Under the pieces are notes generated by a model, which saw only the letters and a list, made by a program, of their open reading frames with translations, had not been told where the DNA came from and made no database searches. Source: Deltaproteobacteria bacterium (GTDB lineage: Bacteria > Myxococcota > Myxococcia > Myxococcales > SZAS-1). From it: a stretch of 36,232 nucleotides of DNA. The stretch covers positions 1 through 36,232 of the forward strand of contig JAFEBB010000075.1 of assembly GCA_018266075.1 (NCBI GenBank), given 5' to 3'. Both the position numbers and the translations under genes were made by a program. Below are positions 1 through 36,232 of the stretch, one piece after another. Each line of letters starts with the position of its first letter. Within the stretch, counting starts at the first letter, position 1.

Positions 1-105
1 CCGGCTCGTCGGCCCGATGAACCGGCTCGTCGGCCCGATGAACCGGCTCGTCGGCGGGATGAACCGGTTCGTCGGCGGGATGAACCGGTTCGTCGGCGGG
101 ATGAA
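1..105. repeat. 21-bp tandem repeat, five copies
   Basis: Five head-to-tail copies of a 21-bp unit (core CCGGYTCGTCGG, ending GATGAA) start at base 1 and stop at 105, where the sequence diverges. Copies 1-2 share one variant, copy 3 is intermediate, and copies 4-5 are identical to each other, as expected from stepwise duplication. The period is a multiple of three, so reading frames stay open through the array (heptads such as MNRFVGG on plus or HPADEPV on minus), but no start, ribosome site or protein context supports coding here. The array runs off the window edge, so its true copy number is unknown. Confidence 0.95.
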
Positions 106-368
106 CCAGCGCTCACTCCCAAGGAAGATGCCGCCACATTTGGCCCGCCGGTCCAACGTCGCGCCCCCAGTTGCATGCGGCGCGCGCTTGCTGGATTTCA
201 GCAAGCCACCTGCCGCCGGGAAGCAAGGCGAGGGTGGCCAGCCACCGCATTCCGGGCGTTTGTCGCCTGGCACACCGACTGCTCTGGCGACCCATCGTGC
301 AAGGCATGTCGCCCGGCACCTCACGGCGGCCCAGGTCTCCGTGAGCGCCATGACCCAAGGAGCCTGCC
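106..368. other. non-coding stretch with one hairpin
   Basis: No convincing gene lies between the tandem repeat and the gene at 369. Open frames cross it on both strands but have no ribosome site or recognisable protein. It holds one perfect inverted repeat, GCTTGCTG at 186-193 and CAGCAAGC at 199-206 around a 5-nt loop, without a following T run. It could lie in the leader or promoter region of the gene at 369. No clear promoter hexamers are visible. Confidence 0.5.
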
Positions 369-1004
369 ATGGCAACGTGGTTGAAGGTGCAGGGGATGTC
401 GGTGGAGCAGATGCTCGTCAAGTTGGCGAGCGGGATGGAGGGATCCTTTCCCTCGGGCAGCACGCTGAACGTGAAGGGCCAGGCCTACAAGGGCCCGGCC
501 TTCGCGGCGAAGTTGAAGACGATGCTCGCGGCGTACCAGAAGGTGGCGACGGCACGGGTGGCCTACAACGACGCCGTGGCCACGCGCGACAAGGCCGAGC
601 CGGACGCGGCGGAGCTGGCGCGGGCGACGGTGACGGCGCTCATCAACTTCTTCGACGGCGACCGGGTCAAGCTCGCGGCGTTTGGCATCACGCCGCCCGC
701 TCCCCGGACGAGCGGCACGCTGGAGAAGAAGCTCGCCGCCAAGGCCAAGCGCGCCGCGACGAGGAAGGCGAGGGGCACGATGGGCAAGAAGCAGAAGGCG
801 GAGATCAAGGCCACGGGCGACTTCACCGTGTCCGTGACCGCGACCGCGCCGGCTGCGGATGCATCGCCGCCGGCTCCGCCCGAGGCAGCGCCCATCGCGG
901 GTCCGGTGATCACCGCGGTGCCCGCGCCGGCGCCCGCTTCGGCGACCAACGGGGTGACCAACGGGTCGTCCTCGCCGACCCAGGTCAATGGGGTGGAGCA
1001 CTGA
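369..1004 (+). CDS. hypothetical basic protein (211 aa)
   Basis: I do not recognise a characterised family. The start is well supported: AAGGAG sits six bases before the ATG. There is no signal peptide or membrane segment, so the product is probably cytoplasmic. Residues 1 to about 115 look like a compact, mostly helical domain opening with VQGMSVEQMLVKLASGMEG. Residues about 119-148 are strongly basic (KKLAAKAKRAATRKARGTMG followed by more Lys). The last 55 residues are an Ala/Pro/Thr-rich low-complexity tail. A folded domain, a basic patch and a disordered tail suggest nucleic-acid or polyanion binding, but that is inference. The gene stands alone and is followed by its own terminator-like hairpin at 1026-1055. 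Confidence 0.8.
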   Translation: MATWLKVQGMSVEQMLVKLASGMEGSFPSGSTLNVKGQAYKGPAFAAKLKTMLAAYQKVATARVAYNDAVATRDKAEPDAAELARATVTALINFFDGDRVKLAAFGITPPAPRTSGTLEKKLAAKAKRAATRKARGTMGKKQKAEIKATGDFTVSVTATAPAADASPPAPPEAAPIAGPVITAVPAPAPASATNGVTNGSSSPTQVNGVEH

Positions 1005-1025
1005 CGTGGCAGGGCAGGAATGCGG

Positions 1026-1055
1026 AGGGCGCCTCGCTGGGATGGGAGGCGCCCT
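1026..1055 (+). terminator. hairpin terminator after the 211-aa gene
   Basis: A perfect 10-bp stem (AGGGCGCCTC at 1026-1035, GAGGCGCCCT at 1046-1055) with a 10-nt loop lies 22 nt after the stop at 1004. It is followed by TCGTGTTTCTT, a modest T-rich run, so it fits an intrinsic terminator of average quality. It lies between convergent genes. Confidence 0.7.
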
Positions 1056-1121
1056 TCGTGTTTCTTCAATGTGCCGACCCGCCGAGCACCCGCTGCCGCT
1101 CCTGCTCGCACCGTGCGTCGC

Positions 1122-1520
1122 TCAGCACGTGCCGCACGTGCGGCAATTGTGCTCTTGACGCTGGTGAACCTGAGCCCGTGCGGGCGTGGGCGGTGCGTCC
1201 AGCGTCCACTCGGTGGTCGTGGCCGCGCGGTGCTCGCCGCGCCAAGCGTAGCCAAGCACGCCCGCGAGGACAGCGCTCGCCACGCCGAGTCCGAGCATCA
1301 CGTCGCCCGTGTCGCGGAAGATGTCAGCGCCGGGATCGTTCGCATCGTTCTGGCCGATGTTGGAGCCCGCGAGCGCGCACGCGCCGCCCGTGATGCCCAG
1401 CGCGAGCTCTGCGGCCAGGCCCGTCGAATCCGGCGTCTGCTCGGGCATGTGACGCACCACGAGCGGCGCGTCGCCGAGCTGGATGGGCAGCGTGTCGGAC
1501 CTGGTCGAATCGCTGAGCAT
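1122..1520 (-). CDS. small putative membrane protein (132 aa)
   Basis: No family recognised. The product has two hydrophobic, Gly/Ala-rich segments, roughly residues 35-55 (ELALGITGGACALAG) and 73-93 (VMLGLGVASAVLAGVLGYAW), so it is probably an inner-membrane protein with two spans. The tail is hydrophilic and ends with three closely spaced cysteines (CRTCGTC). I chose the ATG at 1520 because GGGGA precedes it closely; a GTG at 1538 would add six residues but has no ribosome site. It is the last gene of a probable minus-strand operon with the genes at 1574-2389 and 2404-5100. The 14-bp palindrome GCCGCACGTGCGGC (1131-1144) lies inside its 3' end. Confidence 0.55.
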   Translation of the reverse strand: MLSDSTRSDTLPIQLGDAPLVVRHMPEQTPDSTGLAAELALGITGGACALAGSNIGQNDANDPGADIFRDTGDVMLGLGVASAVLAGVLGYAWRGEHRAATTTEWTLDAPPTPARAQVHQRQEHNCRTCGTC

Positions 1521-1573
1521 CGTTCCCCGGGCCGACACCTTGCCGACGCTCGAGCGCGCGCGAGGTCAAACCG

Positions 1574-2389
1574 TCAGCGTCCGCCGAGCGTCTTGCGCAC
1601 GTTGGCGAGGACCTTGTCGTAGAGCCCGGGCGTCTTCGAGCGGAGCTGCGGCTTGCCGGCGATGATCAGCATCGTCTCGCCGTCGAGCTCCACCACCTTG
1701 AACTCGGCGTCTCCGACGGGCCCCTCGTCGTCGTCGAGGGTCACCTTCGCCTTGGCGCCTCGGTCGGTCTTCTTCATGGCGGCCTTCGTGTTCGCTGGCA
1801 GGCCAAGGCGCATCGCGAGCGCGAGGGCCTCATCCGCTGAGAATTCGCTCGACAGCTGAGCGACGAGCGCTGGGCTCACCGGGGCGCCCTCGTAGAGCGC
1901 TTCGACCGCACGCGGGTCGACCCTCGCATCGTGGTAGTCGGCCGCCCACTTCGAGAACGTGCGAGGCTTGCCGTCGAGCGCGAAGAGCAGGTTGCTCGCT
2001 CCGCCGCGCTCGGGATCCACCGATGACGCCCAGCCCTTCCCGCTCCACCAGAACGCGAAGGAATCGCCGCCGAGCTGGAACGCCTTCTCGTCGCGCGCGC
2101 GTGCGAGCGACTTCGGCAGGTCCGCGAAGAGGCGCGCCGGCTCCACGGATGCTTTGCCCTTCACCCATCCGCGGACGAGCGTGCCCTTGGGGCTGAAGAA
2201 GATGAACGCGTGGTCGCCCTCGCCGGTGCGAATGCCGAGGACGCGCTCGCGGGCCTTCGCGTCCCAGTCTTCGTAGAACTCGTGGTAGCGCGGCTCGAAG
2301 TCGGGCTCGATGAGCATCTCGAGCAGCGTCACGAGCTTCGCGCGCCGCTCGAGCTCCGCGGGCGATGGCAGCTGGATCTTCGTGGCCAT
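1574..2389 (-). CDS. hypothetical protein (271 aa)
   Basis: No characterised family recognised. There is no signal peptide, so it is probably soluble. The N-terminal part (residues about 10-60) is helical and acidic (LEMLIEPDFEPRYHEFYEDW); the middle holds aromatic-rich segments (HAFIFFSPKGTLVRGWVKG, FAFWWSGKGW) that suggest a beta-rich fold. The C-terminal third has a basic linker, then an acidic beta-rich end (EFKVVELDGETMLIIAGK). The start is supported by AAGGA upstream of ATG 2389. Only 14 bases separate it from the stop of the upstream secreted enzyme, and its ribosome site lies in that gap, so the two are almost certainly co-transcribed. Confidence 0.75.
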   Translation of the reverse strand: MATKIQLPSPAELERRAKLVTLLEMLIEPDFEPRYHEFYEDWDAKARERVLGIRTGEGDHAFIFFSPKGTLVRGWVKGKASVEPARLFADLPKSLARARDEKAFQLGGDSFAFWWSGKGWASSVDPERGGASNLLFALDGKPRTFSKWAADYHDARVDPRAVEALYEGAPVSPALVAQLSSEFSADEALALAMRLGLPANTKAAMKKTDRGAKAKVTLDDDEGPVGDAEFKVVELDGETMLIIAGKPQLRSKTPGLYDKVLANVRKTLGGR

Positions 2390-2403
2390 TTCCAATCCTT
2401 GCT

Positions 2404-5100
2404 TCATTCGCGTCGACGCCGCACGAACGCGAGCGCCGCGAAGATCGCCGCGAAGCCGACCTCGCCGTTGCCACTGCTGCAGCCGCCGTGTGCCGTCGGA
2501 TTTCCGCTGCTGCCGCTCGAGCCGCCGCCGCTCGCGCTGCCGCCGGTCGTCGTCGAGCCTGCGCCGCCGCTGGTGCTCGTGCTGGAGCCGCTCGTGCCGG
2601 TCGCACCGCTCGTCGATCCCGTCGAGCCGGTTGAACTGCTGGAGTTGCTCGCCGGCGATGTCGCGCTGAGCGTGATGTGTCCCCAGGCGCTCGGGTTGTT
2701 GAACGCGCTCAGGCCCATCCAATCGGCCGAGCTGAGCGTGCCCGCGAGCGTCTTGTCGTCGATGGCCACGTCGAACCCGAAGCCGACACCACTCGCCGGC
2801 GTGACGCCCAAGCTGCTCCACGGGATCGCGAGCTCCACGCGATAGCCGCGTGCGGTGGTGGCGCTGTTGAGCGTGCCGCCCTCGAGGTCCACGGCGATCT
2901 GCGCGTGCGCGTCGTATGCGTAGTTGGTCCACGCGGTGGCGTCGCTCACGTGGCCCGCGACATCGACGATGAGGTGCACGTCGTTCGCATCGGCCGTCGC
3001 GCCGCCGTTGCCGTCGGGATCGATCATCACCTCGACCGCATCCGCGTCGTACACGTTGGGCTCGCCGCCGTCCGAAGGCACGAGGTCGGCATCGGCGACG
3101 TCGAAGGCCAGGTACAAGTTCGTGTCGTCCCACGCGGCCTGCACGTTCGAGCTGCCAATCGCGAGCTGGGGCATGCCTTCGTACTCGCTGAGCTGGCCGT
3201 CGATGGTCGGGGTGTGCGCCACGCGCTCGGCGCTGTACTGGCCCGCGGTCGACGTCGCGCTGCACGTGCCATCGGAATTGCAGCTCTGGCCGCTCGGACA
3301 GCCACACGAAGCGCACGCGGCCACGAGCGTTCCGCCGATGCACTGCTCGGGCTTGGTGGTGCTGCACGCGCTCGCGGCCGTGCCGTCGCTGCACCCGTTG
3401 CTCGTGCCCTGGAGCTGGATGATCCGCTGTGCGAGCGCGGTGCGCGCCGCGTACATCACGCTGGGATCGTCGTTCACCGCGTACGGGTGCTGCACGACCG
3501 TTGCCGCTTGCTGCTGCGCGAACGTGGGATCGCCCAGGTCCGACACGAGCTTCAAGTACTCGTAGTCCTCCATGCCCTCGCGGATGAGCTTCATGCGCAT
3601 GCTCGCCACGGGGATGTCCGTGGTGCCTCCGATCTGCGCCGCGGTGCCGGGATAGACGAGCGTGCCGTCGCCGTTGCCTCCGAAGAACCACTGGTCCTGG
3701 TACGGATCCGCGCCGTTCTCGATGGCCACGCCGGTCGCGTAATAGAGCTCGCCCTGCATCTGGTACGCGAACGAGAGCCACTCCATGGCGCGATTTCGCA
3801 TCGCAGGCGCGTCGATCATCATCGACGGCCAGCCGGTGGAGTACGCGTCGTAGCTCTTGGCGCCCGTGCCGCCACTGCAGCCGATGCTCTCGCAGCTCTG
3901 GTACCAGAAGAGCGTGTTCCCACCGGTGACGTAGGCGTCGTAGTTCGCGCGCTGGCTGCCCGAGAAGCTGCCGCCGCTCTTGTCGTCCATCTCGTTGATG
4001 ATGGGCGTCATCATGGTGATGTCGCTGAGCACGCCGTTGCTGGTGGCGTCGTCGATGTTGGTCGTGACCAGCGTGCGGAACTCGGGATCGCCCGCGCGCA
4101 CGTTCGCGACGCGCCCCGGGATTTCGCTGTACGTGCAGCCGTTGGGAGGCTCGTCGCAGGTGTAGTCGTACGTGCGGCTGAACCAGCCTTGCTGCTTGAA
4201 GTGCGTGGCCCAGGCGCCGTACTCGGCCGAGCTCGAGCCCCACGTGTAGCGGATGGTCGTCACCTTCGCGCCGGCGAGTCGCGTGTTGGCGCTGCCGTCG
4301 AAGAGCGGGCCGTAGAGCGCGTCCCAGGTGGTCCAGTCGTAGCCCGAGCCGCTCGACGACGGGCCCGTGTAGACCTGATCGACCGTGATCCGATGGTCGA
4401 GAAAGAACTGCGTCCACTGGATGCGCAGCTGCTCCACGCCCGAATCGCCGCAGCGCGGATCGTCGTAGCCCTGCGCGTAGTACGCGAGGCACGGCGTGTC
4501 CCAGCCCAGGCCGAACGTCGAGGGCAAGCTCGCGGTCGAGGGCAGCGCGAACGGCCACACGGTGAGCGTCACCGGCACGTTCACCGAGAGCCCTCCATTG
4601 CCAATGACTTGAAGCGTGCCCGTGTAGTCGCCCGCAGTCGCATTCGCCGGAACCAGGACTTCGACCCACACCACGCGGTTCTCGTTGGCGGGCACGTCGA
4701 AGGGGAAGGCGTTTCGCTTCTCGTTCGCGAGCTCGTCGACGTCCGGGATGAGCGCGTCGGGCCAGGTGCCGGGGCTGACCTCCTGGTTCGACGCGTACGT
4801 CGTGGTGATCAGCGCCTCGCGATAGAGCCGCACGTTGGCCGCGGGAATCGTCGCGCCGCCCGGGCCGGTGAGCGTGGGCGCGTTCACGCTCACGCCGGTT
4901 GCGCCCGAGGCGCCGCCGTTGATGGCGACCTGAAACGCCTCGAACTCGTTCTGGGCCGCGGAGATGCTGGCGCTCGTCGAGGTGCCAGGCGCGTCGCCGG
5001 GTTGAATCTTCACGGTCGCGTGCGTGACCCACACGCTCGGCGTAGCGCGCGCGATGGCAGGCGCAGTCAGCAGCAGGATCCCGACAACGACATGACGCAT
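2404..5100 (-). CDS. secreted GH123/DUF4091-like enzyme with CBM9-like domain and MYXO-CTERM tail
   Basis: An 898-aa exported protein, probably a surface or secreted glycoside hydrolase. Residues 1-20 are a signal peptide (VVVGILLLTAPAIARA). Residues about 25-540 match the pattern of the DUF4091/GH123 superfamily: an N-terminal beta domain, then a barrel ending in the telltale REGMEDYEYLKLV near residue 507. Residues about 580-625 are Cys-rich. Residues about 633-813 look like carbohydrate-binding module 9 (PTIDGQLSEYEG, AAWDDTNLYLAFDVADADL, DADAVEVMIDPDGNG). A Ser/Thr/Gly linker follows to about 866. The end GGCSSGNGEVGF, a hydrophobic helix and RRRRE is a MYXO-CTERM-like sorting signal. Start: GGAGGG lies just before the ATG; the same frame stays open further upstream only through antisense of the neighbouring gene. 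GH123 enzymes act on N-acetylgalactosaminides; the substrate here is unknown. Confidence 0.85.
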   Translation of the reverse strand: MRHVVVGILLLTAPAIARATPSVWVTHATVKIQPGDAPGTSTSASISAAQNEFEAFQVAINGGASGATGVSVNAPTLTGPGGATIPAANVRLYREALITTTYASNQEVSPGTWPDALIPDVDELANEKRNAFPFDVPANENRVVWVEVLVPANATAGDYTGTLQVIGNGGLSVNVPVTLTVWPFALPSTASLPSTFGLGWDTPCLAYYAQGYDDPRCGDSGVEQLRIQWTQFFLDHRITVDQVYTGPSSSGSGYDWTTWDALYGPLFDGSANTRLAGAKVTTIRYTWGSSSAEYGAWATHFKQQGWFSRTYDYTCDEPPNGCTYSEIPGRVANVRAGDPEFRTLVTTNIDDATSNGVLSDITMMTPIINEMDDKSGGSFSGSQRANYDAYVTGGNTLFWYQSCESIGCSGGTGAKSYDAYSTGWPSMMIDAPAMRNRAMEWLSFAYQMQGELYYATGVAIENGADPYQDQWFFGGNGDGTLVYPGTAAQIGGTTDIPVASMRMKLIREGMEDYEYLKLVSDLGDPTFAQQQAATVVQHPYAVNDDPSVMYAARTALAQRIIQLQGTSNGCSDGTAASACSTTKPEQCIGGTLVAACASCGCPSGQSCNSDGTCSATSTAGQYSAERVAHTPTIDGQLSEYEGMPQLAIGSSNVQAAWDDTNLYLAFDVADADLVPSDGGEPNVYDADAVEVMIDPDGNGGATADANDVHLIVDVAGHVSDATAWTNYAYDAHAQIAVDLEGGTLNSATTARGYRVELAIPWSSLGVTPASGVGFGFDVAIDDKTLAGTLSSADWMGLSAFNNPSAWGHITLSATSPASNSSSSTGSTGSTSGATGTSGSSTSTSGGAGSTTTGGSASGGGSSGSSGNPTAHGGCSSGNGEVGFAAIFAALAFVRRRRE

Positions 5101-5254
5101 CGGCCCTCCGGGCGTGGCCGGAGATTGTCGCCCAGGAAGCAGCTTGGGTTGCAGGAGGCTGATCAGGGATCCGGCAACTTCCTGGTGACGTGGGCTTTCG
5201 CTTCCTGTCGAGTTCTGGCAAATGTTCGCCTTCAAGATTCTTTGCGAGGAACCC
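5101..5254. promoter_or_regulatory. divergent promoter region with an inverted repeat
   Basis: This 154-bp gap must hold promoters for both the secreted enzyme (minus) and the large lipoprotein (plus). CCAGGAAG at 5132-5139 and CTTCCTGG at 5178-5185 form perfect 8-bp inverted arms 38 nt apart, and CTTCCTG recurs at 5201-5207. A shared operator is possible. I cannot assign -35/-10 boxes with confidence. Confidence 0.35.
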
Positions 5255-8065
5255 ATGCGCCTGCGCGTACTCGTTTCGATGGCAGCCCTCTCGCTTGCGG
5301 CCATCGGCTGCGGCAGCACCAACTCCGCCACCAGCAGCAGCAGCGGCTCGCACACCACGGGCACGCACGGCGCATCCACGACGTCCACCAGCTCCACGCA
5401 CGGCTCGGGCAGCTCCGGCGCCAGCACCGGGACCAGCGAGAGCACCTCGGGCAGCTCGGGCGCGTCGAGCGACTCGGGCAGCACCGGCGGCTCCACCACC
5501 GCGACCACGGCCAGCACGGGCTCCACGGCAGCTTCCACGGGCGGCAGCTCGGGCGCGTCGACCAACGGCGCCAGCACCGGCAGCGACTCCGGCTCCACCG
5601 GCGCAACGACGGCCACGACCACCACCAGCTCGTCGAGCTCCTCCACGTCGACCACCAGCTCCACGGGCTCGTCGGCCTCGACCACGACCGCCGGCAGCTC
5701 GGGCTCGACGGCGAGCGCCTCGACCTCGGGCAGCGACTCGGGTTCCACGGGCGCGTCGACCACGACCACCGGCAGCAGCTCGAGCACCACGGGCACCACC
5801 GCGTCGTCGAGCAGCGGCAGCACCGGCACCAGCGATTCGGGCTCCACGGGCTCGACGGGCACCACCAGCAGCAGCGGCTCGAGCAGCGGCAGCACCACGG
5901 GCACGACCGGCACCAGCGGCTCGAACGTGAGCGCGCAGATCGCCACCATCCGCCAGGCCATCCACGACGCGAGCGCGTCGCCGGTGACGCTGAGCTCGCT
6001 GCCCATCACCGGCGGCGTGGTGAGCTACATCAAGGGCGACTACGCCAGCGCGGGCGCAGGCGCGGCCGAGGGCCCGGGCTTCTTCGTGCAGAACGACAAC
6101 AGCGGCCCGGCGCTCTTCTTCGCGATGGATCCCACGGTCATCGGCCTCTCGGTCGGCGACACGGTGGACGTGGTTGCGACCCAGGGCGCGTGGCAGTCGT
6201 GCTCGTCGTCGGCGTCGAACCCGAACCACTGCTCGGCCGACGTCTCCATCTACGCCGTCACCGGCGCCACCGTGACGAAGACCGGCTCCGGTCAGGCGCT
6301 CCCGACGGCCCAGGACCTCACCAACGACACCAGCTTCTCGGCTCCCATCGTTACGCCCGTGAGCAACATCGGCTGGGTCTACGACACCGAGCTGGTGACC
6401 ATGCGCGGCGTGATCAGCGGCGCGTTCGGCTCGGGCGGCGCGGGCTTCCAGAAGGCGACCTTCTCCACTTTGGGCAGCGGCGCTGCGGGTGACCTCGCGC
6501 TCCGCTTGCCCACGTCGCTGCTGAGCACCGTCGGCCTGTACCAGGGCTGTGACGTGACCGTGAGCGGCGTGCCCATGTGGCGCTTCGGGCTCGACACCGA
6601 GGTCACCGCCTGGACGGCGAATGACCTCATCATCAACAGCTGCCCTGCGTTGCAGGTGTCGAGCGTGACGCCGGCTGACACGGCGACCAACGTGGACGTG
6701 CTCACCAACCTCATCGTGACCTTCAACGCGCCGATGTTCCCCGGTTCGGTGGGCGGCCAGGGCGCGCCGGGGCCGTGCGTGGGCAACATCCAGGTCTCGG
6801 CGGACGGCTTCAACACCTGCGCCGGGCTCTCGGGCACCGCGCTGTCGTCGAACAACACGGTGGCCACGCTTCAGTTCCAGCCTGCGCTCTCCTATGGCGA
6901 GACCTACGGGGTTCGCGTGCTGGGCAGCGTGACCGGCGTACAGTCGCTCGCGGGCGGCTCGATGTCGCAGGACTTCAACTCCAGCTTCACCACCGTGCTG
7001 CCGGGCCCGGCGACCTGCGGCTCGGTCGCCACGGGCGCGCTGGTGATCAGCCAGATCTACGGCGGCGGCGGCAACAGCGGCGCGCAGTACAAGAACGACT
7101 TCATCGAGCTCCACAACCGCAGCAACGCCACCATCGATCTCACCGGCCTCTCGGTCGAGGAGCTCGGCGCGACGGTGGACGGGGGCTGGAACATCACCAC
7201 CCCGCTGGCGGGCTCGATTGGGCCCGGCGGCTACTACCTCGTGGCAGAGGGCGCAGGCACCCAGGACGCCGGCGCGCTCCCCACCCCGGACGCCACGGGC
7301 ACCATCGCCATCGGAGCCAGCTCGGGCAAGGCCGCGCTCATCAACGGCACGACGAAGACGCCGTTCGGCTGCCCCGCGAACGCGCTCGACCTGGTGGCGT
7401 TCGGCAGCGGAGCCACCTGCGCGGAGAACAGCGAGAACAGCACCGACGGCGGCGCGGCTGCGGCGCCCTCGAACTCCACCGCCATCTTCCGCGCGGGCGC
7501 GGGCTGCACCGACACCGACGACAACGCCGCCGATTTCTCCGTGGCCGCACCGGCGCCGCGCAACAGCGCAAGCCCAGCCAACGTGTGCAGCTGCGCGGGC
7601 AGCAGCACGGCCAACGAGACCGGCTCGGCCTCCGAGGTCGGCTACTGCGTTCTCCAAGCGCCCGCCACGCTCTCGCTCGCCCCCGGCGCGGACTCGGGCC
7701 TGGTGTACGGCCGCTACTACCAGAACGGCCTCACCCCTTCGGCGTCGGGTGCGGCGAACGTGATCGCGCAGGTGGGCTTCGGCCCGCCCTCGGCAAACCC
7801 CGAGAATCAGGCCGGCTGGACCTGGAGCACCACGCCGGCGGCCTTCAACGCCGCCTGCCACACCGACCCGGGCAACCCCTGCCAGAACAATGACGAGTAC
7901 ATGCAGAGCTTTACGGCGCCCGCTGCGACCGGCACGTACGCGTACACGTACCGCTTCAGCATCGACAACGGCGCCACCTGGACCTACTGCGACCTCGACG
8001 GCGCGGGCTCCAACAGCGGCCTGCAGTTCGACGTGACCCAGCTGCCGACGCTCACCGTCCAGTAG
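5255..8065 (+). CDS. large stalked lipoprotein with OB-fold-like, Ig-like and lamin-tail-like domains
   Basis: A 936-aa predicted lipoprotein. The signal peptide ends LSLAAIGC, with Cys19 the lipidation site. Residues about 20-224 are almost wholly Ser/Thr/Gly/Ala and form a long flexible stalk. Residues about 225-460 resemble an OB-fold, nuclease-associated domain (VSYIKGDYASAG, GPGFFVQNDNSGPALFF, LSVGDTVDVV). Residues about 465-578 fit a bacterial Ig-like Big_5 domain (SVTPADTATNVDVLTNLIVT). Residues about 590-700 fit a lamin-tail domain (ALVISQIYGGGGNSGAQY, DFIELHNRSNATIDLTGLSV). The last 140 residues form another beta-rich domain (YAYTYRFSIDNGATWTYCDL). I chose ATG 5255 because GAGGAA precedes it and the lipobox then sits correctly. 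No nuclease catalytic domain is present, so a binding or structural role is more likely. Its stop codon directly abuts the stop of the minus-strand gene at 8066. Confidence 0.85.
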   Translation: MRLRVLVSMAALSLAAIGCGSTNSATSSSSGSHTTGTHGASTTSTSSTHGSGSSGASTGTSESTSGSSGASSDSGSTGGSTTATTASTGSTAASTGGSSGASTNGASTGSDSGSTGATTATTTTSSSSSSTSTTSSTGSSASTTTAGSSGSTASASTSGSDSGSTGASTTTTGSSSSTTGTTASSSSGSTGTSDSGSTGSTGTTSSSGSSSGSTTGTTGTSGSNVSAQIATIRQAIHDASASPVTLSSLPITGGVVSYIKGDYASAGAGAAEGPGFFVQNDNSGPALFFAMDPTVIGLSVGDTVDVVATQGAWQSCSSSASNPNHCSADVSIYAVTGATVTKTGSGQALPTAQDLTNDTSFSAPIVTPVSNIGWVYDTELVTMRGVISGAFGSGGAGFQKATFSTLGSGAAGDLALRLPTSLLSTVGLYQGCDVTVSGVPMWRFGLDTEVTAWTANDLIINSCPALQVSSVTPADTATNVDVLTNLIVTFNAPMFPGSVGGQGAPGPCVGNIQVSADGFNTCAGLSGTALSSNNTVATLQFQPALSYGETYGVRVLGSVTGVQSLAGGSMSQDFNSSFTTVLPGPATCGSVATGALVISQIYGGGGNSGAQYKNDFIELHNRSNATIDLTGLSVEELGATVDGGWNITTPLAGSIGPGGYYLVAEGAGTQDAGALPTPDATGTIAIGASSGKAALINGTTKTPFGCPANALDLVAFGSGATCAENSENSTDGGAAAAPSNSTAIFRAGAGCTDTDDNAADFSVAAPAPRNSASPANVCSCAGSSTANETGSASEVGYCVLQAPATLSLAPGADSGLVYGRYYQNGLTPSASGAANVIAQVGFGPPSANPENQAGWTWSTTPAAFNAACHTDPGNPCQNNDEYMQSFTAPAATGTYAYTYRFSIDNGATWTYCDLDGAGSNSGLQFDVTQLPTLTVQ
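5320..5925 (+). repeat. low-complexity Ser/Thr/Gly-coding repeat (stalk)
   Basis: About 600 bp of degenerate repetition built from codons for Ser, Thr, Gly and Ala (recurring GGCAGCACC-like and TCGACCAC-like blocks), coding for the stalk of the lipoprotein. The protein repeats are loose (SDSGSTG, STTSS) and synonymous codons vary, so this is amino-acid-level rather than recent DNA duplication. The bias keeps long spurious frames open on the opposite strand. Confidence 0.8.
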
Positions 8066-9292
8066 TCACGGCACGCGCCGGAACGTGCCCTTGGCGTCGA
8101 ACGTGTCGCTGAAAGCCTTCAGCGACACGTACGCGCCGTAGCGCTGGAGCACGTGGTACACGGTGCTCCACGTCGTCTGCTGGTCGGCGTACGCGCCGCT
8201 CTCGAGCAGCACCTTCAGGCTCTCCGCGGGCGGCCGCACCGGTAGCGCGAAGCGCTTGGCCTTCATCTTCTCCGACAGCTCGTACACGTAGTCGCCCGTG
8301 GTGAAGCCGCGGATCTGCGCGACGCGCCCGTCGTCGAAGAGCTGGCCCGAGTTGTAGACGAGCGAGGCGAGAATGAACTGGTCGGCGCCATCGCGCATGG
8401 AGAGGCTCGCGCGCTGCTTGGCCAATAGCAGCTTCTCGCAGCGCTCCTTCTCGTAGACCCACATCACGGTCGTGCCGAGCACCGCCTCCGCGAACTTGAA
8501 GTTGCGCGTGAGGTACGGCTGCCCGTTCTGCCAGCTGACGATGTTCCCGAGGTTCGTGGCGAACTGCGCGTCGAGCTGCTGAACCAGCTCCGGGTAGAGC
8601 TTGAAGCCGGTGGCGATGTCGTCGAGGCCGATGCCCAGCACCGGGTGGATGTCGTCGAGCTCGGCTTGCTTCTCGCGCAGCAGGATCGCGCCGCCCTCGG
8701 CGATGAAGGTGACGGCGATCTCCTGGTCGCTGACGCGAATCTTCGAGCCGTGCGCCGCGAGGTACGCGTTGGCCGTGGTCGCCGCGCCGTGCGCGGTGCG
8801 CATCAGCGTGGCCTCGTAGGGTGCGGTGTCCCACTTGCCGTCGAAGTAGCCGAAGTAGCGCTTGGGAAAGACGCCCGAGCGCACGTACGTCTCGAGCTTG
8901 AACGCCTCGTAGTCGATGACCTCGCGCTCGATCTCGCTCGCTGTCATCGGAAACAGCCCGCCATCGGTCGCGAGGGCGCGCTTGTCCTCGAGGTTCTGCG
9001 CGATCTGCAATCGAAGCGCGTCGTCGATGTCGGTGGACTTGGCGCCGAGGCCGTCGAGCTTCTTGGCCGTGGCGCGCGCGGACTGCTTCAGGTGCTTCAA
9101 CAGCGCGGCTTCGGCGCTGCCGTCGTTCACGAACGCGCGCAGGTCCGCGGCGATCACCGCATCCGGCTCCGAGTCCGCGAGCGTGGGACGCCCCGCGTCG
9201 ACGGGCCCCGGCGACGGCGCGGTTCCCGCCTGCGCAACCAGCGCCACACCACACACGCCGATGATCGTCGCCAGTGGCCGAAGGGCTCGCAT
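8066..9292 (-). CDS. exported hypothetical protein (408 aa)
   Basis: No family recognised. Residues 1-22 are a signal peptide (LATIIGVCGVALVAQAG), so it acts in the periplasm or at the surface. The mature part is largely helical, with notable segments VIDYEAFKLETYVRSG, KRYFGYFDGKWDTAPYEAT, SDQEIAVTFIAEGGAILL and FILASLVYNSGQL. The glutamate-bearing and YNSGQ segments faintly recall lysozyme-like enzymes, but no motif set is complete and I do not assign that function. No good ribosome site precedes ATG 9292. The start lies only 20 nt after the U-tract of the strong terminator of the gene upstream, so its promoter must overlap that hairpin or be reached by readthrough. Confidence 0.75.
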   Translation of the reverse strand: MRALRPLATIIGVCGVALVAQAGTAPSPGPVDAGRPTLADSEPDAVIAADLRAFVNDGSAEAALLKHLKQSARATAKKLDGLGAKSTDIDDALRLQIAQNLEDKRALATDGGLFPMTASEIEREVIDYEAFKLETYVRSGVFPKRYFGYFDGKWDTAPYEATLMRTAHGAATTANAYLAAHGSKIRVSDQEIAVTFIAEGGAILLREKQAELDDIHPVLGIGLDDIATGFKLYPELVQQLDAQFATNLGNIVSWQNGQPYLTRNFKFAEAVLGTTVMWVYEKERCEKLLLAKQRASLSMRDGADQFILASLVYNSGQLFDDGRVAQIRGFTTGDYVYELSEKMKAKRFALPVRPPAESLKVLLESGAYADQQTTWSTVYHVLQRYGAYVSLKAFSDTFDAKGTFRRVP

Positions 9293-9312
9293 CCGCGAAC
9301 CATCATGGCGCG

Positions 9313-9352
9313 AAAAAAAACGCCGCGCTGCCCAGGGCGGGGAGCGCGGCGT
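9313..9352 (-). terminator. strong intrinsic terminator
   Basis: On the minus strand a perfect 10-bp stem (ACGCCGCGCT / AGCGCGGCGT; plus-strand arms 9320-9329 and 9343-9352) with a 13-nt loop is followed directly by eight U residues (the A run at 9313-9320). This is the clearest intrinsic terminator in the window. It ends the Cys-rich lipoprotein gene at 9377-10507 and sits just before the start of the next minus-strand gene. Confidence 0.92.
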
Positions 9353-9376
9353 CCAAGCTGCTCGACCTCGTTTCGA

Positions 9377-10507
9377 CTACGGGCAGATGCCGTTGGCGCA
9401 GGTGCCGCCGCAGCAGTCGCTGTCGGCGGTGCAGGTCGCGCCGCCGAAGCCGCAGCCGTCGGTGCCGCAGTAGTTGAAGAAGCACGAGCCCGTGCAGCAC
9501 TCCGAGTTGCTGGTGCAGTTCAGGCCGTCCTGCAGGCAGGAGCCGGTGGTGCCCGTGGTGTTGCCGCTGTTCGTGCCCGTGGTGGCCGAGGTGCCCGTGG
9601 TGTTGCTGGCCGACGTCGACGACGTGCCGGTGGTGCCCGTGCCCGACTGCGAGCAGAGGTTCCACGAATCCGACACGCACCAGAACGCCGAGTTGCTCTG
9701 GCCGTTGGTGTCGTAGATGTGGTGGCAGTGCCACTGGCCGGAGCCGTCGCACTGGGTGCCGTCGACGGCGTTCGCGACGTTGTTGCAGTCGCCCGCGCAG
9801 TAGCAGCCGCCGTTGTCGAACATCACGTAGCTGCCGTCGGGGCAGTTGGTGGGCGCGTTGTTGGGGCTGCACTGCGAGCCCAGGCCGCAGTCCGGCGGAC
9901 CGGCGGAGCAGGTGTTGAAGGTCTGGCCCAGGGTCCACGCGCCGTTGCAGCTGCCCGAGCTGCCCGTGGTGGCGTTGGTGCTGGAGCTGGTCGAGGTGGA
10001 GCTGGTGGTGGTCGTGGCGCTGGTGCCCGTGGTCACGTTCGTGCCGGTGGTGTTCGACGCGCTCGTGCCGTTGGTCGCCGAGGTGCCCGTGGTGACGTTG
10101 GTGCCCGTGGTGTTCGACGCGCTGGTGGCGCTGGTGCCGTTCGTGGCGCTCGTGCCGTTGGTCGCGCTGGTGCCGTTGGTCGAGCTCGTCGACGTGGTGG
10201 CGCTGGTGCCGCTGGTGTTCGTCGCGCTCGTGCCGTTGGTGCTCGTGCCGTTGGTGCTGCTCGTGCCCGAGTTGTTGCCGCTGCCGTTGCCGCTGGCGAA
10301 GGAGCACACGCCGAGGACGCACTGCTGGTTGGCGAGGCAGGTCTGGCAGGCGCCGCCGTTCTGGCCGCAGGTCTGCTGGGCGGCGGGCTGGCAGGCGTTG
10401 TTGGCGTCGCAGCAGCCGGTGCAGTTGCTGGGGCCGCAGGTCTTCCCGCAGCCGATGGCCAGAAGGCTCAGCATCGCCGTGGCCGCGGCGAGGACTCGAA
10501 GGTTCAT
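9377..10507 (-). CDS. Cys-rich lipoprotein with Asn-Gly-Thr-rich stalk
   Basis: A 376-aa predicted lipoprotein; the signal peptide ends SLLAIGC, with Cys20 lipidated. Residues about 20-70 are a dense Cys module (CGKTCGPSNCTGCC, CQTCLANQQC). Residues about 72-185 are a stalk of repeated NGTSAT-type hexamers containing about 14 N-x-S/T sequons. Residues about 187-290 are a second Cys-bearing domain with Trp and His (WHCHHIYDTNG, NSAFWCVSDSWNLC). After a short second Thr/Gly/Asn linker, two disulfide-knot-like repeats close the protein (CTSNSECCTGSC, CTADSDCCGGTC). The start is supported by GGGGAG before ATG 10507. It is transcribed alone, ending at the terminator 9313-9352. A surface adhesin or structural role is plausible; no enzyme motif is seen. 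Confidence 0.85.
   Translation of the reverse strand: MNLRVLAAATAMLSLLAIGCGKTCGPSNCTGCCDANNACQPAAQQTCGQNGGACQTCLANQQCVLGVCSFASGNGSGNNSGTSSTNGTSTNGTSATNTSGTSATTSTSSTNGTSATNGTSATNGTSATSASNTTGTNVTTGTSATNGTSASNTTGTNVTTGTSATTTTSSTSTSSSTNATTGSSGSCNGAWTLGQTFNTCSAGPPDCGLGSQCSPNNAPTNCPDGSYVMFDNGGCYCAGDCNNVANAVDGTQCDGSGQWHCHHIYDTNGQSNSAFWCVSDSWNLCSQSGTGTTGTSSTSASNTTGTSATTGTNSGNTTGTTGSCLQDGLNCTSNSECCTGSCFFNYCGTDGCGFGGATCTADSDCCGGTCANGICP
9955..10290 (-). repeat. repeated NGTSAT-type stalk coding sequence
   Basis: Imperfect 18-bp units (for example GTGCCGTTGGTCGCGCTG on plus) code for NGTSAT hexamers. A longer block, coding SASNTTGTNVTTGTSAT, occurs twice in succession around 10020-10125 with only a few base differences, which points to duplication inside the gene. 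Confidence 0.8.
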
Positions 10508-10557
10508 GGTCTCCCCAATCTGGAAAAGGCGGCGCACCTTGGACCGAAGTTCACTCT

Positions 10558-10578
10558 GGGTCAACTGACCCAATTGGG
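10558..10578. promoter_or_regulatory. two overlapping palindromes between divergent genes
   Basis: GGGTCAACTGACCC (10558-10571; 6-bp arms, 2-nt centre) runs straight into CCCAATTGGG (10569-10578; perfect 10-bp palindrome), sharing CCC. They lie in the 172-bp gap between the divergent starts at 10507 (minus) and 10680 (plus). This looks like a double operator for a dimeric regulator. No regulator gene is adjacent, so its identity is unknown. Confidence 0.4.
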
Positions 10579-10679
10579 CGGTCGAACTTTCCAACTCGGC
10601 GCGTCCCCGAGCGGGCCACCAGCCTCTGAAATAGGTCCCGCGGCCGCCGCGTAGTGCGTCCATCTTCCCGGGGAATCCC

Positions 10680-11210
10680 ATGTCGCTCGCCCGCCGCCTC
10701 ACGCTCGCCGCCGCCGCCTCGCTCTTCCTCGCGCCGGCCATCGCCTTCGCCGCCGACGACCACGTCGACGCCAGCCTTCACGCGGGCTCGGTGAACGCGG
10801 AGCTGAGCACCCACGCGGACAAGGTCGACACCGACGTGACGCCCTACCCCGGCGCGCGCCGCATCGAGAAGGACGAGGACGGCGATGGCTCGCTGATGCT
10901 CTCGCTGATGAGCGGCGCCAAGGGCCTCAAGCTCAGCCTCGCGAAGTACACGACGAAGGACGCGCCCGAGAAGGTCATCGCCTTCTACAAGACCGAGCTC
11001 GCCAAGCGCGGCGCGGTGACCGTGTGCGACGCCAAGAACGCGAAGAGCGAGGCGTGCAGCGGCGACGGCGTGCACTCCAGCGACGACGACAAGAGCGTCG
11101 AGCTCCGCGTGGGCACCAAGGACAACCAGCGCGTGGTGGCGGTCACGCCCAAAGACAAGGGAACCGAGCTCGTGCTGCTCCGCCTGGAGCTGCCCGGCTC
11201 CACCAAGTAG
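10680..11210 (+). CDS. exported hypothetical protein (176 aa)
   Basis: The signal peptide is clear: MSLARRLTLAAAASLFLAP then AIAFA before ADDH, so the mature protein is periplasmic or secreted. The mature part has a short acidic N-terminus, a VTPYPGARRIEKDEDG segment, then a helix-strand pattern KYTTKDAPEKVIAFYKTELAKRG. The combination of a YPGA motif, a thermodynamically plausible strand and a helix containing VIAFYKTEL recurs in uncharacterised deltaproteobacterial exported proteins; no function is known to me. Two cysteines (CDAKNAKSEAC) may form a disulfide. GGGGAA precedes the ATG. A small inverted repeat CGGAA-GAA-TTCCG directly follows the stop (11211-11223) but lacks a T run. Confidence 0.8.
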   Translation: MSLARRLTLAAAASLFLAPAIAFAADDHVDASLHAGSVNAELSTHADKVDTDVTPYPGARRIEKDEDGDGSLMLSLMSGAKGLKLSLAKYTTKDAPEKVIAFYKTELAKRGAVTVCDAKNAKSEACSGDGVHSSDDDKSVELRVGTKDNQRVVAVTPKDKGTELVLLRLELPGSTK

Positions 11211-11298
11211 CGGAAGAATTCCGCGCGGCAATCGTTCGACTTGCAGGACGGCCCCGGGACGCGCACTGATTGTGCCCTCCCTTCAACGAGGCCGACCC

Positions 11299-12339
11299 AT
11301 GATCGAGACCCGCGCCTACGCCGCCTTCGCCGCCGACAAGCCGCTCGCGCCCTGGACGCTGAGCCGCCGCGAGCCGCTCGCGAACGACGTGGTCATCGAC
11401 ATCCTCTTCTCCGGCATCTGCCACTCCGACCTGCACACCGTGCGCAGCGAGTGGCGCGACGTGGACTACCCGCTCGTCCCCGGCCACGAGATCTTGGGCA
11501 AGGTGAGCCGTGTGGGCAGCGGCGTGACCAGGTTCAAGGTCGGCGACCTCGCGGCCGTGGGCTGCATGGTCGATTCGTGCCGCACCTGCTCGTCGTGCCA
11601 GGACGGGCTCGAGCAGTACTGCGACGCCGGCATGATCCAGACCTACGGCAGCAAGGACGCCGACGGACGCATCACGCAGGGCGGCTACGCCACGAACATC
11701 GTCGTCGACGAGAAGTACGTGCTGCGCGCGCCCACCAACATCGCGCCCGAGCGCGTGGCCCCGCTGCTCTGCGCCGGCATCACCACCTACTCGCCGCTGC
11801 GGCACTGGAAGGTCGGAAAGGGCTCGCGCGTGGCGGTGCTCGGGCTGGGCGGCCTGGGCCACATGGCGGTGAAGATCGCCCACGCCATGGGCGCCGAGGT
11901 GACCATGCTCAGCGGCACGGCGAGCAAGCAGGCCGATGCCAAGAAGCTGGGCGCGCACGAGTTCGTGCTCACCTCCGACAAGGCCGCGGTGAAGCGCTCG
12001 GCCAAGCGCTTCGACCTCATCATCGACACCGTGTCCGGCAAGCACGACCTGCCGACGTTCCTCGGGATGCTCAAGCTCGACGGCAAGCTGGTGGTCGTCG
12101 GCGCTTCGCCGGAGCCGCTGGAGCTGCCGCTCTTCCCGCTCATCTTCAACCGGCGCAGCATCTCCGGCTCGCTCATTGGCGGCATCGCCGAGACGCAGGA
12201 GATGCTCGACTTCTGCAGCCAGCACGAGCTCGGCGCGGACGTCGAGGTCATCGAGCCGTCGCAGATCAACCAGGCGTACGAGCGGCTGCTCAAGAGCGAC
12301 GTGCGCTACCGGTTCGTGATCGACACCGGCAAGCTGTGA
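11299..12339 (+). CDS. zinc-dependent NAD(P)H alcohol dehydrogenase (YahK/CAD type)
   Basis: A 346-aa medium-chain dehydrogenase that should reduce aldehydes or oxidise primary alcohols in the cytoplasm. Catalytic zinc ligands are visible: Cys41 in GICHSDLH and His63-Glu64 in VPGHE. The structural zinc site is complete: Cys94, Cys97, Cys100 and Cys108 in CRTCSSCQDGLEQYC. The Rossmann fingerprint is GLGGLGHMAVKIA. The GYATNIVVDEKYVLR stretch and overall pattern match the cinnamyl-alcohol-dehydrogenase-like subgroup of E. coli YahK/Ahr, which favours NADPH and broad aldehydes; substrate cannot be read from sequence. I start at ATG 11299 since MIETRAYAAF matches family starts; a short upstream extension is possible but unlikely. 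The DUF1460 gene follows after 21 bp. Confidence 0.93.
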   Translation: MIETRAYAAFAADKPLAPWTLSRREPLANDVVIDILFSGICHSDLHTVRSEWRDVDYPLVPGHEILGKVSRVGSGVTRFKVGDLAAVGCMVDSCRTCSSCQDGLEQYCDAGMIQTYGSKDADGRITQGGYATNIVVDEKYVLRAPTNIAPERVAPLLCAGITTYSPLRHWKVGKGSRVAVLGLGGLGHMAVKIAHAMGAEVTMLSGTASKQADAKKLGAHEFVLTSDKAAVKRSAKRFDLIIDTVSGKHDLPTFLGMLKLDGKLVVVGASPEPLELPLFPLIFNRRSISGSLIGGIAETQEMLDFCSQHELGADVEVIEPSQINQAYERLLKSDVRYRFVIDTGKL

Positions 12340-12360
12340 AGTTTGTGCGAGGATCGCGCC

Positions 12361-13227
12361 ATGGTTCTGCTCCTCCTCGCCCTCGCTGCTGCGCCCGCCG
12401 CGCCCGCGCCCGCGTGCGTGACCCAGATGAGCCGCCCGCAGCTCGACGGACTGGTGAAGAAGCTGCACGCGATGCCGGACTTCACCTCGCGCATCGACGC
12501 GGCGTCGGCGGCGTTCCTCACCACGCCGTACGTGAATGACCCGCTCGGCGAGGGCCCGGGCGCGACGCCAGATCCCGACCCGACGGTGCGCTACGACGGC
12601 GTGGACTGCGTGACCTACGTGGAAGAGGTGCTGGCGATCTCCCAGGCGCCGTCGATCGACGAGGCGGAAAAGCTGTTGCAACATATTCGTTATGTCGGCG
12701 ACCAGGTGGCGTACACGGATCGCAACCACTTCATGGAGTCGGAGTGGATTCCGAGCAATGAGAAGAAGGGCTTCGTGAAGAACGTGACCGCGCAGGTCGG
12801 CGGCGCGGACGTGATTCACGATGTGCGCACCTTCTCGCCCGGGCAGTGGAAGGACCGCACCGACGCGAAGCAGCTCGAGGCGCTGCCGGAGAATCGGCGG
12901 CCGCTGGGGAAGTTCGACCTGGTGGCGCTGCCGCTGGACAAGGTCGAGGCGCACGCCGCGGCGATTCCCGAGGGCGCGATCGTGGTGGTGGCGCACAAGA
13001 GCGACGACAAGACGTCGAACCGGTACAGCCACCTGGGCTTCGTGGTGCGTCACGACGGGCAGGTGTTCGTGCGGCACGCGTCGAGCCTGAAGAAGCAGGT
13101 CATTGAGGACACGCTCGCTGAGTTCGTGGCGAAGAATCGCAAATATAAGGATTGGCCGGTGAGCGGGTTCGTGTTCCTGCAGCCGCTGGCGCCGACGGCC
13201 GGGGCGAAGAGCGCGTCGGCGAAGTGA
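12361..13227 (+). CDS. DUF1460 family, N-acetylmuramoyl-L-alanine amidase-like
   Basis: A 288-aa exported protein of the DUF1460 family (NlpC/P60-like fold), whose studied member in Salmonella is a peptidoglycan amidase. Residues 1-18 are a short Leu/Ala-rich signal peptide. Family features are present: TTPYVNDPLGEGPG near 54-67, the catalytic Cys83 in VDCVTYVEEVLA, ESEWIPSNE, and a candidate catalytic His224 in RYSHLGFVV. Length fits the family. I chose ATG 12361; an in-frame TTG at 12343 is less likely. It follows the alcohol dehydrogenase by 21 bp, and the next gene's GTG overlaps its TGA (GTGA), so the three are probably one transcript. Role: cleavage or recycling of wall peptide amide bonds in the periplasm. 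Confidence 0.88.
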   Translation: MVLLLLALAAAPAAPAPACVTQMSRPQLDGLVKKLHAMPDFTSRIDAASAAFLTTPYVNDPLGEGPGATPDPDPTVRYDGVDCVTYVEEVLAISQAPSIDEAEKLLQHIRYVGDQVAYTDRNHFMESEWIPSNEKKGFVKNVTAQVGGADVIHDVRTFSPGQWKDRTDAKQLEALPENRRPLGKFDLVALPLDKVEAHAAAIPEGAIVVVAHKSDDKTSNRYSHLGFVVRHDGQVFVRHASSLKKQVIEDTLAEFVAKNRKYKDWPVSGFVFLQPLAPTAGAKSASAK

Positions 13228-13661
13228 GCGTGGACGCCTCGCGCACGCAGATCGTCGCCGTGCTCGGATGCGTGGCGGTCATGGGCGGAGGCGCGCTCGC
13301 AGTGCAGCGCTGGCCCGCAACCCTCAACGACTTCCGCGCGTGCCACACCGACGCCGAGTGCGGCCTCGCGCCTGGCTGTCATCCCAGCCCCATCGCCATC
13401 GCCAAGCGCAGCGCCTGGAACGCCTTCCGCAGCGATTGCCACTGCGGCCCGTGCCGCTTCGCCGCGAGCGCCAAGGCCCCGGCCGATGCGTGGAAGGCGT
13501 GGGCCTCGCAGGTCATCGAGCGCAAGCAGCTCTGCCCCGACGATCCGTCGACCGCGTCGATCGTGTGCGAGAAGCCGACCGGGACCGTTTGCAGCACCGT
13601 GTCGAACGTGTGCGTGATGCTCGAGCCGGAGCAGGCGGGCGCCGCTCGCAAACGAAAGTAG
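13224..13661 (+). CDS. membrane-anchored Cys-rich hypothetical protein (145 aa)
   Basis: No family recognised. The N-terminus has one hydrophobic segment (IVAVLGCVAVMGGGALAV, residues about 9-26), probably an uncleaved anchor, followed by an outside domain with about eight cysteines: CHTDAECGLAPGCHP, CHCGPC, then single Cys at KQLC, IVC, TVC and NVC. The pattern suggests a small disulfide-stabilised periplasmic domain. I chose GTG 13224, whose last two bases overlap the TGA of the upstream gene (GTGA), a usual sign of translational coupling; a GTG at 13230 is the alternative. Context suggests it works with or is at least co-expressed with the DUF1460 amidase. Only 15 bases separate it from the convergent response regulator. 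Confidence 0.75.
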   Translation: MSVDASRTQIVAVLGCVAVMGGGALAVQRWPATLNDFRACHTDAECGLAPGCHPSPIAIAKRSAWNAFRSDCHCGPCRFAASAKAPADAWKAWASQVIERKQLCPDDPSTASIVCEKPTGTVCSTVSNVCVMLEPEQAGAARKRK

Positions 13662-13676
13662 ATCAATACAATCGAC

Positions 13677-14102
13677 TCACGAGCTCTCATGACTCATGAG
13701 CACCTGCCCGCCGCGCCCCTCGGTCGCCCCCGGCGCCCGCCGCTCCTCCAGCGCCAGGTTGAGCACCCGAAACAGCGCCGAGAGCTGAAACGGCTTCGCC
13801 AGGTAGTACGGCGTGCCCACGCGCGACGCGACCTCCCGCAGATCCGCCACCCCGCTCGCGAGCACGATGGGGATCTCCTCCAACCCGCAGTCGTGCACGA
13901 CCATGCGATAGGCCATGCCTGGCCCGTCGAGCTGCGGCATCTCCACGTCGAGCAGCACCACGTCCGGCCGGCGCTCCGTCAGACGAGCGAGCCCGTCCTC
14001 GCCGTCATGTGCCACGCGCACCTCGTGGCCCTCCTGCGCCAACACCTCCGCGAGAAGTTCGGCGAGGTCGAGGTCATCATCGACGATGAGCAGATCGGCC
14101 AT
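13677..14102 (-). CDS. single-domain response regulator
   Basis: A 141-aa stand-alone receiver (CheY-like) with no output domain. Asp8-Asp9-Asp10 form the acidic pocket, Asp52 in VVLLDVEMPQLDG is the phospho-acceptor, Ser in VLASG is the switch residue, and the conserved Lys is in YYLAKPF. The C-terminal 20 residues are a short low-complexity tail. The start at ATG 14102 gives the standard MADLLIVDDD receiver start. It is divergent from the histidine kinase at 14166 with only 63 bp between starts, so the two probably form one signalling pathway. With no DNA-binding domain it must act by protein contact or pass the phosphate on. Confidence 0.92.
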   Translation of the reverse strand: MADLLIVDDDLDLAELLAEVLAQEGHEVRVAHDGEDGLARLTERRPDVVLLDVEMPQLDGPGMAYRMVVHDCGLEEIPIVLASGVADLREVASRVGTPYYLAKPFQLSALFRVLNLALEERRAPGATEGRGGQVLMSHESS

Positions 14103-14116
14103 GGGACGCTGGCAAC

Positions 14117-14133
14117 TTGGCAACGGCGCTGCT
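14117..14133 (+). promoter_or_regulatory. candidate sigma-54 promoter of the histidine kinase
   Basis: TTGGCA at 14117-14122, then TGCT at 14130-14133, keep the required GG-N10-GC spacing (GG 14119-14120, GC 14131-14132) and match most of the sigma-54 consensus TTGGCAC...TTGCW. Transcription would begin near 14143, about 22 nt before the kinase ATG. GG-N10-GC is common by chance in such GC-rich DNA, so this is only a candidate. Confidence 0.35.
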
Positions 14134-14165
14134 TGCGCGACACCCAGCGTGCCTAACTTCGCCGC

Positions 14166-15332
14166 ATGAAGCTGGGCCCCGTCGCGAAGTTCTTCCGGAC
14201 GCGCCGCAAGTCCGCCCGGGAGCCCGCGCCCGCGCCGCACGACTCGGCGAGCTTCCGCTCCGCGCTCCTCCAGGCCATGACCGAGGCCTCGGCCGACGGC
14301 ATCCTCGTCGTCTCGCCAGAAGGGCAAATCCTCTCGGTCAACAGCCAGATGGTCGAGCAATGGAGCCTGCCGCCGGAGATCGTCCAGGCGGGCTCCGACG
14401 AGCTGGCGCTCGCGTCGGTGGTCGAACGCGTGGCGGACTCCGAAGCCTTCCTGGCCAAGATTCGCCACCTCTACGCCAACCCCGACGAGCGCAGCTGGGA
14501 CGAGATCACCCTCAAGACGGGCCGCATACTCGAGCGCTACAGCGCGCCGGTGGTCGGCGTCGACGGCACGCGCTACGGCCGCATCTGGTTCTTCCGCGAC
14601 GTCACCGCGCGAAAGGAGGCCGAGGAGCTGCTGGAGAAGCTGCGCAAGGAGTTCGCGGCCTCGATCGTCCATGACCTGCGCGCGCCAATCCAAACCATTT
14701 TGTTACAAACGAACCTGTTCCTGCGATCGGCGGTGGACGGCAAGGTCGAGGTGCAGGAGGCGGCGCTGCGGCGCATCGAGAAGCAGACGTTGCAGCTCGC
14801 GCGCATGACCACCGATCTCCTCGACACGACGGCCGTGGACCTGCGGCGACTGCGGCTGGAGCTCGAGGCGTTTGCGCTCACCGAGCTCGCCAGCGACACC
14901 ATCGAGGACTTCAAGCCGCTGTTGATGCGGCACCTCATCGAGCTCAAGTCCGATGCGCAGACACCGCCCGTGCGCGCCGATCGCCACCGCATCGCGCAGG
15001 TGCTGGTGAACCTGCTCACCAACGCGGCGTCGTACTCGCCGGATGGCACGGCGATCGAGGTGAGCGTGAAGCCGAGCGACGGCGGCGTGGAGCTCTCGGT
15101 TCACGATCAAGGCGCAGGCATTCCGGAGACCGAGCTGCCGCATGTCTTCGATCGCTTCTTCCGCAGCGAACACACGCGCTCCAAGGTGCCTGGCCACGGG
15201 CTGGGGCTCTACGTGGCGCGCGCGTTCGTGGAGGCGCACGGTGGCCACATCATCGCGGAGAGCGCGCCGAACGAGGGGAGCACGTTCCGGTTCTGGCTGC
15301 CGGCCGCGACTCCCGCCCCTGCGCCGCACTGA
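14166..15332 (+). CDS. soluble PAS-domain sensor histidine kinase
   Basis: A 388-aa kinase without signal peptide or membrane spans, so it senses an internal signal or a partner. Residues about 28-150 are a PAS domain (ADGILVVSPEGQILSVNSQM, YGRIWFFRDVTARKEAEE). The HisKA domain follows with phospho-acceptor His169 in SIVHDLRAPIQ. The catalytic domain has the N box VNLLTNAASYSPDG, G1 DQGAGIP, the F box FDRFFRSE and G2 GHGLGLYVARAFVEAHGG. All residues needed for kinase activity are seen. Likely partner: the divergent receiver at 13677-14102, which lacks an output domain. Its TGA is immediately followed by the stop of the minus-strand gene at 15333 (TGATCA junction), with no space for a terminator. 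Confidence 0.93.
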   Translation: MKLGPVAKFFRTRRKSAREPAPAPHDSASFRSALLQAMTEASADGILVVSPEGQILSVNSQMVEQWSLPPEIVQAGSDELALASVVERVADSEAFLAKIRHLYANPDERSWDEITLKTGRILERYSAPVVGVDGTRYGRIWFFRDVTARKEAEELLEKLRKEFAASIVHDLRAPIQTILLQTNLFLRSAVDGKVEVQEAALRRIEKQTLQLARMTTDLLDTTAVDLRRLRLELEAFALTELASDTIEDFKPLLMRHLIELKSDAQTPPVRADRHRIAQVLVNLLTNAASYSPDGTAIEVSVKPSDGGVELSVHDQGAGIPETELPHVFDRFFRSEHTRSKVPGHGLGLYVARAFVEAHGGHIIAESAPNEGSTFRFWLPAATPAPAPH

Positions 15333-15953
15333 TCAGCGGCCGCGCCGCAGCCGCCGCGAGCGCCCGAGCTCGATGCCGCCGTCATCTCGGCGCTCGCGCT
15401 TCTTCCGCGGCCGCTTCTCCGCGGGGCCAATGGGATCCGGACACACCTCGCGCACCTTGCAGGTGCGACACTCGGCGCCGCTCCAGACCGCTTCGAAGAG
15501 CGCGGTCACGCGATCGATGGTGTCGAAGTCTTCGGTGGCGAAGCCGAGCTCGAAGTTGCGCCGGTCGGCTGCCTTCGCGCCCAGGCCCGCCCCCGTCAGA
15601 TTGGCGCTGCCGAGGTAGAGCCACGCGCGGTCCACGAGCACCGCCTTGAAGTGCACGCGCGGGCAGGTGCGCAGGCCAAGGCCGCCCTTCACCAGGCGCG
15701 CCTGCTTGTCGAAGGCGTCGCGAAACGGCCGCGACGGCAGCTCGGCATGCAAGAGCCGCAACTCCACGCCGCGCTTCGAGAGCTCCGCGAACACGTCGAC
15801 GATGGGCACGAACTCGCCATTCCGCTCCACGAGCATGGCCTTCACGTTGGCGGTGGCGATCCACACGCTCTCGCGCGCGTGCGCGAGCCGCTCGAGCACC
15901 ACCTCGCGGTAGAGCTCGCGGCCGCTGAGGAGCTGGGCGTCGAGCGTGCGCAT
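15333..15953 (-). CDS. PLD-like protein with a single HKD motif and a Cys cluster
   Basis: A 206-aa member of the phospholipase D/nuclease superfamily. One full HKD motif is present: His101, Lys103 and Asp108, followed by Gly115-Ser116-x-Asn118 in LYLGSANLTG. Single-motif members act as homodimers and usually cut DNA, RNA or phospholipid phosphodiester bonds. There is no signal peptide. Unusual: Cys97 sits four residues before the HKD His, and Cys162, Cys165 and Cys171 follow the fold, a possible four-Cys metal site. The C-terminal 35 residues are strongly basic (KRPRKKRERR, RSRRLRRGR), which favours nucleic-acid binding. Start is ATG 15953 or the adjacent GTG 15956. It follows threonine aldolase by about 9 bp, so they share a transcript. 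Confidence 0.8.
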   Translation of the reverse strand: MRTLDAQLLSGRELYREVVLERLAHARESVWIATANVKAMLVERNGEFVPIVDVFAELSKRGVELRLLHAELPSRPFRDAFDKQARLVKGGLGLRTCPRVHFKAVLVDRAWLYLGSANLTGAGLGAKAADRRNFELGFATEDFDTIDRVTALFEAVWSGAECRTCKVREVCPDPIGPAEKRPRKKRERRDDGGIELGRSRRLRRGR

Positions 15954-15962
15954 CACGCGATT

Positions 15963-17027
15963 CTAGGCCACCGCTACCGCGGCCTTCACAATCCGAAGCG
16001 CGGCGTCCACGTGATCGCGATCCAGGCCGTGGTGCGTCACCGCGCGCAGCTTGCGCCAGTCGCCGCCATAGCAACTCAGCAAGAGCCCCTCGGCCACGCA
16101 CGCGTCGCGGAAGCGCTCGCCGAACTTCGAGTCGTCGAGCCCGAAGGCCACGATGTTGGTCTCGATCTTCGACGCGTCGAGCTTCACGCCGGGAATCTCC
16201 GCGAGCCCCTGCGCGAGGCGCTTGGCGTTCGCATGATCGTCGGCGAGCCGGTCGCGCATCGTTTCCAACGCGATGCGGCACGCGGCCGCGAGCACGCCCG
16301 CCTGCCGCATCGCGCCCCCGAGCATCTTGCGCGCCTTCCGCGCCTTCTCGATGACCGCCTTGCTTCCGCACACCGCCGAGCCCACCGGCGCCGAGAGGCC
16401 CTTGGAGAAGCAGAACTGCACCGTGTCCACGGGCGCGCAGAGCACCTTCGCGTCCAAGCCGAGCGCGAGCGCCGCGTTGAAGATGCGCGCGCCGTCGAGG
16501 TGGATGGCCATGCCGGCCTTCTTCGCCACCGCGCACACCGCGTCCATCTCCGCGGGCTTCACCACCGCGCCCGAGAGCCAGTTGTGCGTGTTCTCCAGAC
16601 AGAGCAGCGCCGTGCGCGGGAACTGCACGCCCTGCGGACGAATCACCGCGGCCACGTCGGCCGGGTCCGGACACGCGCTGCGATTGGGCACGGGCCGCAC
16701 GTGCAATCCGCCGAAGACCGCGTAGGCGCCGCCCTCGTTCTGAAAGATGTGCGAGAGCTCGCCGAGGACCACTTCGTCGCCGCGCTGGCACTGCGCCAAG
16801 ATGGCGCAGAGGTTCCCGGCGATGCCGCTGGGCACGAAGAGCGCCGCCTCCTTGCCCACCAGTGCGGCGCTGCGCTCCTCGAGGGCGCGCACGGTGGGAT
16901 CTTCGCCGTACTGGTCGTCGCCGAGCTCGGCCTCGGCCATGGCCCGCCGCATCTCGGGCGTGGGCAGGGTGACGGTGTCGGAGCGGAAGTCGAGGCGCAT
17001 GCCGCCGACATACTTCACCGTCGGCAT
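15963..17027 (-). CDS. low-specificity L-threonine aldolase
   Basis: A PLP enzyme of fold type I (354 aa) that cleaves L-threonine or L-allo-threonine to glycine and acetaldehyde in the cytoplasm. Family marks: the start motif [18 protein letters not shown], then [61 protein letters not shown], and the PLP lysine (Lys209) in [13 protein letters not shown]. Length is normal. I keep ATG 17027 because GAGGG precedes it; ATG 17000 would give a start nearer to that of most homologues (MRLDFRSD). The PLD-like gene follows closely and is probably co-transcribed. The divergent DUF962 gene starts only 35 bp away. Confidence 0.92.
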
Positions 17028-17049
17028 GCGATCGAGCCCTCTGCCGCGC

Positions 17050-17055
17050 TAGAAT
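17050..17055 (+). promoter_or_regulatory. candidate -10 box, possibly giving a leaderless mRNA
   Basis: TAGAAT (one mismatch to TATAAT) ends seven bases before ATG 17063. If used, transcription would start at or within a base or two of that ATG, giving a leaderless message, which fits the lack of a clear Shine-Dalgarno. No good -35 box is seen at 17027-17032. Confidence 0.3.
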
Positions 17056-17062
17056 GGGCCCC

Positions 17063-17416
17063 ATGAGCACTCCTGCTGCCATCGCGCCGGCCGAGCGCAT
17101 CCAGACGTACGCCGAGTTCTGGCCCTTCTATTTGCAGGAGCACCGGCTGCCGCTCACACGGCGCTGGCACTACGTCGGCACCACCGGCGTGTTCGCGATC
17201 CTCATCACCGCCATCGTGACCATGCACCCGCTCTACCTGCTCGCCGCGCCGTTCTCCGGCTACGGTTGCGCCTGGTACAGCCACTTTTTCATCGAGAAGA
17301 ACCGTCCCGCGACGTTCAAGTATCCGTTCTGGAGCCTGGGCAGCGACTTCCGCATGTACTTCCTGGCGCTGTCCGGAAAGCTCGCCGCGCACCTCGACGC
17401 CGCCGGCGTGAAGTGA
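17063..17416 (+). CDS. DUF962 / Mpo1-like membrane protein
   Basis: A 117-aa member of the DUF962 family. The diagnostic block is present: [20 protein letters not shown], then WHYVGT, a hydrophobic hairpin ([21 protein letters not shown]), and [15 protein letters not shown]. The conserved histidines of EH, WH and SH are the candidate iron ligands. In yeast the family member Mpo1 is an iron-dependent dioxygenase in alpha-oxidation of 2-hydroxy fatty acids; in bacteria the function is mostly untested. I start at ATG 17063; ATG 17054 would add three residues but overlaps the -10-like TAGAAT. The acyltransferase-like gene follows after 14 bp. Confidence 0.88.
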
Positions 17417-17430
17417 CGTAACCCGATCAC

Positions 17431-18480
17431 GTGCGCGCGCGCGCCATTGACTGGCTGCGAGGCATCGCAGCGCTGGTGATGGTGCAGACGCACGCCCTGG
17501 TGCTCGTGCAGCCCGCGCTGCGCGAAGGGCCGATGTCCAAGTACATGGGCGTCGTGGATGGGACCGTCGCGCCGGCGTTCTATTTTTGCGCCGGCTTCGC
17601 GCTCGCGTTCACGCTCGTGGGCGCCGCGAAGAAGGGCGCCGTCGCCAAGCGCGCGCGGCGGATCTTCTTTCGCTCCCTTCAAGTCCTGGCGGTGTCCGCG
17701 TGGCTGACGTGGCAGTGGTTTCCGATCTTCCAGGAGCCGAAGTGGCTGCTGCGCATCGACGTGCTCTCGTGCATCGGGCTCTCGCTGCTGGTGCTGCTCT
17801 GCATCTGCGCGCCGCTCGCGAAGTGGCCGCGCGCGTTGGGCTTGGTGATGCTCGCGCTCGCGTCGGCGATCTTCTTGTTCGCGCCGGCCATGAGCCGCAT
17901 GCACGGGCCGCTCGCGCCGTTCATCGGCATCAGCACGGGCTCGGTGTTTCCGCTCGTGCCGTGGGGCGGACATCTGGCGTTTGGCGCTTCCGGAGGCGCG
18001 CTGCTCGCGTGCGGCTTCAAGCCGATTCGCGTATGGGGCGCGCTCGGCATCTGGGCGCTGGTGTCGATGTTCGTGACGGACCATTTTCGCGCGGCGTTCG
18101 GCGAGCACGATCCCTGGAGCGAGCCCGCGGGCCAGTGGCAGCGCGTGTGCGTGGTGATGGCGGTGACGTTCTTGCTCACGCTGCTCGAGCTGCGCATCGG
18201 CGACAGCAAGCCGGGCGTGCCGCGGCGCGTGCTCGAGTGGTACGGCACCACATCGTTGTGGCTCTACGCACTGCACGAAGTGTGGCTGTACATGCCGAAG
18301 TTCGGCTTCTGCTTCAACGACCACTGGGGCAACAAGCTCACCTGGCCGCAGTACGTGGGCGCGACGCTCTTGCTCATCCTCGCTGCGACGGCGACCGTGG
18401 GACTGGTGGAGGTGTGGGCTTGGATCTGGGAGCGCGCGAAGGCGCGCGGACTACAGATCGTACGCGGCCAGAAGGCCTAG
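17431..18480 (+). CDS. multi-spanning acyltransferase-like membrane protein (HGSNAT/DUF1624 type)
   Basis: A 349-aa inner-membrane protein with about eight to ten hydrophobic segments. The N-terminus ARAIDWLRGIAALVMVQTH is the signature of the DUF1624/OpgC-like acyltransferase group, where the Asp-Trp-Leu-Arg-Gly stretch and nearby His line the active site. Such proteins transfer acetyl or other acyl groups from the cytoplasm to sugars or lipids across the membrane. Later landmarks are FYFCAGFALAFTLVG and a Trp/Tyr-rich stretch TTSLWLYALHEVWLYMPKFG. Start is GTG 17431. Its last 30 bases overlap the 3' end of the convergent gene at 18451. The substrate cannot be named; the DUF962 neighbour hints at lipid modification, as inference. 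Confidence 0.82.
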   Translation: MRARAIDWLRGIAALVMVQTHALVLVQPALREGPMSKYMGVVDGTVAPAFYFCAGFALAFTLVGAAKKGAVAKRARRIFFRSLQVLAVSAWLTWQWFPIFQEPKWLLRIDVLSCIGLSLLVLLCICAPLAKWPRALGLVMLALASAIFLFAPAMSRMHGPLAPFIGISTGSVFPLVPWGGHLAFGASGGALLACGFKPIRVWGALGIWALVSMFVTDHFRAAFGEHDPWSEPAGQWQRVCVVMAVTFLLTLLELRIGDSKPGVPRRVLEWYGTTSLWLYALHEVWLYMPKFGFCFNDHWGNKLTWPQYVGATLLLILAATATVGLVEVWAWIWERAKARGLQIVRGQKA

Positions 18481-19305
18481 CCCAATTCGCGCGTCATTGC
18501 CGACGCCCTTCGCGAAATCATCGGTCGCCGAGAGCCGTATCGCGACGGGCTCGTCGTTCACGGCGAAGAGCACGCGCTCGATGGCACCTTCGCCACGCCC
18601 TCGCAGCCCAGGCGTGCCGCGCGGCAACGAGAGCGACCAGCCCGCATCCACGCGCAGCTCTGCGCGCCACAAGCCGTCGAGGCTCTCGCGGCGGAGCAGC
18701 AGCGTGCCGCCGGTCAGCGGTTGCACAAGGAACGTGGGCGTCTGACCCGCGAGCCGCTCGATGCCAAACGCGAGCGACGGCCCGAGCGCCGCGCGCGACG
18801 CGCCCGTGGGATCGCGCGCGACATCCAGCAGGACCCCCGCGCGACCGACCTCGAGCTCCTGATCTCCGTGCGCATCCCGCTCCAGCGTGCCGAGCCGCGT
18901 GGTCACCGCGATGTCGAACGGAAACGGCAAGCGCGTGGGATGCGGCGTGGGCAAGAGGATGAAGCCCTCGTCCAGGTGGCGCAGGTACAGCCCGTCGAAC
19001 GCCATCACCCTGCCCTGCCACCGCGTGTCCGGTTGCCGCAGCAGCTCGGCCTCGAGGAAGTCGTACTCGGTGGACCACGCGGTGTGCTCATGCGTGCGGC
19101 TCTCGCGGCTCTTGCGAAGGCGCAGGCCTCCTTCGAGCAACAGCGCGCCCGAGCTCGCGCCGGACTCGTCGACGCCCGCAAGCTCCGCGCCGAGCGCGAG
19201 CCGATTGCCGGGATCGAAGCAGGCCACGATCGGCCCGCTCGCCGACATGACGTCGCACGGGTCACCCGCGGCCAGGGCCGCGCTGAGCAGGAGCGCGGCG
19301 AGCAT
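18451..19305 (-). CDS. exported hypothetical protein, probable outer-membrane (284 aa)
   Basis: The signal peptide is short (MLAALLLSAALAAG). The mature part is rich in alternating beta-strand patterns (TGGTLLLRRESLDGLWRAEL, VDAGWSLSLPRG), fitting an outer-membrane beta barrel. Its C-terminus (FAVNDEPVAIRLSATDD, ARIGLGLLAAYDL) resembles that of the upstream 407-aa protein (LAVNDQPVSAVLEGRAGWRDD), so the two are probably distant paralogues. It ends in a hydrophobic-aromatic-acid-Leu tail rather than the usual terminal Phe. It begins 3 bp after the upstream stop, so both are translated from one message. Its last 30 bases overlap the convergent acyltransferase gene. Confidence 0.75.
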   Translation of the reverse strand: MLAALLLSAALAAGDPCDVMSASGPIVACFDPGNRLALGAELAGVDESGASSGALLLEGGLRLRKSRESRTHEHTAWSTEYDFLEAELLRQPDTRWQGRVMAFDGLYLRHLDEGFILLPTPHPTRLPFPFDIAVTTRLGTLERDAHGDQELEVGRAGVLLDVARDPTGASRAALGPSLAFGIERLAGQTPTFLVQPLTGGTLLLRRESLDGLWRAELRVDAGWSLSLPRGTPGLRGRGEGAIERVLFAVNDEPVAIRLSATDDFAKGVGNDARIGLGLLAAYDL

Positions 19306-19308
19306 GGG

Positions 19309-20532
19309 TCAGCGCGCCTCGCGGACGAGCGTGGCATTGCGACGCGCAGGCGCCCAGAAGCTGAAGCGCAACCCCGCGTAGCCGCCCCAATCCCAGCCCG
19401 CAGGTTGCGAGACGAGATCGTCGCGCCAGCCCGCGCGGCCCTCGAGCACCGCCGAGACGGGCTGGTCGTTCACCGCGAGCAGGATGACCTCGTAGCCCGC
19501 TTCGGTCTGCAGCCGCGACACGGGCGGGCTGTTGTTCAAGCCCCAGATGCGCGCCAGGTTCGCTTCCACGAAGAGGCGATGGAAGCCGTCGCGGTCGAGG
19601 ATGTCCTCGGCGTCGAGGCCGCCCTCGAGGCCGAAGAGGTACTGCTGGCCGATGGAGTCGTGCTCGAGCGCGGGCCCAAAGCGAATTCGCAGGTACGACT
19701 CGAGATCCTTTGACCTCAAAATATCCAGCGTCGGCTCCGCGGCGAGCACCGTCACCCAGGTCTGCGGCGTGCCCTTGGAGAACGACTCCACGTGCCCCGC
19801 TTCCACGAACGCGCCGACGTTGAGCGTCACGTCATAGCGTCGTGGCTTGCCGAAGAACGTGGTGAAGCGCAGCGGCGCCGCCGGGTACACGTGCGAGATG
19901 TCCCACGTCAGCGCGGTGGCGCCGAAGTAGCCCTGCCCAGGATCGAGCCGACCCTCGAGCAGGTGCAGGCGATTCATGTTCTGCAAATCGTCGTCGGGAA
20001 AATCGATGCGGCCACCGAACTCGGCCTCGCCGCTCGACTCGAAGCCCTGCCCCGGAAACCACGCCGGCGACCAGCCGCCGCCAATCCAGATGCGCCGGTG
20101 CATGTCGAAGTTGAACTGCATCACGCGATTCCGCTCGTCGCGCACCCAGCCCGGCGGCGACTCCGCCACCGCCTGCGCCAGCTTGAAGCCGCGCATCCGC
20201 TCCACCGTCAGCAGCCCCGGCGGACACACCGGGTGCACGCGCGAGAGCTCGCCCTGCGTGGGGTTGCCGCTGGCGTCGAGCTCGCTGTCGTCGGCGACGA
20301 GGCAGGTGCGCGCGCCGTCGTTGCATTGAAAGCGCACGCGTCGAGAGCCCAGGTTCGCGCAGAAGACCGGCTCGTCCCAGTTCAGCGCGGGCAGCGGCCC
20401 CGGCTCGCGCTCCACCGCCATCGACGCAGCGGGCGTCGCGTCCGGAGCGGCCTGGGGCGGCTCGTCGGCGAAGGCGAGCGAGGGTGTGAGACACAGCGAC
20501 ACCGCGGCCAGGCCGCGCCACAACGGGCACAT
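19309..20532 (-). CDS. exported hypothetical protein, probable outer-membrane barrel (407 aa)
   Basis: Residues 1-22 are a signal peptide (GLAAVSLCLTPSLAFA before DEPP). After a Pro/Ala-rich spacer comes a small region with four cysteines (FCANLGSRRVRFQC, ARTC, PVCPPG; residues about 58-105), then a long beta-strand-rich part (IWIGGGWSPAWFPGQGF, GEAEFGGRIDFPDDD, RRYDVTLNVGAFVEAGHVES) ending in GGYAGLRFSFWAP. That fits an outer-membrane protein with a Cys-stabilised plug or cap. No family recognised. The gene heads a two-gene operon. ATG 20532 has a very strong Shine-Dalgarno (GGGAGG), but this is buried in the hairpin at 20536-20563. Confidence 0.78.
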   Translation of the reverse strand: MCPLWRGLAAVSLCLTPSLAFADEPPQAAPDATPAASMAVEREPGPLPALNWDEPVFCANLGSRRVRFQCNDGARTCLVADDSELDASGNPTQGELSRVHPVCPPGLLTVERMRGFKLAQAVAESPPGWVRDERNRVMQFNFDMHRRIWIGGGWSPAWFPGQGFESSGEAEFGGRIDFPDDDLQNMNRLHLLEGRLDPGQGYFGATALTWDISHVYPAAPLRFTTFFGKPRRYDVTLNVGAFVEAGHVESFSKGTPQTWVTVLAAEPTLDILRSKDLESYLRIRFGPALEHDSIGQQYLFGLEGGLDAEDILDRDGFHRLFVEANLARIWGLNNSPPVSRLQTEAGYEVILLAVNDQPVSAVLEGRAGWRDDLVSQPAGWDWGGYAGLRFSFWAPARRNATLVREAR

Positions 20533-20535
20533 TCA

Positions 20536-20563
20536 GGTCCTCCCGGTTTCCCGGGCGAGGACC
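20536..20563 (-). promoter_or_regulatory. Shine-Dalgarno-sequestering hairpin with GAAA tetraloop
   Basis: In the mRNA (minus strand) GGUCCUC pairs with GAGGACC, a 2-nt bulge follows, then CCGG pairs with CCGG around a GAAA (GNRA) loop: 11 base pairs in all. The Shine-Dalgarno GGGAGG lies entirely in the 3' arm, four to five bases before the start at 20532. The structure should hide the ribosome site unless something opens it, so it is a good candidate for translational control (thermosensor, protein or small-RNA target). Confidence 0.6.
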
Positions 20564-20739
20564 ACGGTGCAATCGCGTGCCGAGTGCGTGAAGGCACGCG
20601 GATCCGCGGACTTCGCGACGCAGCGCGGTGAACGTTGGATGTCCGCCGTCGAAAGCCGGGCGCTGCGCAGCGCACGACGCGGGTGCGTCGGCGGCTACGC
20701 ACTCGGGAACGAAACCATCTGGTTAAATATGCAGACTGC
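20564..20739. other. palindrome-rich leader/intergenic region
   Basis: Between the 191-aa gene and the 407-aa gene. It holds CGCGTGCC/GGCACGCG (20574-20581 and 20593-20600; 11-nt loop), the overlapping perfect 12-bp palindrome CGCGGATCCGCG (20597-20608), and the perfect 14-bp palindrome GCGCTGCGCAGCGC (20660-20673). An AT-rich patch (GGTTAAATAT, 20721-20730) lies next to the upstream stop. No gene is seen. It probably contains the promoter and structured 5' leader of the 407-aa gene. Confidence 0.5.
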
Positions 20740-21315
20740 TCAGGCGTCGAAGCCGCCGCTGCCCAGCCGCTCCAGGAAGCCCGGCAGCACGGGGTGCGTC
20801 TCGTGCTCCGTGCCGCACACGTGGCAGTGCACCGGGCCGTGCCACGAGGAGGCAATGCGCAGCGTCTCCTTGCAGCAGAGGAGCGGGAACGGCTTGAGCG
20901 CGTCCTCGCTCTCGGGCGGCTCGGGCACGTAGGGATCCGGCGGCACCGCGAGGAACGTCACGTACGGGTTCTCCGAGAGCGTGAGCTGCGGTTGCAGCAA
21001 CTGGTGGTAGCGCAGCTCGCGCCGCCAGTGGTCCGCGCGCTTCTCCACCGCCGCGCGCTGCTCCACGGTGAGCCAGCCGTCCTCGGGCGCCACCGCGCCG
21101 CAGTATGGACAGTGCCGCTCCGGCGGGATGCAGCCGATCTCCACGTCGTTGGCGTGGTTGAGCAGGCGCGCGAGCGCGCGGAACACCGCCGCGGCGTCGC
21201 TCGGGCCCGCGCGGACCTTGAAGGTGCGGTGGCAGGTCGGGCACTCGCGGCGAACCAGGCCGTGGGCGTCGACGCCCAGCACGAACGGCTCGCCCTCGAT
21301 CTCCAGGTTGGGCAT
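20740..21315 (-). CDS. multi-CxxC putative zinc-binding protein (191 aa)
   Basis: No named family, but the residue pattern is telling: CPTC at 25-28, Cys62, CPYC at 69-72, a CC pair near 147 and CHVC near 162. Two or more zinc-ribbon-like knuckles are likely. There is no signal peptide. The middle is helical (TVEQRAAVEKRADHWRRELR) and followed by a Pro-rich loop (VPPDPYVPEPPESED). Start ATG 21315 has GGAGAG in front. Ten bases separate it from the stop of the 55-aa membrane peptide gene, so they are co-transcribed. A role in nucleic-acid or metal handling is possible but unproven. Confidence 0.75.
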   Translation of the reverse strand: MPNLEIEGEPFVLGVDAHGLVRRECPTCHRTFKVRAGPSDAAAVFRALARLLNHANDVEIGCIPPERHCPYCGAVAPEDGWLTVEQRAAVEKRADHWRRELRYHQLLQPQLTLSENPYVTFLAVPPDPYVPEPPESEDALKPFPLLCCKETLRIASSWHGPVHCHVCGTEHETHPVLPGFLERLGSGGFDA

Positions 21316-21325
21316 CGGCTCTCCG

Positions 21326-21493
21326 TCAGCGCGCGGCGACTCGCCGGCGCGCGGCCATCCCTGCCACCAGCGCCACGCCTGCACTCACCAGCGCGAAGAG
21401 CAGGAAGAGGTGCTCCCAATTTCCCAGCGGCGCCCCCGACACCAGGGCCAGCGCCCAGAGCGCGAGCAGCAGCACCGTCGCCATCCACGTCAT
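21326..21493 (-). CDS. 55-aa two-span membrane peptide
   Basis: Two hydrophobic segments (MATVLLLALWALALVSG and LFLLFALVSAGVALVAGM) joined by a short loop with APLGNWEH, then a basic end RRRVAAR that predicts a cytoplasmic C-terminus. The LW-LVSG-LG-H-L pattern resembles the small lmo0937/DUF5670 membrane family, which is of unknown function. GGAGGG sits five bases before ATG 21493; ATG 21517 lacks any ribosome site. It is the first gene of a two-gene unit with the multi-CxxC protein. Confidence 0.7.
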   Translation of the reverse strand: MTWMATVLLLALWALALVSGAPLGNWEHLFLLFALVSAGVALVAGMAARRRVAAR

Positions 21494-21588
21494 CGCGCCC
21501 TCCGCGCCTCCGCTCATGGGTAGGGCGTGCGCGAGCGGGCAACCAGCGCCTCGGCGCCACCCACGCTGTCCACGCGCGTGCCGCGGAT

Positions 21589-21608
21589 GGGAAAAGTCTT
21601 TCCCACCC
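21589..21608. repeat. short palindromic dispersed repeat, copy 1
   Basis: GGGAAAAGTCTTTCCCACCC. Stem TGGGAAA/TTTCCCA (21588-21594, 21599-21605) with loop AGTC. It matches 16 of 20 bases of the sequence at 23094-23113, and both copies are followed within a few bases by CGAAGC. It lies in the gap between the 55-aa peptide and the transglycosylase. Confidence 0.6.
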
Positions 21609-21706
21609 ATCCGAAGCAGCGAGGCCTCAGCCGCTCGCCTGCTCTCCGAGCAGACGCGCTGGCACGCGCGGTGCTGAAGCCCGATCGCGGAGCGCGGGGG
21701 CGGCGG

Positions 21707-22588
21707 ATGGCGGCGGCGACGGCGGCGAGGCCCGATCTGGGCCGGGTAGGCCTCTGGGGTCGGCTGGCGCTCGGGGCGGCGCTGGGTTCGGCGGCGGCGG
21801 TCGGGGTTTGGGGAACGCAGGCGCGGGTGTCCGGGGGGGCGCCCGCGCCTGCCGCAGTGAACGAGACCGCGGTGCTGCGCGAGCGGCTCGCCCTGGTCGA
21901 GGCGCGGCTCGGCAAGCTGGAGGCGGCGCAGGCCCGGACCACCGACGCCGCGACTCGGATCGATTCGCGCACGCAGCGCCACGACGCGGTGCTGGCCACG
22001 CTGGTGGAGGCCGACGCCTGGAGCGAGGCGGCGGAGCTGGGCATCGCCAAAGCCATGGCGCTGAGGCACACCGGGCTCGCCCCGCGCGACGAGATCCGGC
22101 TCGCGGCGACGATCGTCCGCGAGGCGCACAGCCAGGGCCTCGACCCACGGCTGGTGGCGGCAGTCGTGGAGGTCGAGAGCGGCTTCGATCGCTTCGCGAT
22201 CTCTCCCGTGGGCGCGCTGGGCCTGATGCAGCTCATGCCCGCGACGGCCAACGCGCTCTCGCCCGGCGACGGCGCCTCCCGGCTCTTCGAGCTGGAGGGC
22301 AACGTGGCGCTGGGGTGTCGATATCTCGCCACCCTGGTGCGCGAGTTCGGCGGCGTGGATCGCGCGCTGCTCGCCTACAACATGGGGCCCGCCGGGGCGC
22401 GCAAGGCGCTCGCTGGCCCGCGCGCGAGAGAGCTGCTCGCCGGCTACCCGCAGCAGGTGCAGCGTGCCCGAAAGCGGATGATGCGCGACAGCCATGAGGA
22501 CGCGGCGCTCGCGCGCGTTGAACAACCTGTGGAGAAGTCCGGGAACGACGCGGTCCGACCACTCCGCGACGGGACCGCCGTCCGCTGA
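21707..22588 (+). CDS. membrane-anchored lytic transglycosylase (SLT domain)
   Basis: A 293-aa peptidoglycan-cleaving enzyme. An N-terminal hydrophobic segment (LWGRLALGAALGSAAAVGVW) anchors or exports it. Residues about 45-95 are a coiled-coil-like stretch (LRERLALVEARLGKLEAAQA). The SLT domain carries the catalytic Glu157 in VEVESGFD, then GALGLMQLMPATANALSPGD and the closing ALLAYNMGP. Transglycosylases cut between MurNAc and GlcNAc, forming anhydro-MurNAc, in the periplasm. I chose ATG 21707. The frame stays open to 21527, but that upstream part contains a non-coding palindromic repeat at 21589-21608 and would place unlikely residues before the membrane segment. Confidence 0.88.
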   Translation: MAAATAARPDLGRVGLWGRLALGAALGSAAAVGVWGTQARVSGGAPAPAAVNETAVLRERLALVEARLGKLEAAQARTTDAATRIDSRTQRHDAVLATLVEADAWSEAAELGIAKAMALRHTGLAPRDEIRLAATIVREAHSQGLDPRLVAAVVEVESGFDRFAISPVGALGLMQLMPATANALSPGDGASRLFELEGNVALGCRYLATLVREFGGVDRALLAYNMGPAGARKALAGPRARELLAGYPQQVQRARKRMMRDSHEDAALARVEQPVEKSGNDAVRPLRDGTAVR

Positions 22589-22734
22589 TCGACTCCGGCG
22601 GCGGTGGGCCGTGGCGTGCGCGTGACGGGTCTGCGAATTGATCGCGGCTGCCCTTGTTTCGCCACAGGGGCGTGCTCACCTTCGGGCTTGCCAGGGGTTG
22701 CTTGGCTGCTCGCTCGCCGTCGGAGCCAGAGAAC
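22589..22734 (+). other. 146-bp gap before the STAS gene
   Basis: I see no gene and no convincing promoter boxes here. The plus-strand frame of the STAS gene stays open to 22654, so part of it could be coding if an earlier start is used. Confidence 0.4.
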
Positions 22735-23094
22735 ATGGTCGAGTTCAGAATGCAGCGCGAGGTGCGGCAGGGAGTGGCCCGGTTTCGGCTGGAGGGTGTG
22801 TTCACCGGGCAGGCGGCGTTCGCGCTGGTGCAGGCCCTGCGCGACGAGCGCGGCTCGGTGCTGCTCGACTTCGCCAAGGTGGAGCGCGTGGTGGACTTTG
22901 GCCTCGCCGCGCTGGCCACCGAGCTGCGCGCGCCCGAGGTCGCGAGCTTGAAGGTCGAGCTGCGCGGGCTCTCGGCGCACCAGCGTCGGCTGATGCAGTA
23001 CTTCGGCCTCGAGGTCGACCGCGACGCGACGCCCAAGCACGACGATGCGACGGCGGATCCGATGGTGGCCCAGGTGGCGCTGGTGCCCGCGTAG
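22735..23094 (+). CDS. STAS-domain protein (anti-sigma factor antagonist-like)
   Basis: A 119-aa single-domain protein with the STAS layout: strand VRQGVARFRLEGVFTGQAAF, helix, then GSVLLDFAKVERVVDFGLAALATEL, where the segment after the LLDF strand corresponds to the phosphorylation site of SpoIIAA-like proteins. Here the expected DSSG-like serine is replaced (VVDFGLAAL), so control by serine phosphorylation is unlikely. STAS proteins bind anti-sigma factors or form parts of regulatory or transport complexes such as MlaB. I start at ATG 22735 with GGAG upstream; an upstream extension to 22654 looks non-coding. Its stop merges into the palindromic repeat at 23094-23113. Confidence 0.75.
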   Translation: MVEFRMQREVRQGVARFRLEGVFTGQAAFALVQALRDERGSVLLDFAKVERVVDFGLAALATELRAPEVASLKVELRGLSAHQRRLMQYFGLEVDRDATPKHDDATADPMVAQVALVPA

Positions 23095-23113
23095 GGAAGA
23101 TTCCTTCCCACTC
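23094..23113. repeat. short palindromic dispersed repeat, copy 2
   Basis: GGGAAGATTCCTTCCCACTC. Stem GGGAAG/CTTCCC with loop ATTC, starting on the last base of the STAS stop codon. It shares 16 of 20 bases with 21589-21608. It may act as a weak terminator or mRNA 3' end. Confidence 0.6.
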
Positions 23114-23120
23114 GCGAAGC

Positions 23121-23160
23121 CCCATCCCCAACCCTTCCCCCTCCTACCGGGGGAAGGGAG
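23121..23160. repeat. REP-like GC-rich hairpin repeat
   Basis: CCCATCCCCAACCC leads into a perfect 10-bp stem (CCCTTCCCCC at 23132-23141, GGGGGAAGGG at 23149-23158) with a 7-nt loop. The CCC-AACCC-TTCCCCC...GGGGGAAGGG layout is typical of extragenic palindromic repeats scattered in many GC-rich proteobacterial genomes. It lies in the gap between the STAS and MoxR genes. Confidence 0.65.
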
Positions 23161-23202
23161 CGCATTGGCTTCCAGAACCCAGGAACGAGGAACGAACGTC
23201 GA

Positions 23203-23219
23203 TTGGCACACTCTGAGCT
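23203..23219 (+). promoter_or_regulatory. candidate sigma-54 promoter of the MoxR operon
   Basis: TTGGCAC at 23203-23209 matches the -24 element perfectly, and GCT at 23217-23219 lies at the exact spacing (GG-N10-GC), though the usual TT before GC is GA. The predicted transcript would begin near 23230, only about four bases before ATG 23234, which agrees with the absence of a ribosome site there. Confidence 0.35.
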
Positions 23220-23233
23220 AGACTCCAGCGTGC

Positions 23234-24223
23234 ATGGTGGCCGAGCCGAGACCCATCACCCGCGCGCCGAGCCTTCTCAGTCCCGAGGCCGCGCAAGCGC
23301 TCCTGCAGAAGATCGCTGCGAACGTCGAACGCGCGGTGCAAGGCAACACCGAGGCGGTGCGCCTGGCGCTCGTCGCGCTCTGCGCGCGCGGTCACCTGCT
23401 GCTCGAGGGCGTGCCGGGCGTGGGCAAGACCTCGCTGGCGCAGGCGCTGGCGCGCTCGCTGGAGCTCTCCTTCACGCGCATCCAGTTCACGAGCGATCTC
23501 TTGCCCGCGGACATCGTGGGCGCCACGGTCTTCGATCCGCGCGCGGTGAGCTTCAGCTTCCGTCCGGGCCCGATCTTCGCGCAGGTGGTGCTCGCCGACG
23601 AGCTCAACCGCGCGCCGCCGCGCGTGCAGAGCGCGCTGCTCGAGGCCATGGCCGAGGGGCAGGTCTCGACCGATGGCGGGGCGCGGCCGCTGCCGGAGCC
23701 GTTCTTCGTCATCGCCACCCAGAACCCGCGCGAGCACGCGGGCACCTTCCCGCTCCCGGACGCGCAGCTCGATCGCTTCCTCTTGCGGCTCACGCTGAGC
23801 TACCCCGACCGTGCCAGCGAGCGGAACATCCTCCTGGCGCGCGGCGAGACGGAGCCGCACAAGTCGCTCGCGCCGGTGGCCAGCGCAGCGGACGTGGGGG
23901 CGCTGCAGACGGCCACGGCAGCGGTGCGCGTGGAGCCGCCGCTCGCGGACTACGTGGTCGCCTTGGCGGAGCGGACCCGCGCGGCCGGCTTCGCGCACGG
24001 CGGGCTCTCCACGCGCGGCGCGCTGGCGCTGCTGCAGGCCGCGCGCGCACACGCGCTGCTCCGCGGCCGTGGGCACCTCTTGCCGGATGACGTGAAGGCC
24101 GTGGCCGGCCCGTGTCTGGGGCACCGGCTCGCCCCGCCCGGCTCGGATGGCTTCGAGGTGGATCGCGCCGCGGCCGAGCGCCTGGTGGCGCAGGTGCTGG
24201 CGGATGTGCCCGTGCCGATCTGA
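23234..24223 (+). CDS. MoxR-family AAA+ ATPase
   Basis: A 329-aa cytoplasmic ATPase of the MoxR group, thought to act as a chaperone that activates or assembles partner proteins encoded next to it. Walker A is GVPGVGKTS (59-67), Walker B VVLADELNRA with Asp122-Glu123, sensor 1 IATQNP with Asn164, and the family block FTSDLLPADIVGATVF. The arginine-containing FPLPDAQLDRFLLRL stretch and a C-terminal helical lid (GGLSTRGALALLQAARAHAL) complete it. Length is normal. It heads the order MoxR, DUF58, transglutaminase, a classic conserved cluster. A sigma-54-like sequence precedes it. Confidence 0.94.
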   Translation: MVAEPRPITRAPSLLSPEAAQALLQKIAANVERAVQGNTEAVRLALVALCARGHLLLEGVPGVGKTSLAQALARSLELSFTRIQFTSDLLPADIVGATVFDPRAVSFSFRPGPIFAQVVLADELNRAPPRVQSALLEAMAEGQVSTDGGARPLPEPFFVIATQNPREHAGTFPLPDAQLDRFLLRLTLSYPDRASERNILLARGETEPHKSLAPVASAADVGALQTATAAVRVEPPLADYVVALAERTRAAGFAHGGLSTRGALALLQAARAHALLRGRGHLLPDDVKAVAGPCLGHRLAPPGSDGFEVDRAAAERLVAQVLADVPVPI

Positions 24224-24248
24224 CATGTCACGTTTTGGTTAACAACCG

Positions 24249-25223
24249 ATGAGCCTTCTGGGCCGCATCCTCGATCGCCTCGGCACCGTGCAATCGCGGG
24301 TGGGCCCGCCGCGCAAGCTGAAGGTCACGCGCGAGGGCTGGTTCTATGGCCTGCTCACCCTGGGCGTCGGCGCGGCGGCCATCAACACCGGCAACAACCT
24401 CCTCTACCTGGTGCTGGGCCTGCAGCTCGCGTCGATCGTGATCAGCGGCGTGCTCAGCGAATCGGTGATCACCGGGCTGGAGCTCACCTCGCTCGGCGCC
24501 GGTGACGCGCGCGTGGGCGAGCCCGGCGCCTGGCTGCTGCGCATCGGCAAGCGTCGCGGTCGCGTTCCCAGCTACTCCATCACCCTCACCGCCGCCGACG
24601 GCCCCGCGCGCGGCGCCAGCGCGGGCGTGCTCCGCCTCGCGCTCGGGACCACGCAGACGGTCGAGCTCCGCTTCACGCCCGAGCGCCGCGGGCGCTTCGT
24701 GGCCAAGAAGATCACCATCGCCACGCGCTTTCCCTTCGGGCTCTTCGAGAAGTCGCGCGAGCTCACCGCCGAGCAGGAGCTCTTCGTGTATCCGCGTCGC
24801 GGCGCCGCACCGCTCGAGTCCAACCGGCCCCGCCCCGACGACGGCCCGCGCCGCACCCACCGCGCTGGCCGCGGCCCGGAGCCGCTCTCGCTTCGCGGCT
24901 GGCTCCCGGGCGACGGGCTCTCGCGCATCCACTGGCTCAAGAGCGCCCAGCTCGGCACCTGGGTCGCCGCCAACCGGGAGCACGAAGAGGCGCCGGCCGT
25001 GGAGCTGCGCGTGGATCTGCGCGCCCAACCGGATCCGTCGGACCTCGCGCGGCTGGAGATGGAGCTGGAGCGCGCGGCGTCGGGCGCCGAGGCCGCGGTG
25101 TCCAAGGGCCAGCGCGTGCTCCTGCTGCTCGGGACGCAGCGCGTGGATGGTGCCGCGGACGCATCCGGCCGTCGCCGCTTGTTGCGCGCCCTCGCCGCCG
25201 CCGAGCCGGAGCTGCCACCATGA
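24249..25223 (+). CDS. DUF58 domain protein
   Basis: A 324-aa protein of the DUF58 family. Two hydrophobic segments near the N-terminus (FYGLLTLGVGAAAIN, NNLLYLVLGLQLASIVISGVL) anchor it in the inner membrane. The conserved DUF58 core is at residues about 210-240 (PLSLRGWLPGDGLSRIHWLK, then SAQLGTWVAANREHE), which precedes a VWA-like region lacking obvious metal-site residues. It probably works with the MoxR ATPase as substrate or partner. It starts 25 bp after the MoxR stop; that short gap is unusually AT-rich for this genome and holds the palindrome TGACATGTCA starting on the stop codon. Its TGA overlaps the ATG of the next gene (ATGA). Confidence 0.9.
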   Translation: MSLLGRILDRLGTVQSRVGPPRKLKVTREGWFYGLLTLGVGAAAINTGNNLLYLVLGLQLASIVISGVLSESVITGLELTSLGAGDARVGEPGAWLLRIGKRRGRVPSYSITLTAADGPARGASAGVLRLALGTTQTVELRFTPERRGRFVAKKITIATRFPFGLFEKSRELTAEQELFVYPRRGAAPLESNRPRPDDGPRRTHRAGRGPEPLSLRGWLPGDGLSRIHWLKSAQLGTWVAANREHEEAPAVELRVDLRAQPDPSDLARLEMELERAASGAEAAVSKGQRVLLLLGTQRVDGAADASGRRRLLRALAAAEPELPP

Positions 25224-27328
25224 AGTGGCCCAAGCTCTCGTTGCCCGGCGCGCGCCGGCTCGCCAGCCACGCCGCAGCCCTCTCCGCGTTCGCCGCCATG
25301 ACCACCGGCGGCGAGATCCCCTGGCCAGCGACCGCCGCGTTCGTGGCGGTGGTGATCGCCTCGCTCGCCAAGCGCGACCGCCCCATCCCTGGCCTCTCGG
25401 CGGCGCTCACCGTGGCCACCGCGGGCGCGGGCGTGGTGCTGCTCTTCCTGGTGGCGCAGGGCCCGCTCGACCTCGTGCTCGGCGCGAGCCTCTTCGCTGC
25501 GGCGGTATGTGCCAACCGCCTGCTCGGCCGCAAGAACCCCGCCGACGATCCGCTGCTCCTGCTGACCACGCTCCTGCTCCTCGCCGCCGGCGCCGCGCTC
25601 TCGGGCGAGGTGGCGTACGCGGCCTGCTTCGTGGCCTACGGCTTCTCGGCCACGCTGGCCCTCACCTTGAGCCACCTCGAGCGCTCCGCCGAGGAGGCCC
25701 ACCTCTCGCCCACCGCGCGCGACGCGCTGCTCGGACCGAGCCTGGCGCTCTCCGTGACGGGGCTCTCGGCGCTGGCGCTGCTCGGCGCGGGCGCGGTCTT
25801 CGTGTTCTTCCCACGCTTGAACGCGCAGTGGCTCGGCCGGCAGCGCGGCGCGCACGGCGCCACCGTCGGCTACACCGGCCAGGTGGAGCTCGGCGGCAGT
25901 GGCGAGCTGGGCACCGACGCCCGCCCTGCCCTCCGCGTCCGCTTCCCCGACTACCCCGCCGACCACCTCCCGCGCACGATCGTCGACGAGGAAGGCTCGC
26001 TCGACCTCCTCTGGCGCGGCGGCGTGCTCGACACCTTCGACGGCAAGACCTGGAGCCAGACCCCGAGCACGGGACGCAAGGGCCGCGTCGATGGTCACAA
26101 GCCGATTCCGGGCACGCCGACTGGACCGGTGGCGCTGCGGGCGCAGGTGGAGGTCCTGCCCCAGACGCAGTCCATGCTCATCTTCTCGCCTGGCGAGCCG
26201 CAGGCGGCGCGCATCCTCTCCCTGGACACGCCGCAGGAGCGTCAGCGTGGCTCGCTGGCGATGATCGATCGCCAGGGGCGCGCGTACATCTTCCCGCAGC
26301 CGGAGGGCTACTACGCGTACGAGGTGTGGACCAAGCCGGTGGACGGCGCGCACCTCCGCGGCCAGGGCCGCGACTACCCCGACGACATCCGCGCGCGCTA
26401 CCTCCAGCTCCCCGAGAACCTCGACCCGCGCATCGCCGCGCTCGCCAAGCAGTGGGCAGGCACGGCCGCCGAGCCGCTCGATCAGGCCCAGGCGCTGGTC
26501 AACCACCTGCGCACCGAGTACCGCTACTCCACCCAGCTCCCCGGCGCCGTGGCCGATCCGCTGGCCGACTTCCTCTTCACGCGCAAGGCCGGGCACTGCG
26601 AGTTCTTCTCCACGGCCATGGCGGTGATGCTCCGCACCCTGGGCATTCCCTCGCGCGAGGTCACGGGATTTGCGGGAGGCATCCGCGCGCCTGCGGGTGA
26701 CCACTTCATCGTCCGCGGCGGCGACGCCCACGCCTGGGTGGAGGTCTACGTGCCGGGCACGGGCTTCGTGGACTTCGATCCCAGCCCGCCGTCCTCGCGC
26801 AACGCCGTCCCCACCGGGGCCACCGCCTGGCTCATGGCCCTCTCCGACACCGCCAGCGAGTGGTGGCGCCAGGCGGTCATCGACTACAACCTGCGCACCC
26901 AGCTCGAGGCGCTTCGGCGCGCGGGCCAGGCCCTCTCCGGGGTCGCGGAGCGCTTCTCACGCACCGACGACGAGCCGCACGCGCTGCCCTGGCGCCGCTT
27001 CACGCCGCTGCTCTGGCTGGTCGGCGTGGTGATGGCGTTCGTCGCCGTGCGCCGCGCGCTCCGTCGATCGCACAAGCCCTCGCCGGGTGACGAGGCCGCG
27101 GAGGCGTACGCCAAGCTGCTGCAGCTGCTCGCGCGACGCGGCGTTCACCGCGGCGACGCGGAGACCGCCCGCGAGCTCTGCGCCCGGTTGCACCGCGAGG
27201 CCTTCGCGCACGCCACCGACGTCGAGCGGCTCACCGCGCTCTACGAGCAAGCGCGCTTCGCCGGGCGCCCCTGGGACGCCGGACAGCGCGCCCAGGTGAG
27301 CCAGCTCCTGGGCGCCGTCCGCCGCTGA
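25220..27328 (+). CDS. TgpA-type membrane transglutaminase-like protein
   Basis: A 702-aa inner-membrane protein. Residues about 10-200 hold five to six spans (DUF3488-like). Residues about 300-530 are the periplasmic transglutaminase/protease-like domain with a complete triad: Cys460 in KAGHCEFFSTAM, His504 in GDAHAWVEVYVP, and Asp520 in FVDFDPSPPS. One further span lies near 595-610 (PLLWLVGVVMAFVAVRRAL), then a C-terminal cytoplasmic helical DUF4129-like domain. The related Pseudomonas TgpA is an essential periplasmic transglutaminase. Start overlaps the DUF58 stop (ATGA), so translation is coupled. The MoxR/DUF58/TgpA set probably modifies or processes cell-envelope proteins; the target is unknown. 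Confidence 0.93.
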   Translation: MKWPKLSLPGARRLASHAAALSAFAAMTTGGEIPWPATAAFVAVVIASLAKRDRPIPGLSAALTVATAGAGVVLLFLVAQGPLDLVLGASLFAAAVCANRLLGRKNPADDPLLLLTTLLLLAAGAALSGEVAYAACFVAYGFSATLALTLSHLERSAEEAHLSPTARDALLGPSLALSVTGLSALALLGAGAVFVFFPRLNAQWLGRQRGAHGATVGYTGQVELGGSGELGTDARPALRVRFPDYPADHLPRTIVDEEGSLDLLWRGGVLDTFDGKTWSQTPSTGRKGRVDGHKPIPGTPTGPVALRAQVEVLPQTQSMLIFSPGEPQAARILSLDTPQERQRGSLAMIDRQGRAYIFPQPEGYYAYEVWTKPVDGAHLRGQGRDYPDDIRARYLQLPENLDPRIAALAKQWAGTAAEPLDQAQALVNHLRTEYRYSTQLPGAVADPLADFLFTRKAGHCEFFSTAMAVMLRTLGIPSREVTGFAGGIRAPAGDHFIVRGGDAHAWVEVYVPGTGFVDFDPSPPSSRNAVPTGATAWLMALSDTASEWWRQAVIDYNLRTQLEALRRAGQALSGVAERFSRTDDEPHALPWRRFTPLLWLVGVVMAFVAVRRALRRSHKPSPGDEAAEAYAKLLQLLARRGVHRGDAETARELCARLHREAFAHATDVERLTALYEQARFAGRPWDAGQRAQVSQLLGAVRR

Positions 27329-27343
27329 TCGTCTGCGGACTCG

Positions 27344-29515
27344 CTAGTGGCAGTAGCCCGGGTGCACCAGGCTGCTGAAGAGCTTCTTGCAGCTCTGGCC
27401 CGAGGGACAGGCGTCGGCGGTGCCCGCAGCCGCGGCGGTGTCGCAGATGCGGTAGCAGAGCGACTGGCCGGAGCTGTTGGTGAGGCACTGATCGCCCTGC
27501 TGGCAGCCGTCGGGCGCGTTGGAGCAGTCCTGACCGGTGCCGATGGGGCTCTTGGGCTGCGCCGCGCAGTAGCCGAGCGGCTGGCCGGTGATGCGGTCGC
27601 CGAAGACCCAGTTGCACTTCGCGCGCGGGCCGCCGCAGAAGGTGGTGCAGCCCGACTGGGTGGCGTCCGCCGTCCAGGGATCGCACGGGGTGTCGCAGCC
27701 GCCCACCTGGTAGGTGGACACGAGGTTCACGCCCTGGAGCGACACGCAGGTCTGGCTCGCCGGGCAGCCGGGGATGCTGTTCGTCCCGCCCGCCTGCACG
27801 TCGCAGAGGGGCGAGCACACGCCGCCCATGCACCAGCTGTCCTTGCCGCAGAGCAGATCCGGGTACGCCGCGCCCGCCGCCGTGTCGCACGCGTTGCCCA
27901 CGGTGGAGGCCGTGGTCGGGGCCACCGCCTGGCAGAAGCCAAAGACCGTGGAGAGATCGCCGTAGTACTGCGGCACGCACATGGTGTTCGGGTGGCCCGC
28001 GCACGGCTGGTAGAGCACCGAGGGATCGCTCTTGAGGCCACTGCCGCAGAACGGATCCGAGCTGTTGCTCGGGTCGGTGCAGCTGCCGTCGAGCGTGGCC
28101 GCGCCGTCGAAGCAGAGGATGGGCTGGCACGCCGGCACGCCGCCGCTCTGGTCGCAGAGCATGGAGAGCTCAGGCGGGTTGGAGTTGCTGGAGTCGATGG
28201 AGATGGCCGTGGTGCAGTCGGTGTCGGCGGTGCAGGTGGGCGCGCAGATCGAGCCGTGGCCGTTGCCGAAGAGCGCCGAGTACAGCTGCGAGAAGAGCGT
28301 ATTGCTCGTGCAGCTCAGCCCCGGGCCGCCCGGCGACTCGATGCAGTCGCTGGCGCTGTTGCAGTCGCCGAAGATGCCCGGCTGCGGCGTGCAGGTGTGG
28401 CTGGTCGGGTCGCACTTCAGGGGCCCGCCCTTGGCGCAGTAGTCGTTGTTCGGGTCGCAGGGGTCGCCCGCGTAGCAGCCCGACGAGGTCACATTGCAGG
28501 TGGTGGGACCGGCCGGGTTGGCGTTGGTGTACTGGCAGGTCATCGCCGGCGCGGTGGAGCCGGTGGAGCCGCTCGAGCCCGTGGAGCTGGCGGTGGTGGT
28601 GGTGGTGGCGCCCGTGGAGCCGCTGTCCGAGCCCGACGAGGTGGAGCCGCTGTCCGAGCCCGACGCCGTGGTCGAACCGCTGTCCGAGCCGGAGCCCGAG
28701 GTGGTGGTCGAGGTGGTCGAGCCACTGCCCGAGCCCGAGCCCGACGAGGTGGAGCCGCTGTCCGAGCCGGAGCTGGCGGTGGACGCGGTGGTCGAGGAGC
28801 TGGAGCTGCTCGCCGTCGACGCCGCAGTGCTGCCCGAAGAGCCGGTGGTCGGCGCCGCCTTGCAGGTCAGGCCCGGGCCGCAGGGGTTGGCGTTGGGATC
28901 GCACGCGTCGCCGAGCGCGGCCAGGTGGCACACGTTGCCGCCGTCGCCCGCGGCGATGCAGGCGAACTGGGTGCCGTGCGCCGCGTCGCCACAGCAGTCG
29001 GCCGCGGTGGCGCAGGCCTCGCCGTCGTTCTTGCAGGTCGGCAGGTGCGAGGTGGTGCAGATGCCGTTGCTGCACACCAGCGCGCCGCAGCAGGTGCCGC
29101 CGGAGCTGCAGTCGTCGCCGAGCGCGAGGCACACCGCGGTCGAGCCGCAGCTGCCGCGGCAGTAGCCATTGGTGCAGGTGAGGCTGTTGCCACAGCCCAC
29201 GCTGCCGTCGCACGGGTCGCCCTCGTGGCCGGGCAGCGCGCAGGTGCCCGCGCCGCCGCAGAGGTAGCCGGTGCAGCAGGGGCTCGTGGCGTTGCAGGTG
29301 GCGCCGGTCTGGCCGCAGCCGCCGCCGGTGCTCCCGCCCGAGCTGCTGCCGGTGCTGGTGGTGGTCGTGGTGCTGCCCGAGCCGCCGGTGCTGCTCGCGG
29401 TGGTGCTGCCCGTGCCCGCGGTGGCGCCAGTGGTGCCCGACGACGAGCTGCTGGACTTGCTGCCCGAGCAGCCCGCCGCGAAGACACAGAGGGCGAGGAG
29501 GATCGACTTGCGCAT
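27344..29515 (-). CDS. large Cys-rich stalked lipoprotein
   Basis: A 723-aa predicted lipoprotein; the signal peptide ends CVFAAGC. A Ser/Thr/Gly stalk (about 17-60) leads to a Cys-dense region (about 62-220) of several knot-like repeats (GATCNATSPCCTGYLC, GDDCSSGGTCCGALVC, GEACATAADCC). A second stalk (about 223-323) is built of SGSDSGST-type repeats. Residues about 325-723 form another long Cys-rich part with repeated C-x(5-8)-C spacing (CDPNNDYCAKGGPLKC, CAPTCTADTDCTTA, CRICDTAAAAGTADACPSGQ). The start is supported by GAAGGACC before ATG 29515. It is related in design to the lipoprotein at 9377-10507. Likely an extracellular adhesion or structural protein; no enzymatic motif seen. Confidence 0.85.
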   Translation of the reverse strand: MRKSILLALCVFAAGCSGSKSSSSSSGTTGATAGTGSTTASSTGGSGSTTTTTSTGSSSGGSTGGGCGQTGATCNATSPCCTGYLCGGAGTCALPGHEGDPCDGSVGCGNSLTCTNGYCRGSCGSTAVCLALGDDCSSGGTCCGALVCSNGICTTSHLPTCKNDGEACATAADCCGDAAHGTQFACIAAGDGGNVCHLAALGDACDPNANPCGPGLTCKAAPTTGSSGSTAASTASSSSSSTTASTASSGSDSGSTSSGSGSGSGSTTSTTTSGSGSDSGSTTASGSDSGSTSSGSDSGSTGATTTTTASSTGSSGSTGSTAPAMTCQYTNANPAGPTTCNVTSSGCYAGDPCDPNNDYCAKGGPLKCDPTSHTCTPQPGIFGDCNSASDCIESPGGPGLSCTSNTLFSQLYSALFGNGHGSICAPTCTADTDCTTAISIDSSNSNPPELSMLCDQSGGVPACQPILCFDGAATLDGSCTDPSNSSDPFCGSGLKSDPSVLYQPCAGHPNTMCVPQYYGDLSTVFGFCQAVAPTTASTVGNACDTAAGAAYPDLLCGKDSWCMGGVCSPLCDVQAGGTNSIPGCPASQTCVSLQGVNLVSTYQVGGCDTPCDPWTADATQSGCTTFCGGPRAKCNWVFGDRITGQPLGYCAAQPKSPIGTGQDCSNAPDGCQQGDQCLTNSSGQSLCYRICDTAAAAGTADACPSGQSCKKLFSSLVHPGYCH
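28545..28845 (-). repeat. DSGST-type stalk repeat
   Basis: Degenerate in-frame repeats of about 21-27 bp (plus-strand cores GTGGAGCCGCTGTCCGAG and CCCGACGA) encode SGSDSGST units. Four or more near-identical copies lie between 28610 and 28770, so unequal exchange may change stalk length. Confidence 0.8.
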
Positions 29516-29657
29516 GTCAGGTCCTTCGGAAAGAAGTCGCGAGCGAATATCCGGATTCAGCCCTGGGTGCAAACGCGGTCAGGGGTCCACGCCGGGCGGC
29601 GTCGACGAGCCTTCGCCTTGACCGCGCCCGCTGCGGCGCTTACTCAACGCCCGCCCC
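29516..29657. promoter_or_regulatory. divergent region with long-range inverted repeat
   Basis: The gap between the lipoprotein (minus) and mutS2 (plus) contains CGCGGTCA at 29574-29581 and TGACCGCG at 29619-29626, perfect 8-bp arms extendable past one mismatch, 37 nt apart. This could be a pair of half-sites or a hairpin in either leader. No clear -10/-35 boxes. Confidence 0.35.
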
Positions 29658-32063
29658 GTGACCGCGCCCACCTCAGAGTTCGTCGACCCCGCCGGCCAGG
29701 CGCTCCTGGACCTCGGCTTCCCCCGCCTGCTCGAAGCGCTCGCGGGTCGCGCCCGCACCGACCTCGGTCAGGCGCGCGCCCTGCGGCGGCCGCTGCACGC
29801 CGACGCCGACGACGTCCGCGAGGCGCTGGCGATGGTGGAAGAAGCGCGGCTGCTCGCAGGCGAGCAGCGGGTTCTCCCTCTGGCCGGCGCGCGCGACGTG
29901 CGCGCCCTGGTGGCTCGCGCGGGCAAGGGCGCCACGCTCGAGGGCCCCGAGCTGGTGCAACTGGCGCACGTGATGGCCGCGCTCTCGCGCACGCGTGACT
30001 TTCTCGAGGACGTGGCCGGTCGCGTGCCGCGGCTGGCCCGGCTCGGCGAGCAGCTCGTCGATCTGACGTCGCTGGCGCGGCGGATCGATTCTGCCTTCGA
30101 GCCTTCGGGGCAGGTGTCGGATCGCGCGAGCCCCGAGCTCGCCGCCGCGCGCGAGCGCTCGCGCGGGCTGCACAAGCAGCTCAAGTCGAAGATCGAGGAC
30201 CTGCTCGCCGACGTGGAGAACGAAGAGCTCCTCCGCGATCGATATTTCACGCTGCGAAATGATCGCTACGTCGTGCCGGTGAAGGCGCAGCACCGCGCGC
30301 AGCTTCCGGGCATCGTCCACAACGCGAGCCAGAGCGGCCAGACGCTCTTCGTGGAGCCGCAGCCGCTCATCGGCCTGGGCAACGAGCTCGCCATCGCGCA
30401 GTCGGTGGCCGCAGAGGAAGAGCGGCGGGTGCTGCAGGAGCTCACCGATCTGGTGGGCAAGCGCGCCGACGAGCTGCTCGAGGCGCTGGAGGCCATCGCC
30501 GCGCTCGACGAGGCCGAGGCCTGCGCACGGCTCGCCAACGATCTGCACGCGAACGTGCCGGAGCTCACCAAGCCCTCGAGCCCCTTCAACCTCAAGGCGC
30601 TGCGGCATCCCTTGCTGGTGCTGCAGGGCAAGAAGGTCATCGCCTCGGACGTGCGGCTCGAGGCGCCGGCGCGCGCTCTCATCGTCTCGGGACCGAACGC
30701 GGGCGGAAAGACCGTGACGCTCACGGGCGTCGGGCTCTGCGCGCTCATGCTGCGCGCGGGCCTGCCCATTCCGGTCGAGGCGGGCTCGAGCCTGCCGCTG
30801 TATCCCGGGGTCTCGTCGGCGATCGGCGACGCGCAGGATCTGGGTCGCGACCTCTCGACTTTCAGCGCGCACATCACCGCGCTGCGCGACATCTTGAAGA
30901 GCTGCGGCCCGGGCTCGCTGGTGCTCATCGACGAGGTCGCCGCCGACACCGATCCGCGCGAAGGCGCCGCGATCGCCACGGCCATCCTCGAGGCGCTGCT
31001 GGAGCACGGCGCCACGTCGATCGTCACCACGCACCTCGAGGAGCTCAAGGCGCTCGGGCTGGGCGACACGCGCTTCGCCAATGCGCACGTGGGCTTCGAC
31101 CCGGTGAACCTCGCGCCCACGTACAAGCTGCACCTCGGCTCGCCGGGCGCGTCGAGCGCCATCGAGATCGCCCAGCGCGTGGGCCTGCCTGCTGCGGTGT
31201 GCGAGCGCGCGCGAAGTCACCTGTCGGGAACCGCGGGGCCGCTCGCGAAGGCGCTGGAGAAGCTCGAGGCCGAGCGCGCGGCGCTGGAGACGGCGCGCCT
31301 CGAGGCGCAGAAGCTCGCCGCCGACGCCAAGGCCGAGCGCGACGCCGCCCAGGCCCAGCTCCGCGACATCGAGACGCGGCTCCGCGCCGAGAGCGAGGCC
31401 GCGCGCGCCAAGCTGGTGAAGGATCTCGAAGCCGCGCAGGTGCGCGTGTCGGAGCTGGTGGCCGAGCTGCAAGTGCAGCCCACGCTCGCCAAGGCCGCCG
31501 AGGTGCGTCGGCAGCTGCGCGAGGAGGAGTCGTCGCAGAAGCGCGAGCTCGCGAAGAGCCAGGCCGAGCCCAGCGAGCCCGAGGAGCGCGGCGGCGAGCT
31601 CACGGTGGGCGCGCGCGTCCGCGTGATCTCGCTCGGGCGAGAGGCGCAGGTCAGCTCAATCGACGGCAACGAGGCCACGGTACAGGCGGGCGCGCTGCGC
31701 ATGCGCGTGCCGCTCGACGATCTCGTTCCGCTCAAGGGCAAGGCCAAGATCCCCGAGCCGAAGCTCAAGGCCGCCGCGGGCGCGCAGCTCGCCAAGGCCG
31801 CGACCACGGGCGCGGGCAAGCTCGCGGCCCCCATTGAGCAGGTCGACGTTCGTGGCCTCCGCGCCGAGGACGCGCTGCGCATGGTCGAGGCTTTTCTCGA
31901 TCGGCTCTACGGCGAAGGACGGCCCGCGGCGGTCATCGTGCACGGGCATGGCACGGGCGCGCTCAAGGCCACGCTGCGCGAATATCTGCAGCAGTCGCCG
32001 TATGTGGAGCGCTGGCAAGCCGAGAGCGGCGACGGCGCGACGCGCGTGGAGTTTCGCGGCTAA
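29658..32063 (+). CDS. endonuclease MutS2
   Basis: An 801-aa MutS2 protein. The N-terminal lever/clamp region holds LARTDLGQARALRRPLHADAD-like and RYVVPVKAQHRAQLPGIVH stretches. The ATPase follows: Walker A GPNAGGKT (345-352), LGRDLSTFSAHITALRDIL, Walker B SLVLIDEVAADTDPREGAA (about 419-437) and TTHLEELKALG. A charged coiled coil (about 520-630) and a small beta domain lead to the C-terminal Smr nuclease domain (728-801) with VDVRGLRAEDALRMVEAFLD and VIVHGHGTGALK. MutS2 lacks the mismatch-binding domain of MutS; it limits recombination by acting on branched DNA, and in Bacillus rescues collided ribosomes. GTG 29658 is the best start; no strong ribosome site. Length is usual. Confidence 0.95.
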   Translation: MTAPTSEFVDPAGQALLDLGFPRLLEALAGRARTDLGQARALRRPLHADADDVREALAMVEEARLLAGEQRVLPLAGARDVRALVARAGKGATLEGPELVQLAHVMAALSRTRDFLEDVAGRVPRLARLGEQLVDLTSLARRIDSAFEPSGQVSDRASPELAAARERSRGLHKQLKSKIEDLLADVENEELLRDRYFTLRNDRYVVPVKAQHRAQLPGIVHNASQSGQTLFVEPQPLIGLGNELAIAQSVAAEEERRVLQELTDLVGKRADELLEALEAIAALDEAEACARLANDLHANVPELTKPSSPFNLKALRHPLLVLQGKKVIASDVRLEAPARALIVSGPNAGGKTVTLTGVGLCALMLRAGLPIPVEAGSSLPLYPGVSSAIGDAQDLGRDLSTFSAHITALRDILKSCGPGSLVLIDEVAADTDPREGAAIATAILEALLEHGATSIVTTHLEELKALGLGDTRFANAHVGFDPVNLAPTYKLHLGSPGASSAIEIAQRVGLPAAVCERARSHLSGTAGPLAKALEKLEAERAALETARLEAQKLAADAKAERDAAQAQLRDIETRLRAESEAARAKLVKDLEAAQVRVSELVAELQVQPTLAKAAEVRRQLREEESSQKRELAKSQAEPSEPEERGGELTVGARVRVISLGREAQVSSIDGNEATVQAGALRMRVPLDDLVPLKGKAKIPEPKLKAAAGAQLAKAATTGAGKLAAPIEQVDVRGLRAEDALRMVEAFLDRLYGEGRPAAVIVHGHGTGALKATLREYLQQSPYVERWQAESGDGATRVEFRG

Positions 32064-32079
32064 TTAACCAATCGGTTAA
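32064..32079. terminator. weak bidirectional hairpin between convergent genes
   Basis: TTAACC (32064-32069) and GGTTAA (32074-32079) form a 6-bp stem with AATC loop, directly after the mutS2 stop and overlapping the TAA of the minus-strand DUF1697 gene. It is AT-rich and short, so it is a poor terminator at best, but it is the only structure in the 12-bp gap. Confidence 0.3.
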
Positions 32080-32627
32080 CCCGACGTCGCGACCTTCCTG
32101 GCCATGTCGATGAGCTTGTTCACCGTTTTCCAGTTGCGCGCGGTGGCCTTCCCGCCCAGCCGCTTCTCGAAGTAGTCCACGGTGAGCCTGGTCTCTGCGG
32201 CGCTCACCACGCTCATGAAGATCTCGCGCCCGAGCACGAGGTAGCTGTCGCCGGGCGAGCGCTTGGGATCGAGCGACGCCAGCGCGGGCTTCTTCGGCAC
32301 ATCCGACAGAAACATCACGTGCAGCCTCTTCGGCTCGCCGACGAGCTTGGGGAAGGGATTCTCCGCTGGCACGGCCGCGAGCTCTTCGTCGGTGCGCAGC
32401 ACCACGGGCACCGTGCACTTGAACTTCTTGGCGATGGCCGCCTCGAGCTCGGTCGCAAGCTTCGACTCATCGGTCGCGGCATGCCGGAAGACGACGTTGC
32501 CGCTGTTGACGTACGTCTCGACGCCGGCGCCGCCGAGCTTGCCGAAGAGCGCGCGCAGCTGCTCCATGGGCACCTTGTTGTTGCCCCCGACGTTGATGGC
32601 CCGGAGCAGCGCGACGTACGTCTTCAT
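32076..32627 (-). CDS. DUF1697 family protein
   Basis: A 183-aa soluble protein of the DUF1697 family. Family marks are YVALLRAINVGGNNKVPMEQ at the start, GAGVETYVNSGNVVF, and the central PVVLRTDEELAAVPAENPFP, followed by KRLHVMFLSDVPKKPAL and a basic C-terminal RNWKTVNKLIDMA. The biochemical function of the family is not established. Start ATG 32627 has GAGGGG before it. It stands alone, convergent with mutS2 (12-bp gap) and divergent from the gene at 32798. Confidence 0.9.
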   Translation of the reverse strand: MKTYVALLRAINVGGNNKVPMEQLRALFGKLGGAGVETYVNSGNVVFRHAATDESKLATELEAAIAKKFKCTVPVVLRTDEELAAVPAENPFPKLVGEPKRLHVMFLSDVPKKPALASLDPKRSPGDSYLVLGREIFMSVVSAAETRLTVDYFEKRLGGKATARNWKTVNKLIDMARKVATSG

Positions 32628-32722
32628 GGTGTTGCCCCTCGTCCACAGGCCCCGGATGGTACGGGAAAAGTGCGATCGCAGCGTCCGCGCTTTCGCTCCA
32701 CGCAGAATCCTTTGCGTTCAAA

Positions 32723-32752
32723 CGAATTCAGGGGTGCTTTTGCTTGAATTCG
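32723..32752. promoter_or_regulatory. inverted repeat with perfect 8-bp arms (operator candidate)
   Basis: CGAATTCA at 32723-32730 and TGAATTCG at 32745-32752, separated by 14 bases, form a perfect AT-rich inverted repeat in an otherwise GC-rich gap. It lies 46 bp before the outer-membrane protein start at 32798 and also upstream of the divergent DUF1697 gene, as expected for a dimeric transcription-factor site. Confidence 0.45.
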
Positions 32753-32797
32753 TGATCTGGCCGGCTCACTCTTGTGCGCCACGCAGAGGAGGTCACC

Positions 32798-33502
32798 GTG
32801 ATCACGCTTGCACGCATTGTCCTCGCGGCCGCCACGCTCGCTGCCGGCACTGCTGCCGCCGACGAGCTCCCGCACTACACGCTCACCGAGCCCGCCATCG
32901 TGCAACTCGACGAGGGCGGCGGCGAAGGCGCGCACGGCGTGGGCTCGCTGCTCTCCGGCCGCACCGTGGGCGCAGGCGCCGATGTGATCCAGGCGCAGTT
33001 CGGCTGGCCGCTGGTGGGCATCAGCTACCTGCACGGCATTCACGACAAGCTCGACGTGGGCGGCACCTTCGCGTTCGCCTACGGCTTCGAGGGCACCGTC
33101 CACACCAACCCCGGCCTGAAGATGGCGGGCCTCATCCGCGTGGGCTTGCTCGACAACGGCAAGGTGAACCTGGGCATCCGCTTCGATCCCGGGATCACCA
33201 TGTACTTCAATGACCCGTTCACGTTCGGCATCGCCACGCCGATTCAGCTCGCGCTCGGCGTCTCCGCGGGCGACGCGATCATGATCAGCTTCGCCATCAG
33301 CATGCCCATGACGGTGTTCTTCACGCCCGACGTGTTCTTCAGCATGCCCATCCTCTCGGGCGTGGGCGTGGAGTACCACGTGGACTCGCACCTCTCGGTC
33401 ACGCTGAACACCGGCTTCGGCCCGGATGTGTTCATCGGCCGGAATGGACACGGCACCGAGTTCGCCTTCTTCACGCTGGCCGGGATCGGCTACCGTCTGT
33501 AG
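32798..33502 (+). CDS. probable outer-membrane beta-barrel protein (234 aa)
   Basis: The start is unusually clear: AGGAGG six bases before GTG 32798. Residues 1-23 are a signal peptide (ITLARIVLAAATLAAGTAAA before DEL). The mature protein shows regular amphipathic beta strands (KLDVGGTFAFAYGFEG, GKVNLGIRFDPGITMYF, DSHLSVTLNTGFGPDVF) and ends FAFFTLAGIGYRL, close to a barrel C-terminal strand. Two very hydrophobic Met/Phe-rich segments in the middle (AIMISFAISMPMTVFFTPDV) are odd for a barrel. No family recognised. The small gene at 33505 follows after 2 bp. Confidence 0.8.
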   Translation: MITLARIVLAAATLAAGTAAADELPHYTLTEPAIVQLDEGGGEGAHGVGSLLSGRTVGAGADVIQAQFGWPLVGISYLHGIHDKLDVGGTFAFAYGFEGTVHTNPGLKMAGLIRVGLLDNGKVNLGIRFDPGITMYFNDPFTFGIATPIQLALGVSAGDAIMISFAISMPMTVFFTPDVFFSMPILSGVGVEYHVDSHLSVTLNTGFGPDVFIGRNGHGTEFAFFTLAGIGYRL

Positions 33503-33504
33503 CC

Positions 33505-33771
33505 ATGACCACCCTCTTCCACGACCGCGGCGACGTCATGAACTTCGTGGGCCGGCTGCCCGGCTCGCCCGCGCTCAAGCCCGACGGCGCGCCCACCCTG
33601 GTCACCGGCCACGACGCCGCTGCCGACGCCAAGCGCGTGGGCTGGGCTGCGTTCTTCAAGGCCCTCGAGTCGCGGCAGCTCGCGCTGCGCTCGGCCGACG
33701 ACGGCAGCTGGAGCTTCGTGCAGCGCCACGCGGCCGCCGACGCGCCTGCGCCCGCGCCGACTGCGCACTGA
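33505..33771 (+). CDS. small hypothetical protein (88 aa)
   Basis: No family recognised. No signal peptide; the product is probably soluble, with a helix near VGWAAFFKALESRQLALRS and an Ala/Pro-rich end (APAPAPTAH). It starts two bases after the stop of the barrel protein, so translation is likely coupled; an internal ATG at 33538 is an alternative. Its TGA (33769-33771) directly abuts the TAA of the minus-strand 5'-nucleotidase gene. Confidence 0.65.
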   Translation: MTTLFHDRGDVMNFVGRLPGSPALKPDGAPTLVTGHDAAADAKRVGWAAFFKALESRQLALRSADDGSWSFVQRHAAADAPAPAPTAH

Positions 33772-35493
33772 TTACTTCGGGTCGGGAACCTTGGGCGCCG
33801 GCACCGGCTGCGGCTGCGCCTTGAGGTACGAGAGGAACGCGTCGCGCACGAGCTTGCCGGTCTCGGTGACGTTCTTCTTGCCCACGCCGTCCATCACCGC
33901 CTTGGTGCCGTCGCCGCCGTTGGCGAGGAAGTCGTTCGTCGCGAGCACGTAGGTCTTGGCGGGATCGATCGCGGAGCCGTCGGCGAGCGTGACCTTGGTC
34001 GTGCCCGGGTGCGCGCGATCGAAGTCGAGCTTGCCGCCCGCGAGCTGCGGGAAGCCGTGCCCCGCCTCGAGCGGCGCGGTGAGCAACGCCTCAAGCTGCT
34101 TGCCCGTGAGCTTGATGCCCACCACGCGGTTGTCGAAGGGCAGCACCTCGAAGAGCTGGCCGAACTTGAGTGAGCCGCCCGGCAGGTCCGCGCGCACACC
34201 GCCCGCGTTGGTGAGCCCGAGATCCGCGCCGGGCACCGCCGCGCGGATGGCCTCGGCCACGAGGATGCCGAGCGGGCTGGGCGCATCGTGCTTGCGCGTG
34301 AGCGGCGTGGCCATGGTCACGCCGATGGGCGCCTCCTGCTGCGCCTTCACCGCGGCCAGGAACGGCGCCATCGTCTTCTCGATCTTCTCGTCCGGCACCA
34401 GCTTCTGATCGAGGAACTTGGCGTCCGTCTCGCCGGTGCTGTTCTCGCGCACGCGGCAGCCGCCCTCGGCCCAGTCCTGCATGCACACGTCGACGGGCGG
34501 GTGGATGTTGGTGGTCACCTTCCCTGCCGAATCGACGCACGCCTCCACCCAACCGAACGACGCGCCGTAGCTCCCGGCCTCGCTCACCGCCACGCCCTTC
34601 ACGAACTGCGCGATGTACTTGTGCGTGTGCCCGGCAATGGCCACGTCGAGCGTGCCTTCGGGGAGCGCGTCGAGGAGCGACCAGAGCTCGCTGTGCGCGT
34701 TGCAGCTGGAGTTGTCGTGCGGGTCGTCGATCTTGGCGCAGTCGCCGCCGATGTGCGCGACGAGCACCACCACCTTCGCGCCCTGCTTGCGCAGCGAAGC
34801 GGCCTCGCGCTTCACGTCGTCGGCGGGGTTGCGGAACTCCAGCGAGGCCACGTTGAGCGGCACGGTCACGGTGGGCGTGTCGGGCGTGATGGCGCCGATG
34901 ACGCCGACCTTCACGCCGTTCACGGTGACCAGCGCGCTCGGCTTCAAGTTCTTCCAGGTGGGCCGCTTGCCGGTCTGCGCGTCGTAGATGTTGCATGCGA
35001 GGAACGGAAAGTGCGCCTCGGTCATGCGCTTCTTGATCGCGCCGAGCAGGTCCGGCTCCGTCTTCTCGGGGCCGAAGTCGAACTCGTGGTTGCCCAGCGC
35101 CGCGGCCTGGTAGCCGAGCGCGTTGTACGCCGCGATCACCGCCGCGCCCTTGGAGAGGTTCGACGGGACCGTGCCCTGGAAGAGATCGCCGCCGTCGAGC
35201 AGCAGCGTCTGCTTGGGGTACTTCGCGCGGAGGATGTCGAGGTACGCCGCGAAGTCGGCGAGGCCACCCTGCTGCACCTCGATGGGCTTCTGCACCGCCG
35301 GCTCGGGCGGCTTGGCCTGGGGATCTGCCGAGGGCGGCTTGGCCTCGGGCGCCGGCGGCTTGGCGCGGTGGATGTCGGGCTCGATGTGGCCGTGCAAGTC
35401 GTTGGTGCCGATGATCTGCACGCACTTGGGCGCCTTGTGATCGGCGGCGGTGGTGTTGGCGGCGAGGAGCAGCGCGGGCAGCCAGGCGAGCAT
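33772..35493 (-). CDS. 5'-nucleotidase/UshA-family metallophosphoesterase, exported
   Basis: A 573-aa periplasmic or surface enzyme that should remove 5' phosphates from nucleotides or related sugar nucleotides. The signal peptide is MLAWLPALLLAANTTAAD. Metal-site motifs are present: TNDLHGH (30-36), DGGDLFQG (100-107), GNHEFDFG (134-141), VAHIGGDC and AIAGHTH. The C-terminal substrate domain shows LTNAGGVRADLPGGSLKFGQ, EVLPFDNRVV and LATNDFLANGGDG. Odd: a Pro/Ala/Lys-rich insert (about 42-70, repeated AKPP) sits right after the first metal motif. The extra cysteines in DDPHDNSSCNAHSE and VDVCMQDWAEGGCR may form disulfides. Start ATG 35493 has GAGGT upstream. It is a single-gene unit. Confidence 0.93.
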   Translation of the reverse strand: MLAWLPALLLAANTTAADHKAPKCVQIIGTNDLHGHIEPDIHRAKPPAPEAKPPSADPQAKPPEPAVQKPIEVQQGGLADFAAYLDILRAKYPKQTLLLDGGDLFQGTVPSNLSKGAAVIAAYNALGYQAAALGNHEFDFGPEKTEPDLLGAIKKRMTEAHFPFLACNIYDAQTGKRPTWKNLKPSALVTVNGVKVGVIGAITPDTPTVTVPLNVASLEFRNPADDVKREAASLRKQGAKVVVLVAHIGGDCAKIDDPHDNSSCNAHSELWSLLDALPEGTLDVAIAGHTHKYIAQFVKGVAVSEAGSYGASFGWVEACVDSAGKVTTNIHPPVDVCMQDWAEGGCRVRENSTGETDAKFLDQKLVPDEKIEKTMAPFLAAVKAQQEAPIGVTMATPLTRKHDAPSPLGILVAEAIRAAVPGADLGLTNAGGVRADLPGGSLKFGQLFEVLPFDNRVVGIKLTGKQLEALLTAPLEAGHGFPQLAGGKLDFDRAHPGTTKVTLADGSAIDPAKTYVLATNDFLANGGDGTKAVMDGVGKKNVTETGKLVRDAFLSYLKAQPQPVPAPKVPDPK

Positions 35494-35646
35494 TCGATGG
35501 ACCTCGATGCGGCCGTGCAGCCGCGTGGCCGGGATTGTAGGCGGGGCACGCGGGTCGACGCACGGAATCCGCCGGGGGAGCGCTCGCCTGCCCGTTGCCG
35601 GGCGCCGCGGCTGCCTTCACCTTCACGGCGATCGCTGGAGGCGCGA
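35494..35646. other. divergent intergenic region
   Basis: 153 bp between the 5'-nucleotidase (minus) and the small Cys protein (plus). It has a 5-bp GCCCG/CGGGC hairpin within GCCCGTTGCCGGGC and nothing else clear; promoters for both genes must lie here. Confidence 0.35.
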
Positions 35647-35898
35647 ATGTCGAACGTGGACCAACCGGACAAGCCCTCGGATGCCGTGGGCTGGGGTCAC
35701 TGCCAGCACTGCCGCTACTTCGGCCAGCACGGCGCGGGCGACTTCTCGGAGGACCTGGCCGAGCGGCGCTGCCACCAACCGGAGCTCCTCGACTTCGAGC
35801 TCTTCGTGACCGGCTCCGGTGGCTGCAACCACTTCCAGAAAGCCGCGGGCGAGTCGATGAGCCTCGAGGAGCCGACCGACACGCCGTCGCTGCACTAA
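35647..35898 (+). CDS. small four-Cys protein (83 aa)
   Basis: No named family. The centre carries CQHCRYFGQHG, then a Cys in ERRCHQPELL and another in GSGGCNHFQ; four cysteines and nearby histidines in this spacing suggest a zinc or iron-sulfur site. There is no signal peptide and both ends are acidic and disordered. GGAGG precedes ATG 35647. Its TAA overlaps the TAG of the minus-strand gene by three bases. Confidence 0.75.
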   Translation: MSNVDQPDKPSDAVGWGHCQHCRYFGQHGAGDFSEDLAERRCHQPELLDFELFVTGSGGCNHFQKAAGESMSLEEPTDTPSLH

Positions 35899-36232
35899 GG
35901 AATGGCGAGCCGCTGGGTGACGTCGACCGTGTAGTACGGCAGGTTGCCGTAGCCGCCCGAGCCGCTGATGCTCACGTCGAACGTGTCGGTGTACGCGGTG
36001 CCGGTGAAGGTCGCGGTGCCGTCGGACTGGCAGTAGATGGTGAACGAGGAGCTGAAGTTCGAGCTGGTCTTGCTGTCGAACGAGATCGTGCCCGCTTCGT
36101 AGCCCGCGTAGCCGCTCTGGCAGATCTGCGCCGAGCCGTTGTGCAGCACCTGGCCGGTGACGGTCACCTGCACTGGTGTCTGCACGTCGTAGTTCAAGGT
36201 CGAGTTGCCGCTCACCGCCTGGCCCGTGGCGA
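35895..36232 (-). CDS. partial gene: exported beta-rich protein, C-terminal part
   Basis: The gene enters from beyond the right edge, so only its last 111 residues or so are visible. They are rich in Ser/Thr/Gly/Tyr and show alternating strands (VQVTVTGQVLHNGSAQIC, FSSSFTIYCQSDGTATFTG, FDVSISGSGGYGN), with two cysteines, typical of a secreted or surface beta domain. No family recognised. It ends QRLAIP with TAG, overlapping the convergent small Cys gene. Confidence 0.6.
   Translation of the reverse strand, partial: ATGQAVSGNSTLNYDVQTPVQVTVTGQVLHNGSAQICQSGYAGYEAGTISFDSKTSSNFSSSFTIYCQSDGTATFTGTAYTDTFDVSISGSGGYGNLPYYTVDVTQRLAIP

Follow-up and report, generated by a model that had tools for sequence, protein, structure and literature searches.

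The leader of P0001, a gene for a predicted outer-membrane beta-barrel protein, contains a stable hairpin (20536..20563, minus strand) that encloses the whole of a Shine-Dalgarno (SD)-like sequence, GGGAGG, just upstream of the start codon. This hairpin is real and unlikely by chance, and it is an ordinary kind of element belonging to an already-known type. Provided that its 5' arm is part of the mRNA, it is tentatively read here as a local, static translational brake, the most likely of the explanations weighed below. Positions refer to the window, the whole stretch of 36,232 nucleotides that was analysed.

On the minus strand, positions 20563-20536 read GGTCCTC[GC]CCGG-GAAA-CCGGGAGGACC. The 5' (anti-SD) arm, GGTCCTC-GC-CCGG (20551..20563), consists of GGTCCTC (20563-20557), a GC bulge (20556-20555, with CG at 20557-20556 as an equivalent alternative) and CCGG (20554-20551). 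It is followed by a GAAA loop of the GNRA type (20547..20550) and by the 3' arm CCGGGAGGACC (20546-20536), which is paired throughout and includes GGGAGG (20539..20544). The leader of the ORF 20532-19309 thus terminates as GGTCCTCGCCCGGGAAACCGGGAGGACCTGA-ATG, with a TGA (20535-20533) between the stem and the ATG at 20532. An earlier note on this DNA had described an 11-bp stem capped by GAAA; the 11 pairs and the loop are as it stated, and the 2-nt bulge of the 5' arm had been overlooked. It had also placed the whole of GGGAGG inside the stem just before ATG 20532, and this is borne out by the predicted fold: all GGGAGG bases are paired, the bulge being confined to the 5' arm. The computed energy of the 28-mer is -19.2 kcal/mol. 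At 37 C the model gives an SD pairing of 0.98 in both contexts used (-60..+30 and -206..+60); the start codon lies mostly outside the stem, with a pairing of 0.38-0.47 in these two contexts and of 0.35-0.47 over all folds made at that temperature. In the -206..+60 fold nothing competes for the anti-SD arm. When the leader was trimmed in the model, SD pairing was still 0.98 with at least 30 nt of leader and for transcripts starting at 20562 or upstream; it fell to 0.89 when the start was moved to 20560 and to 0.54-0.64 with starts at 20554 or farther downstream.

P0002 and P0001 are separated by an intergenic leader region (20533..20739, minus strand, 206 nt) with no sigma-70-type promoter or terminator match. 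Just upstream of the hairpin, on the minus strand, lies a second inverted repeat of 8 pairs, CGCGTGCC...GGCACGCG (20600-20574). The neighbouring minus-strand string CGGCACGCGATTGCA (20583-20569) resembles a sigma-54 -24/-12 promoter and, if active as one, would start transcription inside the hairpin. Its GG-GC gap is 9 nt; the sigma-54 consensus requires a gap of 10 nt.

The start of P0001 (407 aa, 19309..20532, minus strand) is solid, given the adjoining in-frame TGA that directly precedes its ATG, an SD placed 6 nt from that ATG and an N terminus resembling a signal peptide. The last of these features agrees with the earlier view that the gene encodes an outer-membrane protein, as do the confident AlphaFold2 model, a predicted barrel with many long strands (mean pLDDT 87.7 from a 27-row alignment), and the top Foldseek PDB matches, which are porins and other outer-membrane barrels (probability ~1) with low TM-scores (0.25-0.46). 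No Pfam family matched P0001 or P0003 at E 0.1. The designation is well supported by this model where the predicted fold class is concerned, and does not extend to a named family. P0003 (284 aa, 18451..19305, minus strand), a secreted-looking protein, begins 3 nt past the P0001 stop. Together the two genes (18451-20532) form a pair, a P0003 homologue lying beside the P0001 homologue in 57/57 Myxococcaceae loci examined with flanks of ~1 to 2 kb. P0002 (20740-21384), a cysteine-rich protein with the CxxC pairs CPTC, CPYC and CHVC and a Pfam match only below threshold, has a homologue beside that of P0001 in 0/57 of these loci. More distant homologues of P0001 are also found in other Myxococcota. 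One further record, L149, titled Comamonas sp. KCTC 72670, carries a homologue (38% identity) that is Myxococcaceae-like, and the record name looks wrong.

Several tests support the view that the hairpin exceeds chance expectation. The 101-nt region has a folding z of -2.64, and 0/200 shuffles fold as well. With dinucleotide shuffling confined to the leader sequence upstream of the SD, 7/2000 shuffles reached the hairpin energy and 1/2000 reached both the energy and the SD pairing. Among 338 SD-bearing starts in 836 kb of genome, all of them heuristic calls, the hairpin ranks 4th by local hairpin energy, and two called starts, ATG 20532 included, equal it on both energy and SD pairing. Because starts are many, one such case per few hundred of them is unremarkable by itself. 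The contention that most other starts in the window are open holds only in part: the median SD pairing of the 19 called starts is ~0.65, and three of them (25220, 20532 and 23420) exceed 0.95, so that the statement was too strong. At sequence level the hairpin stands alone. Its full pattern, allowing up to 3 mismatches, occurs at one site in the genome, for which reason a repeated element or regulon was rejected. The core pattern with 0 mismatches is found only in the hairpin at 20536-20563, and with up to 2 mismatches at 10 genome sites, compared with 2 for the reversed control.

A survey of 2.04 Mb of the genome, comprising 373 rule-called ATG starts that follow an intergenic leader and have an SD-like motif, places the hairpin in a wider class, defined by a hairpin energy of at most -18 and an SD pairing of at least 0.95. 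Thirteen of the 373 leaders belong to it, compared with 2.4 +/- 1.4 in shuffles (0/40 shuffles reach 13), and at the stricter -20/0.97 there are 9 compared with 1.0. The same 13/373 may be set against 15/1500 for non-coding SD-like motifs (Fisher p 0.0013), a random sample from 2155 such motifs. The excess is also seen with 5-mer motifs only (11/254 ATG leaders, 13/1084 non-coding motifs, p 0.002; class-weighted expectation 3.1), and there it is ~3-fold. Simple SD pairing of at least 0.9 is not enriched (53/373 ATG leaders, 221/1500 non-coding controls), and the excess is restricted to very stable hairpins. With GTG starts, also called by rule, included, the excess at -18/0.95 is weaker (15 observed, shuffles with a mean of 6.3 and a maximum of 16), the observed value here having used one extra window length; many of the rule-called GTG starts are perhaps wrong. 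Hairpins are depleted in windows that straddle the ATG start, with no such depletion in windows ending at -14..-2. A Myxococcaceae genome (G112) showed a similar trend over 400 kb, 3/102 ATG leaders at -18/0.95 compared with 0.5 in shuffles (1/60 shuffles reaches 3), in numbers too small to conclude from.

The genes behind these hairpins are diverse and include those for an O-antigen ligase, glycosyltransferases, a hemerythrin/ScdA protein, a metallo-beta-lactamase-fold protein and further proteins of no assigned family; no Pfam family is common to the ten class genes compared. Near-perfect SD-masking hairpins elsewhere in the genome precede a hemerythrin/ScdA gene (L080:6920-6959), a lipoprotein-like gene (L172:7370-7409) and the gene of a signal-peptide protein (L079:5814-5851). 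For two further genes preceded by SD-masking hairpins, the homologues proved too diverged (24-40% identity). Hairpins of great stability that mask the SD are, unexpectedly, several-fold over-represented at ATG starts of the sampled genome, as counted with a simple gene and start caller and with jointly examined thresholds close to the hairpin's own values. This excess, dependent as it is on caller and thresholds, raises the prior that the P0001 hairpin does something. A more ambitious proposition, and a rather improbable one, is that the lineage possesses a small class (~3% of sampled ATG starts) of hyperstable SD-masking hairpins which were selected as brakes, are opened by a dedicated factor, for example in development or predation, and have no common sequence, hence being missed by comparative RNA searches.

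Comparison with relatives gave a different picture. P0001 is present in 61 of the 145 genomes of the order that were compared, among which the window genome is the sole member of its family. The 60 others all belong to one family (f3), mostly Myxococcus, Corallococcus, Archangium, Pyxidicoccus and related genera, and their homologues are ~39-44% identical. Leaders were folded for 57 of these 60 homologues (36-44% identity), with starts picked by rule and three left out; a further 49 loci, many of the same species and the rest more distant, were left aside. The earlier note had looked to orthologues for a preserved stem with compensatory changes. The stem at 20536-20563 occurs in 0/57 homologue leaders, most of which are unrelated and carry GAGGAG or GGAGG, and from these sequences it appears not to be conserved among the examined homologues, all of them distant. 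SD pairing is at least 0.95 in 8/57 leaders and the hairpin energy at most -18 in 5/57, and a single leader (L034) passes both thresholds, through two small hairpins. Ten homologues have a common region in which CCUCCG can pair with CGGAGG over the SD. In this analogous hairpin a U-A pair is unpaired in 4/9 distinct alignment rows, no pair shows two-sided, compensatory change in the nine rows, and the covariation score is the same as after shuffling.

For the brake to operate, the P0001-P0003 transcript would start upstream of ~20562, and its leader would fold into the 11-bp GC-rich hairpin enclosing the whole of GGGAGG. The hairpin would then lower ribosome access to ATG 20532. The outcome would be low translation of the outer-membrane beta-barrel protein, or a dependence on opening of the stem, by a trans-acting RNA or protein or through unfolding during or just after transcription; a stem so stable is expected to silence the gene unless it is opened. 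The inclusion of the 5' arm in the mRNA, the lowered translation and the participation of any regulator are what we infer. The evidence at hand for a brake comprises the sequence, its in silico fold, the position of the SD in the stem, the type of gene and the statistical excess over what chance would give. Counted in its favour are the SD pairing (0.98), the energy (-19.2 kcal/mol), the single matching shuffle in 2000, the excess at ATG starts and the Yersinia ompA precedent discussed below; counted against it are the 0/57 conservation, the subgroup hairpin without two-sided change and the prediction that a transcript starting at 20554 or later would leave the SD only ~0.54-0.64 paired.

The serious rival, ranked second and distinctly less probable than the brake, is that the hairpin is a fortuitous or tolerated inverted repeat of the kind common in GC-rich intergenic DNA, with no selected role or partly outside the mRNA. 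The failure of all 57 homologues to conserve the stem would be expected of such a repeat. It would also fit that eight other starts among the 722 intergenic leaders of the genome have comparable or stronger SD-masking hairpins (at most -20 and at least 0.97), that such hairpins occur at 0.5-1% of non-coding SD-like motifs without a start codon, and that, with no copy elsewhere in the genome, the hairpin defines no regulon by sequence. Two results count against it: only 1/2000 leader shuffles matches both energy and pairing, and such hairpins are ~3-fold more frequent at ATG starts than at non-coding control motifs. A role at the DNA level, as an operator or part of a promoter with the RNA pairing as a by-product, ranks third and is unlikely. 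Its half-sites, GGTCCTC/GAGGACC, make up an inverted repeat of 7 bp, the SD would be freed in the model if the leader began inside this repeat, and the -24/-12-like string described above lies just upstream. Yet, with up to 2 mismatches allowed, the operator-like pattern is not over-represented (46 places compared with 75 for the reversed-pattern control), its 0-mismatch form is found only at the hairpin, the bulge makes the arms asymmetric and the leader region has no sigma-70-type promoter match.

A ligand- or protein-responsive leader, a riboswitch or autoregulatory site with the hairpin as its expression platform, is ranked fourth and appears very unlikely. In its favour are the 206-nt intergenic region and the second 8-bp stem of the fold, at ~20574-20600; against it, no Rfam covariance model matches the window at gathering score, the anti-SD arm is left without an alternative partner and no conserved leader is found among the 57 homologues. 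An RNA thermometer that opens on warming is the least credible reading. Its layout resembles those upstream of ompA genes, as described in PMC8245352, but temperature control is not supported by the predicted melting, on which the reading was rejected: SD pairing in the -60..+30 model is 0.98 at 20-70 C and still 0.96 at 80 C, falling to 0.89 at 90 C. Nor does the predicted fold contain the features that make known thermometers labile, a U-rich anti-SD such as fourU or a bulge or mismatch in the SD pairing. An intrinsic terminator of the upstream gene was also considered and rejected, since there is no T run and 20000-21500 contains 0 terminator-like sites.

If the stem works as drawn, the translational brake would be one more sequence-unique control on an envelope protein, of a kind that escapes conservation-based RNA searches. 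The wider point is testable: at the ATG starts of this GC-rich genome, very stable hairpins over the SD are more frequent than the controls lead one to expect. Such starts may be kept silent, may be opened by some factor, or may simply have transcripts that begin within the stem. The literature listings of an open-access library showed nothing on SD-sequestering hairpins or leaders of myxobacteria.

Hairpins in 5'-UTRs that sequester the SD are control elements of the type described by de Smit and van Duin. The P0001 hairpin resembles them in that the SD lies wholly in a stem just upstream of a mostly free start codon; it differs in being far more stable than control needs, without a known opener and not conserved in the 57 homologues. 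The GCCUCCG..CGGAGGC hairpin of the ten homologues (L026, L032-L035, L095, L096, L101, L103 and L104) precedes the homologous gene and, in part of the set, likewise pairs the SD GGAGG with an upstream CCUCC. In contrast, it has 7 bp, another sequence and another loop, cannot be aligned with the 11-pair stem, and is broken in several members, without two-sided changes. The ompA thermometers of Yersinia pseudotuberculosis and Shigella dysenteriae also cover the SD of an mRNA for an outer-membrane protein with a hairpin, although the proteins are not shown to be related to P0001. These thermometers are labile, owing to four U facing GGAG or to a bulged A within the SD (PMC8245352), whereas in P0001 the arm holding the SD is GC-rich, paired throughout and, in silico, closed up to 80-90 C. 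In Y. pseudotuberculosis ompA a mutation that gave a perfectly paired SD abolished reporter expression (PMC8245352). On this precedent, the P0001 stem should keep its ribosome site closed, unless it is opened or its 5' arm is left untranscribed.
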